The translations under genes were made by a program, and so were the position numbers. Source: Sinonovacula constricta (lineage: Eukaryota; Mollusca; Bivalvia; Cardiida; Solecurtidae). From it: a stretch of DNA of 64,000 nt. Below are positions 1-64,000 of this stretch, in pieces. The stretch is from NCBI GenBank assembly GCA_007844125.1, contig CM017558.1:57355147-57419146 (forward strand). The letters are read 5' to 3'. The notes below the pieces were generated by a model that worked only from the letters and a program-made list of their open reading frames with translations, was not told where the DNA came from and made no database searches. Within the stretch, counting starts at the first letter, position 1; the number at the start of each line of letters is the position of its first letter.

Positions 1-123
1 TATATACTATACACTTGGTCTTCAAAGCCAGACAGAATGTCAATTCTATTACTTGGATGAATAAAAGATGCCAGAATGAAAGGCGATTTCATGGTTCCAA
101 AGGTTCTTATTTTGCAAACCATT

Positions 124-578
124 AAAGCTGGACAGTTTGGGTCCAAAATATTTTCATCATAATAAACTGTTACTTGAACAAATCTCGCAAAATACTGTTT
201 AATGGATCTGAAAAATAAACCATAACGTCACAATTGTCATTTCAAAATTGTATTTTCTATCTGAGCCACGCTGCACAGGTATCTATTTTTAAACTTAGCA
301 AACCACGTGGTCATTTATGTTTTAGCTTATCGACGCCATCAGGTAAGACGCTGACGTCTATTTTAGCAGGAATCCCAATCGTTCCTATTTATAGATTGGG
401 AAGAATGAACATTTAAAGGGTTGATAAACTAGTTTTACTGTCCTAAAATTGAGATACTTTTGAAAAACGCCGAAGCTTGGACTAAAGTATGATTTTTTTT
501 CTTCAGAAATTATGTACAAATACCCGAGGCCAGATGTTGTTTCATATATTAGATATAAGCAAACTGTCGGACATCACA
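124..578 (+). repeat. MITE-like dispersed repeat, family M, copy 1
   Basis: This segment shares blocks in the same order with 48869-49367 (same strand) and 53646-54100 (opposite strand). Shared blocks include the end AAACTGTCGG, a GAGCCACGCTGC-like core followed by a TATTTTTAAAC tract, and a GAACAAATCTCGCAAAAT block. It has no coding capacity; the short open frame at 234-416 lies wholly in the repeat. Divergence among copies indicates an old non-autonomous family. Confidence 0.6.
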
Positions 579-2155
579 CGATTTTTTACACCGAAATCGT
601 AAACAATACAGTATGTTCTCATATCAAGAATAATTAATTTCCTGCATACATGTTATAAGGAGAGCCTTTATGTTGCAAGTTAGTTTATTTCTGCTGTCAT
701 TGTTTAGATCAATGTAACTAGAATAATACAAAGCGGTTTCATTTCTTGTTTGCTTTGTATTGTGTTAATAGTCGATAAAAAACTACAAGATAAATATGCA
801 ACATATTATGGTGTTTAATTTTAATTCAGTTTACTATTGATTTTCTTGGCAATTTCGATGAAGGAAGTTATAAAACCAAGCTTAATTGAGACTACAAGAA
901 AGCATCTAAATGGCTGAATTTCAACAACATTTTAGCTCACTGAGCAATGCTGAGAACTTTTTTACATTCAATCCCAAAGTGTATAAGCAATGGACAAATT
1001 AGCATACTATCCCTGCTGAATACATGGTTATTCTTTAAGCACTGAACTATTCAGCAATGAACACTTTGTGTTCACACTACACTATCAGAAAGCACTATTG
1101 TGTGTACATACAATTAGTTTTAAATAATAAACTATTACAAATGTCATTTTAAATTTAACATACAAGTTTTCCCTAAACCTAGACTCAAGAACTTTCATAT
1201 TGATTTTACATCTGGATACTGAGTGATGATATTCTTGTTCAGTTATCAATGTTCTAGTATTAAAATAGAAAAAGGTGAACGACTGTTCAGTTATAAACTT
1301 AGAAAGTATGGGCAGGATCATAGTTATAAAACTGTCTTCTCCAGTCAGTGACTTCTGTTACTGGCAGAGTAAATATCTATATGGAATTACAAACATACAG
1401 TGGGTCAGCTGGGTTTTTTTAATTAAAAGTAAAATTAGAACACAGTTACCAGGAACATCAATTTTTAAATCATTGTTTATTGTTAAACCACTCAATGTAC
1501 AGAAATGACAAAAAATACAGTCACAATATAAATAAACAAAACAAGTTTAGTAAAAAGTATTACATAAAGTAATAACCTTTGCTATTATAATACATCTATT
1601 ACAAATAATAATAGGTGATAACAGGAACATCCATGCCTAAAATTACACTTTACAAAATTTAAAAGCCCTCTTAAAAGCAGAGCACAGCCCAACTTTCTAA
1701 GACTTGCACAATGTTTAAAAAAATGAAAAACAATATGACCATTATTTTGTATTACATCACACTTCATGTGCATGTAAAAGTATGTCCTCACCTGACATAA
1801 CAAACATGTTTCCTTACACATGTCACCAAGAAATATCATTTGTTACAAACCATTCATTCCACACAGTGTAACATACTCCACTATCAATGAACAAAAAAAC
1901 AGGTGAGGAAAATTATGAAATAAGAAAAAAAAAACTGGAGGAATACTAGCACTGCAAAGAATGAATATCTTGAGAACAGGAACCTCTAATAACTGTTTTC
2001 TTCCAATTTTTCTACCACCTTTTTTCTTGAATGTACATTATCGAAGATAGACAAAGTTCATAACATTATCCATAGTTGTACTATGCACAATAAGGCTTCA
2101 ACAATATAAATCCAACAGATCTCAACACACAGTTCCCATCACATTAACACTAGTG
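579..2155. other. Intergenic DNA and probable 3' UTR of the RAD6-type gene
   Basis: A+T-rich sequence without a convincing open reading frame on either strand. The part above about 1460 probably belongs to the 3' UTR of the minus-strand E2 gene, judged only from an AATAAA-type signal near 1476-1481. Nothing else is recognised. Confidence 0.4.
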
Positions 2156-5100
2156 CTATGCTTCCTCATCATCATCGTCATTCCAACTTTCTTGCACAAT
2201 TGAGGCGACTTTTTTCTCGTATTCCCTCCGATTTTCTCGATATAACTGCGCTGCCTCATTGTTTGCAGGGCTATTGGGATTTGGGTCGTGTAGTAGAGAC
2301 TATAACAGAACAGAAAAAGATAATTAGCTGCCAGTTTTTACATTAGTTTTAAAAATAGTAAAAATTAATTTTCCAAAATTGTCTATTTGTCAAAGACTTT
2401 TATTCATAGTTACAAAATACATACTTTATTAGTTTAATATTACATGTCTCTACCAATTTTACTTATTTTGAAATGAAAAAGATTTCCATATTTAGACGTC
2501 AACTTACATACAACTGCATTAAAACGAACAAGAGTGAGGAATGTGGGTATTGGAATGATGATGTTGATGATGGAAACATATTTTCAAGCAAACATAGTAT
2601 ATAGCAATAATTTCTCTAACATGTCATTCAACAACGAAAAAGCCCCCCATAAACCTAGCTTTTCTTAAAAGAATTTTGCAGAGCAACCCATGCACTGGTT
2701 TTTGAGAAACAAGCAGCTAGTTGCTAGTACTGCAAATCAGGGCCACATTTCTGACAAAATCCAATCTGGAACTTTCAAACTCAAATTAGTAGGCATGATA
2801 ACAAGAATGACATATGTGTAGTTTCATGACAGTCCATAAACTGGTTATTCTGATATCTCCTTTATATACTATTTGCACAGGTAACTTTCAATTAGAGCAT
2901 TACAGCAACATCACTGGGGGTTCAAGGAATGTGGAATGGCCCATCTTGTTCAAAGGAAAGTTGTGCTAAAAATGGTGTAAAGTTTGTTTTGTTTTTGTTA
3001 CATCGCACCGAAACAATTCTGGTGATATTGGCAATGTCCAGGTAATTATTGGTGAAGGACCACCCTTGACTTGTGTGGGTAGAACTGTCTGTGCACCACA
3101 GTTAAGCTGGAAAACCTCCTGACATGAAAATCTTCACTTCAACCGAGACTCAAACCCATGCAATGAGAGGCTGCAGAGTTACAAGTCGACAACTCTAACC
3201 ACTTGTCCAATGGCACCAGACTGGTGTTAAGTCTTTCTTAAAATCTTACAATAGAATGCAACTTTAACAGTCTATATTGGGTCTAACTTGAGATACAAAC
3301 CACACATTTAACAATCCTTTACACACTCTTCGCAGTTCTCTATTCAAATAAAGCAGTTTCCCCATTTGATTTCACATGCACTTTGCATTGAAATATTTCT
3401 CATCACATACATTTTGACAAACTAAACTCAAGACTGAATTTGAATGAAAGAATTCCTTAAATATTATACACACAGTTCATACTTGCATTAAAAAGATGAT
3501 ATGCAGAATTACTAAAGGGTATTTAACTGAATTTGGCAAATAGTGTAGATTCATACCAGGCAGTAAGCTTTCTGATCAAGATCTGCACTGTTTGCTCTTG
3601 TCTAAAAATTTGCTTTAGCATGCAGTTGTTATGTTATGTCACAGATTTAAATATGTAAGAAATGTGACAGGCAATTGGGTTAGCCCTCCTTAGTGACACC
3701 AGTATCTTCTTTGTTCAGACAGCCATTCTGTTTCTGTTTTGGGTTTATCTCCTACCGACAGCATTTTGTTTTTCTGTACACATTGTCTACTTGAAGGAGA
3801 TATTTTGCTGCCTTCATTATGTATTGCATGCCCCTAACAACTGGCAAGATACCACAACCAGCGACATTATCCACATTATCATGTCTACCAGTCATGGAAC
3901 TACCCTTATATTTACTTGTGTGTTAGCAAGGGAGCAATACCTCACCATTTTTAACAACTTTAGTGTTTTGCAGCCCAGGATCAGACCTGGGGAATCCTGT
4001 ATATGAAGCCAATACTCTTCTGATAGCGTTACCAGTCCCAGTAGAGCCATTCTGTACGTAAGTGATCTCAAACATAACTTAAGATCAATCTAAGGCAACA
4101 TGTTTGCAACTGAAAACAACATTGCTACTCTAACAAAAATATAAAGAATACAAATGTGTAAAACCCTCTTACCTGTATAGAAGTTAATATGGCAGAAACA
4201 TCATATGTTGGACTCCATCTGTTTTGTAAAATATCTAAACATATACTACCATCGGCATAAACTGAAACAAAAAAAGATTTAAAAACACTATTAGTATTGC
4301 AGTTATAACTATCAAAATATACCTTTATGTTATCCCATGATTTCCCCCGCTTCCATTCAATACACCTGTTACATATTTTGTATTATTACACTTGTGTAAC
4401 ACAGCTTTTCATAATGCAAATCATCTCATACCACTATTTCATCAAGTATTGTGTAAAATTTAGTAAAACCATTTATTGGTTATTAAAATCATGTGATAAA
4501 AAGAATCTGACACCTGTAGTCACTTAATACAAACATTTATAAAACTTATCCAGGAGGAAACGATAATAAGGTCGTTTACTTTTCCAAACATTATTTAATG
4601 AATGTTTGTAATAAATAACAATTCGTGTCAGATCCTCTACGTTAGTTTTGGTTATAAAGCACATCTCAGCAATATAATAATGGTCATCTCATTATTGTCT
4701 AGCTTCAATTGGGCGAGAAAGATTCCAGACAAATCCTGCTGCAGTAAGCTAGCAGACCTCACTGAGATCATGCTGTGATTTCCAAGAGTCGTGGGAGTTT
4801 AGTCTGACCTGTCGACTCAGCAAAAGTCATATATCAAATATCATATATTTTGGAACATTACACAATATTTTGCGAACATAAATCACTGATTCTGAACCTT
4901 AAAGTAACACAATTTAGTACAAATTTATTTTAATATCACTGTAACTTACCATTTGGATGAAACATTTTTGAAACAAATCTAACTGTTGGGGGTTTATTTG
5001 GATATTCCTCTGTGAACTCTATAGTCAGCTTAAATGTGCCATCTTCAAATGGTGTGTCATGTGGACTGAAAAAATATCAATAGTATACAATAGTAAAAAA

Positions 5101-7729
5101 GATAATATGCAAATTCTAGTAATCAATATACATCTGCTTAAAAGGTTTTGTTTTGTGTAAACATATACATCCCTGTGACCAATCAATGTCATGATATCAA
5201 TGACCAGCTATTTTGGCGAAGGAAGCCCAAAGACAAATGTCTGGGTAGAACTTCCAGCGCACAGCAGGTTGGCTGGAAGACTTTCCCACATGAAACCCTT
5301 CACCCAAAACGAGACTCGAACCCATCCTGTGGTAGTCAGAAGAGTTACTTATCAGCAACACTACGCCATGGGCACCAAATCAAAGTTTTTTTTATTTTAG
5401 ATGACTGCAATGTTATTTAAGCTAAACAGAGTCAAAAAGATTCACTCATGGAGTTGCTTTTGTGCTGCATGCTGCTTATATAAGGTAAAATTATGAACTT
5501 TACAGCAACCCTATTAAATAAATTAAAAATGTCTTTATAATACCATGTGTAGCTATTGGGTTTTTTTCTGGCACACTACTATTTAGATATTATTATGCCA
5601 GGCTGAAAATATATTTTTTGAAAGTTGTACAAACACATAAAATTATTAACATTCTTCAATTTGTCAGCATATTATGAAGGTCACAGTTGTTTACAATTTG
5701 TATAACAATTATCAAAACACAAATATATGGATAGGTTTTATAACTTTATTTGTGAGTAGTCTATTGCAAGATAGTGGTAGTTTCACTCATAGTTTAGAAT
5801 GTTCCTGCATTGTATTTTGCAGCTTGTAGGCAGAAACTTTCAAACCAAAACTAATTAATGAAGGACGCTCTATACAAACGTATTATATGGCATGTTCCTT
5901 CTCAGTAATTTTGTGCTTAAAGCTAGAATAAGACTTCTACTTAAATCAAATTCAACTTCTTATCTGTCATAAATCATGTGATAGCATTTCTTCATATGTT
6001 TTCATCCTAATTGTGAAAAGGACCTACCATGCTTACCAAACTTGAAGTCATGTCCCGGACAATCAACATGAGACAAAACGAGGAAAAACAGAGAAAAGTT
6101 TGATCAGAAGATAAAAGAAAGACACATAAGAAATAGTTGACAGAATCTTCAATTCTAAATGGGCTGACACCTAGGAATGGCTCATCTATAAAGATGAAAA
6201 AATGCACTGTACCTTGTTCACCCAGTTTTAAGCTGTTAAGGACACAACCAAAACAAAATTAACTTTTTGCTGGATGCAAATAAAATTGCCTTTCACCTTT
6301 TATTGTTAAATTATTGTTTAAATTAAAATGAGCACAAAATCGCACATCAAAGGAAAGCAGCGAACATCAGAGGAGACAGAAAAAACATTACATGATTACA
6401 TGATTTGTTTTCTATGTTTGTACATAGAAATAATTGTACAGGTATTTTAAGAAATAAAAAATTGAAAAACCAAATTCACTTCTCAATATAGATAGGTTAC
6501 TTAGCTAAAAAGTATTAAAAAAAACAAACATAAAATTTAAGTTGTAGCTTTAATCTTATTTTAAACTGTTTTCAGCTGTGATTTTCTGTTGCATTCAATT
6601 GTTTCACATGCAATTTGTCAGAATACTACCAAAAGACACATTTGGAAGAAACTATGCTTTTTCTTATGACAAACACACCAATGTATTGACACAGCACATA
6701 AGCAATAAAATTCAAACTGGTGCTAATGCACTTCAGTTAAACAAAAGGTCTCTTAAATTTTTAATTAACGTCATTAAACTTTAAGCGTATTTATGCATAA
6801 CTTCTTTACTTAAAATGTTTGTCATAACAATGTTTAAATAGATATGGCCTATGCTTTATTTGAATCTTTACAAGTTTTTCAATATGACAAATGCTTTATT
6901 TGCATCATTTCAAATTTTTCAAATAATGATTCTTGGCTTGCTTTGATAATCACTAGTTCATGATCGTTGATCGAATCACATTTAGTCTGAAGATCCACAG
7001 CCCTTGTGTAAAGCGCATAGGCAGAAATTGGCCACCTGGTAACTGAACATTCATGACCCAATTCCAACATTAGGCTCCAGTGTGTTGTCTTATAACATAC
7101 TCTTATATAATCGTTTAATATGACAGATCTAGCATTAGTTACAAGTCAAATTTAAAGCCATAATTAAAAACAATAGGATATGTTTAACAGTAACATTAAT
7201 CTAGTGTCTGTTCATTACCATTACATTGTTCCATATAACATCTGTTACAAAATACAAAACTTATGCCAATTTTATTCATAAATTGTAGTTTATTTTAGAA
7301 AGCAGTGACTTCAACTCTCTTCCAATGAAAAATAAAGTACTGATCTTACTTAAGGTGGTACACATTTTGTGTTAGAGCAAAAAGTACATGAACAAAATAA
7401 AAATGGAATTAAATAATCATCTCAATTAAGGGTTATATCATACCCAAATATAACTGCATTCCACAACATTATGTTGTTATCTGTGGGAGCTCCGCTGACG
7501 CCAGCTGGGGGGTCTTCTTGTAACCTGCAAGGAATCCAAGATAAATTGTGTAAGATCAGTAAACTATATTACCGATTAATATAAAACACAACAAGGAAAG
7601 AAAGCAAACAATAAAACTGCGTATATTTATAGCATAATGGCAGCCATTTTTATAGAAAACAACGAATAGGTCAAACTAAAATTACCTTCTGAAGTCCCGC
7701 ATTAGGCGCCTACGTGCTGGGGTTGACAT
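2156..7729 (-). CDS. UBE2A/UBE2B: RAD6-type ubiquitin-conjugating enzyme E2 (UBE2A/UBE2B orthologue), complete, 5 exons
   Basis: Exons in coding order: 7686-7729, 7444-7524, 4950-5065, 4173-4261, 2156-2299, together 474 nt and 157 residues plus stop. All junctions are GT-AG and in phase. The protein starts [13 protein letters not shown], the signature N-terminus of metazoan RAD6. It contains the UBC-fold HPN motif (residues 78-80) and the catalytic cysteine at residue 88 in [15 protein letters not shown]. Known family role: a nuclear and cytoplasmic E2 that works with RING partners RAD18 (PCNA ubiquitination), RNF20/40 (histone H2B) and UBR1 (N-degron). The C-terminus is unlike vertebrate UBE2A/B: after ESWN it ends in the acidic tail DDDDEEA, making it slightly longer than the 152-residue human proteins. 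Introns of 0.16, 2.4, 0.7 and 1.9 kb hold SINE copies. A TTTATT at about 1476-1481 (AATAAA on the minus strand) could be the polyadenylation signal, giving a ~0.7 kb 3' UTR. Confidence 0.96.
2985..3232 (-). repeat. tRNA-derived SINE, family S1, in an intron of the E2 gene
   Basis: On the minus strand the copy begins with a tRNA-like head: an A-box-like TGGACAAGTGG (3199-3209) and a B-box GGGTTTGAGTCTC (3145-3157). A body shared with the copy at 5145-5378 follows, including the GTGTGGGTAGAAC block. The head does not fold as a functional tRNA. It lies between coding exons 4 and 5. Confidence 0.7.
3719..4055 (-). repeat. tRNA-derived SINE, family S2, copy 1
   Basis: It aligns in order with 56510-56840: a TTGGGTTTAT block, a CTGGCA-ATACCACA-CCAG block, AGTC-TGGAACTAC, GTTAGCAAGGG, and a head with degenerate A and B boxes at the right-hand end. 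This is an older copy, with the B box decayed around CCCAGGATCAGACCTGG. It sits in the last intron of the E2 gene. Confidence 0.65.
5145..5378 (-). repeat. tRNA-derived SINE, family S1, copy 2
   Basis: The B box reads GGGTTCGAGTCTC on the minus strand (5311-5323), closer to consensus than the copy near 3 kb. The body carries the block CCAGCTATTTTGGCGAAGGA, also seen in opposite orientation near 36.1 kb. It lies in the intron between coding exons 2 and 3 of the E2 gene and accounts for the short open frames at 5148-5420. Confidence 0.7.
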
Positions 7730-8033
7730 TATTTAACACAGAAAATGTTCCCTTTAGAAAATATGACAGGTAATGTTGAGTTACAAGGCCGATAAGATAG
7801 TAAAAACAGCTTTATTTTAATGAAATATTGTTGTTCCTCTTATAATACTATGACGTCCACATCCGGGCATTCTACAAATTTCATCGTCATTCGGAATACC
7901 TCTTAGTCACTGTTGTTCTAAAAATAAACTGAGGTCATGTTGCGATCATGTGACCTATGACGTTTTAGCTTGCTGGTTATTGGCAGTACGAACTGTTTAC
8001 AAGAAAAAGATCAGGCAGAGCATCAAACTCGCA
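7730..8033. promoter_or_regulatory. Promoter region of the RAD6-type gene, possibly bidirectional
   Basis: This is the sequence directly upstream of the E2 start codon. It holds a CRE-like TGACGTC (7851-7857), a second TGACGT (near 7957) and a CATGTGAC E-box-like site. No TATA box is evident for the E2 gene, as is usual for housekeeping promoters. A strong donor, GCAG followed by GTAATA, on the plus strand at 8031-8039 suggests a divergent transcript starting here. The function is inferred from position and motifs only. Confidence 0.4.
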
Positions 8034-8168
8034 GGTAATAGTATATCAGAAAGTTACCCATATTTATCATAGCAGCATTTAGCAACACTTTTTTTGCGGA
8101 TTAAAAAAGTTTCAAAAGGTTTATGTTGTTAACTGAGGGTAAGTGCGACTGAAACCTTAAATTTCCAG

Positions 8169-8232
8169 GGCAACACAACATCTGTGAACAACACCTTCAT
8201 AACAAATGCCGTAGGAAGTTTGCAACAACCAG
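8169..8232 (+). ncRNA. Possible internal exon of an unidentified divergent transcript
   Basis: A 64-nt block is bounded by a pyrimidine-rich acceptor ending TTTCCAG and a donor CAG followed by GTAAAA. One frame is open throughout, but 21 codons prove nothing. A candidate first exon ends at 8033, so the pair would form a short 135-nt intron. The continuation beyond the microsatellite at 8345-8580 was not found. It could be a long non-coding RNA, a 5' UTR exon or chance. Confidence 0.25.
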
Positions 8233-8343
8233 GTAAAAGAGTAGTGTTGTGAAAACACATACATGGAAGCTTGAAAAATACTAAGACGTTAATATAATAT
8301 TGGTCTGTTGACTGCTTAAGTCGAAGTTACGGCCCCTTACCGA

Positions 8344-8580
<237 letters not shown>

Positions 8581-10459
8581 ACAAAAATCTGCATCCGACC
8601 CTTATCCTAGTGTGTCCATTTTCCCAATGATTCAGTTTGGAAACTTGCTTACTTTGGAAACGGTGCCTCTCATGGAATGCATTTATTTCTGGGGACGATA
8701 GTGTAGCAGTCAATTACACAATAAAAGTAACATAAAAACGTAGCCGTTTGGCGAAGATTTGTTTAACAAAAGAAACCGAGTATACCGATGAATACAATGC
8801 AGCTTGTAAATACAGATGTAGCATAGAACAAGGAAAACAAAGCAGCAAAAATACTCTACTTCCTATCTTAGTTATGGTTCGTTACTGTCAGATGTTTATG
8901 TAACCAATCAACAGTGTAAGAGAGTGTTTAGTTTCTGCGATAGTCATTGGCGACGCCGCCTATATATGGAATGCTCACTGAAATTCGCACATTGGACAAG
9001 TTTGTTTTGCGGCGTGTTTTTTTATAAATTATTTTTAAATTTATTTTTCTGTGTCTGTAACTTTCAATATAACTTTGAAAATAAACAATAAGATACCGAG
9101 AAAGAAAAAATATACTACGTTCGTGTAAAATACTATCTGAAAAATACTTATTTGTGTAATGTGAGGCTGCTGCGCATGTGCAATTTCTGCTTGCACACGT
9201 AAGTTTTATAGTTTATTATAATAATTTTGCATTTTTTTTTCTACACGTGCAACATCTGCATATGTAGCATCTTAGAACCCCTAATTAATGGCGTCGGGTT
9301 TTGCTTTTTTATTTTGTTTTAAACCATTCCATGGTGTCAGGAATATGTTATACATACTTTTTCTCGATATTTATAGTTAACTGAAAACTTTCAAATAAAA
9401 ACCATAACTTTTCAAATATCTTTGTTACTTGTTCCCGCATTGTTTTAATCTTTACCTCTTCCTTTTTTAGCGTCGCATCAGCGATTTTTCTTGTCTTCTT
9501 GTTTAAAGCGCATGCTCTACTGCGCATTGGATCTCACAGCCATGCTCTTTCTTGTATTCATAATTGGCGACCGCCTATATATGAAATGCTAAAAAAAATG
9601 CACATGCGAGCGGATGTCCTTGGACATTCTCGTTCTAGCTAGAGAATGATCGAGGGACAAGGCGTTCCGAAGTTTCGCGATGTACAAATTCCTAACGTAC
9701 GGGTCCTATTTCCGTAAATTATGTTCTTTTTTATATATAACTATAACGAGTATGCAGTTTTATTATTATATGTAAAGTTGTTCTCTGTATTAATATGTTT
9801 ATAAATCTTATGAAAACTATTGGTTATTCGTTTTAAATTTACTATTTTCTCCATTTCTTAAAATAGATCGATAGCGTCTGTAGTGGCACGCTATACAAAA
9901 TATCAATTTTACTCATACTCAGATGACAATGGCAGTGGTCATGGACTTGTTCGAATGTAAACGGTCTCCAAATAATGAATCCAATCGCAGTCGAATTTCT
10001 CTTCTGTGACTTTTCTTCTTCTTTGTTTTTACAATAAATATAACAAACGAAACATTTAAACAGACAAAAAATATAGATCAACAACAAATGTTAATTATTT
10101 TTATTATTGATTAGGATCATTGATCAGTTATTGGCGACGCTATAAAAATGCACTTGCGAGCGGATTTCCTCGGCCATTCTCGTTCTCGCTAGAGAATAGG
10201 CGAGCGAAAATGGGCGAGGTGTTCCGAATTTCGGAAGTTCTGCGATTTTCACGTTCTCAGCATACGGGTCCTAATTCGGTAAATGGCGTTCTTTTTATAT
10301 TTATGTTTATTTGTATTTGTTCTTTGCTGTAAACTTCCACGCGAACAAAGTATTTTTACTTTTTGAATGTCTAAACATTAATGTACATCTGACGGTTATA
10401 CCTGTCAATGAAGACATGTTTGTTCCTTTTTAGGATTGTAGATAAAAGTAGCCTTTTAC
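8581..10459. repeat. Non-coding DNA with a duplicated ~190 bp repeat unit
   Basis: The phrase TTGGCGACG-CTATATATG-AATGCT occurs three times, at about 8947-8975, 9563-9590 and 10129-10145. The last two continue into a shared stretch of ~190 bp (about 9563-9735 and 10126-10295). It includes GCGAGCGGAT, the inverted pair ATTCTC / GAGAAT around a 10-nt loop, and TACGGGTCCTA. There is no protein-coding signal. It resembles a decayed tandem or dispersed repeat of unknown family. Confidence 0.55.
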
Positions 10460-11176
10460 TGTTATGTACAGTAGTACACCAGCGTTTAAGGTTACGCTAG
10501 TCAGGTTAAGGTTTGTTTACCGTTGTGGTATTGATGACGTAGCATTCGCGTAACTGCTAGAAAGAAAAGGATCATGCTAGAAAGTTCATTTGTTTATTTT
10601 TAACTGGGTTTCGAGAATGTTCTGGGTTTCGTGAATGTTCTAGAAATTCTTTGGGTCTATATAAGGGCGTGTAAGCCGATTTAAAGGAAGTTTGGATAAA
10701 AGTTTGGACATAGAGTTTGGATATATAGTTTGGAAATATTTGCAGCTTCTTTATTAAATCTTTCTATGTTGGAACTTACGTGGAATTACTATATTCTACA
10801 ATGATATAAATATTAAAGTGTCGGATTTGGAACTATTTGTACTACATTCGTGTATTGTTCTACCTTTGGATTATTTCAACTGTGCGTATCTACGAGGACA
10901 GCCTACCGAAAACTCTTCAGGATTATTCGACGTTGGATTATAAATTGGACTGTTAAAGGGACACCTCCTAAAGGGACAAACTGTAAGCTAACATTTATTA
11001 TGTATTCTCAAATTTTCTCTGATATATTTGTTATTATTATGTTACTCTATAGATTTAATTGTTTATTAAAATAAAACTTTATTGTAGCTGGCTTGTTCTT
11101 TCTGTTAGACCATTTTGTCGTTTAGTAAACGTGCCACTTTATAAATAAATCTTAAATAGCGGCACCGGTCGTAACA
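10460..11176 (+). mobile_element. LTR-like segment (possible solo LTR) with heat-shock promoter
   Basis: The segment starts TGTTA and ends TAACA, as retroviral-type LTRs do. It contains a TATA box (TATATAA, 10658-10664) and an AATAAA polyadenylation signal near 11073, in the order expected of U3-R-U5. No target-site duplication is seen (TTTAC versus ATATA), and no primer-binding site follows, so a solo LTR is a hypothesis. Four imperfect AGTTTGGA repeats lie in the presumed leader (about 10688-10735). The 74-codon open frame at 10850-11074 is unlike any protein I know. An alternative is a stress-responsive promoter of a non-coding transcript. Confidence 0.4.
10580..10664 (+). promoter_or_regulatory. 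Heat-shock element cluster and TATA box
   Basis: HSF-binding units (alternating GAA and TTC with 2-nt spacers) occur as GAAagTTC at 10580-10587, GAAtgTTC at 10615-10622, and a perfect four-unit GAAtgTTCtaGAAatTC at 10633-10649. TATATAA follows 8 nt later. This is the architecture of classical heat-shock promoters. HSF binding is inferred from the motif. Confidence 0.7.
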
Positions 11177-12420
11177 ATATACCAGAATTAAATTATTCCA
11201 GTGATTTTAATGTTTACAAAAAAATTAAATCAGTCATCTATATATTCTAATAAATATTAATTTTCATTGTTGCGTCGCCCTTTGATGCTTCGCATCAATG
11301 CTTTTCTTGTTGGTTTTGGAAATGATTATGTGATGACGTCACAGCTTTGAGAAGCGATATTTTTTACGGTTATGTTAAAGCTATTTCAGCAGTAAAATGA
11401 CCACATTGTTATATAGCTATTATGGCGTTTGGTTTCTTTTGTTTCTAAAATTAACAACCACTTAAGCTGAAAACAATAAACGTAATAACTGTGACAAAAA
11501 TCTCAATTAAAACCTTACTTATGTCAATTGTTGATTCTTATTTTTATATTACATGACTGCAGGTTTTCTTAAGAAAGGGCAGACTGCACTGATTATCACA
11601 GACTTATACCGGAACATTATAATATGTGTGTAAAATATCTTCGCCATTCAAGTTTTGTTAGGATTTAAACTGTTTTGTTGGACTTTTATGGTTACTATGT
11701 ATACAGTGCCTGCGCACTTAATAAAGAAATGATCTGACAATTCGCGTTAAGGTAAGAGGGGCCTAAAAGAAGCTATTAAGAATCCTAAACTAAGCATGTT
11801 CATAGTGATAAATATCATATATCAGATATAAAAATGAAATATGAAAGAATTTCACCGTCATGTTTTGGAAAAAAATCACATTTGAATAGGGTGACCCCCT
11901 CGCCTTGTCCCAGGACCATTTTTTACAAGTGGTTATTGTTAAAAAGTCTAATTTGGGGGTTAAAAACTATAATATATTTTAGCATCAGTGGTGTAACTTT
12001 ATAAGCAAAACCCTAAACATTAAAAAGAACTCATTTATATTGTTAAAGTACAAACATTTGATGATTTTACACTGAAAAAGGCATCTATACTACCTCGGAA
12101 AATTTCCTTGACACAGGAACATACACAAACTTTCAGAGTTTCTAAATATTTTAATTATACCAGTATATTTATAAAATGCACATCAAAATTTGCTATATAC
12201 ATATACCAATCACATAACAAATAATTACAGACTTTCACCGTTTAGTTTTTGAAATATTAGCTTTAAAATTGTCATATTCCATGTTTTTCTTAACAAAACA
12301 ACAACAAACCTGTAAAAAGAGACTTTCTGTCACCATTTTGCACAATACCTTTATGTTTCACAAAGATCTTTTACAGATCTGATTAAAACTGACTTCTGAA
12401 TGTGTATCTATTTACAATAG
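11177..12420. other. Non-coding A+T-rich DNA between the LTR-like segment and the DIRS element
   Basis: No open frame or recognisable RNA. A TGCTTCGCATCAATGCTTTTCTTG stretch near 11285, related to one near 9475, suggests further decayed repeat. The rest is unassigned. Confidence 0.4.
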
Positions 12421-12428
12421 AATTGAAA

Positions 12429-12459
12429 GTTCTGTGCGTTACGTAGTATAGCACAGAAC
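12429..12459 (+). repeat. 9-bp perfect inverted repeat upstream of the DIRS ORFs
   Basis: GTTCTGTGC (12429-12437) is repeated inverted as GCACAGAAC (12451-12459) around a 13-nt spacer containing TACGTA. The position, about 215 bp before the Gag start, suits a terminal or recombinase-related structure of the DIRS element. No second copy was found downstream of the element. Confidence 0.5.
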
Positions 12460-12674
12460 GTATGTCTTAACATTACGGCATGCACAATAGGGGTGATTGT
12501 GTATTTGAATGATGGGATATGTATCAGGTGACCAGTGGTCAATCAGGCGAGTAAGAGCGGGAAAAGGCACGAGGGTTTTGTTTGGTGGTCAGTTCTACGC
12601 TTGACTTCGGTCGGTTCACATCGTTTCTATTGCTTTTCTTGTTTTGTTCGCTTCGTGTTTGCCACGTCTACAAC

Positions 12675-15600
12675 ATGGCTACTGGCAGTGGTGAGGATAT
12701 CCGCGGCTTTGTGAAAGAGGCTGTTAAGGAGAAGAACGACAAGTTATTGGCCAACATCAGCAGCATGATATCTAAGATAAGTGCCAAACCTTCTGCCGTT
12801 TCATTGCTTTACGCTCCGCGGTTTAAGAGAAAGAGTAACGAGGAGCAATTTAAATGCAACTCTAAGTTAATTGAGAGGTTGGACGACGTACAGACGTCTA
12901 TTCAGGCAAACGATTTAGCGTCTGCAAACCAATCTTTAGATGAAGGTACGATAAACTTTTATTTAATATTTAGCCTTAGGTTTACAGTTCCGGGTGTATA
13001 TGTATACACATTCCTTTGTAGAGGGGGCACGTGGTTTTCCCACGGTCAGTAGGTTTAAGAATACCGTAAAGCGCTATGTATTTAGCGTTAGATTATTTTT
13101 TATGATTTATGGTTTCAGCTTTACAGTTGTTAAGACAGCGACAGAAGATGATTTTGTTGGCTGACTCTTCAGAGCTCGGTTGGCGTGTAGTAAATGAGTA
13201 CGAGAGCAACCCCATTGCTAGTGACAGTGAGGATGAGAGGAAGATCTATAGGGCGGAGGCGCGAGCTCTCAAGAAGGCGAAGGCAGAGAAGGCTAGGAAG
13301 GCACGTCGGGGTTGGCCTTATAAGCGACCTGATACAGCGCCGTTGGTTACGGTTACATTAGTGCAGCAGAGCGGGAGACAGAAGCCGGGGTTATGTTTTT
13401 CGTGTGGCAAGCCAGGTCACTGGAAAAACGAATGTACGCAGGGTTCCAGTCAGCAAAATAATAAGATAAGTACTTGTATTTGGTTTAGTCTCTCTGGAAA
13501 TGGAGATACTTGCTGTTGTAAGGCGGTTGATAATGTATGTGGCGAGAGTAGCACGAATGAACAGTCTGTAGTGGCTGTAGAGTGTAAGGGCATAGTGGAG
13601 CCTGTATCGCTGGTAGGGCGTTTAAAGTCCCATTATGATCATTGGGCTGGTGTGTCGGATGATAGATATATCCTGGATGTAGTAAAAAATGGTTACAAAA
13701 TTCCATTTAAGGTTTTGCCGGAAGTAGCTTGTATTCGTAATAATAAGTCGGCTAGAGATAATCCGGAGTTTGTAGAGTCAGAAATTAGTTCCTTGTTAAA
13801 GAAAGGGGTTGTTTCTCAGGTTATGGAAAAACCGCATGTTGTAAACCCTCTTACGGTAGCTTATAGTAGAGCGGGCAAACCAAGGTTGGTATTGGATTGC
13901 AGGCATATTAATTCTTGTTTGCATTTGTTTAAAGTAAAATTTGAGGATATTAGAGTGGCGGAACGTTTGTTTGATCTAAATTCATATATTTTTACATTTG
14001 ATTTAAAGAGTGCATATCAATATATCGACATATTTCCTGAGCATACTACGTACCTCGGTTTTAGCTGGTCTTATAACGGTACGGTTAAATATTATGTTTA
14101 TAATTCCCTTCCGTTCGACATTTCAGTCGCAGGGCATATATTTACAAAAACGCTAAGAGTACCTCAAAAGTATTGGAGATCGTTAGGCTTAAAAGTTATC
14201 ATGTTTTTAGATGATAGAATAGGAGGAGATGTGAGGCTAGAAAGGGCTAGTTTTGCTAGTGATTTTATACGGGAGTCACTGCTAGAATTTGGATTTCTTC
14301 TGGCAGAAGATAAATGTTCGTGGAAACCCATGAGAAAGGGTTCTTGGTTGGGTCATACCCTGGATTTTGTTTCTAATAGGTTGTTCATTTCAGAGGAAAG
14401 GATTGGTAGATTAGAAATGTCAATAAAATCCTTGTTTTTTCAGATCTCTAGAGACAAGCTTAATCTTGTTCATGTTCGTGCTTTGGCAGGCGTGGTAGGG
14501 CAAATAATTTCCCTACAAAGTGTTTTGGGTAAGATTGTGTCTAGAATGAGAAGATATATGTACAAGTGTATTTTGACACGAGCAAGTTGGAACGCTCTGG
14601 TTAAAGTAAGCCCTGAAGCTGTGGCTGAGTTGGATTTCTGGCAGAGTAATGCGAGATTGCTCAATAGAGAGGGCAAGGTTTTAAGAGAAAGTATTGTGAC
14701 TACATTTTGTATGTATACAGATGCTAGTGCGGTCGGATATGGTGGTTATTTAACAATGAATAACGTAGAAACACAGCAGTTTGCTTCAGACACAGTGCTT
14801 GTGGGTTCATCGTTAACCAGTTTAGACTTAGGTAATAATGATCAGTTACGGTGGGCATCGGAATTGCCAGAGTATATGAGTTTGTGTTTGCCTCCGGAAG
14901 TAGGCGAAAGTGGTGTAGATAAACCCACCGGTGTGGAAGTGTGTTGTTTAGATCAGATTCCCGGAAGTGAATCTGAGGGTGCCTTGTCCCCGGAAGTGGA
15001 CAATGCGTTTACAGCTCAAAGAAAGGAGCCTGGTAGTTCGATATCCCCGGAAGTGGATATTTGTAGAGAGAAGATTCCCGGAAGTGAATCTAATGGTTTG
15101 TGCCCGGATAATGGTTTGTGCCCGGAAGTGCACAGTGGTAGTCGTAACCTAGTAGTAGGTTCACAGGTTAGTGGCTCATGGACAGAGCTGGAAGCTAGTC
15201 ATAGCTCTACGTGGCGGGAGCTAGAGGCTGTACGTAGGGTACTGTGTAGTAATGAAATTATAGTACATGGCAAAGAGGTAGCGCTATATATTGATAATAA
15301 GAATGTGTCTTATATTTTAGAATCTGGAAGCAACGTGTGCGGTGTGCATGAGATATGTTTATCTATTCATGATTGGTGTAGTAAAAATGATGTTTGTCTG
15401 TCCGCAACATGGATTCCTAGAAAGCAGAATGTGCATGCTGATTATTTGAGTAGATGTCAGGATTGTGATGACTGGTCAATAAATCAGTCAATATTTGAGT
15501 ATTTAAACGATAAGTGGGGACCATTTACAGTAGATCGTTTTGCTACGCATTACAATGCTAAATGTTTACGTTTTAATTCTAGATTTTGGGTACCAGGCAC

Positions 15601-15931
15601 GGAAGCCGTAGACGCATTCAAGCAGTGTTGGCGGGGTGAAAAGAACTGGATAGTTCCTCCAGCTAATCGAGTAATGGAGTATATAAAGAAAATTAAGTAC
15701 GAGCGTTGTTGTGGGGCACTAGTAGTTCCAAAGTGGAAATCAGCTCCTTTTTGGTCAATGATAACCAATGGAAAGGGAGAGTACTGTGATTTTATAAAGG
15801 ATGTGTTTGAGTTGTCTGTATTGGGAGCGGTAACGCTTGGACGTGGCAATAATGGAATGTTTGCTAATGAATCTTTGAGTTTCAGATTGCTGGCGTTAAA
15901 ATGTGATTGCACGGATGCAACTGGTTTTTAA
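12675..15931 (+). CDS. DIRS Gag-RT-RNase H polyprotein (exons 1 and 2)
   Basis: The Gag start is placed at ATG 12675 (ACAACATGG, good Kozak context); an upstream in-frame ATG at 12582 is less likely. An intron at 12946-13118 (GTACG...TTTCAG) joins GATGAAG to CTTTACAG, moving the frame so Gag runs into exon 2 without a stop. After splicing come a Gag block around GWRVVNEYE, a basic Lys/Arg-rich stretch, and a CCHC knuckle, CFSCGKPGHWKNEC. The RT follows with its catalytic FLDD. RNase H has YTDASAVGYGG, the acidic E in TWRELEAV, YIDNKN and HADYLSR. The C-terminal part contains PGTEAVDAF and VPP, matching in layout the DAM-methylase-like region of DIRS elements. About 120 residues between the first RNase H aspartate motif and TWRELEAV are an insertion encoding the hairpin array. 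The frame closes at 15931 only if the second intron is retained. Confidence 0.88.
14886..15135 (+). repeat. Array of six hairpins with invariant CCGGAAGT loop
   Basis: CCGGAAGT occurs at 14894, 14961, 14990, 15047, 15078 and 15122 (start positions). Each copy is flanked by its own inverted repeat: GCCT/AGGC, TCAGATTC/GAATCTGA, TTGTCC/GGACAA, ATATCC/GGATAT, AGATTC/GAATCT and TGTGC/GCACA. Stems are 4-8 perfect base pairs, and several extend further through wobble pairs. A decayed seventh copy, CCGGATAA, is at 15104-15111. The loop is read in two codon frames (Pro-Glu-Val in four copies, Pro-Gly-Ser in two), so it is nucleotides rather than amino acids that are conserved. The array lies in the RNase H coding region and keeps the ORF open. 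Confidence 0.9.
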
Positions 15932-16006
15932 AAAACAAAACAAAAACAAACAAACTTAGATAGTTTGGTAAATGTGTATTGTCATTTAAGTTTTGTGTGT
16001 TTTCAG
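15924..16006 (+). other. Probable intron 2 of the DIRS element
   Basis: The donor is G followed by GTTTTT at 15924, weak beyond the GT. The acceptor is strong: GTGTGTTTTCAG ending at 16006. Splicing joins the RNase H exon (codon phase 1) to the recombinase exon and gives ...DATG-VGLRATLERK in one frame. Without splicing the first ORF stops at 15931. Confidence 0.6.
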
Positions 16007-17019
16007 GTGTTGGTTTAAGAGCTACACTTGAAAGGAAATTCGATGAGGCTGGTGTAGCGATATCTGATAGAGACAACGTTATCGATCGTATGGCGGGTCA
16101 TTTGTTGGCTTCTAGGTCGGACAATACGGTTGCCAAATATTCCCATCAAGTAAAGCTGTTTAAAGACTTTTGTGCTGAGAGGCACTTCCCCTGTGAACAA
16201 GCGTATCCAATCCACGTCGCTATGTATTTATCGTCTCTTATAGACTCTGGAAAGTCGGACAGTGTGGTGTCGTCGGCTTATTACGGTATTAAGTGGTACC
16301 ATAATATTAGTGATTCAAAGGACCCTACAGACAGCCAGTTGGTAAAATCTATGCTAGAATGTGCCAAGCGTTTGAACTCTAAACCCATAGTCAAGAAGGA
16401 CGTCGTTACTTCAGAGCAGTTAGTTACACTGTGTGACATGTTTGTGGGATCTACGGACGTTATTACTTTGAGAGATTTGTCCATTATCTTGCTTTCTTAT
16501 GCTGGTTTGTTGCGTTTCGATGAAGTCAGCAGTTTAAGGTGTAATGATGTTACTATTCATGATGATCATATTAGGATTTTTATAAAAAAGAGTAAGACTG
16601 ACATATATAGGAAGGGTAATGAAGTATTAATTTCTCGTGGGGAAACGTCTGCTTGTCCTTTACGTATGTAACAGAGATATATTAGTTCTGCTCATTTGCA
16701 GTTGGGGGAGATATCTTTTTGTTTAGACCAGCTTGTAGGTCGGGGGAGAAATGTTTTTTTTCTACATAAGGACAAAAAGCTTAGTTATACACGTACTAGG
16801 GAATGTGTAGTTTCAAAGTTAAAGTTGGTTGCGCCTGATTCAAATCTGGGTTTGCATTCTTTGCGCGCTGGCGGAGCCACGGAGGCTGCCAATGCAGAAG
16901 AGGTTTCTGAGCGTTGTTTGAAGCGTCATGGTCGGTGGAGGTCAGACACGGCCAAGGACGGTTATGTAGACGATTCTTTGGAAAAGAAATTGTTAATTAC
17001 CAAGAAATTAAAACTTTGA
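16007..17019 (+). pseudogene. DIRS tyrosine recombinase, interrupted by one in-frame stop
   Basis: This exon continues the polyprotein frame to the stop at 17017-17019. The N-terminal SAM-like half contains NTVAKYSHQVKLF. The catalytic half keeps the first Arg in GLLRFDEVSSL, the HSLRAGG (HxxR) box, the HGRW box and the nucleophilic Tyr in DGYVDD, so the R-H-R-H/W-Y set is complete. A TAA at 16669-16671 interrupts the frame after CPLRM, and the same frame resumes at once with QRYISSAH. Family knowledge: this enzyme integrates the circular DIRS cDNA. As read, the copy would give a recombinase lacking its HxxR box and tyrosine unless the stop is bypassed. Confidence 0.85.
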
Positions 17020-17340
17020 GAGTGGTATTGTATTTTAACGATTCGAATTTGAATGCGGTCGATCTATCCTTTGTATTGTTCTATCGCAAGTCTTGCCCAA
17101 TGCAAAATAGTGTTGTTGTTTTGTGCTTAGTCGTGTTCAGACCTTAAATTGTTGATCTTAATGTTTTCCGTTTCACATATCGACCTCTGCTGTCACCCGG
17201 AACTCTTCGGGTAATTCCGTCCTCTAAATAATCCGAATATATCCGAAGCTTGCCGGAGATCGCCGAGTAGGCACGATTGCTCTGCTGTCTCTGTCCGCCA
17301 TTTTGGTATTTTCCGAAAATATAACGTCACGCTTTGGGAT

Positions 17341-17935
17341 CCCAATTTGTTGGTAAATATTTTTTTATTTAAAGAAATATGAGATATTTTTTGTTGAAAT
17401 TATTACTTGTTTGAAAAAAAATATTATCAATATTTGCAAGATACATAAAAATAATAATTAAAAATGTTTGCTACGATCAAATACGATTAGTTCCGGAGAA
17501 CGTGTCGGATACTGCCGAGGGCATTTACGAACTCGATGTCGCCAAACATCGCCGTTTCAGACAGCATTGGCTAATTAGGCCCTTCTTACTTTAAAGTAAT
17601 TTAGTAACCTAGTGGACATTTGTGCTAACAAACAGTTTCATGGCTTCAACCCTTGGGGTTTATTTTACTGTGTAAAGTCTCATCTTAGTATTTTTGTCGC
17701 TTTTTTTATTTGTCTAGCACGTGTATACTTTTATCTAGTGCATTTTCAAATTGTATGGTATGTTGAAATATTACTTTTTTATACATTTTCTTTTTAAACT
17801 ATACGGAAAAGATCTTCCCCTGTTGTAATAAATACCCAATAGAACTAAAACGCAAAATAAAAAAAGGAAAACACGACGGATGAAATGTGTCAGTTTTATT
17901 AATGTCAGATGACTGACAACGCAATTTGTGTGAGA
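17341..17935. other. Non-coding DNA between the DIRS element and the VWA cluster
   Basis: A+T-rich. A G+C-richer patch at 17490-17575 (TCCGGAGAACG, CTGCCGAGGGC, CATCGCCG) resembles the GCCGGAGATCGCCGAG patch at 17250-17270 and may still belong to the DIRS terminus. No gene is seen. Confidence 0.35.
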
Positions 17936-20900
17936 TTATTCGCCATTTACGCACGCTAGATCAGTGAGCTGGTGCTGTATGTCCTTTAGCAGGGCGAAGC
18001 TGTCCACATTGACCACGTGATGGCCCGTTGCTATGGTGTTTAACTCCTGACGATCAACACGGGGTCCTACCCCGACGGCGATGACGGTCGCTTCACGTTG
18101 CAGAAGTGACGATTCATGTTTCGTAGCATCGGGATCATCCGAACGTCCGTCTGTGATCACGATCACGAACTTTGTTGAGTTTGCCCGGGCTCCGTTCTGG
18201 GGCTACAAGTAAAACGATATAAGACCATTAAGTCTCAACACAACAAGCAAGCTATACCAGACATAACTGAAGTATATTAATAGACTTATCCTGATAAATA
18301 CAAGAAATCCATTGATACAAAGCATCACAGGGCGTCCAATATGTTTAAAAAAGACAATACGCTATCTGACGAACGACAACGCCGGACATCCGATGAGTAC
18401 TTTAACTTAATGTGAGCTGAAATTATGATCTAACAATCGGCTTTCACTTAGACATAATAAGCACTGCACCATTTGTATTGCATATTGTCCAAATGTATCA
18501 AACAATCAATCTAATAACACAGTCTTTTAAAAAACTCATTTAAGAAATATTGAACGAATAACAATCTTAAAACCCTCGTACAAAACTGCTAACAGGTGAG
18601 ACTAAAACCTGCTTAATCAAAGTGGTTTGAAGTTGTCAAAATCGATACGTCATACGTATACGTGGTATAAAATGGAAGTGGTATAAATCTGCAACACCTA
18701 ATCACCCACAAGATCGAGGACTGACATGATAACTACAACAACTGTCTATTGCCAAATTTCTAATGCATTCCACAAAGGGCGTTAATAGGTCGTCACTCTG
18801 GACACAGGGGCAAAAGGACAACGGCTTTTAAAACTTTATAAAACTCCCTTTAAGATATGTAAGCCGAGATAATACCGCTCATACTTACTTATTTCAACAT
18901 ATACAACTACATACAATACCTGGAGGCTGTTTTCCCGGACAAACTTCAGAGCTTCTGACGTGTTTGTTCCTTTGCCAATGTACGTAATATTTTGAATGGC
19001 TTGAAGAACGTCGTGTCTTGAATTGTAGGTATTGAAGAAGAAATCATTGCGCACATCATCAGAGAATGTGACCACACTGAATTGAACGTTGTTGACACCG
19101 ATGGAGAACTGTGAAGCAAATCTGTTTACGAATTCCACTTCTGTCCTAAAGTTTTCAGCTCCTTCGCTGTCAGATGAGTCAAGGACGAAAACGATGTCGG
19201 CAGGTAGCAAACCACAGGCTTGAAAATAAAATAAGAACGTTTAAGTTTGTTTGATAGGACAATAGAATAAAAGGAGCCATTAAAATATTTTGTTGTGGCG
19301 ATTATGCAATCGAGTAAGGCTATTTGTTCCCTAATAAGATAAGACTGTATGTGCTGCATATGGAAATAATTAGAAAGTCGTATTTAAGTGCTTGTAAGAT
19401 TTTAGGAAATATTAGTAAATGTTAGGGAGGACACACTTTAATTTAAGTTAAAATATGCTGTCAAAGCTGGAAATGAAAAAAAACAAACTTCAAACATAAC
19501 TGCACTATGTGCACGCGTTCATATCGGAGATTTCGCATGACAATGCACCGCCATTACCTTAACGTTTATCATGCCAGGAACCATAGACGCTCCAATTATT
19601 GCACGGGTACTATACCTGCTTTAGTAGTTGTTGGTGGTAGAGAAGTCGTAGTTGTAGTTGTCGTGGTTGTACGCAGGGCACTCTCTAAAATAACACACAA
19701 GTGTATCTTAAAGAACGAACATATATCTAGATATATAAAGTATTATTTTAGCAGGAAAGTACAACCCTCAATAATCAAGCTAATTACAAAATTAATTCTT
19801 CTGTCAATTATAAATGACGGGTTGATATACCAGCTTGATGATCACATCATCTCTCTAGTTGCTGTAGCGGTCGAACATATACAATTTTCCACTTGCCATT
19901 ATCGCATTCTGAAATTGAGCATGTCCCTTTTCATATTTTCCTTTCGGGGAGCAAATGTCGTTTAGTTTACCATGAACTAAGTAGCCTATTGTAATATTTT
20001 GTACAAAAATAAAAGTTTAGCCAGTCATGAATGGATGAACAAATTTAACGTCGTACAACCTTTACCATTTTACCTTGCGTTAATTTTCTTCAAGCAAAGC
20101 ATATTTTCTTTTCGCTGTTTGTTTTTTATATATCCTACATAAGGTGAAAGGTAAGAGCTCTATAAACCGGGTTTAGGACTCAGTAGTTCTTTTTGCCGAA
20201 TGACCGTTTCAAGGCGGCATTTGTCGGATTTTCTCTATTATTATGTAATGTTTGGTTTTCGTTATTTTGCTACTTTTATATTAAAAAAGCATCTATATAC
20301 CCGTGTCTAGTGCTTGCTCTAATAAAATATATGTTGTAATACTCATAGAACCTTTTCATACTTTCGTATTCTTGCTCACAATAGTGTTAATGGTACAGTG
20401 TGGCGGTGTAAAACTCATGTTTATGTATCATGTTGTCATCTGCACGTACTGAATCATATCGGGATTGTGATTGTTATTCTCTGGCGTACTTTAAAGAACA
20501 TTAGAACGTCATTTCCATTGAACTGTGAAAGGGGAGTAATTAATCTATACTATGTAACCATAGTGAAAGTACAGTGTTGAAGGCTATTCATCTAAGATTC
20601 ATCCTTTAAAATTAGTAAATCATACTTGCACAGATCTTGTCGACGACCTGCTGATGGATGGAGTCCAGTTGATCAAAGTTGTCTACAGTGAAAGTGTGGT
20701 TGTTGTCAGAGGAGATGATATTCAGTTCATTCTTGTCAATATGTGGACCGATACCGATAGCGAATGTTTCCACGCCAAAACTGTATATAGATGTAACATA
20801 TGAATAAAATAGTTCAGAATATACACGCATGTGCTAAAACGTTCGTTTTAATCAAGTATTATTCTTATCTATTAGATAAAGACAGGTTAGAAAGAACTTT

Positions 20901-23900
20901 AAACCGTTTATTATATGTTATATAAATGAAATTTTATGTGATATTTTCTTTCCCTTGAACTCCATTGTTCTACACGTAGTCTCAATGTGTATTTCTAAAA
21001 CTTACAGAAAATGCTAAACATTACAGTAATCACAGTACTCTCTTATGATAAGACATGGTCCAGACACTACATGCAAGAGAATACATGTACATGTCATTTA
21101 AGAAGGCGCTTGAATTTGTTTCACGCATCAGGCTCTTATATTTCAAAATTGTTTTGTTCCCTACTGAACTCTATACACAATGTACGACATTTTGTCGGGC
21201 TTTTAAATCAAACGAATACATAAAAGATCAGGGGTGTGCGACATCCAAGGCTCGTCTGACAGGATGCACTTAAACCAATACGCTAAGATCATGTCTATAT
21301 GGTACTTTGCTTTCTGCCTTGTTGTTTGTCATGTTATTTCATAACTGTAAGCTTCTGTGTTTACATCGGCATACCCATTTCTTTAATTGAAAAAGACCAC
21401 AAGAAACAGCGACGAATTTATATTAATGCCTGCCATATTATTGACATATTTTCACGAATGCATGCGGCGCTGTTAACCTTGGCATAACAGGTTGTCTTTG
21501 AACAAATCTCGCTTAACAGCACCAAATTGTTTTTAATATGCATCGCTTTCCAGATTGGCGCAGAAACTAAGCTTCCAACAAATGAACTAGAAACAGTTTC
21601 CTAGATCGTCATAGCGACTTACCGATGGACATGTTTTGCGACATTTTCCGTCAGAGTCGGCTCCGTGGAACGTCCATCTGTCAGCACAACCATCACCTTG
21701 TTAGCAAAGTCTCTCGCATTATAGCGATGACTTCTCAACTCATAAAGGGCTCTGTTCATGCCATCATTGGTCATTGTCTCTCCATCCCTGTAATTTAAAG
21801 TGAAACATTGCAGATTACATAATTATAGATTTTAAACTAAACATTTAACACACCTTATAACGACAGAACCACTTCTAGAAATCATACTTTTAATGTAAAA
21901 ATCTTTTTAAGCTGTATTGACATTTATGTACTCTACAACGATTGCGTTATTTGGCTTTTGTTTAGAGACAGCTTTTGTTTAAAGACAAAAACACATTTCA
22001 TTGATGTTGCACATACCAGACATCATCAACTTAGTCATTTATATTCGTTAATCGTCTTTCAAATAATATTTTATATTATTCGGAATTGTCTTACCAAGCT
22101 GAATTTATGTACCGCCTCTTTAATGGTGGATATATAACTGATTCTGTCCCAAGTATTCAATTCGAAAGAACACGGATTTAATTGTACTATACTGTAAAAT
22201 GTTGATCGAAACCAAAGTTACCTGTATGGAATTCTAAGTACATTTTGCATCAAAGGCTCTTTGCTATGGTAGGTATTGAGATGAATTTCTGTGTTAGAGT
22301 GTGTCGAAAAAGTCACTACACAAGCCTGGGTATGATCAGTTCCTTGAAACGAAAATTCGTTTATCACGAGATTGACAAACTGCAGCTGCTTGGCAAAATT
22401 CGAAGCTCCCTCGCTACCAGAAGAGTCCAAGACGAAACAAATGTCAGACATGTCGTTGTTACAGGCTGTTAAAAAGGGAAGAAAAAAGATACAATAGAGC
22501 ATAAAACGACACTGAAACTTTTGGATTATCAGTGCTAGAAGCTGTTGTTAGTCATATAGCAAATCTGTTCTGCGGTTTTGATTTGCAATTTGCAAATATA
22601 CGTTTAATAACGGCAAAAGAATATAAGGATGTTGGCTATAATAAATATTAAATAGATTACTTTTTATGATATTAAATTAATGAATTCTAAGGTAAAATGG
22701 CTGGAATATATAAATCATCTCTTCCGGTCTTATACGATGTTTTGTTTGTACTACACGCCAAACAATATCATTATCACCAAGAACATCACGAAACTACTAG
22801 CTGATTGATAAGTTCATCGTTCAATACTAACCTTCCATGATCGGTAAGATTTTTTTTGCCCGTAAAAACGGCCGTTATATTACAATTAGGTACATATTGT
22901 ACAAACTATAGATCCTTTTTTAAAATATAACAGATTAATATATTTGCTAACTATGTTTTCGTCATCCCTTGGACTGTTTTGTTTGAAATAAATATGTTTT
23001 CTCTCCACTGTTGTACTGGAGAGAACCCAAAGGAAGTGCGAGGTGAGAGCTTTGTCACAAAAGGGCCCTTTAAACAATCACGTTATATAAACACTAATGA
23101 CAGCTGGGTATAAAACTCAATGCTAACCTTTTGGAATTTTTTTAATTGGGTTATTTATGAAGAAAATCTAAAGAGACTCTCCCGAGAAGCTTTTTTCATG
23201 CAATGCACCTGTATCCGGAGAAGACATTTTAATTTATTTCGTTTAACATATATGATATATCGAAATCGGCACACCTTACCATAGTACACCAATGTTACAT
23301 ACATGAGCCAATCTATTTAGATCATTTTTACCTTGGCATGTTTTATCTGTCAGTTCGGTCTCGAGTGTGCTGAGCAAGTCGAAGCCGGCCACCTGGAACG
23401 TGTGATTCCGGTCACTGGCGATGGTTTGAAGCTCTGTTGGGTCAACATGGTTACCGATCCCCACAGCGATCACGGACACCAGAGAGTTGGCCTGTAACAA
23501 TCATATCCCCAGAAAACTCCAGTACAAACGCGTAGGGACAAGTTCCATAACAGACACTTCTACTCCCCGCTACCACCACACTGATCGTTGTCACTAGAGA
23601 TTTGGCCTACACGAATCATCATTTTAGACAACCCAAGTAGAAATACAATCATAGCTATTACTAACTGAATCCATCTCCAATTCACCAGTACAAGATCCTA
23701 CCCCGAAGATAGCTGGCAAGAAATTAAGAATAACTGCTTAAACACCGTCGTTAGTTGGCTGAAAGACCAAAATAGCTTAAACCATACAAACAGGGCGTTA
23801 TCACATACGATCCGGCCGTCGACGGTGACAAATATCACAACTTGGCTTTATTTAAATGCAACCAACATATCAAAATATAAAAGATAGTTTGCAATAAACG

Positions 23901-26900
23901 TGAACAGACTGTGTCAATATAGTTGCAAGAAATAGACAGTCTGCTTAGATGAACTTGATTAAGAGGGTTCGACAGCAGAGTCATTTATTAAATTGCTCTA
24001 ATAGAATTAACAGTATAACATACTTGTACATGAGAACATAAGACATAAATAAGATCAAATAAACGAGGCTTGCACATCGTACCAAAGCATATAACGACTT
24101 ATATAAACAAACCAAAATACATAACAACAAAAATAAGTTATCTCAAAATATATACTGTATTAAGAACATTTATTCTGGATAGCCATATTGCTTTTAAGGC
24201 TGTAAAAAACATATTGTTTTTATTGATTGTAGGTAAAACCTTTGTCCGAGTCATAAATAGGCATTATAATAACTATTAACCTCCGCTTGTGTCACTTAAC
24301 TTCCCTTCTATAGGTGACACATAGTAATGTTATGCCAACAAGCTGATGATGAGATAGAGAGAATACCAGGTTAGTGTTGATATAGATAAATGCTATCATG
24401 CTAGGCTAAGAAAATCAGAAAGCACGAGGCTTTGCTTTCTTATTTTCGAGCAGAGCATAACATTTATCTATATCAACACTAACCTGGTATCCTTTTTATC
24501 CCACCATCAATAGTTTTTTTTTCAAATGCATTTAAAAGGGAAACATTTAAATATACCGCTACTGCTCCTACTTTACATGATCTGACATAATATCCCATAT
24601 TTTTTATTGATAACGTTTCTTTTGGCAGGCTTATTGGTATTGCACGCTAAATTAAAACATATGTCAACAATGGCATTTACTACAGTTTGTGTGATTATTG
24701 GTTCAATACAATCTTTGTCTTTTTTTCATTCACAAACGCTGTTAACAAATTCAGGTAAACCAATTCTTATTTAAAATGTACAATGATTGCAAGCGTATAT
24801 ATTCATAAAGTAAGGTTACATTAGTTTACTGATAAGAGGACAATGTAATGCACACCTTTTGCCCAATAAGTATTGCAGAGTTCAATGTGGTGCTCCTGTT
24901 GTGAAAAAAATCCACAGCACAATGTTTAGTAGACGCGTGATAACCTTGACTTCCAATTCATTACGTAATACGATATATGTAGCTAAAGAAGGTTGACTAA
25001 GTACTATGTTTCCCTTAACATTGCGTAGTCATATAATATGATAAGGAAATGTGACACAGTCCTATGTCCATTGCAACATTTATTAAAACTTTCAAGAAAA
25101 GGCACAGGACAAAGGTATTAACATGTAAGCCAAATATTAAAGTGAGAACAAATCTGGGACGAGCCATTAAACAAATAGAGCAAACCCAACAATTACCTCA
25201 TTGGAACGGTCAGTCGGCACAAAGGACCGACTGCGGTGCTTCAACCGGCTTTACGGAGCTATAACCTCGCAATCCCTAATGGGGGTTTCAAATGAAAGCA
25301 ATGGAAAGAAAACCAATCTATTTGAAACAAAAGCGATGGCTTTTATTAGCGATAAGTTATGATGTCGTATCAAGAATGTAGCGATGTAATTAAAAATAAT
25401 GTCAATAATGTCCATGCTAGAATGATAAAAAACACAGATCAAGTATTAGTTTTTGCTTTGCGTTATTTCCCCGTATTATTGTCCAAGATTGTGCCGATTT
25501 GAGTCGGCGTTTGCTGATCTGGGTCTCGGTAACAACAGTAGACGTGTATGTTAGATTATATAATCGGCGTTGTAACATTTACTTTCAGTAAATATTTATC
25601 AGGCGTTTTTAAGAAATATTTTCTAGTCTACATTTATGGTTCCTTGCATTGACATTATGAATCGCCACCATTCAAGTTACTAATAGATTGTTATACCTTG
25701 ATGAATTAACTTCTGTCAACATAGACAACTATTCTGTAATACTTTACAATTATTATGTGAAAAGTCTCTTTAAAATGCAACTTTGCGAAGATGGTATTTA
25801 CAAATAGTCCGCAGTTGTTATTATCTACTGCAGCATATTGTTTCTTAAGATAAATGAATTTTCACCATTCAAAAAATTAGACGTTAACCCTTAAAATATT
25901 ATCCCATCACCACATGTATAACGAGAAATTTCTTTCTATTTAAACGATGTACACATTGCTTGATGTCTTTGGTTGTCCAATACTCAGAGTAAGAAGTCCT
26001 ACTAGATGAAAGTACAATACTACAAGGAACCCTTATGTCCATAGTAAATGTGCTTAGGCCACTAAGCCTAATAAATCACAAATTAATAAAACATGTTTCA
26101 TTTTGAGCAGTCCCGTGCCGCTTTGAATTGTTTGGAGCCAGGATCTTGGTTTTTGTGTGCAGTCATTTGTAGCTGAAAGCTTGTCTGTTTACGTCCAACA
26201 ACAACACAATAGACTAAAGAGACAAAAATGCGTAAACATACATTGAACCAACAGCGGTCTCCCAACAACGCACACTCTAAATGGCAATGGTTCTGTACCA
26301 ACTGCGCTATTTTGGCTCATCTACTCAATACTCTGCCTCGAAAGTACATGTATGCCTTTTGTGATGAGCCATTTTCAAAGATATTTTTAGATAGAGAAGC
26401 CCTGATCAAAAATGCCAGCTGGTGCCTAAGTTTCCGCCAATTGTCAAATTTGACATTAGAGATATGCGTCAATTGACCCTCGCAATTTGAAAAAAGATGA
26501 TAGAAATGTGAACTCATCAAAAGTAATGTTAAAATTGACATGTGTAATTTGATGTTAAAAAGTTAGGATGTAAAATTAGATAGGTATTTAGCAATTGCTG
26601 TATTACAATTCACAAATAAGCATCTAAATTAAATTCGTGTAACGAAACTTACAAATAAGTTTATTTGAATATTGACGGATATCCCATTCCACATCAAATA
26701 TTACAGTGTACTTATACAACGCACACTTTTGCATAGTTTAGTTTTCTATTCTACAGATATATGTGTAGAGGAAGAAGAAATAACACATCTAGATCTTAAG
26801 ACCAGAAAAATCATTTTTAAATAAGAAAGGCAATCGGTACAGTACTTTATACGACACTGCACACAAATGTTTAAACGTGCTTAAGATAAATGTTAGGGTT

Positions 26901-28823
26901 TTATAGCTCGATACGAGAATCTTGATAAAAGGTTCGTTATGTCTTTTAAGAAGATGACAATACAATAACAATATATTTGATGATTTAATATACAACCAAG
27001 TGTGCTGACCTTAAGAAGCTCTGCTTCTGTCTTCGTCCTGTCAGGTTCTAGTGATTGTCCATCTGTCAGCACAACTACAATCTTCGTCACATTTCTAATA
27101 TTATTGGACGGGTTGAGTGTATTCCTTCGTATGAACTGAAGGGCTAAAAGATCGTGAATAAAAGACATGCAGATACTAAATTTATTTCAAAATATGGATT
27201 ACTGTTGTACATTCATGTTCCGTTCTCTGAAACACAAATGTGCAAAAATGCCGAGAGGTATTAACTCTTTGTTAAAATATGATATTATTAATAAAATATT
27301 TCATAGTTTGTGATTTTGGCATAATGTTCTGCGCCGCTTCTTTCTACTTTTCAGAAAAAAAATGTCTCATAAAAACATGCCCAATAAGAAGAGCTCAAGG
27401 CCAATACGAAAGGGGCTTTTATCCTCATAAAGTAGTTAGATAGAAGACACAACCTTATGACGGTAAAAACGCATGCTCTTTAACTCTCGACACCAAAAAA
27501 ACCGGAATTGTTAAAAGAAAACCGAGAATTGTCGCTTTTATATTCTTGATACTAATTCGAAATCTTAACAATAACCAATATCGGTATGGAATCAAGCAAT
27601 ATAGGTAAATTGTTTTTTAGACCACAAGAACACAATATTAATTGCATATGCAGATCATTAACTAAACGTGACGGTTGGTGACTATTACAGTGACGTGATG
27701 ATGAGGCCGGCAAGCGATTAAAAGGATTAAACAATATTGGTCTATGTCGCTTGCGGACTTGTCAACAGAGTAAACATCAGTTGGGCTTAAACAATCATTA
27801 AAGGGATATATATATTTATACGTTACATATAAAACTATATGTTAAACATGATTATATTATACAATGCAGTTTTACGTGAAATAAGAAGTCATGAATGAAC
27901 CTATTCACATAGGACGCATTCGTCAACTATTCAGTGTAGTTTAGTGTAACGTTGATGGTAATGCGAATAGAGACATTAGGAAAATTGGCAGTCACATTTG
28001 ATTATCTAGCAGCTGCATAACTGTTAGTCCGTTTAAGGTAAAACAGACGCTTGAAAGCTGAAGAAATTTCATTTATATCTTTTAAACCCCTTTTAAGTGG
28101 TGATTTTGGATTTAATTTGGGTCAAACGAAGATTTGTACATCTCGCTTACATCGCTGTAAACGCTTTGATAAATACAGATGTAGTACTCACCTAAATGTG
28201 TGTTTGTTTCACCGTCATGATATATCGTCTGATTTATGGCATTTAAAAGCGAAACATTGTCAGTATACTGGTGAAGGAAGAATTGGTTGTGGACCACTGT
28301 ATCAAACGTCAATAATGCCACCCTCGTGTTGTTCAGGCCAATGGTGAACTGTTTCGTAAAGTTTGCCACAAAATTGAGCTGCTTTCTGAAGTTGGCAAGA
28401 CCTTCACTGCCAGAGCCATCCAAGGCGAAAATCAAGTCAATCGGTTTGTATGGGCAAGCTAAAACAACAGCAAAATTCGCAACGACGATTCTTTGTTTTC
28501 TACAATGTTTAAGTATGCCTGACACTATATATTTATAATGTTCATTTGCTCGGTTTACTTCTTTTCTAGTTTGTAAAGACTTAATTGCAAATGTCACCAA
28601 TTAATTAGTACAATCATATTCTTAATCATTGTGAATGATTGTGCTTTTTTCATAACTGATTAGTAAGGCGAATGGAAATAAGAGTTCATATATTTAAACA
28701 GCTTAGTAATGCTACGGACATCGTGACGTCTTTATCATTATATTTGTATATACCTTTATCAAGCGCCTTCAAAGTTCCAATACAGGAAACAACGCACACG
28801 GCTACGATCCACCTGGCATACAT
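17936..28823 (-). CDS. Secreted three-VWA-domain protein, paralogue A (complete, 10 exons)
   Basis: Exons in coding order: 28754-28823, 28192-28458, 27010-27143, 23332-23491, 22222-22465, 21623-21787, 20626-20780, 19616-19684, 18920-19218, 17936-18202. Total 1830 nt, 609 residues; all junctions GT-AG and in phase. Exon 1 encodes a signal peptide starting MYARWIVAVCVV. VWA1 (exons 2-4) has DGSGS, TNTH and LTDGQS; VWA2 (exons 5-7) has DSSGS, ETMT and LTDGRS; VWA3 (exons 9-10) has DSSDS, GTNTS and ITDGRS. The metal-ion adhesion site (DxSxS...T...D) is therefore intact in all three. Each domain is framed by cysteines (AC... to ...C), the usual closing disulfide. Exon 8 encodes a Thr-rich linker with nine consecutive Thr, probably O-glycosylated. 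The layout suits an extracellular-matrix or adhesion protein of the matrilin/cochlin or mussel thread-matrix type; the exact role is unknown. Confidence 0.92.
20150..20350 (+). repeat. Dispersed repeat family R, decayed partial copy
   Basis: It carries the blocks GAGCTCT-TAAA-CCGG-TTTA, TTGCCGA-TGACCGTT-CAAGGCGG and ATATGTTG-AAT-CTCATAG in the order seen in the copies at 44.6 and 47.3 kb. It lies in the intron between the VWA2 end and the linker exon of paralogue A. Confidence 0.5.
24363..24490. repeat. Foldback element with 30-bp perfect arms
   Basis: The first 30 bases, starting ATACCAGGTTAGTG, return as an exact reverse complement ending at 24490. A second inner inverted pair (AAAATCAGAAAGCA against TGCTTTCTTATTTT, one mismatch) makes a two-tier hairpin. 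It lies in the 3.5 kb third intron of paralogue A. A separate GTGTCAC/GTGACAC pair sits just before it (about 24290-24321). Probably a foldback MITE. Confidence 0.8.
25045..25270 (-). repeat. Dispersed repeat family R, minus-strand copy
   Basis: Reverse complement of the family at 44.6 and 47.3 kb. Shared blocks include AAAAGGCACAGGACAAAGGT, AGAACAAATCTGGGACGAG, GAGCAAACCCAACA and GGAACGGTCAGTCGGCA. It lies in intron 3 of paralogue A. Confidence 0.65.
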
Positions 28824-29622
28824 CTTACATCCACCACCACACTATCTATCTCAGACAGAGGTGCCCTTTTCCTCTGTTAATCAATGTACCGATCTAGTCT
28901 TATCTTTGTCTAAAGTCACAAAGGACTCACTCGACACGCGTGTGACTGAAGGTGCGCCGCCTGTTGTCCAAGAATGACTTATTTTAAAGATGTATAAATT
29001 TAAATTGCTTTACAGTACTTTTTATAAAGAGATTGTCATGGCTTTAAAAAATTCCTCAAGTCGGCCCCTTTTGCTGACTGACCGTTCCAGTACGATAACT
29101 GTTGGGTTTGCCCTATTTGTTTAATGTCTCGCCACAGATTTTACATTTTGCTTGCATGGCATGTAAATTTCTTTGTCCTGTGCCTTTTCAAATTTAATAT
29201 ATGTTGCAATGCTCGTAGGGCTTTGGCATATTGTTTTTTTCAAGACATTGATGCAGTTGATGCATTACTTAATTATCAAACTTATTGCAATGATGACATC
29301 CATTGTTAACACTAAACATCAAGTTTTCTGCTTGCTGACATTGTGCTTATGTTGGTAGCAATATGATTATTAGTAAAATTATGGTAATGATTATTTCTTT
29401 TTCTGATTGTTGTTGAGAGCTAAAAGGTGTGTAGAGGTGTATACCGAAAATGACTCTTAGTTGCCTCGGTCTAATGTTTTGAATGGCCACTGGTTACAGT
29501 TTATCACATAAAGTATGAACATACCACAAAAAAGATAACAATAAAGATGTAACCAAAACAAATGACAAGTTTCATTGTACTTTACAATATTCAATATGCA
29601 GATCACCACAATGTTGCAAATG
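28824..29622. other. Spacer between VWA paralogues A and B
   Basis: A short intergenic region of 0.8 kb with the promoter of paralogue A at its left side; no TATA box is evident. At about 28990-29245 it holds a plus-strand copy of repeat family R (GCTGACTGACCGTTCCAG, TTTGCTTGCATGGCATG and ATATGTTGCAATGCTCGTAG blocks). Confidence 0.55.
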
Positions 29623-32600
29623 TCATTCGCCTTTTTCGCAAGCTAGATCAGTAAGTTGGTTTTGAATGTCCTTCAGCAGGGCGAAGCTATCTACATTCAC
29701 CACGTGATGGCCCGTTGCTATGGTGTTCAACTCCTGGTGGTCAACACGAGGACCCACTCCCACGGCGATGACGGTTGCCCCACGCTGCAGCAGAGACGCT
29801 TCATGTTTAGTTGCGTCAGGGTCATCTGAGCGTCCGTCAGTGATCACAATCACGAACTTTGTCGAATTTGCACGTGCGCCGTTCTTGGGCTGTTACAGAC
29901 ATAAACTATATAAATTTCATGTCGGTAAAATGTATTTTTTTATCGAGTGCATATCAGAAAGACATCGTTTTGGTAGCAATTTCCAAGTGATTAGCTAAAT
30001 AGGCATTATATTACCCTTTTTAAACTGTTGGCCGGACGTAAGCAACAGATTTGTTCTCAGTGAAATCTTTTATAAGTGTAAAATTCAAATTTCCGACCTT
30101 TTAATCATCATGATTCTTGGGTTATATGTTACTTTAACTTTAATGTCATAATACTACAGCTAAGCTTCAGACATTCACTTTAAATTTTGACTATTCTTAT
30201 CCCAATGTTTACTTAAAACTACGGAATAAGTGAACTAGTCGGAAGTATCGTTTCGATGTTACCCTAACTATTTTAGTTGCCTGCAACCTACCAGAAGTGT
30301 ATTTTCTCTCACGAACTTAAGTGCCTCGGACGTGTTAGTTCCCTGGCCGATGTAAGCGATTTGACGAATAGCATGTAGAACTTCATTGCGTGAGTGGTAG
30401 GTATTGAAAAAGAAGTCGTTGCGCACATCATCAGAGAAGGTGACCACACTGAACTGAACATTGTTGACACCGATGGAGAACTGTGAAGCGAATCTGTTCA
30501 CGAATTCTACTTCCGTCCTAAAATTGTCAGCTCCTTCGCTGTCGGATGAGTCAAGGACGAAAACGATGTCGGCAGGAAGCAAACCACAGGCTGGAAAATA
30601 TAAAAGTCGTTTTGTACCAGTTGGTTAGATAACATCCATACTAATAAAAAGGCAAATAACACAGCAGAAGAAAGGACTTATCTCATACAAAACTGACCAG
30701 ACTTAGGCAAATAGCTGCGTTTTAGAAAGGATGTATAGGATGTATACTGTTTGCAGTTGTTGATATGTTTATAATCTAGAGATGCGAACGGTTATTAAAA
30801 TTTTAACCGGTTAACCTTTCACAGTAACAGGTTAACCGCCCGGTGAACAAGGTGAACTTTTTTTTCACAGTTTAATATTTTTCAATGTTTTTAAAAATGT
30901 ATTCAACCTGTTTAGTAATCGATTATGTGTAATTTAATGCATTATTAACATGTCTAGGTATAATGGTATAATTTGTGTAATCCCATTTTTACTGTTGTTT
31001 GTGACTTTCGCCATTTTCTGATATAGCTTGAGTCGTCTATTTTGCGGTCTCTGCAATATCAGGCCGTGTGTTCATTACTCATTGCTGCTCTGGCTGTTTT
31101 TGTTTCAGGGTAATATGACATACTTTGTACTAAAGTGTTTTCGTTTGTTAATGATCTTTTTGATAGACATCTGTTGCATTACGGCATTTAGGTAAAGAAA
31201 TCGTACAATATTATATTTCAATGGAGAAAAGCATTATACTGAAGCAACAAAATGATGCAGATTTCGAAATACGTCTTAGCAGGACACTGAACGCGATTTA
31301 CAGTAAATGTAAAAAACATTGTATTATTCCGTATATAAGTAAAATGTATGTCTTCAAAGAATGATTAGACTAGAATGAACTGGTAGAATCTTATTATTTG
31401 CCACCTGATAGATTTTGTTTACCAAGTACAGCGTCCAGTTAACTTATTGTCACCGGCATGTAAAGTAACAACAATAGCATAATCAACTAGGACATTGGTA
31501 TTGTTAATTGGGGCTCTCATTATGAATGAGGTCATATGGATACTTATATACTTGTAAGATGCATTGTATTCGAAGGGAAGATAGCATGCACATTGGCATG
31601 TTAACGTAATCGGAAGATCGTAACCGGTTAATCGTTTAAAAAACACTAATTAATCCGTTAACAGTTAGCATCCCTTATAAACCATTTAATTAATACTGTT
31701 AACGCTGACAAGCTCACCATTTCACTATAATGCAGTGCGGTTCTGATAAAGATATATCTATCATACTGTAAAGGTAGTTACCTTATTGAAAAGTTGGAAA
31801 TAAAAAGATTTAACTTTGATATATATTTTGTTTGAGACTAAGTACGTCGGTAAAGATTTTAATAACGAAAAAGCCACAAAGGACCACTTAACGAGCGGTC
31901 ACCTGCTTTGGTTGTAGTTGGGGGAAGTGTCGTGGTGGTAGTAGTTGTCGTTGTTGTAGTTGTCGTTGTACGTAAAGCACTCTCTGAAAATAATTAAATA
32001 AAATAAGTCTGGTTAAGAAGTACTAAACCTTCTGGTGATACATACCATCTAAAGTAAATAAAGATAAAATCAACATAGCTTTAATTAAATACCTTAATGA
32101 CCAAAAGGCAAGTAATTTCTAATATTTCTTGTGTAATGTGGCGTTATTTGTCCCTTCACAATTGTGTATATATTTGAAAAATGTATATGTGTATATGTAT
32201 GTATCAGCATCAGTTGTCGTTACGGGCATCTGTATGTGTGTGTGTATGCCTGAGCTGATCTGACTCTCCTGCCTTGACACCGTTTACCAAACAGAACGCA
32301 TTTAACATAAACATACTAATGTCCATTTTATATTGTTAACTATTGCTGAAAGGAATCTTGCCTAAAATGGGATGTTAAGTATTTGAATGACACAAATGTA
32401 GTACATTAAACGTTGACATACTTGCGCAAATTTTGTCAACGACTTCCTGGTGAATGGAAACGAGCTGATCAAAGTTGTCCACCGTAAATGTGTGGTCTTG
32501 TTCGGACGAGATAATGTTCAGTTCATTCTTGTCAATGCGTGGACCGATCCCGATGGCAAAGGTTTCCATACCACGGCTGCAATAGATGTGCAAAAGAAAT

Positions 32601-35600
32601 TACTGATTGATTCATATAAACATGTTTGTAGTTTTCCAAATGAAATAAAACGTATATTCGTATATAACGTATATATTATATGCAACTAAGCCTTATTTGA
32701 TAACAATGATGACGCTTATAAAATTTAAAATAACTTTCATATAACTCTGTAAAAAATAATTTGCAGTTCATTAATAACTAAAATGTCAATCTTTTTAACC
32801 AAAGATAATATGCAATATATTAATTTTGTATTATACATTTGTTTCATTTTAAAACCACATTTCGACAAATTACTATGCATTCACAAGAATGTCGCATTTA
32901 AAAAAACAACAACATTAAATTATTTTCGTTTAATTCTTCACTGTACTAAAACTCAAGTAACTACCGATGTGCTGAGTTTGCACTGCGTTCCGTGTCCGTA
33001 GGTTCTGTTGACCGTCCATCAGTTAGTACAATCAAAACTTTGTTAGCGTCATTTCTTGCATGGTGGTGATTTCTTAGTTCTGACACAGCACGGTCAATGC
33101 CCATATTTGTCATTGTTTCACCATCCCTGAAATAGGACACACATTACGAAAAGCATTTAGGGCATATTAAGAAAAATCAATGTCTTTATTTGTATATCAC
33201 GTATGTATGTATTCCATTAACCATGTTTAAAAATCACAATCTTTTCCCGACAGGCCGTTTCATGGCGGTAACGTTTGATATTTATGTGTCTAATGCCTCT
33301 TCTGAGAGAATTTGTCACCTTTACATTAAATGCATTGCCTTTGTTATTTCTAACGTTGTTTACTTTTAATATTTGTGGTAATTATCGTAGGACACTTTTA
33401 TAACTACCTCCTTGTTAGATTTTACTATGAAATTGTCTTGCTCTGCTTATTACTCTAAATAATTGATGATGCCGTTGATAACCATAAATAAAGTTTCAAA
33501 TGGCGTCTGAGTTTACCTTTGACTCTTTAGAAAAAAATATTGATTTGAGAAAACAAAAAGACTAGTGTGGATTCCATTATCAGCCATTTTATAGCAGTTT
33601 TTCATATTTGTTTATCTATAATCCAATCCTTTTGCATACTTTTGGTAAAATACAGAGAATTTAGGTTTACGGCTAAAACATTTTGACCAAACCGTTTAGA
33701 TGTAATTCTGTACATGTACATATAGTTTTTATACCTATAACACTATTTTAATATTATACGAACAATTTCATAAAATATTTATAACAAAGTATATTATTGA
33801 TTACCTGTAAGGAATCCTTAAAACATTTTGCAAAAGTGCATCCTTGTTGTGATAGGTATTTAGACTAATCTCCATATGAGCAGTTGTAGAAAACGTCACC
33901 ACACAAGCCTGGGTATGGTCAGTGCCTTCGAACGAAAACTCGTTGAATACGAGGTTGACAAACTCCAGTTGCTTGGCAAAGTTTCTAGAACCCTCACTCC
34001 CGGATGAGTCCAGCACGAAGCAGATATCCGACATATCCTTGTTACATGCTGTTTGTTTAAATAGAGAATTTAGAATTTGAGCTTAAAGTTCCCAGTAGCA
34101 GATTTTTTTTTCTATGAATCGTATAAATAATGTCACAAAAATGTCTTACTTTATAAACTTATTAAATGTGAATCCAAATTTATCAACAAAATTAGGATAA
34201 GAAACAACTATGTAAAACAATAATATACGTATACGGGTAATTACGTCAACAAAATACAATTAGATGACTATCAGACTTTAAATGTCCGTAAATTCTAATT
34301 AAAGCTTAATTTGATATCAAAAGAAACTCCTTTCCTTGACAAGTTTTATCGGTCAGTTCGGTCTCGAGTGTGCTGAGCAAGTCGAAGCCGGCCACCTGGA
34401 AGGTGTGGTTCCGGTCACTGGCGATGGCCTGAAGTTCTGCCGGGTCAACATGGTTACCAATCCCCACAGTGATCACCGTCACCAGAGGATTGGCCTGTAA
34501 TAAACAGAAAATAATGTCAAACCCTCAGGTTTATCACCGCAGTTCACAAGGAGACAAATTGTTGACTGCAAGACCTTTAGAACAAAGTAAAACTTTTTGC
34601 ACAATCTAACAGATTATACCGAGTATACCATATTCATTCAAATAGACTTATCTTATTTATAAGCATTAACTTACCGATGCATTAAATTATTCGTCCACTG
34701 AACGCACTAACGTGATTACGAAACTGGATGATAAACGGTTTTAAGATTTTCCTAACTTTTAAATGTTTGGTGTAAAATCTCAATGTTTGCAGCCGCTTTT
34801 CTCAAACTCTGACACCGACCTTGAGTCGCTCAGCCTGTTTTTGTGTCTGATCGGGCTCCAAGGAACGTCCGTCTGTCAGGACAATTACGATCTTGGTCAC
34901 GTTCCGACCATCATGCGACTGGGAAAGTGTATGATCACGGATGAACTGTAGAGCTTAGTATAGGGACAAATGAAACTATTACGAAAACCATTGGAGCAAA
35001 GCATCGAAGTCGACGCAAACAATTAATACAAACTTTACAGAAACTATGACATACATTTTTTTAACTTATTTAAAAACGGTATCCGGCAGTTTTCTTTATT
35101 CAAATACATGCAAATAAATAAATAAAATAAAAATGAAAATAGAACTCAATGTACGGAAGTATTACGCGTATTTTATTAGGGCTATGAAAGTCTGCAAATA
35201 CAGACTTTTCCGATGTGTAAATTTTAGTGAGCATTTTATAAATAGTCGTCGCGTTCCAGCTCGTCGCAAATAAACATCAGTTTTGATATCCAATACAAGC
35301 AACTGTATAAGTTAATATCATCATACTCAGAAAATCATACAACTTAAATCAATTTAAATGAACCCATTCAAATAACAACAACAGCAACAAAATAACAACA
35401 ACAGCTACGAGCACTATGACAACAGAAACAGCAACATAAGGTAATAGTTAAAATGAACAATTAAAACGTATGCACTTACCCAAATGTGTATTGGTTTCAC
35501 CATCATGGTATTGTATGTCACCTATCGCATTGAGAACTGTCGTGTTGTCATTATACTGATTCAGGTAAAATCCGTTGTGTAAACCCGTGTCAAATGTAAC

Positions 35601-36600
35601 CAAGGCAACCCTTGTGTTATTTGGTCCAATTGTAAACTGTTGCGTGAAATTTGCCACGAAGTCTAGCTGCTTTCTGAAGTTGGTAACACCTTCACTACCA
35701 GAGCCATCCAAGGCGAAAATCAGGTCAATCGGCTTGTATGGGCAAGCTTAGAGGATTAAAACAAACAACAAAAATGTTCACTTAAAATGTTGTTGTTATG
35801 TATGACTAAAATATCTGCATTTTAACAAAGCCGGTGTCTGGTTTATCAAGCTCATTTTAATCCAAGTCTTCCATAAACATGTCACTTATATGATACAAGA
35901 ACTAAAACATTTTTTTTATTATTATTTAATTTCTAACTAAGAATTTTCGAGTCTGATCATCATTTTTAAAAAAAATGCAATTGAATATGGGTGGGCGTAG
36001 GTTCGAGTCAGTGCAAACGACAATGTCAGAATAACTATCATTTCATTGTAGTGTGCATGTAGTTCTACACAGATATTTGTCTGGGGTCTTGCTCCGCCAA
36101 AATAGCTGGACGTCGCTATAATGACTTATTTCCTCGCTTCGATGTTTTTCTAAAACATCATGACAAAATATGGCATTGGTATATTTATTCTTATATTAGC
36201 AATTTTCAACATTTATTCGTAGTGGAACTCCTGACAAATGTCAATGTTTAAGCACTGACACTTTGAGATAGTCAGGAAGATATTGAATCCCGACGGTGGC
36301 ATCTGAATATTTCATGTTTATACATATGACTTAAACAAGAGAGGACAAAACTCGAAAAACGTGTTTGTAGAAAAACATAAATTCTTTTAGTGACATTAAT
36401 GTATGAAGCATTTAACATATGTTACATATGATAATCTTAATTACAAAAACAAAAAGATGTATAATTATGAAGGAGAAGACCGTTAAATACAACGAAACTT
36501 AGGAAACTTTTATTTATATATTGATACACAAACCTTTGTCCACGGCCTGAGTTGTCCCAAAGAAAGCACAACAGATGTATATAATCCACGGTGCTAACAT
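29623..36600 (-). CDS. Secreted three-VWA-domain protein, paralogue B (one splice donor lost)
   Basis: Exons in coding order: 36534-36600, 35480-35746, 34820-34953, 34335-34494, 33805-34048, 32965-33126, 32422-32576, 31903-31983, 30292-30590, 29623-29889. Summed length is 1836 nt, 611 residues if all are used. The start has excellent context (ACCACCATG) and the signal peptide begins MLAPWIIYICC. Exon lengths match paralogue A except in exons 1, 6 and 8. VWA1, VWA2 and VWA3 keep their MIDAS residues (DGSGS, DSSGS, DSSDS), and the linker has 14 consecutive Thr. Anomaly: after exon 4 the donor reads CAAG-GAAAGG where paralogue A has CAAG-GTAAAA. Read-through would end at a TAA at 34306-34308 and give a secreted protein with VWA1 only. 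Downstream exons remain open, so either the change is recent, a GA donor is used, or it is a sequencing or allelic variant. Confidence 0.85.
30778..31675. mobile_element. Non-autonomous hAT-like element
   Basis: The ends AGAGATGCGAACGGTTA and (reverse complement) AGGGATGCTAACTGTTAA form imperfect terminal inverted repeats, followed on both sides by GGTTAACC-type sequence, as in hAT transposons. Flanks TATAATCT and TATAAACC may be a decayed 8-bp target duplication. There is no transposase ORF in about 0.9 kb. It lies in the intron between linker and VWA3 of paralogue B. Confidence 0.5.
35985..36120 (+). repeat. tRNA-derived SINE, family S1, partial copy
   Basis: Plus-strand orientation: B-box-like GTAGGTTCGAGTCA near 36000, then the body block that reads CCAGCTATTTTGGCGGAGCA on the minus strand, matching the copy at 5.2 kb. 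It lies in the first intron of paralogue B. Confidence 0.55.
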
Positions 36601-39600
36601 GGTGGTAAGCTTGAATCTTACGATAAATGCTAGAGCATTGACACGTATAAACTATCTGTGGGCCTTATCTTTCATATAACGTCATGAAGCTTTGAATAAA
36701 AGAACCGTAACTGTTACTGGCAGATTCAGAGCGATTGCTCATATGTAGAAAATAAGGAGAATTCTGGTTACCTGTATAGAATCAATTTTTGTTTTTCATT
36801 TGTGCAGGAAACCGTTATGGCTGTTACTAAATACAACTTTTATCCCGAGAGCATTTCAGTGGTTTGAGTGTCCTAAAAACAACAAAATCTTTGTTAACAC
36901 GGACTAAGACAAAATTAATAAAATAAGTAAAATGGAATTTATTAATGGTTAAGACCTCAAAAGATATACTGTAGTTACAGTGCTACAATTCTTGTTGTTA
37001 GTTTAAATTGGTTAAAACATAAAATATTGTACTTGTGTATCTAAAGGCAAAATAAATGTGTGTTCAATGACTTTTGTGATCAGCCAACCATCAGATATTT
37101 TAAGCCCCGAGCATATACGGTTGCCAATGATCGACGTATCATTGCGCAACACGACCGTTTAATTACCCTTTTGTGCCATTAGGTTGTCTAAGCACATTCT
37201 TATATGTTTGAAATACGAATGGCTCATCAGTTCATAAAGGTCACGTGACCTGCCCACGTGATGATAACAATCTCAGAAATTGAGATAGGACTTCTTTGTA
37301 ACAATATTTTAATTGGCTGATGTATATAATGTTTTATTGTACTTTGTTATCTACTTGTTTTAAAGAAAGATTTTTAAAGAAAAATTAATTGAGACTTTGT
37401 GCGAGTACAACAACAATTCATTAAAACAACCACACAACACGTGCAAGTGAAGAAACCGAAGAAACTGAAGGGAACACTCTCCTTTTAAAACCGGTTTAAT
37501 CACCTGGACTTTACATTCAGCCAAAATTTAACACAATTACTTTATCGTTTATATTAAAATAAAATATGCTTGTAGACACGACGATATTAACATACGTCTA
37601 CCCTGTTTAAATAACATTAACTTACATCGGAAATAACGTACTCTCTTGTGTAAATCATACAACGTCCTCTGCATATAACGCACACAATTAAGTTTGTCAA
37701 TAATTGGTTATTTTATAGAACAGAACAATCTCTTTCTTGTCCCGTCTACATAGTACATAGTTGCAAGATAATTACAATCAATGTTACTGTCACTGATCAT
37801 CAGGTCTTCTCAAAACCACATACAAACACAGACATAAACGCATACACACACGCTTGGACACTAATACATTCACACGTACTCAATCGCACTTATCAAAAAG
37901 GAAAACACACACAAATACGCCTCACACAATTATACAAACCTCGCGCTTACGAACTGTGTGGTTGGAAATATGCAATAGTTACAATACATAAGAGTTTATT
38001 ATAATATTATCATATATAAATACTTTTCAGTTATAAAATAAAAAAAATCAGAAGAAAAACTATATAAAGAATATTTTAATCAAGATGAACTTACTGTGTC
38101 AGAATAACGCCGTTCTTTTTATATTCTAAAGCTTTTAATATATTTTTGCAATGTTTATCAATATTTCCTTTTTATCAGAATTTAACATCTCACACAATTT
38201 GATAAAAATTGGTTCTACGTAGAGATTTTTTTTTTCAAAAGCATTTTCTGATTTCATTATAAGCTGGACAGATAAAAAATAAATGATACTCATCCTCAAT
38301 ATCGTTTTATCACAAAGTATACAATGTTTCAGATTTCTATAAATTCTGTTTCTGCATATCGTCCGGACGCAATTTTTAAAGCGATTATTAAATAGATTAT
38401 TCAAAACAATTAATAATTTAAAAAAACAACAACAACAACAAAAACAAAAACAACAAAAAAAACACACCTGCTTTACTGATAAATGAAAAAGTAACATGAT
38501 AAGTTTACAAGTTTACTAAAACTATTTTTATAACCTACGGAAAGTTAACTCCTACAACGTTAGATGCAATTTTAAGAATTCGAGCTACCTTGTAGTGGAC
38601 TAGTGACGAATTCATCACGAGGAGTCAAAATACTTCTTTTAACTACACTTGGAAGCTAAAAGTAAAAGCGTGTGTATAGGTCGTTGGTCAAAAGGCGTGT
38701 TTCTTTTAAACGAGTGTACCTATGCAATGTTAAATTTCTACCAATGCGCACCGGTTTGATATTAATCCGGGATTGTTTTGTGCCAGCAGCAAGGCCAAAA
38801 ATGAGGCTTGCCAGCTACTCCGAAAGCAAAACCCACACGATCATAACGGTTTAAGTTTGTTCTTAAGTTTAACTGGCAGCTCGTGACGATTACATACTTG
38901 ATGTCTTTGTCCTACTATTTCATGTTTCCTACTATTTCAATGTTTCATTTTGTATAATCACTTTATTTACGTATAGGCTAAGTCCATATGCTGCATACGA
39001 ATGCAATAAATATCCCTCTTAGCGATGATGCACCGTCATAAAAATAAAATAAATAACGGCTCACAAACTGCCTTTAAATGTAAAAGCTTAGTTGGATCTT
39101 TTAAGTGTACAGTACAGTCGGGCACAGGATGTAAATGCCTTTTCTACCAAAATAAGAAAGGTCTGACAATTCGAAACTGTTTTCTTCAAATGTCTACCAA
39201 TTAAGTATAAAAGTTGCACCATGGAGGCTGCATTAAACGGGCATTGAACGCTTCTTACTGGGTAAACACGACTTGGATGGAACGTCTATTATTTTGTTTC
39301 AAACTTTTACTATTGAATGTCGTTTTTTGAAACACAAATATGCGTTCTGAAAAAAATGTTTTTATAACAAACCACGTATTTGCATTGTAAGACCCATTGT
39401 CCAAACTCTTAAAAATGTCATAAATCTTGATAAAATGTTTTTTTATATTTGCGCGTCCCTTAGCTCCGCATTCATTCAGGTCGAGTAAAAAGAAAAGGTA
39501 GAATTGTGTGGAAAATATCTGGTCCTTTTGCCAGATGTTTTAATTTGTTTAAGAAAGAAAAATATGATGCAACAAAAATAAACAGACACAATTTAATGTA

Positions 39601-40951
39601 AAATTATTTCAAGACCTGAAGTTGGACAAAGCAGTCAGTCCAAAACATCATTGTTTAAACTTATAATACTTTTGATTTAAATTAGTCATATAGTCAGTCG
39701 TTTGTACCGAGAAAATTACATGGTTCTTAAATCAATGTATACATTTATAAAATTGACATATATGCGTGACATTTAATAATAATGCGACATGATGGCATTA
39801 CTATGGACCTGTCTGACAAGCAGGCCTTCGTAAAGTGTGGACAAGACGTGACAACATAACTGCATGAATATAAGAGTCACAATAAGTTATTTAAGTTTGT
39901 TTTTGGAAATAGTCAGTGTCTTAACGCTTTTTACATGTACGCATAAGGTCAGCAATAAAATTAGTCGTGTTATTTCTCGCGTCTAATCGCTCAGTTGTAG
40001 GTGTTTATTTAAACTCCATTTAACGTCCAGATTTAGGCGGTCTCATTAAGATTGGTCTTATTAATTTTAAAATGGCTGTTAACAAGAGAAAAAAATCATT
40101 AAACTGCATTGCGAACACTTTGTTTTCTAAGTGGCTCGTTTTGTAGTTGATATGATAAGGTTCGGACCATGGGCAATGTGTAATGGGTAATCGTGAGTTA
40201 TACAAAGTACAATATGTAGCCTGATAGTGACGTAGTACTTAGACATATAATACAGATGACTTGCCGCGAGCGTTCTGCATATACGTTTAACACTTACTAT
40301 ATTTAGATAACATTAAAAATACTAAAAAACAGGGATAAAATTATGGTAACATAACGTAACTAGTCATTAAAAGGGCATAGTTTACTGTTATGACCACTTG
40401 TAGATGATATTATAATGGAGCTACACACGATACGGTCTTAGCCACGGAAGATAGTGTGTATATAGACTGACTGATTCGAGCCCTCGAAATCTCTATAAAT
40501 AAATCCAGATTTGTAATTTAATCGTTATACACAACAATAATTTTCATCAACGGCTTTGCTTTGTGATAGAATATTCATACGTTATATACTACGTAGGCCC
40601 TACTTTGTTCTTTTCCGCATACCTTCAATACCAGAATGGCACTGGGCTTAGTTCTCAGGAAGTCATAACTAGCAAAATAAGCTTCCCCGTTTTCACCAGT
40701 TTTAATTATATACTATATATAAATAATATATATGATTATAACAATATGAATATTATATAAAATTAATTTATATTCTTTGGAGAAGCTTTCATTTTGTCAG
40801 AATTATAGGGTCTAATTCAGGGGTAATATAACTCCAAATTCGCAATTTTACTTGTACACATATGCAGGTTGATTTTAGAACGATAAACAACCTTCATGTG
40901 ACAAGACCCGAGGTCTTTTTTAAGTTTTATTTAGTTATCATATGAGACAGA
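36601..40951. other. Intergenic region between VWA paralogues B and C
   Basis: 4.3 kb without a supported gene. The left edge holds the promoter of paralogue B, with a weak TATA-like TTATATG on the minus strand near 36672-36679. There are CAA-rich and A-rich stretches near 38420-38465. The open frames here (for example 38135-38497, low-complexity) lack family features or splice context. Confidence 0.45.
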
Positions 40952-43900
40952 TTACGCCCCATTTGTACACGCCAGATCAGTGAGCTGGTTCTGAATGTCG
41001 TTCAGTAGGGCGAAGCTGTCCACACTGACCACGTAATGACCCGTTGCTATGGTATTCAACTCCTGGTGGTCAACACGAGGACCCACTCCCACGGCGATGA
41101 CGGTCGCCTCACGCTGTAGAAGAAACGCTTCATGTTTCGTAGCAACGGGATCATCCGACCGGCCGTCTGTGATCACGATCACAAATTTCTTCGAGTTCGT
41201 CCTAGCGCCGTTCTGGGACTGCATGCAAATATATGTATATATCAATAAGAATTAAGCACCTGACACGCGGAGACATTTACCACACGAAAACTGCATTGCG
41301 TCTTATCATGTTTTAAGAGAATTACGTCGATAATGTCATGATCATGGTGGAAGGCACAGACTAGTTAAGCCATATGCTACACAGATCATGCTTTAGGCAA
41401 CGTATGGTGGCTGGATAATAACTCACTTAAAGAATGAAGACTAACTATTCATACTTTGTAATTATCTGAACAAGCGGCGGAGATTATAAAGAGTTACATC
41501 ATTAAAGTAGTCATAGTGAAAAAAACAACACTTTTTATCACGCTTTTTATCTTCATGATCGCCCTTTTAGATCATGTTTGGCGATGGGATAGTACTACAA
41601 ACTTAAAATTCAAATGATGTATGCTACTTATACCTGAAAAGTGTTTTCGCGGACAAACTTCAGAGCTTCTGAAGTGTTTGTTCCTTTTCCTATGTATGAA
41701 ATATTTTGTATGGCATGCAGAACGTCTTGTCTGGATTGATATGTATTGAAGAAGAAATCGTTGCGGACATCGTTAGAGAATGTGACCGCACTGAACTGAA
41801 CATTGTTGACGCCGATGGAAAACTGAGCAGCAAATCTGTTCACGAACTCTACTTCTGTCCTGAAGTTGTCAGCGCCTTCGCTGTCAGATGAATCAAGGAC
41901 GAAGACAATGTCGGCAGGTAGCAACCCACAAGCTAAAATGATCGATAAGCACTATATCGGGCATAGTTTGATCAACATGTACCATGATTCGAATTTGTAT
42001 ACGTATTCAAGCATTTAAGTGGCAAAGTAAGATAAAAAAATTACCAATATATATGACAAAAGATGCTGAAATAAGTTGCAAAGTTATGTTTAAATAATAA
42101 AATAATGATTTCTGACTTTCATTTTTTAACTCACCGAAACCAACTAAAACAAATGATGATTTTTATGTTGCTTGAAATATACAGGCATGCCTTAAAAATG
42201 TGTACCAATTTGCTTAATTCTGCAGCAGTATTATTATCTTTTCTATCTTTTAATATGTAATATCATAAGATAAAAATGACAATCATGCAAGACCTGCTTT
42301 TGTTGTTGTTGGCGGCAGTGTGGTAGTCGTGGTTGTCGTTGTAGTAACAAAGGCACCCTCTGTAAGGTAAAAAAGTATTTAGCCAAAGTATTCTTGATAA
42401 ACGGATAAATTTACGATTTTTGTATTTAAATCCCTTTAAAGCCATCTTAAGGCTATCTTCGACACATAAATATGGTATAAAGGTTTGTAGCAGAGGTGGT
42501 TTAGTTAATCCGACGAACAGGGAAAGATATATTTTTACCAATGGCGCGACCAAATTATTGGCCCCACCTGGAGCCGGAATGCAAAGGTTTATGGCCATTT
42601 CGCTACAAATCTATCACTCCAGGTATCATGTCAGTTGATTTAAGTAAAGCTTTTAAGTCGGGCTTACGTTTGGTATTAAAGCCAACAAAGAAACGTATTG
42701 AAAACATGCCGCAAACCAAACGCATCACATTATACATTGCAAACATAATTATCCAGTACATTGAAATTAGTTTAAAGAATAAAAATGAAAACAGTTAAGT
42801 TGGAACAATAAAACAAAAATGAACATTTTATTTGAAGATGGATATATTTTCATGAACATCAGGTCCATGTTTTGATTCAAACATCTGGAAAGTAGACATA
42901 AACCTATTCCATTGTCGTTAACATTTGGTGCATATCAGCCAGTTTAAATAGAGAAGGCTTAAATAATTTTTAAATTCAAAATGAAAAGTCTTCTTAAGTC
43001 GAAGCTCGAATCACCGGATATGTATGCACTTTTTAACTTGTTTTAATTTTAAATAGATCCTCTATATTTAATTAACAAATATATTATAATAATCTGAGAT
43101 GTTACGTTCATGGTTAGTACATTTCCATAATCCTTAAGGGTGGCTTTATTTAAGTTCTATACTTTCTCTTTTTACGATTAAATAACCTGGATCTGTTCGA
43201 TTCCTCTATGCTTAGATGTTCACTCAACAACTTTAACCATGCAAGACGAAAACTTACTGCGTACTTATTGACAATTGCTAATAAAGATTGAGTGAATACA
43301 TGCAGTGATGACAATAAGTTCCGACGTATTCTGGCCATAGAAATTTACTGCTTACATACCATACCAGACTATAACAAAGAGCAGCATATAACCACTACTG
43401 TATAAAAACTAGTTCCAATTGTTGTTCCAGTGAAAAAAGATTAACAGATATTCGTGGGTCATCGTCAAAACACAGATTGACTGCATAGTGATGCAAAAGT
43501 TAGATCTTATTTGAAGTGATGACCGATTTGTTGTGCATGTTATCTATCTATCTTGAATATTTTGGTCAAACCACTTTAAGATTTGAAGCTTGTTAATTAT
43601 GGGGCATTAAAACATGTTTTATCATAACTGTATAGACATTTGAAAAGTCTTGCATTATGGAAACGGCCATACTTGCACAGATCTTGTCGACAACCTGCTG
43701 ATGGATGGAGACCAGTTGATCAAAGTTGTCCACAGTGAACGTGTGGTCGTTGTCAGAGGATATGATGTTCAGTTCATTCTTGTCAATATGTGGGCCAATC
43801 CCGATGGCAAAAGTTTCGACTCCACGGCTAATGACAAAGATAAATTTGAAAGACTTTGCATACATGTTCCATTTGTGTACGAGTATCTAAATCAAAATTT

Positions 43901-46900
43901 AAAATTGAACAGCATATATAATTCTCCATAATTAAAAAAAGGAAAATAGAAAGTGAATCATTATTGTCTTTTAAAGTCAAGAGAAACGAGTATTATGCGA
44001 GAGTATTATAATGTAATAAAAATGTTCTTTTTATATAAAGACAATATTTCTAACCAAGTACGACATTTCAAGGGAACAATTATATGTAGCTATGTAACAT
44101 TATGAATACAAATTCGCTTTGTGTTAATGTTGGTGTAATGAAAGACAACGCACAGGGTAACTATGTGATCTAAGTCTGTCTCTTAACGGAGCTGCGTATT
44201 GGCTTGCATGTGAAATACCTTGGTTCTCTGCCTTTTCGGAGTTTGGTATATGTTGCAATGCTCATAGGACTTTGTCATATATTCTTATTCATGATCACAA
44301 CAATGTTACTTGTGCAGTGTGGCGGTCGTAAAAAATCTCCCCGTGCATGTAATCTATGTTGTCATTTAATTTATCCTATAAGGATGCTTACGTGTATTTC
44401 CTTTGATGGACATTGTACTTAGGTTCTTTAATTCCATTTTCACATGAACAGGATGCTGCAACCATTTATTCGTCTCTTGTCATGTTAGTTAATGATTCAG
44501 AAAGTTGATTTCTTTTATAGTCAACCATTTTTGTGTATTTTTTTTAAATCGAAATAATACCATATTCTTTTCTAAACACTATGTGGACATTATTGTTCAA
44601 TGACGTCACTACTTTCATCATAACTTATAGAAAATAACAGCGCTCGGACATTTTGTATTCAAATAGATCGTTTTTCCTTTCATTGCTTGCATTTGAGAAA
44701 TTCGTCACGAAGTGCGGGGTTAGAGCTCTGTAAAACCGGTTTAAGCACCCCAGTCGGTCCATATTGCCGACTGACCGTTCCAAGGCGGTAACTGTCGGGT
44801 TTGCTCTTTTCCTTAAATGACTAATCACAAATTTGTTCTACTTTTCGCTTGGCTTGCATGTGAAATACCTTTGTTCTCTGCCTTTTCGGAGTTTGGTATA
44901 TGTTGCAATGCTCATAGGACTTTGTCATATATTCTTTTTTTACACACGAATACAAACATTTTCTGTCGGAATTAAACTTAATTTAGCCACTATCCTCTTT
45001 GGGCATCATTTATATTGCTCACATCTAGGCCTTTTAAACTATATAGTGCAACAGCCAGAATATATTTCATTCACTTGCGAGGTGCAAATGAACTGACCGC
45101 TTTCTGATTGGTCTACATCAGCTTGTTTGGAACGGTTCAATGATGGAAAGAACACATATGTTGACATCATTGAGACTGCACGGTTTATATAGCATCTATA
45201 CTTAAAAAATAAATACTTAACAACACGTATCTTACTTACTGGTGGACAGTATGTGCAGCATGTGCGGTGTCAAAAGGTTCGGTAGACCGTCCGTCCGTTA
45301 ATACAATCATAACTTTGTTAGCACTCCACCGTCCACCAAGGTGATGGTTTTTCATTTCATCTAAAGCCGTCACCATGCCTTGGTTTGTCATCGTTTCTCC
45401 GTCTCTAAGAATGTTAGTTCTGACGTTATAGTCTCAGTTTTGCGATCAGTGTAGAAGATGAGGACTAGCATTTTATCACTCTTTTGAAAAATAGGAAGAC
45501 TACTGGTCCTAAACAAACAGAGGACATTTCACTCTGAAAATCTTGGAAAATTTACGTAAATTAATTTGTTATAAAACATATTCTTACCTGTACGGTATTC
45601 TCAGTACATTTTGCATCAGGGCCTCTTTCGAGTTATATGAGTTAAGGTGTATCTCCGAATGAGCTGTTGTTGAAAAGGTCACGACACATACTCGCGTGTG
45701 ATCTAATCCAAATGAGAACTCATTAATAACTAAGTTTGTGAACTCCAGCTGCTTAGCAAAGTTACTGGATCCCTCGCTCCCAGAAGAGTCCAAGACGAAA
45801 CAAACATCCGACATGTCATTGTTGCATGCTGTTCAAAACAATGATGATTAGATTTTAAAAACTACATTTTGCAAAATGTGGATTGTCAAGTTATGACCAT
45901 TATGTTACCATATGCGTTTAGTATGCTACGATTTAGGGCTTCTGTGGCGTCTCATTCATGACAAGTCTGACACAAAACACAGCCCTAGGTCTCGTTTGAA
46001 ATTTACTTAAAATTTAAATGTATTAAAAGTTGAAATACACGAATTTTTTAGGCTTTGTGTTCACATAAGGGATATAGCGCATTGTCATAACTGGTCCGTT
46101 ATTCAAGACAAATGTCGTAAGGATTTAACGATAAACAGGCAGTAGGTAATGTATTTTATCATCCAAAAGTGGTAATAACATAGGGCATGACATAATATGC
46201 TTTGCATTTTGATATTGTATTTGTTTAATACAATTTGTGCTTAAAAGGTGCGATTGTAGTGTATGGAATAAATAACATGCAAAGGGCAAAGCGACCTTGG
46301 CAAAAAAAGCGTGTTTTTTATGTTAAAAAACAGTATAAAATTGCTACCATCACACGTTGTGTTGGTCAGTTCGGTCGCGAATGTGCTGAGCAAGTCGAAG
46401 CTGGCCACCTGGAACGTGTGGTTCCGGTCACTGGCGATTGTCTGAAGTTCTGCCGGGTCAACATGGTCACCGATCCCCACAGCGATCACCGTCACCAGAG
46501 GGTCGGACTACAGAAAACACTAGCCATTGCAACAACAGTAGATATAAGAGAAATAAAAATCGACAAAAACAAACAATCAACAGAAATCTTAACAAAAGAC
46601 GACTGAATAAAGATGGCTTACCGATCTAAACCTACTAAGATCAACTTCACCATTTTGTTAGGAATATGAGATTTATTTCATTTTAGAAATATAATGTAGA
46701 TCACACACACAAAAAACATGTTAAATTATGTGTTCATGAGCTGTCGCCACAGGTTTAGCCGCAGAACCACAAGGGACATTTTGGCGAGACAGGAGAGAGA
46801 GAGAGAGAGAGAGAGAGAGGGAAAGAGGGGAGGGGGTCAGGTGAATATTTGTTGTTATTGGTTATATTGTCAGTTTGTAAAACAAATTTAGTAACTGTCA

Positions 46901-48673
46901 TGACAAATATTTAATCTGCTGGCCTTAAGAAGTTCTGCTTCTGCCTTCGTCCTGTCAGGTTCTAGTGATTGTCCATCTGTCAGAACTACTACAATCTTGG
47001 TCACATTTCTAATATGATTGAACGGGTTCAGCGTATCCATTCGTATGAACTGAAGGGCTAAAATGAACAAATAAGAAAACTTGGAACATAGTTTTATTAC
47101 AAACGTATTATTTCTTTGTATAAATTATTTCGTGAACCTAATAATGTTATAAAATGTTAACTTCAATAATAATGCCACGTTGTTGTTTCTTCCTATTTCT
47201 TCTCTATTTACGTTATGAAAACATAAATATACAATTGACAACTTCATCAATTAAATCTTTTTGGCGATATTTTGTAGGTGGACTCATTGTATTCTTTTCT
47301 AAACACTGTGTGGACATTTTTTTCAATGACGTCACTACTTTCGTCATAACGTATAGAAAGTATCAGCGCATGGACATTTTGTTTTCAAATAGATCGTTTT
47401 TCTTTTTATTGCTTGCATTTGAGAAACTCGTCAGGAAGTGCGAAGACAGAGCTCTGTAAAACTGGTTTAAGCACCCCAGTCGGTCCATATTGCCGACTGA
47501 CCGTTCCAAGGCGGTAACTGTCGGGTATGCTCTTTTCGTTAAATGACTCATCACAAATTTGTTCTTACTTTTCGCTTGGTTTGCATGTGAAATGCCTTTG
47601 TTCTGTGCCTTTTCGGAGTTTGGTATATGTTGCAATGCTCATAGGACTTGGTCATATATTCTTATTACTAATAAGACAATACTTGCGGTTAGGTAAAATA
47701 TTGCTAAGATTGTACTGTTAAAATATGTTAATACAATCAAACTTAAAACAGCAATAAATTTGGGATTTACATTGACGAGGTACATACCAAGGTGAGTGTT
47801 TGTCTCCCCATCGTGATACTGCGTATGGTTGATGGCATTCAGAAGTGATACATTGTCTGTATACTGGTGAAGATAGAATTGGTTGTGAACCACTGTATCA
47901 AACGTCACTAAGGCAACCCTCGTGTTGTTCGAACCGATTAAGAATTGTTTCGTGAAGTTAGAAACGAAGTTGAGCTGTTGTTTGAAGTTGGCAAGACCTT
48001 CACTGCCAGAACCGTCCAGGGCGAATATGAGGTCAATCGGCTTGTAAGGACAAGCTTGAGACAAAACATATATATATCATAATACAGAAAAGTGATTCTA
48101 AACTACATGAAAAAGAAACAAATGAATGTGACATCATTGTGACGACGGATTTCTTCATACCCATTTACTGATTGTTCGCACTTAAAAGTCCTATATCCTA
48201 GAAAGTAATGGAAAGATAAGCGTGATAATTACTTATAAAATGAGCCGCGAGTATGCTTGAATCCATGTCTTTACGATTTTTGAGTATTCCAATGTTAGGA
48301 AAAGGATTTCACAGGCTACGGTTAGACCAAATTGTTATTAAAGTTACAATTCGGACAAGTATTAACTTTTTCCCCAAACAAATACACTCGAATTAATTTA
48401 TCAGATAGTTTTCTGACTTTACCCATTTTGTAGATTTTGTCATGCCCCATTTGTTATCAGTTTTACTATATTTATGCTAACTTCCGGTTCAATACACAAA
48501 AAGATAAATCTTTATCTTTATAACCGATATTGTCGTTTAAATATTAATAAAAAGTTGCATTTGAGCTAAAAAAAATAATGATCAGTACCTTTGTCAGTTG
48601 CTTCATATGCATGTAGCCAGAAAGCAATCACACACAAGTATGACAAAAGTGGAACCATTTTGTTCTTCGTCAT
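40952..48673 (-). CDS. Secreted three-VWA-domain protein, paralogue C (complete, 10 exons)
   Basis: Exons in coding order: 48589-48673, 47788-48054, 46924-47057, 46348-46507, 45588-45828, 45240-45413, 43673-43827, 42294-42359, 41634-41932, 40952-41218. Total 1848 nt, 615 residues, phases closed. The signal peptide begins MTKNKMVPLLSYLCV; the second Met is an alternative start. The domain plan equals that of paralogues A and B, with MIDAS residues intact in all three VWA domains and nine consecutive Thr in the linker. VWA2 is the most divergent part: exon 5 is one codon shorter, exon 6 three codons longer than in A. The exon 3 donor reads AAG-GCCAGC where A has AAG-GTCAGC, so it must be a GC-AG intron if used. 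A TATTTAAA on the minus strand near 48728-48735, some 60 bp before the ATG, is a plausible TATA box. Confidence 0.9.
44190..44295 (+). repeat. Dispersed repeat family R, short 3' copy
   Basis: It repeats the end of the family: GGCTTGCATGTGAAATACCT, GTTCTCTGCCTTTTCGGAG and ATATGTTGCAATGCTCATAG. The copy at 44849-44940 is nearly identical over this stretch. It lies in an intron of paralogue C. Confidence 0.75.
44555..44940 (+). repeat. Dispersed repeat family R, full-length copy 1
   Basis: About 385 bp, closely matching 47285-47665 throughout: TCTAAACACT-TGTGGACAT, AATGACGTCACTACTTTC, AATAGATCGTTTTTC, CCAGTCGGTCCATATTGCCG, CCGTTCCAAGGCGGTAACTG, then the GCTTGCATGTG tail. It is non-coding and family affiliation is unknown. 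It sits in the intron between VWA2 exons 6 and 7 of paralogue C. Confidence 0.8.
46793..46819. repeat. (GA)n microsatellite
   Basis: About 13 GA units followed by a purine-rich tract, in the intron after the exon 3 GC donor of paralogue C. Confidence 0.9.
47285..47665 (+). repeat. Dispersed repeat family R, full-length copy 2
   Basis: Near-identical counterpart of the copy at 44555-44940, in the intron between VWA1 exons 2 and 3 of paralogue C. The short open frames here on both strands are repeat-derived. Confidence 0.8.
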
Positions 48674-51600
48674 ATCCTGAATGTAGAATAGCTACTAACC
48701 TTAGGAGTTCCTGTAACTTATCTGCTGTTTAAATAGGCTGCCGTCCGTTACATACTGTTTACGTCAATTCTACTAAAGACTATGTAGGTAAGTGGGTGAA
48801 AAGTAAGACAATTAGAAGCGTGTATAAGAAGCACGAGTTTGCTTTTTGAAAGACATGTTTCTATTAAAGGTGGTATCCAACAGTTTGGACCAAAATTTCT
48901 TTCCTCAAATAACCAAATAAGTCATTGTTACCTAAAAGGTCCTGCAAAATTATGTTCATTGATGTCCTAGATCTGTGTGAACAGTCAAACATAAATACCC
49001 CACTCGTCATTGCAAACAGGTATTTCCTGTCCGAGCCATGCTGGAGAGATAGCTATTTTTAAACTATTTTTAAAAAGCACATGACCACTTACTTTTGTGA
49101 TCACGTTATATAGACATCCGGGTAATCCGATCTGACTTCGATATCTATTTTAAGCAGAGACTACTATAGAGTTTTTTTTATACAGTTTGAAAGAATACAC
49201 ATTTAGAGTGATTTTTATCGCGATTAGTTCTGTCTAACTAGTTAGTGTTCAAAATCGTATTTATTAAGAATAGAATAAATTTATACAAAAATTATGCCCT
49301 AATTACCCAAAGCAGTGGTTTTGTATTGTTATATGTATTTGATATAGACAAACTGTCGGCCACAACCAACGGCAACGTTGACATATTTGACGTTTAATTC
49401 GATGCCAATTAATGTTTGAATAAATGTGAGGTAAAGATCGAAAGAGCAAAATATGACTTAAAGTCATATCAACAAGGACGACCTTAAGGGAAGCTGGATG
49501 CTTCATTTTGACGTGTCACGTAATATTTCCTCTATGCCCCACGTGTTTTGTGACGTCCTAATGTCGCTAGACACAGAACACTTAGACTCTAGATTTATAT
49601 GGTCACTGGTGATATGTACCGTTAAAAAGCATGGGCTTGCTGAACAACACTTTTACCACGCTTCACTGTCGTTGGCCAACCAGCGGCTAGTATTATCTGT
49701 CCATATCAAGAAATAGCTTATTTTCGGTCCCATAAAACATGTACATTCAGTGATCAAAGGGTACTTTATGTAATATTTATGTTGTATGGATTAATATGGG
49801 ACATTTGCAGCAAGTTCGTAGACTATTATGAAGATACAAATGTATTTAGCTTGGAAATAAACTGTTCCGTATTGACAGTTTCATATTTTCTTTAACAACC
49901 TGTTCTGAAATTTAGCAATAGTGTATATGAAATGGATTCAGACTTTGTTTACTATTGCACTATATCACAATGTCGCATACCTATATATTTATATTTTGGA
50001 TACCTCTTGTCGTATGTATAACTGCCAGGCTTGGGAACAAGATCACGTTTAAATAACCGCTCTAGAGACTATATCGCATAGCCAAAAGCAACCTAAACTA
50101 TACTTAGTGCACTCAGATGGTAACAACAGCAAATGGCTGGTATACCGAGATATCTCATATAAGTGACGTCAGAAAACTCATGTGACATACTACTATGGCG
50201 GCCCTCATAAAGCGACGTGGAGTCGATTTTTGACATGTTTTGACGTGCATATCTTTGTTTAGATGATATAAATCACGACAAAGACGAACATCGCTTTTCA
50301 CAGTAATTATAATTTATTGACTATATCTTTACGGTTATGGTTGTGGTTAAATTTAAATATAAATTAAGATGTATACGGCGAATTTAAAAGTTTTGAAAGG
50401 GTTAGGATCTTTGTCTTAACTGCAAAAATGGAAGAGTTACCTAGTGCATATTGGTGGTTCATGACCTGTGATCCCTTTAAAAGAAAGATTACAAGACGTT
50501 CACGAAAGGTACATCGTCCTTGTGATAAGAACGAGGCTGGTTCACTGGCCATCTGACCTTTCCTGAAAATGTTCTTTTGTTAACTCGGCTTTATTATAAA
50601 GTGTGCGTATGTGTGTAGTAGTAAAAGTATTAGTAATAGCATTTGTAATTAAGTTTAAGGATATGTGTGTTACCTGCACAAGCGGTTTTATATTGCTTTA
50701 AAGCGCATTTTTATTTCAATTCAAGAACGACATTAAGCACCGACTGTTTGCTACAAATTGGTAGACATGTATTTTAAGAATGTGTTGTCTTGCTGAATAT
50801 GTACAGGAACAGTATCAAGTCTGTATTAAGAATGAAACACGGGGACATTATAAAAAACTGCACATGCATGTGTAAAGCTTCAAAAGCAAAAAGTAGATTT
50901 TGGGGCAGATCAAACTTAAAGATGAAAGTGGAACCTTTAAACAACTATCTTAGTTATGCTGTAACTGCTTTTACAGTAATAGCATGTCATTTCCGTGTTG
51001 TTGAACACCACATCCAGTGACACAAGCTCGACAAGGTGTCTGTCATTTTCAGCTGTACAATAGTTTTCCAGCCCAGGGATTAACCTTGCCGGTCTTATAA
51101 ATACTTATTGCATTGATTTGACGTTAAGCAGTTTAACAAGAGACGGTACATTCTGATTTTAACCGAGTTTCTTCTAAAGTTTGATAATTAATAAATATAA
51201 TTAGCACATAAAAAGTCCACGCTAAATAATCTAACCTTTACACTATCGAACATACTATTTCATGTGTGTGTATGTTTACAAATATACAAGTTGACACATA
51301 TGTGACTACAATCGAACCTTTGGAGGATTGGTTTGATGTTATTAGTGATTGTGTGTGGTATTACGGAATGTGTTCATGAAATAGTATGACACTGAAAACA
51401 AACAACATGTCTGTGTAAAATAGCGTTATCTTTACAGCACTATCGACTTGAGCATCCCTTGATCATTCATTTTCCAATTGACATACCTTTAAAAACAGTG
51501 CTAAGACAATTATTATACGTCCATATATGACAAGGAAGATTGCTGCAAGTTATGGCACACATTTGCCTTTTTTACTTTTTTTTAAAATTTATTTTTGTGC

Positions 51601-53267
51601 AAAACTGATGCTCGAAATTTATTGACTAAATATCTGAGTATATTGGATTTAAAACAACAAGCATTGTGTATATGATAATTTATTAATTAATCAAATCAAA
51701 GTATATCATAAATAAATATGTGTCAATAACTTAACATCAAACAATATACGACAATAAAAACAGATATTACCAAAGTAAAAAATACAACATGTATACTAAG
51801 ACATGGATACAGCACCATTGACAGATAAAAACTGTGAAACATATCTATCACGGCTTATTTATAAATGGATATTAAAATAAACGTTATGATTGCCCAATAG
51901 TTTGATAGTAAAATATACAGAACGGTTCGTTTTGGCATAGAATATGAATAAAAGTATAAACTGAAAACTTAGGTTGTTTGTTCAAATTAAATTGTGTTAT
52001 TTATCACATAGACCAGCAGTGTATTGTGGAGTACAACATAGTTACATCCCCTAAAGTTGGACAAGACATAGCCGGAAGACAGCATGCAGGTATAAGATCT
52101 GTACCGGCAGGTACTCGCCGAATTTAGAGAGTGAAGCTGAAGGAACGAAAGTATCATTTTCAAAACAGATCTTTTTTACTCATAAATATTGTTTTCATAA
52201 AAAAATTCAACTTTCAAGTGATTGGCCAAAATTAAAAGTGTACTTAAATACTGATTTTAAAAGTATTTTATTTAATAACAAGATGTGTTCAGTTATATGA
52301 CCCGGTGTAAATAAGATGAATAATGAAAAAAGAGTTGTAAAGAAAGAATATTAATAATTGTGAAATAAAAGAGCGCATTATCACGTCATTTCAATATTCC
52401 AGAAAATAAAACTTAATATTAATTTATATAAATGCTTAATAAAACATTTAATGCACCAATGTTAAATAATAAATTTACTCATTATATAAGCAAAAAGAAA
52501 TAGTCATGCGAGTATGGCATACGATGTCACTTGTTAATTTTTCGTGTCGACAAAACTGGGACGTAAGTGCCTATACATAATGTGAAATTGTTTATTCATA
52601 TTTAATTTTTTTGTACAAAGAGCACATCTTATCTTTAAATTGGTGTAAAAAGTATGTACTTAGATTTTAAGACGTCCAAAACATGAAAAGTTAGTATTTT
52701 TATAATATAAAGTTGTATTGGCAAATTCTAGCGTTTGGGATATTTAGAAAATACATAGCATTATTCCCCTTCCAATAATTAAACCAGTCTCAATCTGTCG
52801 AATAATGAGAAATTGCCGTGTATTGTAAAACTGTATAATGAGAGTGTCATATATTTGTTATAATATATAACTGTTTCTATCCAAAACTCTATATGCAACA
52901 CGATAGAAGACATGAGATTTATAAATAAAGTCAAATAATGCCATCCAATGGCGCCATAATAATTTGACCTTAACATTCTTAATACCCAAAAGTACCAATG
53001 ACTTCATATTAATGATAATTCTTTGTATGAAGTTATAATCACCATGACATTTTTGAAATGTCGAGCAACTGATGACATTACTTGAAATTCTTCGGACATA
53101 ACCGTGATATACAGCATAACATTGATATTTTTTCATCGAATTTTATGTAATTATAACGTTACGTTGTAGTGTTGTTGGTATTTTTTTTCAGGATAAAATA
53201 TGAACTGCTGAGAGTGGTATAACTGATGAACTAATATCCACATAATTGGTGTTAACAGCTGATGATA
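48674..53267. other. Intergenic region between paralogue C and the CNBD-like gene
   Basis: 4.6 kb. It starts with the promoter of paralogue C, then a family M repeat (48869-49367). A decayed S2-like SINE fragment lies at about 50990-51095 (GAACACCACATCCAGTGACA, CCAGCCCAGGGATTAACC). The rest, including the open frames at 49498-49716 and 50364-50552, shows no recognisable gene. Confidence 0.45.
48869..49367 (+). repeat. MITE-like repeat family M, copy 2 with terminal inverted repeats
   Basis: It begins GGTGGTATCCAACAGTTTG and ends in the reverse complement of GGTTGTGGCCGACAGTTTG, matching at about 14 of 19 positions. About 500 bp, no ORF. This copy defines the family's termini. Confidence 0.65.
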
Positions 53268-56200
53268 TCACGATCCAGGGACTTTTTCCGAGTTTCTCCG
53301 ATTGAGGGTGTCGACAGTCCGCTGCAACAGAACAGTCTTGTACTGTTTCCAGGTTTCCTTGTCGTACATCACCGTCTTGGCTTCTTCTGGCGTCATATAT
53401 TCTCGTTGCTAAGGGACAAAAGTGTAGAAAATCTTAATAATACACAAGTGCGCAGACAGTAATTTAGCTATTGTTGAAGCAAGTCTGTCTTTGCAGAATT
53501 GTGTTTGTCGCCGAGTGTGACGTGGACAACAACAAACTATAATTATTATAGAATTTTACCTTTCATTCATTTACCAATTGCATAAGTAGGCGCAACACCC
53601 TATATCTATAACTTCTCTTCGGCAACTAAAACGTATACATATCCTGAAGGTGGTATCCGGCAGTTTGCCAATATCTAATACATATAAAAATATCTGACCT
53701 CTGTTTGGGATATTTGCGCATAATTTCTGCAGAAAAAATCATACTTTAATCTAAGCTTTGGTGATTGTTGACAGTATGTTAACAGTAATTACACTAATTA
53801 TGGAGCTGTAAAACTCGTTAATCAGCACTAAAAATGTTCATTCTTTTTAAGTCTATAAATAAGAGAGCGGTGGGGATTCCTTCTAAAAATAAACATCGAC
53901 GTCATAGCGGATGACGTGGATGAGTTAAAACGTAAGTGGTTACGTGGTTTTCTTTGTTTGAAAACAGCTAACTGTGCAGCGTGGCTCACATAGGAAATGC
54001 ATGTTTGTAAAGACGATTGTGGTTCACTTTTCAGACAGGTGTAGGACAACAATAAACAACATTTTGCGAGATCTGTTCAGGTACCAATGGTTGGTACAGC
54101 CTATAATCTATAAATTCACTGAATATGGTTTATATTCGTATGTATGACTATCTTCCAACATTTTCACTTGGATATTAAAACTCATAAATGTGTTCGATCT
54201 AATAAGATTACTGGTTCTTTACAACAGGTATTTGTTTAGTTTATAAGTTTTACTTAACTGTGCGTTATTGGATTAAAATGTAGCTTTGCGGCCAAGTTTT
54301 TCTGTAATTTTAAAACCACGCTTAAAGATAAGAAACATAATTTATATGTCTTAGTATTAAAAGTAATATTTGTTACTTAATAACATCATACACATATCCA
54401 TTTAATGTAAATTAGAGATAAATTTATTTACATCTTCGTGGCTTTATGACAGTGATATAAGAGTCAGTAACAATTTATGAATAATTATGAATTTTATAAG
54501 TAAATTATTTAAAATAAAACAATTATTAAAACATAAAGCAGATAAACTGATTACACAATTGTATGATTCATACATAACATGCATATATTACCATTGTCTC
54601 CACTTTGAGCATTGTGTTGTTCTTAGCATGGGCTAGGAAGAAACGTTTGCTTATTTTGATTATCTCTGCGCCGTCGCTTATCTGAAATATGAGAACAATT
54701 CGGTGGTTTTAAAATGTCGTTCTTATACTTTGTTATTGTGTATAAAATTAAATAAAATATATCCCTAGTACTGTTTAGTTAGGAATAGTTAAATGTAATT
54801 TCATATACAAGTATGACGTAGTATTCGCAAAGTGTTAGGCTCGTTTAATTCAAAGTCTCTAAACCGTTACTCTTCAAATTGTGAGCAAAATTAAATGGCT
54901 TTCAAATAAGTAAATGTTATCATAATATCTATCTAAATATTGGACTGTATTAGTAATTCTGAAGTGTCTATTCCTTGCCCGTAACTTATATATTACATGT
55001 TATTAATCTATATATTCTAACCCCTCGCCATTTACTATTTTGAAACGTATTTTTGCGCACGTTTATTTATCCAAGCATTTGAAAACATTTTATTGACATT
55101 AAACTTGTGCTCTTGCCTGTCAATCATTAGAAATTATATTTTTCGTAACACGTATTGTTAGAAAATATCTGTTTAAATTTGCAAAACGTATATTTTCCGA
55201 TATAATACTTAACATATACCAAGTAAATGTTCATTAAATTTAGAATTAATGTAAGACAACAACGAAAGGAATAGACTTAAGTCGAATACATGTAAAGGGT
55301 TAATATTTGGCTATGCGGACAGTCAATAAATAAATAAGTATATTTCAAACTCAATTAAAAAATAAGCTGAAGGGCTAAGAATTCTTTTGTTTAATTAGAG
55401 AAAAAAAGACGAGTTCTAAATGTTTCGAAATTTGGAAATTTGTGAAATATATTTTATACTTTTTCAGACGATTCAAGCGTGAAAATAACTTACCAAACAC
55501 ACCCCAGGAGCCTCAGAGGCCAAGGCTTGTGGCTCCATGTGCTCTAAGCCCTAAAATAATAACCAATAATATTATAAATACAAAACAATTTTTCCAATAT
55601 GTCTGCGATATGGTGTCTCCAATGATATGCATGAAAGTACATACGTTGTACACATTTAATATCATATCATATAAAATATTACGTATCTCTTTCTCCTTTA
55701 ACCATGGAATATTATAAAAAAGGAGTGTGACAATTTGCATATGATTTTACAATAATCCGGCAGGTAAAGTTCGTACCATTACAATTGCAACATAGTTGCT
55801 CATTAATTTACATGTCATTCATTCAGCATGTAAAGAGCAAAACAATAAACTTAATCACGGACAGTTTAAAAAACATAACATATACATTCATCTGAGTTTA
55901 TATATATCTTTATATATTTTCACCATGCTACATATACACCATCTGAAAAGATGATATTCCATTCAGAGTTATCCATTATTTAATGTATAAACTATGTTTA
56001 TTTATTTCTTGTTGTACATTATTTATTATCTATCTGACTGTTTGGAACCAGGCGTCAATTACTATGAGATTACAAATTGTATTACACATTAATAATGAAT
56101 AGGTAAATAAGAAAAGGTCCTATCAAAATCTTTTACAATTTTAGTAGACATCTACAAATGTAAATTGTTTCTGCAGCTTGATTGTAAAATGTGTCTTTAA

Positions 56201-59200
56201 ATATTACATAAAAAGGAGAAATACTTTAAATATTTTAATAGTATTGAATTGAATATCAATACGGCTAATAAACATAATTAGAATTTACATGCAAACAAAT
56301 AAAAAAGTAACACGTTAATTTATCTATATTGTAACTTTGCTTTTATCTCAACTCACAAATTGAAAATTAACAAATATTTAATTTCCTCACCAGTGTGCTT
56401 GTAAGCAATAACGTTTATGAATTGGAAACTTTAAACATTTAAAGTCATTGGACATGAGCGTCTTTAGAGCCCCCCTAGACAACACCTGGAGCACTTTATT
56501 ATATTTTACAGGGATGTTTTATGTTTATTGGGTTTATTGTCCTCCCAACAGTATTTCATTTGTATGAAGACGGTGTCCACTAGAAGTACATATAGTGTCG
56601 CTTCACTTTAATATATTAATATGCTGTGAACACCTGGCATAATACCACACCCAGTCACATTATCCTGATACAAGGTCAACCAGTCGTGGAACTACTCTTA
56701 AGTTTTGCTTTAGCGTTAGCAAGGGGGCTATACCACTACCCATTTTAAGGTCTTTGGTATGTCGTGGCCCGGGATCGAACCCGGGGCCTCCCGTACCTGG
56801 AGCCGACGCTCTATCCATTGCGCTACCAAATCCGGTTTACATGGATACCTTTGGCAGATGTCGTACAACGATAAGGCACACTTGATGATGCATATGAGCT
56901 ATACTGCATTGCTTTTGGTAACAAACTTTTTCTAATCCTTCAATGAAACCATTGTAGCCTGAGGCTGTATCTAGCCGAGTAGAGCCACCCACCCTCATCT
57001 TTCCTCTCAGTCATTAACACCCCACTGCGATCACACTGGCAAGCCAGATAAGACCACATTCAAATTTCCAGGGCCTTTTAAAATCATTTCAATTTGAAAC
57101 ATAATTATGCATCTGTCTAAAACATTTGCTTTTTCAGATTTGTTAACTTTATATCTACGATTAAACAGAGATATGAACAAAGAGATTGTTAAAACATGCA
57201 TCGTTAAGAGTAGCGTTTGTAAAAGTGTTTGACATTTTAGGACAGTTAAAAGATCCAATCTTCCTACTAATACATGCAAACTTTACTAAAAAGCAACAAG
57301 TTTTAATGTAAATATGAAACTTATTTAATGGGGATGGGAAGCATGCATTGTGTCAAACCAACAATAAAATGCAAGTTTAAGGGCTTAGAAATGTTCATAA
57401 GTGTGTTGGTTCATGCTGTTATTACTTTCATTTTTAAATAATTATTTCACATTCTTTATGATAGCTTTTATACTGCAAACCTTACAACTAAATTATGTAA
57501 TGAAAACACGCAATTGTCCTAATTGTATACAAAATGAAAAAAAAAACTATACTTTAATTTTTTTTCCATATTTGTTTCTCTACCAACGGATTTGACGTTT
57601 ACTTCCACATCGGAATGTGGTACGTATTTTCGTTTAAACCACTCCTTTATTAAAACAATAAACAAAGCAATCTTTCTAGTAAAAGCTAGTTTTGTGTGTT
57701 ACCGAATAATACATAACATCATTGACCGCCTAGAACAAGAGATAAATCTATAATGATGTACACGTGGTAATGTTAACGCATTCGTCATTACATTGTATAT
57801 TGTTTCACTAAAATAATCTAGCCACTGTCCAGATACTCCACATGTTGGAATATATAACAGTGAACTTCTTTTACATACTTACGTTAGTCGTATGATTCAA
57901 GCATGCGTTAAAATACATCTAAACATAATTGTGAAAAAGCTTTAAAGGAAAGATACAAAATATAAATCCAAGAACAGGAATTTTCTTGATATAAAAGTCA
58001 AAGGAGAGAAAAAGAAACTAGAACGTTATAGATTAACTTGCTGGTGGAATATTTAAACAGTTTAAATAATAATTCTGTTTAGTAAACTGTTTGAAACAGT
58101 GTAAAACACAATATAAAATCGAAAGTCTTGATATATTAAAATTGGCGTCTTAATATTTTAAATATTTTAAAACTTTTGTTAACATTTTCTGTTCGAATAA
58201 ATGAAAAATTAACTGAACATAAACTACTTATTAAATAATTACTATAACAATATACATAAAACTTATATTTTAAATGAAGCTGCAAAGGTACACATTGTAT
58301 TCTAGTCCCTTTTCTTTAAAGAGAACTTAAAGTCCCGTAACCAAATAATTAAGTGTCTTCAAACTAAAGATGTCAATATTACAGAGCATTGTAGAAGTTT
58401 AGAAGAGTTTAATAATAAAATACAACAACCGGGATATCAAGAAACAGCGAGAGGTATGTCTATACTTACTACACTTACCCCATAGTTTCCGACTAGAGGG
58501 TATTTAGCCCTAAACAATTCTGCCACCCCATCCAAACCCTGGTATATACCATGTTAGTAACAGGTTAGTGCAAACACGGTAATACAGAGGAATGTCGTCG
58601 TTGGGAAATAACTCATAACATATAAAATATATACTTTTGCGATAATGATGTGGTTTCTAAACATAAATATGACGTGTGATTCAGAAGACAACGGTATTTC
58701 AGTGTGGTACTGTTTTCGCAAGGTAAGAAATATTATTATTATACTATTAGTTTCTGTATATTCACTAAGATTCAAATCCTACATGACACACGGGGATGGG
58801 ACCTAGGTGTGTGATTTTGGCAGAAAAAAAAACTATGTTGTACACGCAATGTGTGCTACTTAAATAAAGGAGAACACGAACTACATTCTAAGGTACTGGG
58901 ATTGTCCACCATGGTTCTTTCTATGGCTCATTTTTAGGGTATCAACTGAATAAGCACGCGATATACTGCATAACTATGAAGGTGGGTTAGATATTATACG
59001 AACCATAACTGGGCACGTGCCATACTAATAGGTACAAACATACATAGGTCAGGACCGTGTTTTTCTATAAAACACACAGCGTCTTTGAAGCAATAATAAG
59101 ATAACTTAAAATGTAAACGTGGAGATATGGATGAATAATTTAATAATCAGAAACATACAGAACATACTGTGTGAACACTACACTCACGTGTAGTAAATAA

Positions 59201-61796
59201 TGTTTTACTTCCCGAACATTGTTATGAACAAATATTCTTTCGTATATAAAAGCAGATATTATATCAATGACGAATCTAAGCACAACGATAAACAGTAAAG
59301 CACATTATAAAGACAAGTTAACACATATATCCATGCTAGTTTTATTTGTATTTAAGTAAACAAATGCAAGATTTAGCTGGAACAGCATATCAAATGCATT
59401 TGATTTACATGTATGTTATTAAGTTCATTATTATTATATTATTTTAAGGCAACATTGACGTTTAAATAAACAATTTAAAGTGTTATATTGTTTTTTTAAC
59501 AATTTCTTCATCAGGCATTGGAGTTTTGCTCTAAGGATATTTAATATTTTGAACTATTATGACATACATATGTTCACATACATAACACATATTTGACAAA
59601 TATAAAGTGGTGTTAAATTTTCGAATGCAACACCCGAAGTCAGTGAAATTATATATAGCGTGCAATTTGTTAAACGTTTATATGATCGTATTAATGTGCA
59701 CAAGTTGCAGAAAACCATAGAAAGATACTTACAAAGATGTCTCCTGGTTTTAACAAGTCAAGTTGCAGGTATGTGGTTCGCTGCAAAATCTCTTTCTTTT
59801 GCTTTTTATCAGATGCTTCATACATAGTCTTCTCTCTGGAAATTAAAAATTATTAATTGTAAATATATGTACACGTTATTTTTACTTGTAGACTTGTAGA
59901 AATTTATTTCCTCAAAAGCTGCTTAGTTCCGTGCTTATGCAAATTAAATGTTAAAAACTGGATTTCAGATCACGATGATGCCGACAAAAATAACATTCTA
60001 TTCTAAAGTAAATAAAGTTAAGAAAATTGTATACACTGACGTCTTGACAACCCTATCATGACTAATCCAAAACTAGCTAAATAAAACTGGCACTGAGTTG
60101 ATGAGCCTTGCCTTGCGTGTTCATGTTTAATACTTCTGCATAAAAACGACCGCAAATAAAATCTTTACGTGTTGTTATTCTGTTGTATTGCCGCCAGCAG
60201 TTACATATTACCTTGTAAGATATGTGCCATGTGGTACCAAGTCCGTTTTCTCGGTAATAGGCGGGAATAGAATTTTGTCGGATTTGGCGGGAGAGTTGGG
60301 CGTCAACGTTGGTGACGTCACTAATAGTGTTGGCGTGGTTCCAGGTAACTATTGATATATTTGAATATTTTATTTGAATGGAAGCTAAGCTCATTATTTT
60401 AGTTTTACATGTGCATTTAAATGATAAGTACGATTGCTTGAATATCAACCTTTGTACAAGAACATTTTTGTATTATATTTCCGTATTGCAAAATAAATGA
60501 CTGAGGACAAAGAATGACTTTTGAACAATAAAAGCTATTAACACGAAGAAAAAATTCACTGTTAATTTCAAATATGCATGCTTTATAAAGATTGATCCCA
60601 ATATAATTACCATTGATCTAAAACCAAGATATCGTAGAGACGCTTACGATTGTTAAAGAAAACAATCAATATTTGAATACAATAAATTTATTAGCATGAC
60701 AGGTGTCTATCAATATACCTTGTAATTTGGAGCTGTGTTTTCTGTGTCTGAATTTGGGGACTTGCTACTCGTTCCATTCTGAAATGCTAGAAAGGGATAA
60801 ACGATATAGCAGAGTTGTGAATGTATATTTATAACATATATCTGCTCCGCGTAAAGGATATGAATGGCTTTACCTAACTTTATTTTACAAACGACTCCTG
60901 AAAAGGTCGTAAAATTATCTACACATTCACAGGATGCTACAACCATTTACATCAATTAAATTCATTTGCCATCAAGAATTTTGTGTATAAGAATATAAGA
61001 TAAAGTCCTGTGAGCATTGCAACATATACCATACTCCGAGAAGGCACAGGACAAATGTATTCCATTGCAAGCCAAATGTAACAGTAAGAACAAATCTGTG
61101 ATGAGTCGTTTAAGAAAATGAGCAAACCCGACTGTTACCGCCTTGGAACAGTCAAATTAGGTTATTTCTCTTCTAAATACCACGTGGACATTTTAATTAC
61201 GTCACTACTTTCTTTAACTGACGTCGTAACTCATCTAATAATAGGTCAGCGCTTGGACATGTTTTTATTCAAATGTTTTCTTTTCATTCCTTGTATTTGA
61301 GAAACCATTCAGGAAGTTAGAGCTCTGCAAACCCGGCATAAGCATCCCAGTCGTTCTTTTTTTTTGCCGAATGACCCTTCCGATGCGGTACCGGATGGGT
61401 TCAATGATAGATTAAAGATTCTCGCGTTTAAATTTGGCTTGCATGTGAATACTTATGTCCGGTGCCTTTTCATATTTTGGTATTTTGGTATGTGTCGATT
61501 GCTTAGAGGACTTGGTCACATTTCCGTATTATTTTAAATTGTCACTTACTTATTGGCCTATTATGTTTCTGTTTCTTCTTTTGTTGTCGTTTTGTTGGCT
61601 CTTCAACCTCAGAGTTCTGAAGTTTCTGTTGCTCGTCCTGTTGCTGTTGATGATGGTGTTGGGTTCGTTGTGGTTGTTGCTGCTGCTGTTGGTGTTGCAT
61701 TTTCAGTTCTGCTTGTTGCTGAAGCTTCATAAGTTCTTCTTGTTCGTCTTCTACTGATTTCACGGCCTTCATTGATATGCGACGTGTGCGGGTAAG
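53268..61796 (-). CDS. Cyclic-nucleotide-binding-domain-like protein (CNBD2-like), 3' seven exons
   Basis: Exons in coding order: 61550-61796, 60719-60786, 60212-60348, 59733-59835, 55494-55550, 54592-54681, 53268-53408 (ends TGA). All junctions are GT-AG and in phase. The 5' end lies upstream of 61796; no earlier exon was found in the window. The visible part encodes a Lys/Glu and Gln-rich segment with runs of Gln and His, a Ser/Pro/Thr-rich linker (LPGTTPTLLVTSP), then LLKPGDIFGLEHM, ISDGAEIIKISKRFFLAHA and a charged C-terminal helix ending EKVPGS. PGDIFGL followed by GAEIIKIS and an F-F-L-HA helix matches the second half of a CNB domain, as in CNBD2-type proteins. The phosphate-binding cassette (canonical FGE...RxA) is not conserved, so cyclic nucleotide binding is doubtful. 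The CNBD assignment is from motif resemblance and is moderate; the gene structure is firm. Confidence 0.75.
53646..54100 (-). repeat. MITE-like repeat family M, copy 3
   Basis: It begins on the plus strand with AAGGTGGTATCCGGCAGTTTG, the family terminus. In reverse it carries the GAACAGATCTCGCAAAATG and GAGCCACGCTGCACAG blocks of copy 1. It lies in the last intron of the CNBD-like gene and accounts for the open frame at 53828-54052. Confidence 0.65.
56510..56840 (-). repeat. tRNA-derived SINE, family S2, copy 2 (well-preserved head)
   Basis: On the minus strand: A box TAGCGCAATGG (56815-56825), B box GGGTTCGATCCCGG (56770-56783), then a body shared with 3719-4055. The head was tested as a tRNA gene, but acceptor and anticodon stems do not pair, so it is a SINE. 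It lies in the large intron of the CNBD-like gene. Confidence 0.78.
60995..61525. repeat. Two family R copies in inverted orientation
   Basis: A minus-strand copy (60995-61150, starting AAGTCCTGTGAGCATTGCAA) abuts a plus-strand copy (61155-61525, ending GATTGCTTAGAGGACTT). The outer ends are imperfect inverted repeats, so the pair could fold or be mobilised as one unit. It ends about 25 bp before the donor of the Gln-rich exon of the CNBD-like gene. Confidence 0.65.
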
Positions 61797-63947
61797 CTGT
61801 TTGGAGAATTCATGATTAAGCGATGGAAAGAAAATGAAAAATGCTGACGACTACAGCTACTATGTTAATCGCATAGTGATATGTTAAATAACCCTTAACG
61901 TTTTTATTGATGTGTATGTGCACTTTTATTCTTCACAGCTAATATTGCTAACTTTATTATTGTTAAAGACATGGCGCAAAATATTATTCGAATCACTACT
62001 ATTGTTGCGTCAAATCCTTGAAGGGTGATAACTTGCGTCGTTGATTGACATAAGGGGACTTTGGCACATTTACAGAACAATAATATTTGTCTTCATTGTG
62101 TAATGACACAAACTTATGAAACTTTTATCTTGGCGTTTCCTACATATGTTAAGAAAACAGAAAGAGCAAAGTGGTAAATCTGCCAAAGACGTTATAGTTG
62201 CATTTTCTTTCACAAATATGCGATGGGGTTTAGACAGCTGAAAGGAGGCACATATAATATACTTTTATCAGATGGGAATAAAACGAATTTCGGCCCCGAA
62301 ATAGACCGAAAACGAGCATTTATATATACGTGTCTAAACATCTTTGATATTTATAGTACATTCTATTTACGTGTCACGCATCAAAATGCAACGAAAATCC
62401 AGACTCTAGAGATTATACGACTATTCTTAATTATTACACAAACAAAACAATCTCAAAATAACAATAGAAATAATTAAACGCCAAGACAATCAATACAAAT
62501 ATATTATATCTCTAAGATACATGCGCCTAAAAATGTTTAACAACTGTTTATATCTGTAAATAAAACAAGTTGTAAGTCAAACGTAGTTTTAGACTATTAA
62601 CACTCATCACGTGATTGTTAATATTAAAAGCAAAACACAACATAGATCATAAGCTCTACAAACGTAACAAAAATAATCTATAACATTTTTATTGACGCAT
62701 TGTATTTGTTACACCTGTGAAAAGTCTATTTTAAGGTACACAGATTTAATTCAATATTATGTCAATCTAATACCTTTACTATGATATATTCAAATAAAAT
62801 ATGCGTGCGATTCTTTTCACAAATCAATATACCTTTTAAGTATATTTTACTTAATTTATGTAACAGTAACAGTTTGCTAAAAAAATTAACGCCGTTAACG
62901 TTAAAATTGGATTTGATTTATTTCATTTAAGTGAGTTCATTAGTACTTGTGATGACACAGACATCTTGTTATTACAAGTTAAAGTTAATCAGGCATAATA
63001 TCTAAGATATGACTGCCTTGTCAAATATCAGTTCTAAAACATTAAGAAACACGTATCACCAGTAGTTGTGATTCTGAAAGCTTTCGACACATTCTTCTCC
63101 TACGTAAGATATTCAATATCGTACATACTGTATACAGAAATATTTATTACCAAAAACAAAACCTGCGAGAAAAAGCACCATCTATACAGTTTTACACAAA
63201 TAGAAAACAATAACAACACCATGAACAATTTTTTAGTCATTCTCTGTTTTTAGAGAAGCATGTAACATACTCGTTCAATTTGTCAAAAAAATTAAAACAA
63301 TTAAACAAAGACTATAAACCAACAGAAAATATCCAATTTTTAATTAAACGTTAAAAGTTAGACGACACAAACTTTGCTAACGCGTTATTAGTTCTATAAT
63401 ACACAACCAAAATAAGGCACATTCTTTATCTAGAACCCGTGACAATGTCTAGAACACCACGTGCATAATTATAAGTTAGTTTACTAAAGCTAAATTTGCC
63501 TAATTATTAAGCATATACAATTTCTAAGTGATGAAGCCTATTAGACATAAAGGATAACGAACGGCTGGTTTTGCTTATAGTATAATATATAAGTTATGCA
63601 CTAAACAGAAGTTGCCGTTTAAAGGTAATTTTAACATCCACTTATACTTATGTTTGTGCAGATGAGACTATTAAATGTTGTTAATCATTATCGGTACACT
63701 TTGAGTGTGTAGATAATATGTAACAGCACTAATGTAGTTCTTCATGCTTAATATTCAATGTGGAATAATAAAAATGCAAGTATGTTGCTCTAATATATTA
63801 TTAGATCTCAAGGTGGTTAAATTAAGTTACTTAGTAGTCACGTGGTATCTAGGGTGTCACGTGTTGACTAGTGGGTAAGGGATCACAACTCTTACTGGGT
63901 TGTCAAAATGAGTGTCAGTAACTCGATGACGTATTTTCTCAGGTATA
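61797..63947. other. Probable intron or upstream DNA of the CNBD-like gene
   Basis: A+T-rich with no convincing exon on the minus strand. Two CACGTG E-boxes occur near 63839-63864. The small open frames at 62223-62477 and 63068-63253 lack family or splice features. Confidence 0.4.
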
Positions 63948-64000
63948 ATGTCGGATTCTGTCTTGGAGCGCTCTAATCCACCTCTCTGTTCCAATATCTA
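63948..64000 (+). CDS. Possible start of a plus-strand gene running off the window
   Basis: After an acceptor-like TATTTTCTCAG, ATG at 63948 opens a frame, MSDSVLERSNPPLCSNI, that continues to the window edge. CACGTG boxes lie upstream. Seventeen codons are too few to identify it, and a chance frame is quite possible. Confidence 0.2.
   Translation, partial: MSDSVLERSNPPLCSNI

Follow-up and report, generated by a model that had tools for sequence, protein, structure and literature searches.

In retroviruses, the psi signal, close to the 5′ end, is made up of a small number of distinct stem-loops, whose short stems expose purine GNRA and GGAG loops that are read by the CCHC knuckles of NC. The organelle genomes of Volvox are said to carry palindromic selfish repeats and many short palindromes. 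For DIRS-type retrotransposons, we know of no account of how the genomic RNA is selected or assembled. In dispersed packaging signals of the MS2 type, several stem-loops per genomic RNA share a motif while the remainder varies (PMC6281560). Recognition by Smaug prefers CUGG, five-nucleotide loops and a G before the loop (PMC4053848), and coding palindromes of up to 284 bp in nematomorph mitochondria encode conserved protein (PMC6649704). Among the open-licence papers listed by our searches, none could be recognized from its title and abstract as describing a hairpin array or signal of this kind for DIRS elements, and the terms hairpin, palindrom and bivalve occur nowhere in PMC3266345. Here, we describe a cluster of hairpins that present one loop sequence on different stems within the pol gene of a DIRS-type element of the clam Sinonovacula constricta.

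Results

The host element

The window (the whole 64,000-nucleotide stretch that was analyzed) covers 57.36–57.42 Mb on contig 4 of a genome of 1.22 Gb and contains a DIRS-type element from about 12.5 to about 17.0 kb, organized as follows:

12555..13052, + strand: upstream open frame in the gag position; the ORF that it contains (12582–13052) has no Pfam match
13109..15931, + strand: DIRS-type pol ORF of 940 aa, with CCHC knuckle, RT, RNase H and Dam-like domain
13391..13441, + strand: CCHC zinc knuckle, pol residues 95–111, a candidate reader of the hairpins
14768..15142, + strand: predicted-disordered pol insert, residues 554–678, which hosts the array, between RNase H strands 543–550 and 687–690
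15964..16671, + strand: tyrosine recombinase-like frame, closed by a stop at 16669–16671

In the pol protein, Pfam finds Dam above its cut-off and RVT_1 and RT_RNaseH below theirs, and the ORF after pol matches Phage_integrase and a SAM-like domain, both slightly under cut-off; the element has both the RT-RNase H-methyltransferase pol and the tyrosine recombinase of the DIRS type. A terminal repeat search of the flanks gave just a weak 35-nt inverted match (E 0.003). While pol itself is open, the recombinase frame is interrupted by its stop and reopens in the same frame at 16672–17019, a stretch for which a Pfam scan found no match. The pol protein is 93% identical to its nearest relative and 43–54% identical to most aligned relatives, which likewise show RT and often Dam. 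Named relatives come mostly from bivalves (Mercenaria, Dreissena, Ruditapes, Pecten and Argopecten, and further Pinctada, Ylistrum, Saccostrea, Solemya and Mytilus), the others being from two sea urchins and from metagenome-assembled genomes of clam symbionts, which probably carry host DNA. Viral and genome contig collections yielded no pol relatives with DNA, and a PDB sequence search with pol returned no match. AlphaFold assigns residues 554–678 a pLDDT of about 30–36 per 10-residue block, with higher values solely at the edges, and of 147 relatives in which this site could be delimited, 76 have at most 30 residues there. Elsewhere in the window, the minus strand has open frames that match the von Willebrand A domain, at 17936–18202, 18836–19240 and 28112–28600; these are probably host-gene exons outside the element.

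Six hairpins with one loop

The sequence CCGGAAGT occurs on the + strand at 14894, 14961, 14990, 15047, 15078 and 15122, inside the pol insert, each time between perfect Watson–Crick arms, which are in order 4, 8, 6, 6, 6 and 5 bp long:

14887..14908, + strand: hairpin 1, GCCT/AGGC, loop 14894–14901
14953..14976, + strand: hairpin 2, TCAGATTC/GAATCTGA, loop 14961–14968
14984..15003, + strand: hairpin 3, TTGTCC/GGACAA, loop 14990–14997
15040..15061, + strand: hairpin 4, ATATCC/GGATAT plus an outer G·U, loop 15047–15054
15072..15091, + strand: hairpin 5, AGATTC/GAATCT, loop 15078–15085
15116..15135, + strand: hairpin 6, TGTGC/GCACA plus an outer U·G, loop 15122–15129
15091..15126, + strand: 18-bp tandem duplication that repeats the left part of hairpin 6

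The original prediction of six such loops on exactly complementary stems is thereby confirmed, stem for stem, with 4- to 8-bp stems at 14887–15135, as is their irregular spacing of 29–67 nt (67, 29, 57, 31 and 44 nt between loop starts). Through one U·G pair, hairpin 1 widens to 7 bp (TTTGCCT/AGGCGAA). The loop is translated as PEV in four copies and as PGS in two. Two more copies of CCGGAAGT in the window have arms of 0 bp (13718, + strand) and 1 bp (48480–48487, − strand). The copy at 13718 lies in the RT region of pol, where the peptide reads LPEVACI; the same peptide is found there in P0003.

Between 14880 and 15140 there are seven hairpins with an 8-nt loop and arms of at least 4 bp, six of them bearing CCGGAAGT. 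Frequent arrays in shuffled sequence had been named as an outcome that would count against the prediction; 1000 dinucleotide shuffles of this region contained 0.63 hairpins on average and never placed one loop in two of them, so chance is rejected locally. A hairpin covariance model, whose training sequences include the six, has six significant matches in the whole window, all in the insert (E 7e-7 to 9e-6), followed by a match at 13488 with E 1.4. Folded alone, single hairpins reach −5.5 to −9.8 kcal/mol, while the 271-nt region as a whole shows no excess stability over shuffles (z = −0.38); only the local hairpins stand out. Local stem pairing probabilities are 0.47–0.96 on the plus strand and 0.20–0.95 on the minus strand, falling to 0.08 for hairpin 1 in an 801-nt context and to 0.34 and 0.12 for hairpins 5 and 6 in a 271-nt context. 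RNA folding predicts that the loop, CCGGAAGU, forms a C·U mismatch and a C-G pair beneath a GNRA-type GGAA tip.

Copies elsewhere in the genome

A protein search of the genome, in which 49 of 802 candidates were scored so that copy counts are lower bounds, yielded at least 17 distinct close copies, the window's included, that align over the insert. All carry the array, one (L017) only partly, as it ends within the insert, and another (L016) with the first base of loop 1 altered. The 18-bp duplication at hairpin 6 is confined to the window copy among the aligned copies that reach this point, which L017 does not. Variable sites number 1/48 in loops, 5/69 in stems, 6/121 in spacers and 21/284 outside; the loops are not clearly less variable than the spacers, and the site classes are inseparable in these 17 copies because the copies are too young. 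Five stem changes, with pair types assigned by hand, comprise three to G·U on the sense strand, two that break a pair and none to A·C.

A second family (L031, L032 and L033), interrupted by stops, shares 50–64% protein identity with the window copy over matched parts and sets the loops CCGGAAGT, CCGGAAGC or CCGGAAAC on the stems GATTC, GCTC, AGACTC, TCGATTT and GAGCTT. Variants include TCGATTC/GAATTGG in L032, where the TCGATT hairpin alone remains of those of this family, and AGCTT/AAGCT in L031. A third, decayed element (L066) retains the remnant of a DIRS-like RT, followed downstream by three copies of CCGGAAGT, only one of which has a 3-bp arm. The hairpin model matches this element at two sites (E 0.002 and 0.01), and many GAGCT repeats surround the three copies at 2900–3400 of this locus (G000:C6:66284500-66291500). 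The distant DIRS copies L022, L026, L028 and L030 have gaps of less than 30 bp at the insert site, and in these and two further DIRS-like loci lacking the long insert (L034 and L035), the hairpin model found no match at E ≤ 5.

A pattern of three CCGGAAGT has 104 matches genome-wide and its reversed control 916; clustering of the motif alone is therefore no evidence, and the evidence lies in the arms. Among the 30 loci listed for this pattern, eight are first-family copies, in which arms at the array sites are mostly 4–8 bp, a few shortened by copy-specific changes, and 22, many of them overlapping, are non-DIRS tandem repeats in which the arms of CCGGAAGT are 0–1 bp; the remaining matches were assessed from printed stretches alone. 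Two tandem repeats containing CCGGAAGT, at G000:C15:26632240-26634047 and C18:20921561-20925885, have units of about 50 and 45 bp. A freely mobile tiny palindrome, which had been proposed as one origin of the array, finds no support here: the 22 listed non-DIRS loci have these minimal arms, and all six significant model matches in the window are inside the insert.

Covariation of the stems

For a DNA-level analysis, the six window hairpins and five from L033, ten of them distinct, were aligned over six pairs each (60 cells). Standard pairs occupy 57 of the 60 cells (95%, versus 65.7 ± 4.7 when shuffled), four of them U·G, and none of the remaining three is A·C. Both sides change in all six pairs, and the covariation score is 1.063 versus 0.431 ± 0.078 (reached by 0 of 500 shuffles); in slid registers, at most 48.3% of cells pair. 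Two of the five covariation measures were reached by shuffles, both-side pairs in 78 and further pair types in 38 of 500, and the set by itself overstates the case, as its hairpins were chosen for folding and, from the second family, at least two weaker sites were omitted (CCAGAAGA with CCC/GGG, and AGCGGAAGTGCT). Compensatory changes exceed controls at the DNA level and at the protein level described below. A loss of stem complementarity in the majority of copies, also named beforehand as counting against the prediction, was sought but not seen. The stems fold about equally well on the minus strand, and among single departures the G·U type (19) does not significantly exceed the A·C type (9; p = 0.087), so that strand asymmetry was rejected as proof of an RNA.

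The sequence CCGGAAGTG resembles the ETS core, and an array of ETS/GABP-type enhancer sites in double-stranded DNA had been offered as a rival idea. Binding to a duplex gives no reason to expect mutually complementary flanks, and it leaves the strong stem covariation unexplained; moreover, C and A also occur at loop base 8 while the stems stay pairable. We consider such an enhancer very improbable.

Codon complementarity across relatives

When the loop is read as CCG GAA GTN, the codons on either side of the motif face each other in the stem with their first two bases, and pairing can be followed in protein sequences. In 121 proteins, the insert residues (9219) contain PE[VAEMGI] 204 times and all other residues (91204) 47 times. 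Flanks are pairable in 126 of 172 unique X-PE[VAEMGI]-Y contexts from 58 proteins, among relatives of about 45% identity. In a first set of 142 unique contexts from 50 proteins, 107 are Watson–Crick-capable versus 30.3 ± 4.7 (maximum of 2000 shuffles, 45), and in a later set of eight new proteins from a third protein search, 18 of 29 versus 10.9 ± 1.6 (maximum of 5000 shuffles, 17). Motif contexts are not independent by descent; shuffled within proteins, 95 of 135 are pairable versus 66.5 ± 3.9 (maximum 82), and with a single context of each type kept per 60% cluster, 39 of 77 versus 13.5 ± 3.1 (maximum 26), with at least two different pairing classes in 10 of 18 clusters. Outside the insert, 14 of 61 contexts are pairable versus 6.8 ± 2.3, and 8 of the 16 cases on the list of outside sites are copies from P0086 and P0112 that the alignment set outside. 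A near-constant loop on covarying stems, as originally predicted, is thus borne out by the second family of the same genome and by the motif contexts of 58 proteins.

A fourth pair fits 23 of 26 informative contexts versus 18.5 ± 1.6 (52 of 5000 shuffles were as high). Clade-wide longer stems find no support at codons −2/+2, which are not enriched (24 versus 18.4 ± 3.7), or at −3/+3. The clade's usual stem thus seems to be 3–4 bp, and the window's 4–8 bp long by comparison. Of 33 contexts in the PGS frame, 13 show pairing at the first base and 10 are compatible with four pairs, a weak test that has no control. Frame 3 (RK) is not enriched (nine in inserts, ratio 0.9), presumably because stop codons forbid it.

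The flanking residues X and Y pair by codon complement as P-G, S-D, L-S, T-V and C-H, and in the tandem units of P0086, L→P occurs together with S→G. A protein motif as the cause was rejected: PED is absent whereas PEE is present, and X and Y have no apparent shared chemistry. Together with the two frames PEV and PGS, these codon-complement flanks uphold the claim that protein constraint does not account for the loop.

In a FastTree of 160 proteins, motif-bearing elements fall mostly into one clade (with a modest support of 0.599 for the core, and 0.999 with its short-spacer sisters); the core also includes motif-less members, and the single-motif proteins P0105, P0130, P0137 and P0145 fall outside. 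In the sister groups P0067, P0075, P0122, P0123, P0131 and P0147, which have zero or one PE motif, the inserts contain other repeated peptides (SQLTE, IPLEG, ATCxG); inspection of these six inserts by eye gave no clear hairpin. Repeated peptides in the RNase H inserts of other DIRS groups might be further arrays.

Tandem amplification is evident in 8-aa units of P0040 and P0043, in 10-aa units of P0086 and in the 18-bp duplication of the window, and the window stems are nearly all Watson–Crick. A purely mutational origin would build on such events, with templated repair or template switching keeping quasi-palindromes perfect and tandem duplication multiplying them in the absence of any function. 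Mutation of this kind does not, however, preserve an unpaired loop across elements with about 45% protein identity, nor does it produce the bias at base 8; stems of 3–4 bp would also be a poor substrate, and the duplication in the window copy yielded no new perfect hairpin. We regard this origin as unlikely.

Which loop bases are held

Changed loops were scored by how often their flanks stay pairable, a rough scale, as coding routes differ per base and background pairing is 13%; base 3 is silent in proteins. The consensus PEV is pairable in 90 of 119 contexts, and loops with base 8 changed in 34 of 45 (PEA 17/23, PEE 17/19, PEG 0/3, PED none seen). For the other bases, the counts are 10/28 (base 1), 10/22 (base 2), 2/5 (base 4), 1/7 (base 5), 7/10 (base 6) and 2/9 (base 7). 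A loop as variable as its stems, which had been named as evidence against the prediction, was not found: loop bases except the last change rarely. That PEE and PEA are pairable, PED absent and PEG 0 of 3 agrees with a model in which a purine directly 3′ of the loop is paired and base 8 is not. The profile is consistent with a C2-G7 pair that closes GGAA under a mismatch, matching the RNA folding model, although changes at base 6 violate the GNRA rule. In P0020, PDV loops occur with P-G and S-D flanks, and P0010 has mostly LEV or LEG; concerted loop changes within these two could possibly reflect co-evolution with a self-encoded reader.

The profile bears on two other functional readings. The loop could be the site of a host SAM domain protein of the Smaug/Vts1 type, which binds CNGG followed by 0–4 nt on a non-specific stem, with a role in translational control or localization of the transposon RNA. 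CCGGAAGU is compatible with CNGGN0-4 in an 8-nt loop on free stems, and multiple Smaug sites in the Hsp83 open reading frame are cited in the reference list of PMC4053848. The Smaug consensus, however, fixes C1, G3 and G4 and frees positions 2 and 5–8, whereas bases 2, 5 and 7 are constrained here: among contexts with pairable flanks, changes number 10 at position 2, the same as at position 1, and just 1 and 2 at positions 5 and 7, as opposed to 34 at position 8. The array forms are also those less favored by Smaug (CCGG, an 8-nt loop and no G preceding the loop). A Smaug-type site thus fits only superficially, and we think it quite unlikely. Alternatively, the self-complementary CCGG could allow any two hairpins to form kissing loops, in cis or between two genomic RNAs, leading to dimerization or compaction, with the differences among stems preventing the hairpins from merging into long duplexes. 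The palindromic CCGG stands at 11 of 12 DNA sites in the window copy and L033 (one further AGCGGAAGT site is uncounted), and bases 6 and 8 vary more freely, both as kissing would have it. Kissing does not need A5 and G7, though, which are conserved like G4, and base 3 being silent in proteins makes the CCGG palindrome uncheckable there; we give this reading a similarly small chance.

Discussion

The observation in the original prediction is confirmed and its interpretation partly supported. Structure and covariation are well supported; from them we infer the acting molecule, RNA rather than DNA, its reader and its function. Near-constancy of a loop whose stems change freely usually indicates that a trans-acting factor recognizes the loop, and our judgment leans slightly toward the six hairpins acting in cis as a single RNA element within the transcript of the retrotransposon, showing its loop to such a protein. 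Each short stem would serve as a generic scaffold, free in sequence, that displays CCGGAAGU; the acting form would be the sense RNA, and an RNA-binding protein would read the loop and bind several copies together. The array may have arisen where a tolerated RNase H loop was enlarged into a disordered insert, its copies being gained by local tandem duplication and then diverging through compensatory stem changes.

The first candidate for the reader would be the CCHC knuckle protein of the element itself, and the first candidate function packaging of the genomic RNA or its assembly with RT, in analogy to packaging signals composed of several stem-loops, an identification that we offer tentatively and regard as somewhat doubtful. 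Among proteins of at least 850 aa, the classical-type CCHC pattern is present in 15 of 28 that bear the array, 20 of 23 with a long insert and 52 of 55 with a short spacer. Inspection of the alignment shows a knuckle-like motif in the majority of array-bearing proteins that extend over this part, in many cases with a larger H-C distance; P0034 is without a knuckle, and P0005 and P0089 have a changed ligand. By its sequence distribution, the knuckle is a plausible but not distinguishing, and hence weak, candidate. It is conceivable, if short of probable, that a bivalve DIRS clade evolved the disordered RNase H insert mainly as an RNA recognition array, with a near-fixed CCGGAAG, a reader among the element's own proteins and freely changing stems. 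If so, a tyrosine-recombinase retrotransposon would contain a multi-copy packaging or assembly code. A loop kept on covarying stems over about 45% protein identity provides an experimental handle, namely bases to mutate and candidate readers. Moreover, the array exemplifies how nucleic-acid structure can shape coding sequence in a way that protein databases alone suffice to detect, and the codon-complementarity test could reveal other such arrays.

Among known systems, the array resembles retroviral psi in its short stems, purine loop and retroelement context, but repeats one loop within pol in place of a few distinct stem-loops. In contrast to the selfish palindromes of Volvox, no spread beyond DIRS inserts was found in the model scan of the window or the triple-motif scan. 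With the palindromes of nematomorph mitochondria (PMC6649704), it shares inverted repeats within protein-coding sequence, whereas the clam arms are short, the insert is predicted to be disordered and the loop is nearly constant. As in Smaug elements (PMC4053848), CNGG lies on the 5′ side of the loop, the stem is non-specific and multiple copies sit in an ORF (Hsp83), yet most loop bases of the array are constrained, and its combination of CCGG with an 8-nt loop belongs to the weaker Smaug forms. The dispersed signals of the MS2 type share with the array the use of several stem-loops with one motif in an otherwise variable setting (PMC6281560); the clam copies differ in being clustered in one in-frame retrotransposon insert. 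Among known principles, that of multi-copy packaging signals is the nearest.
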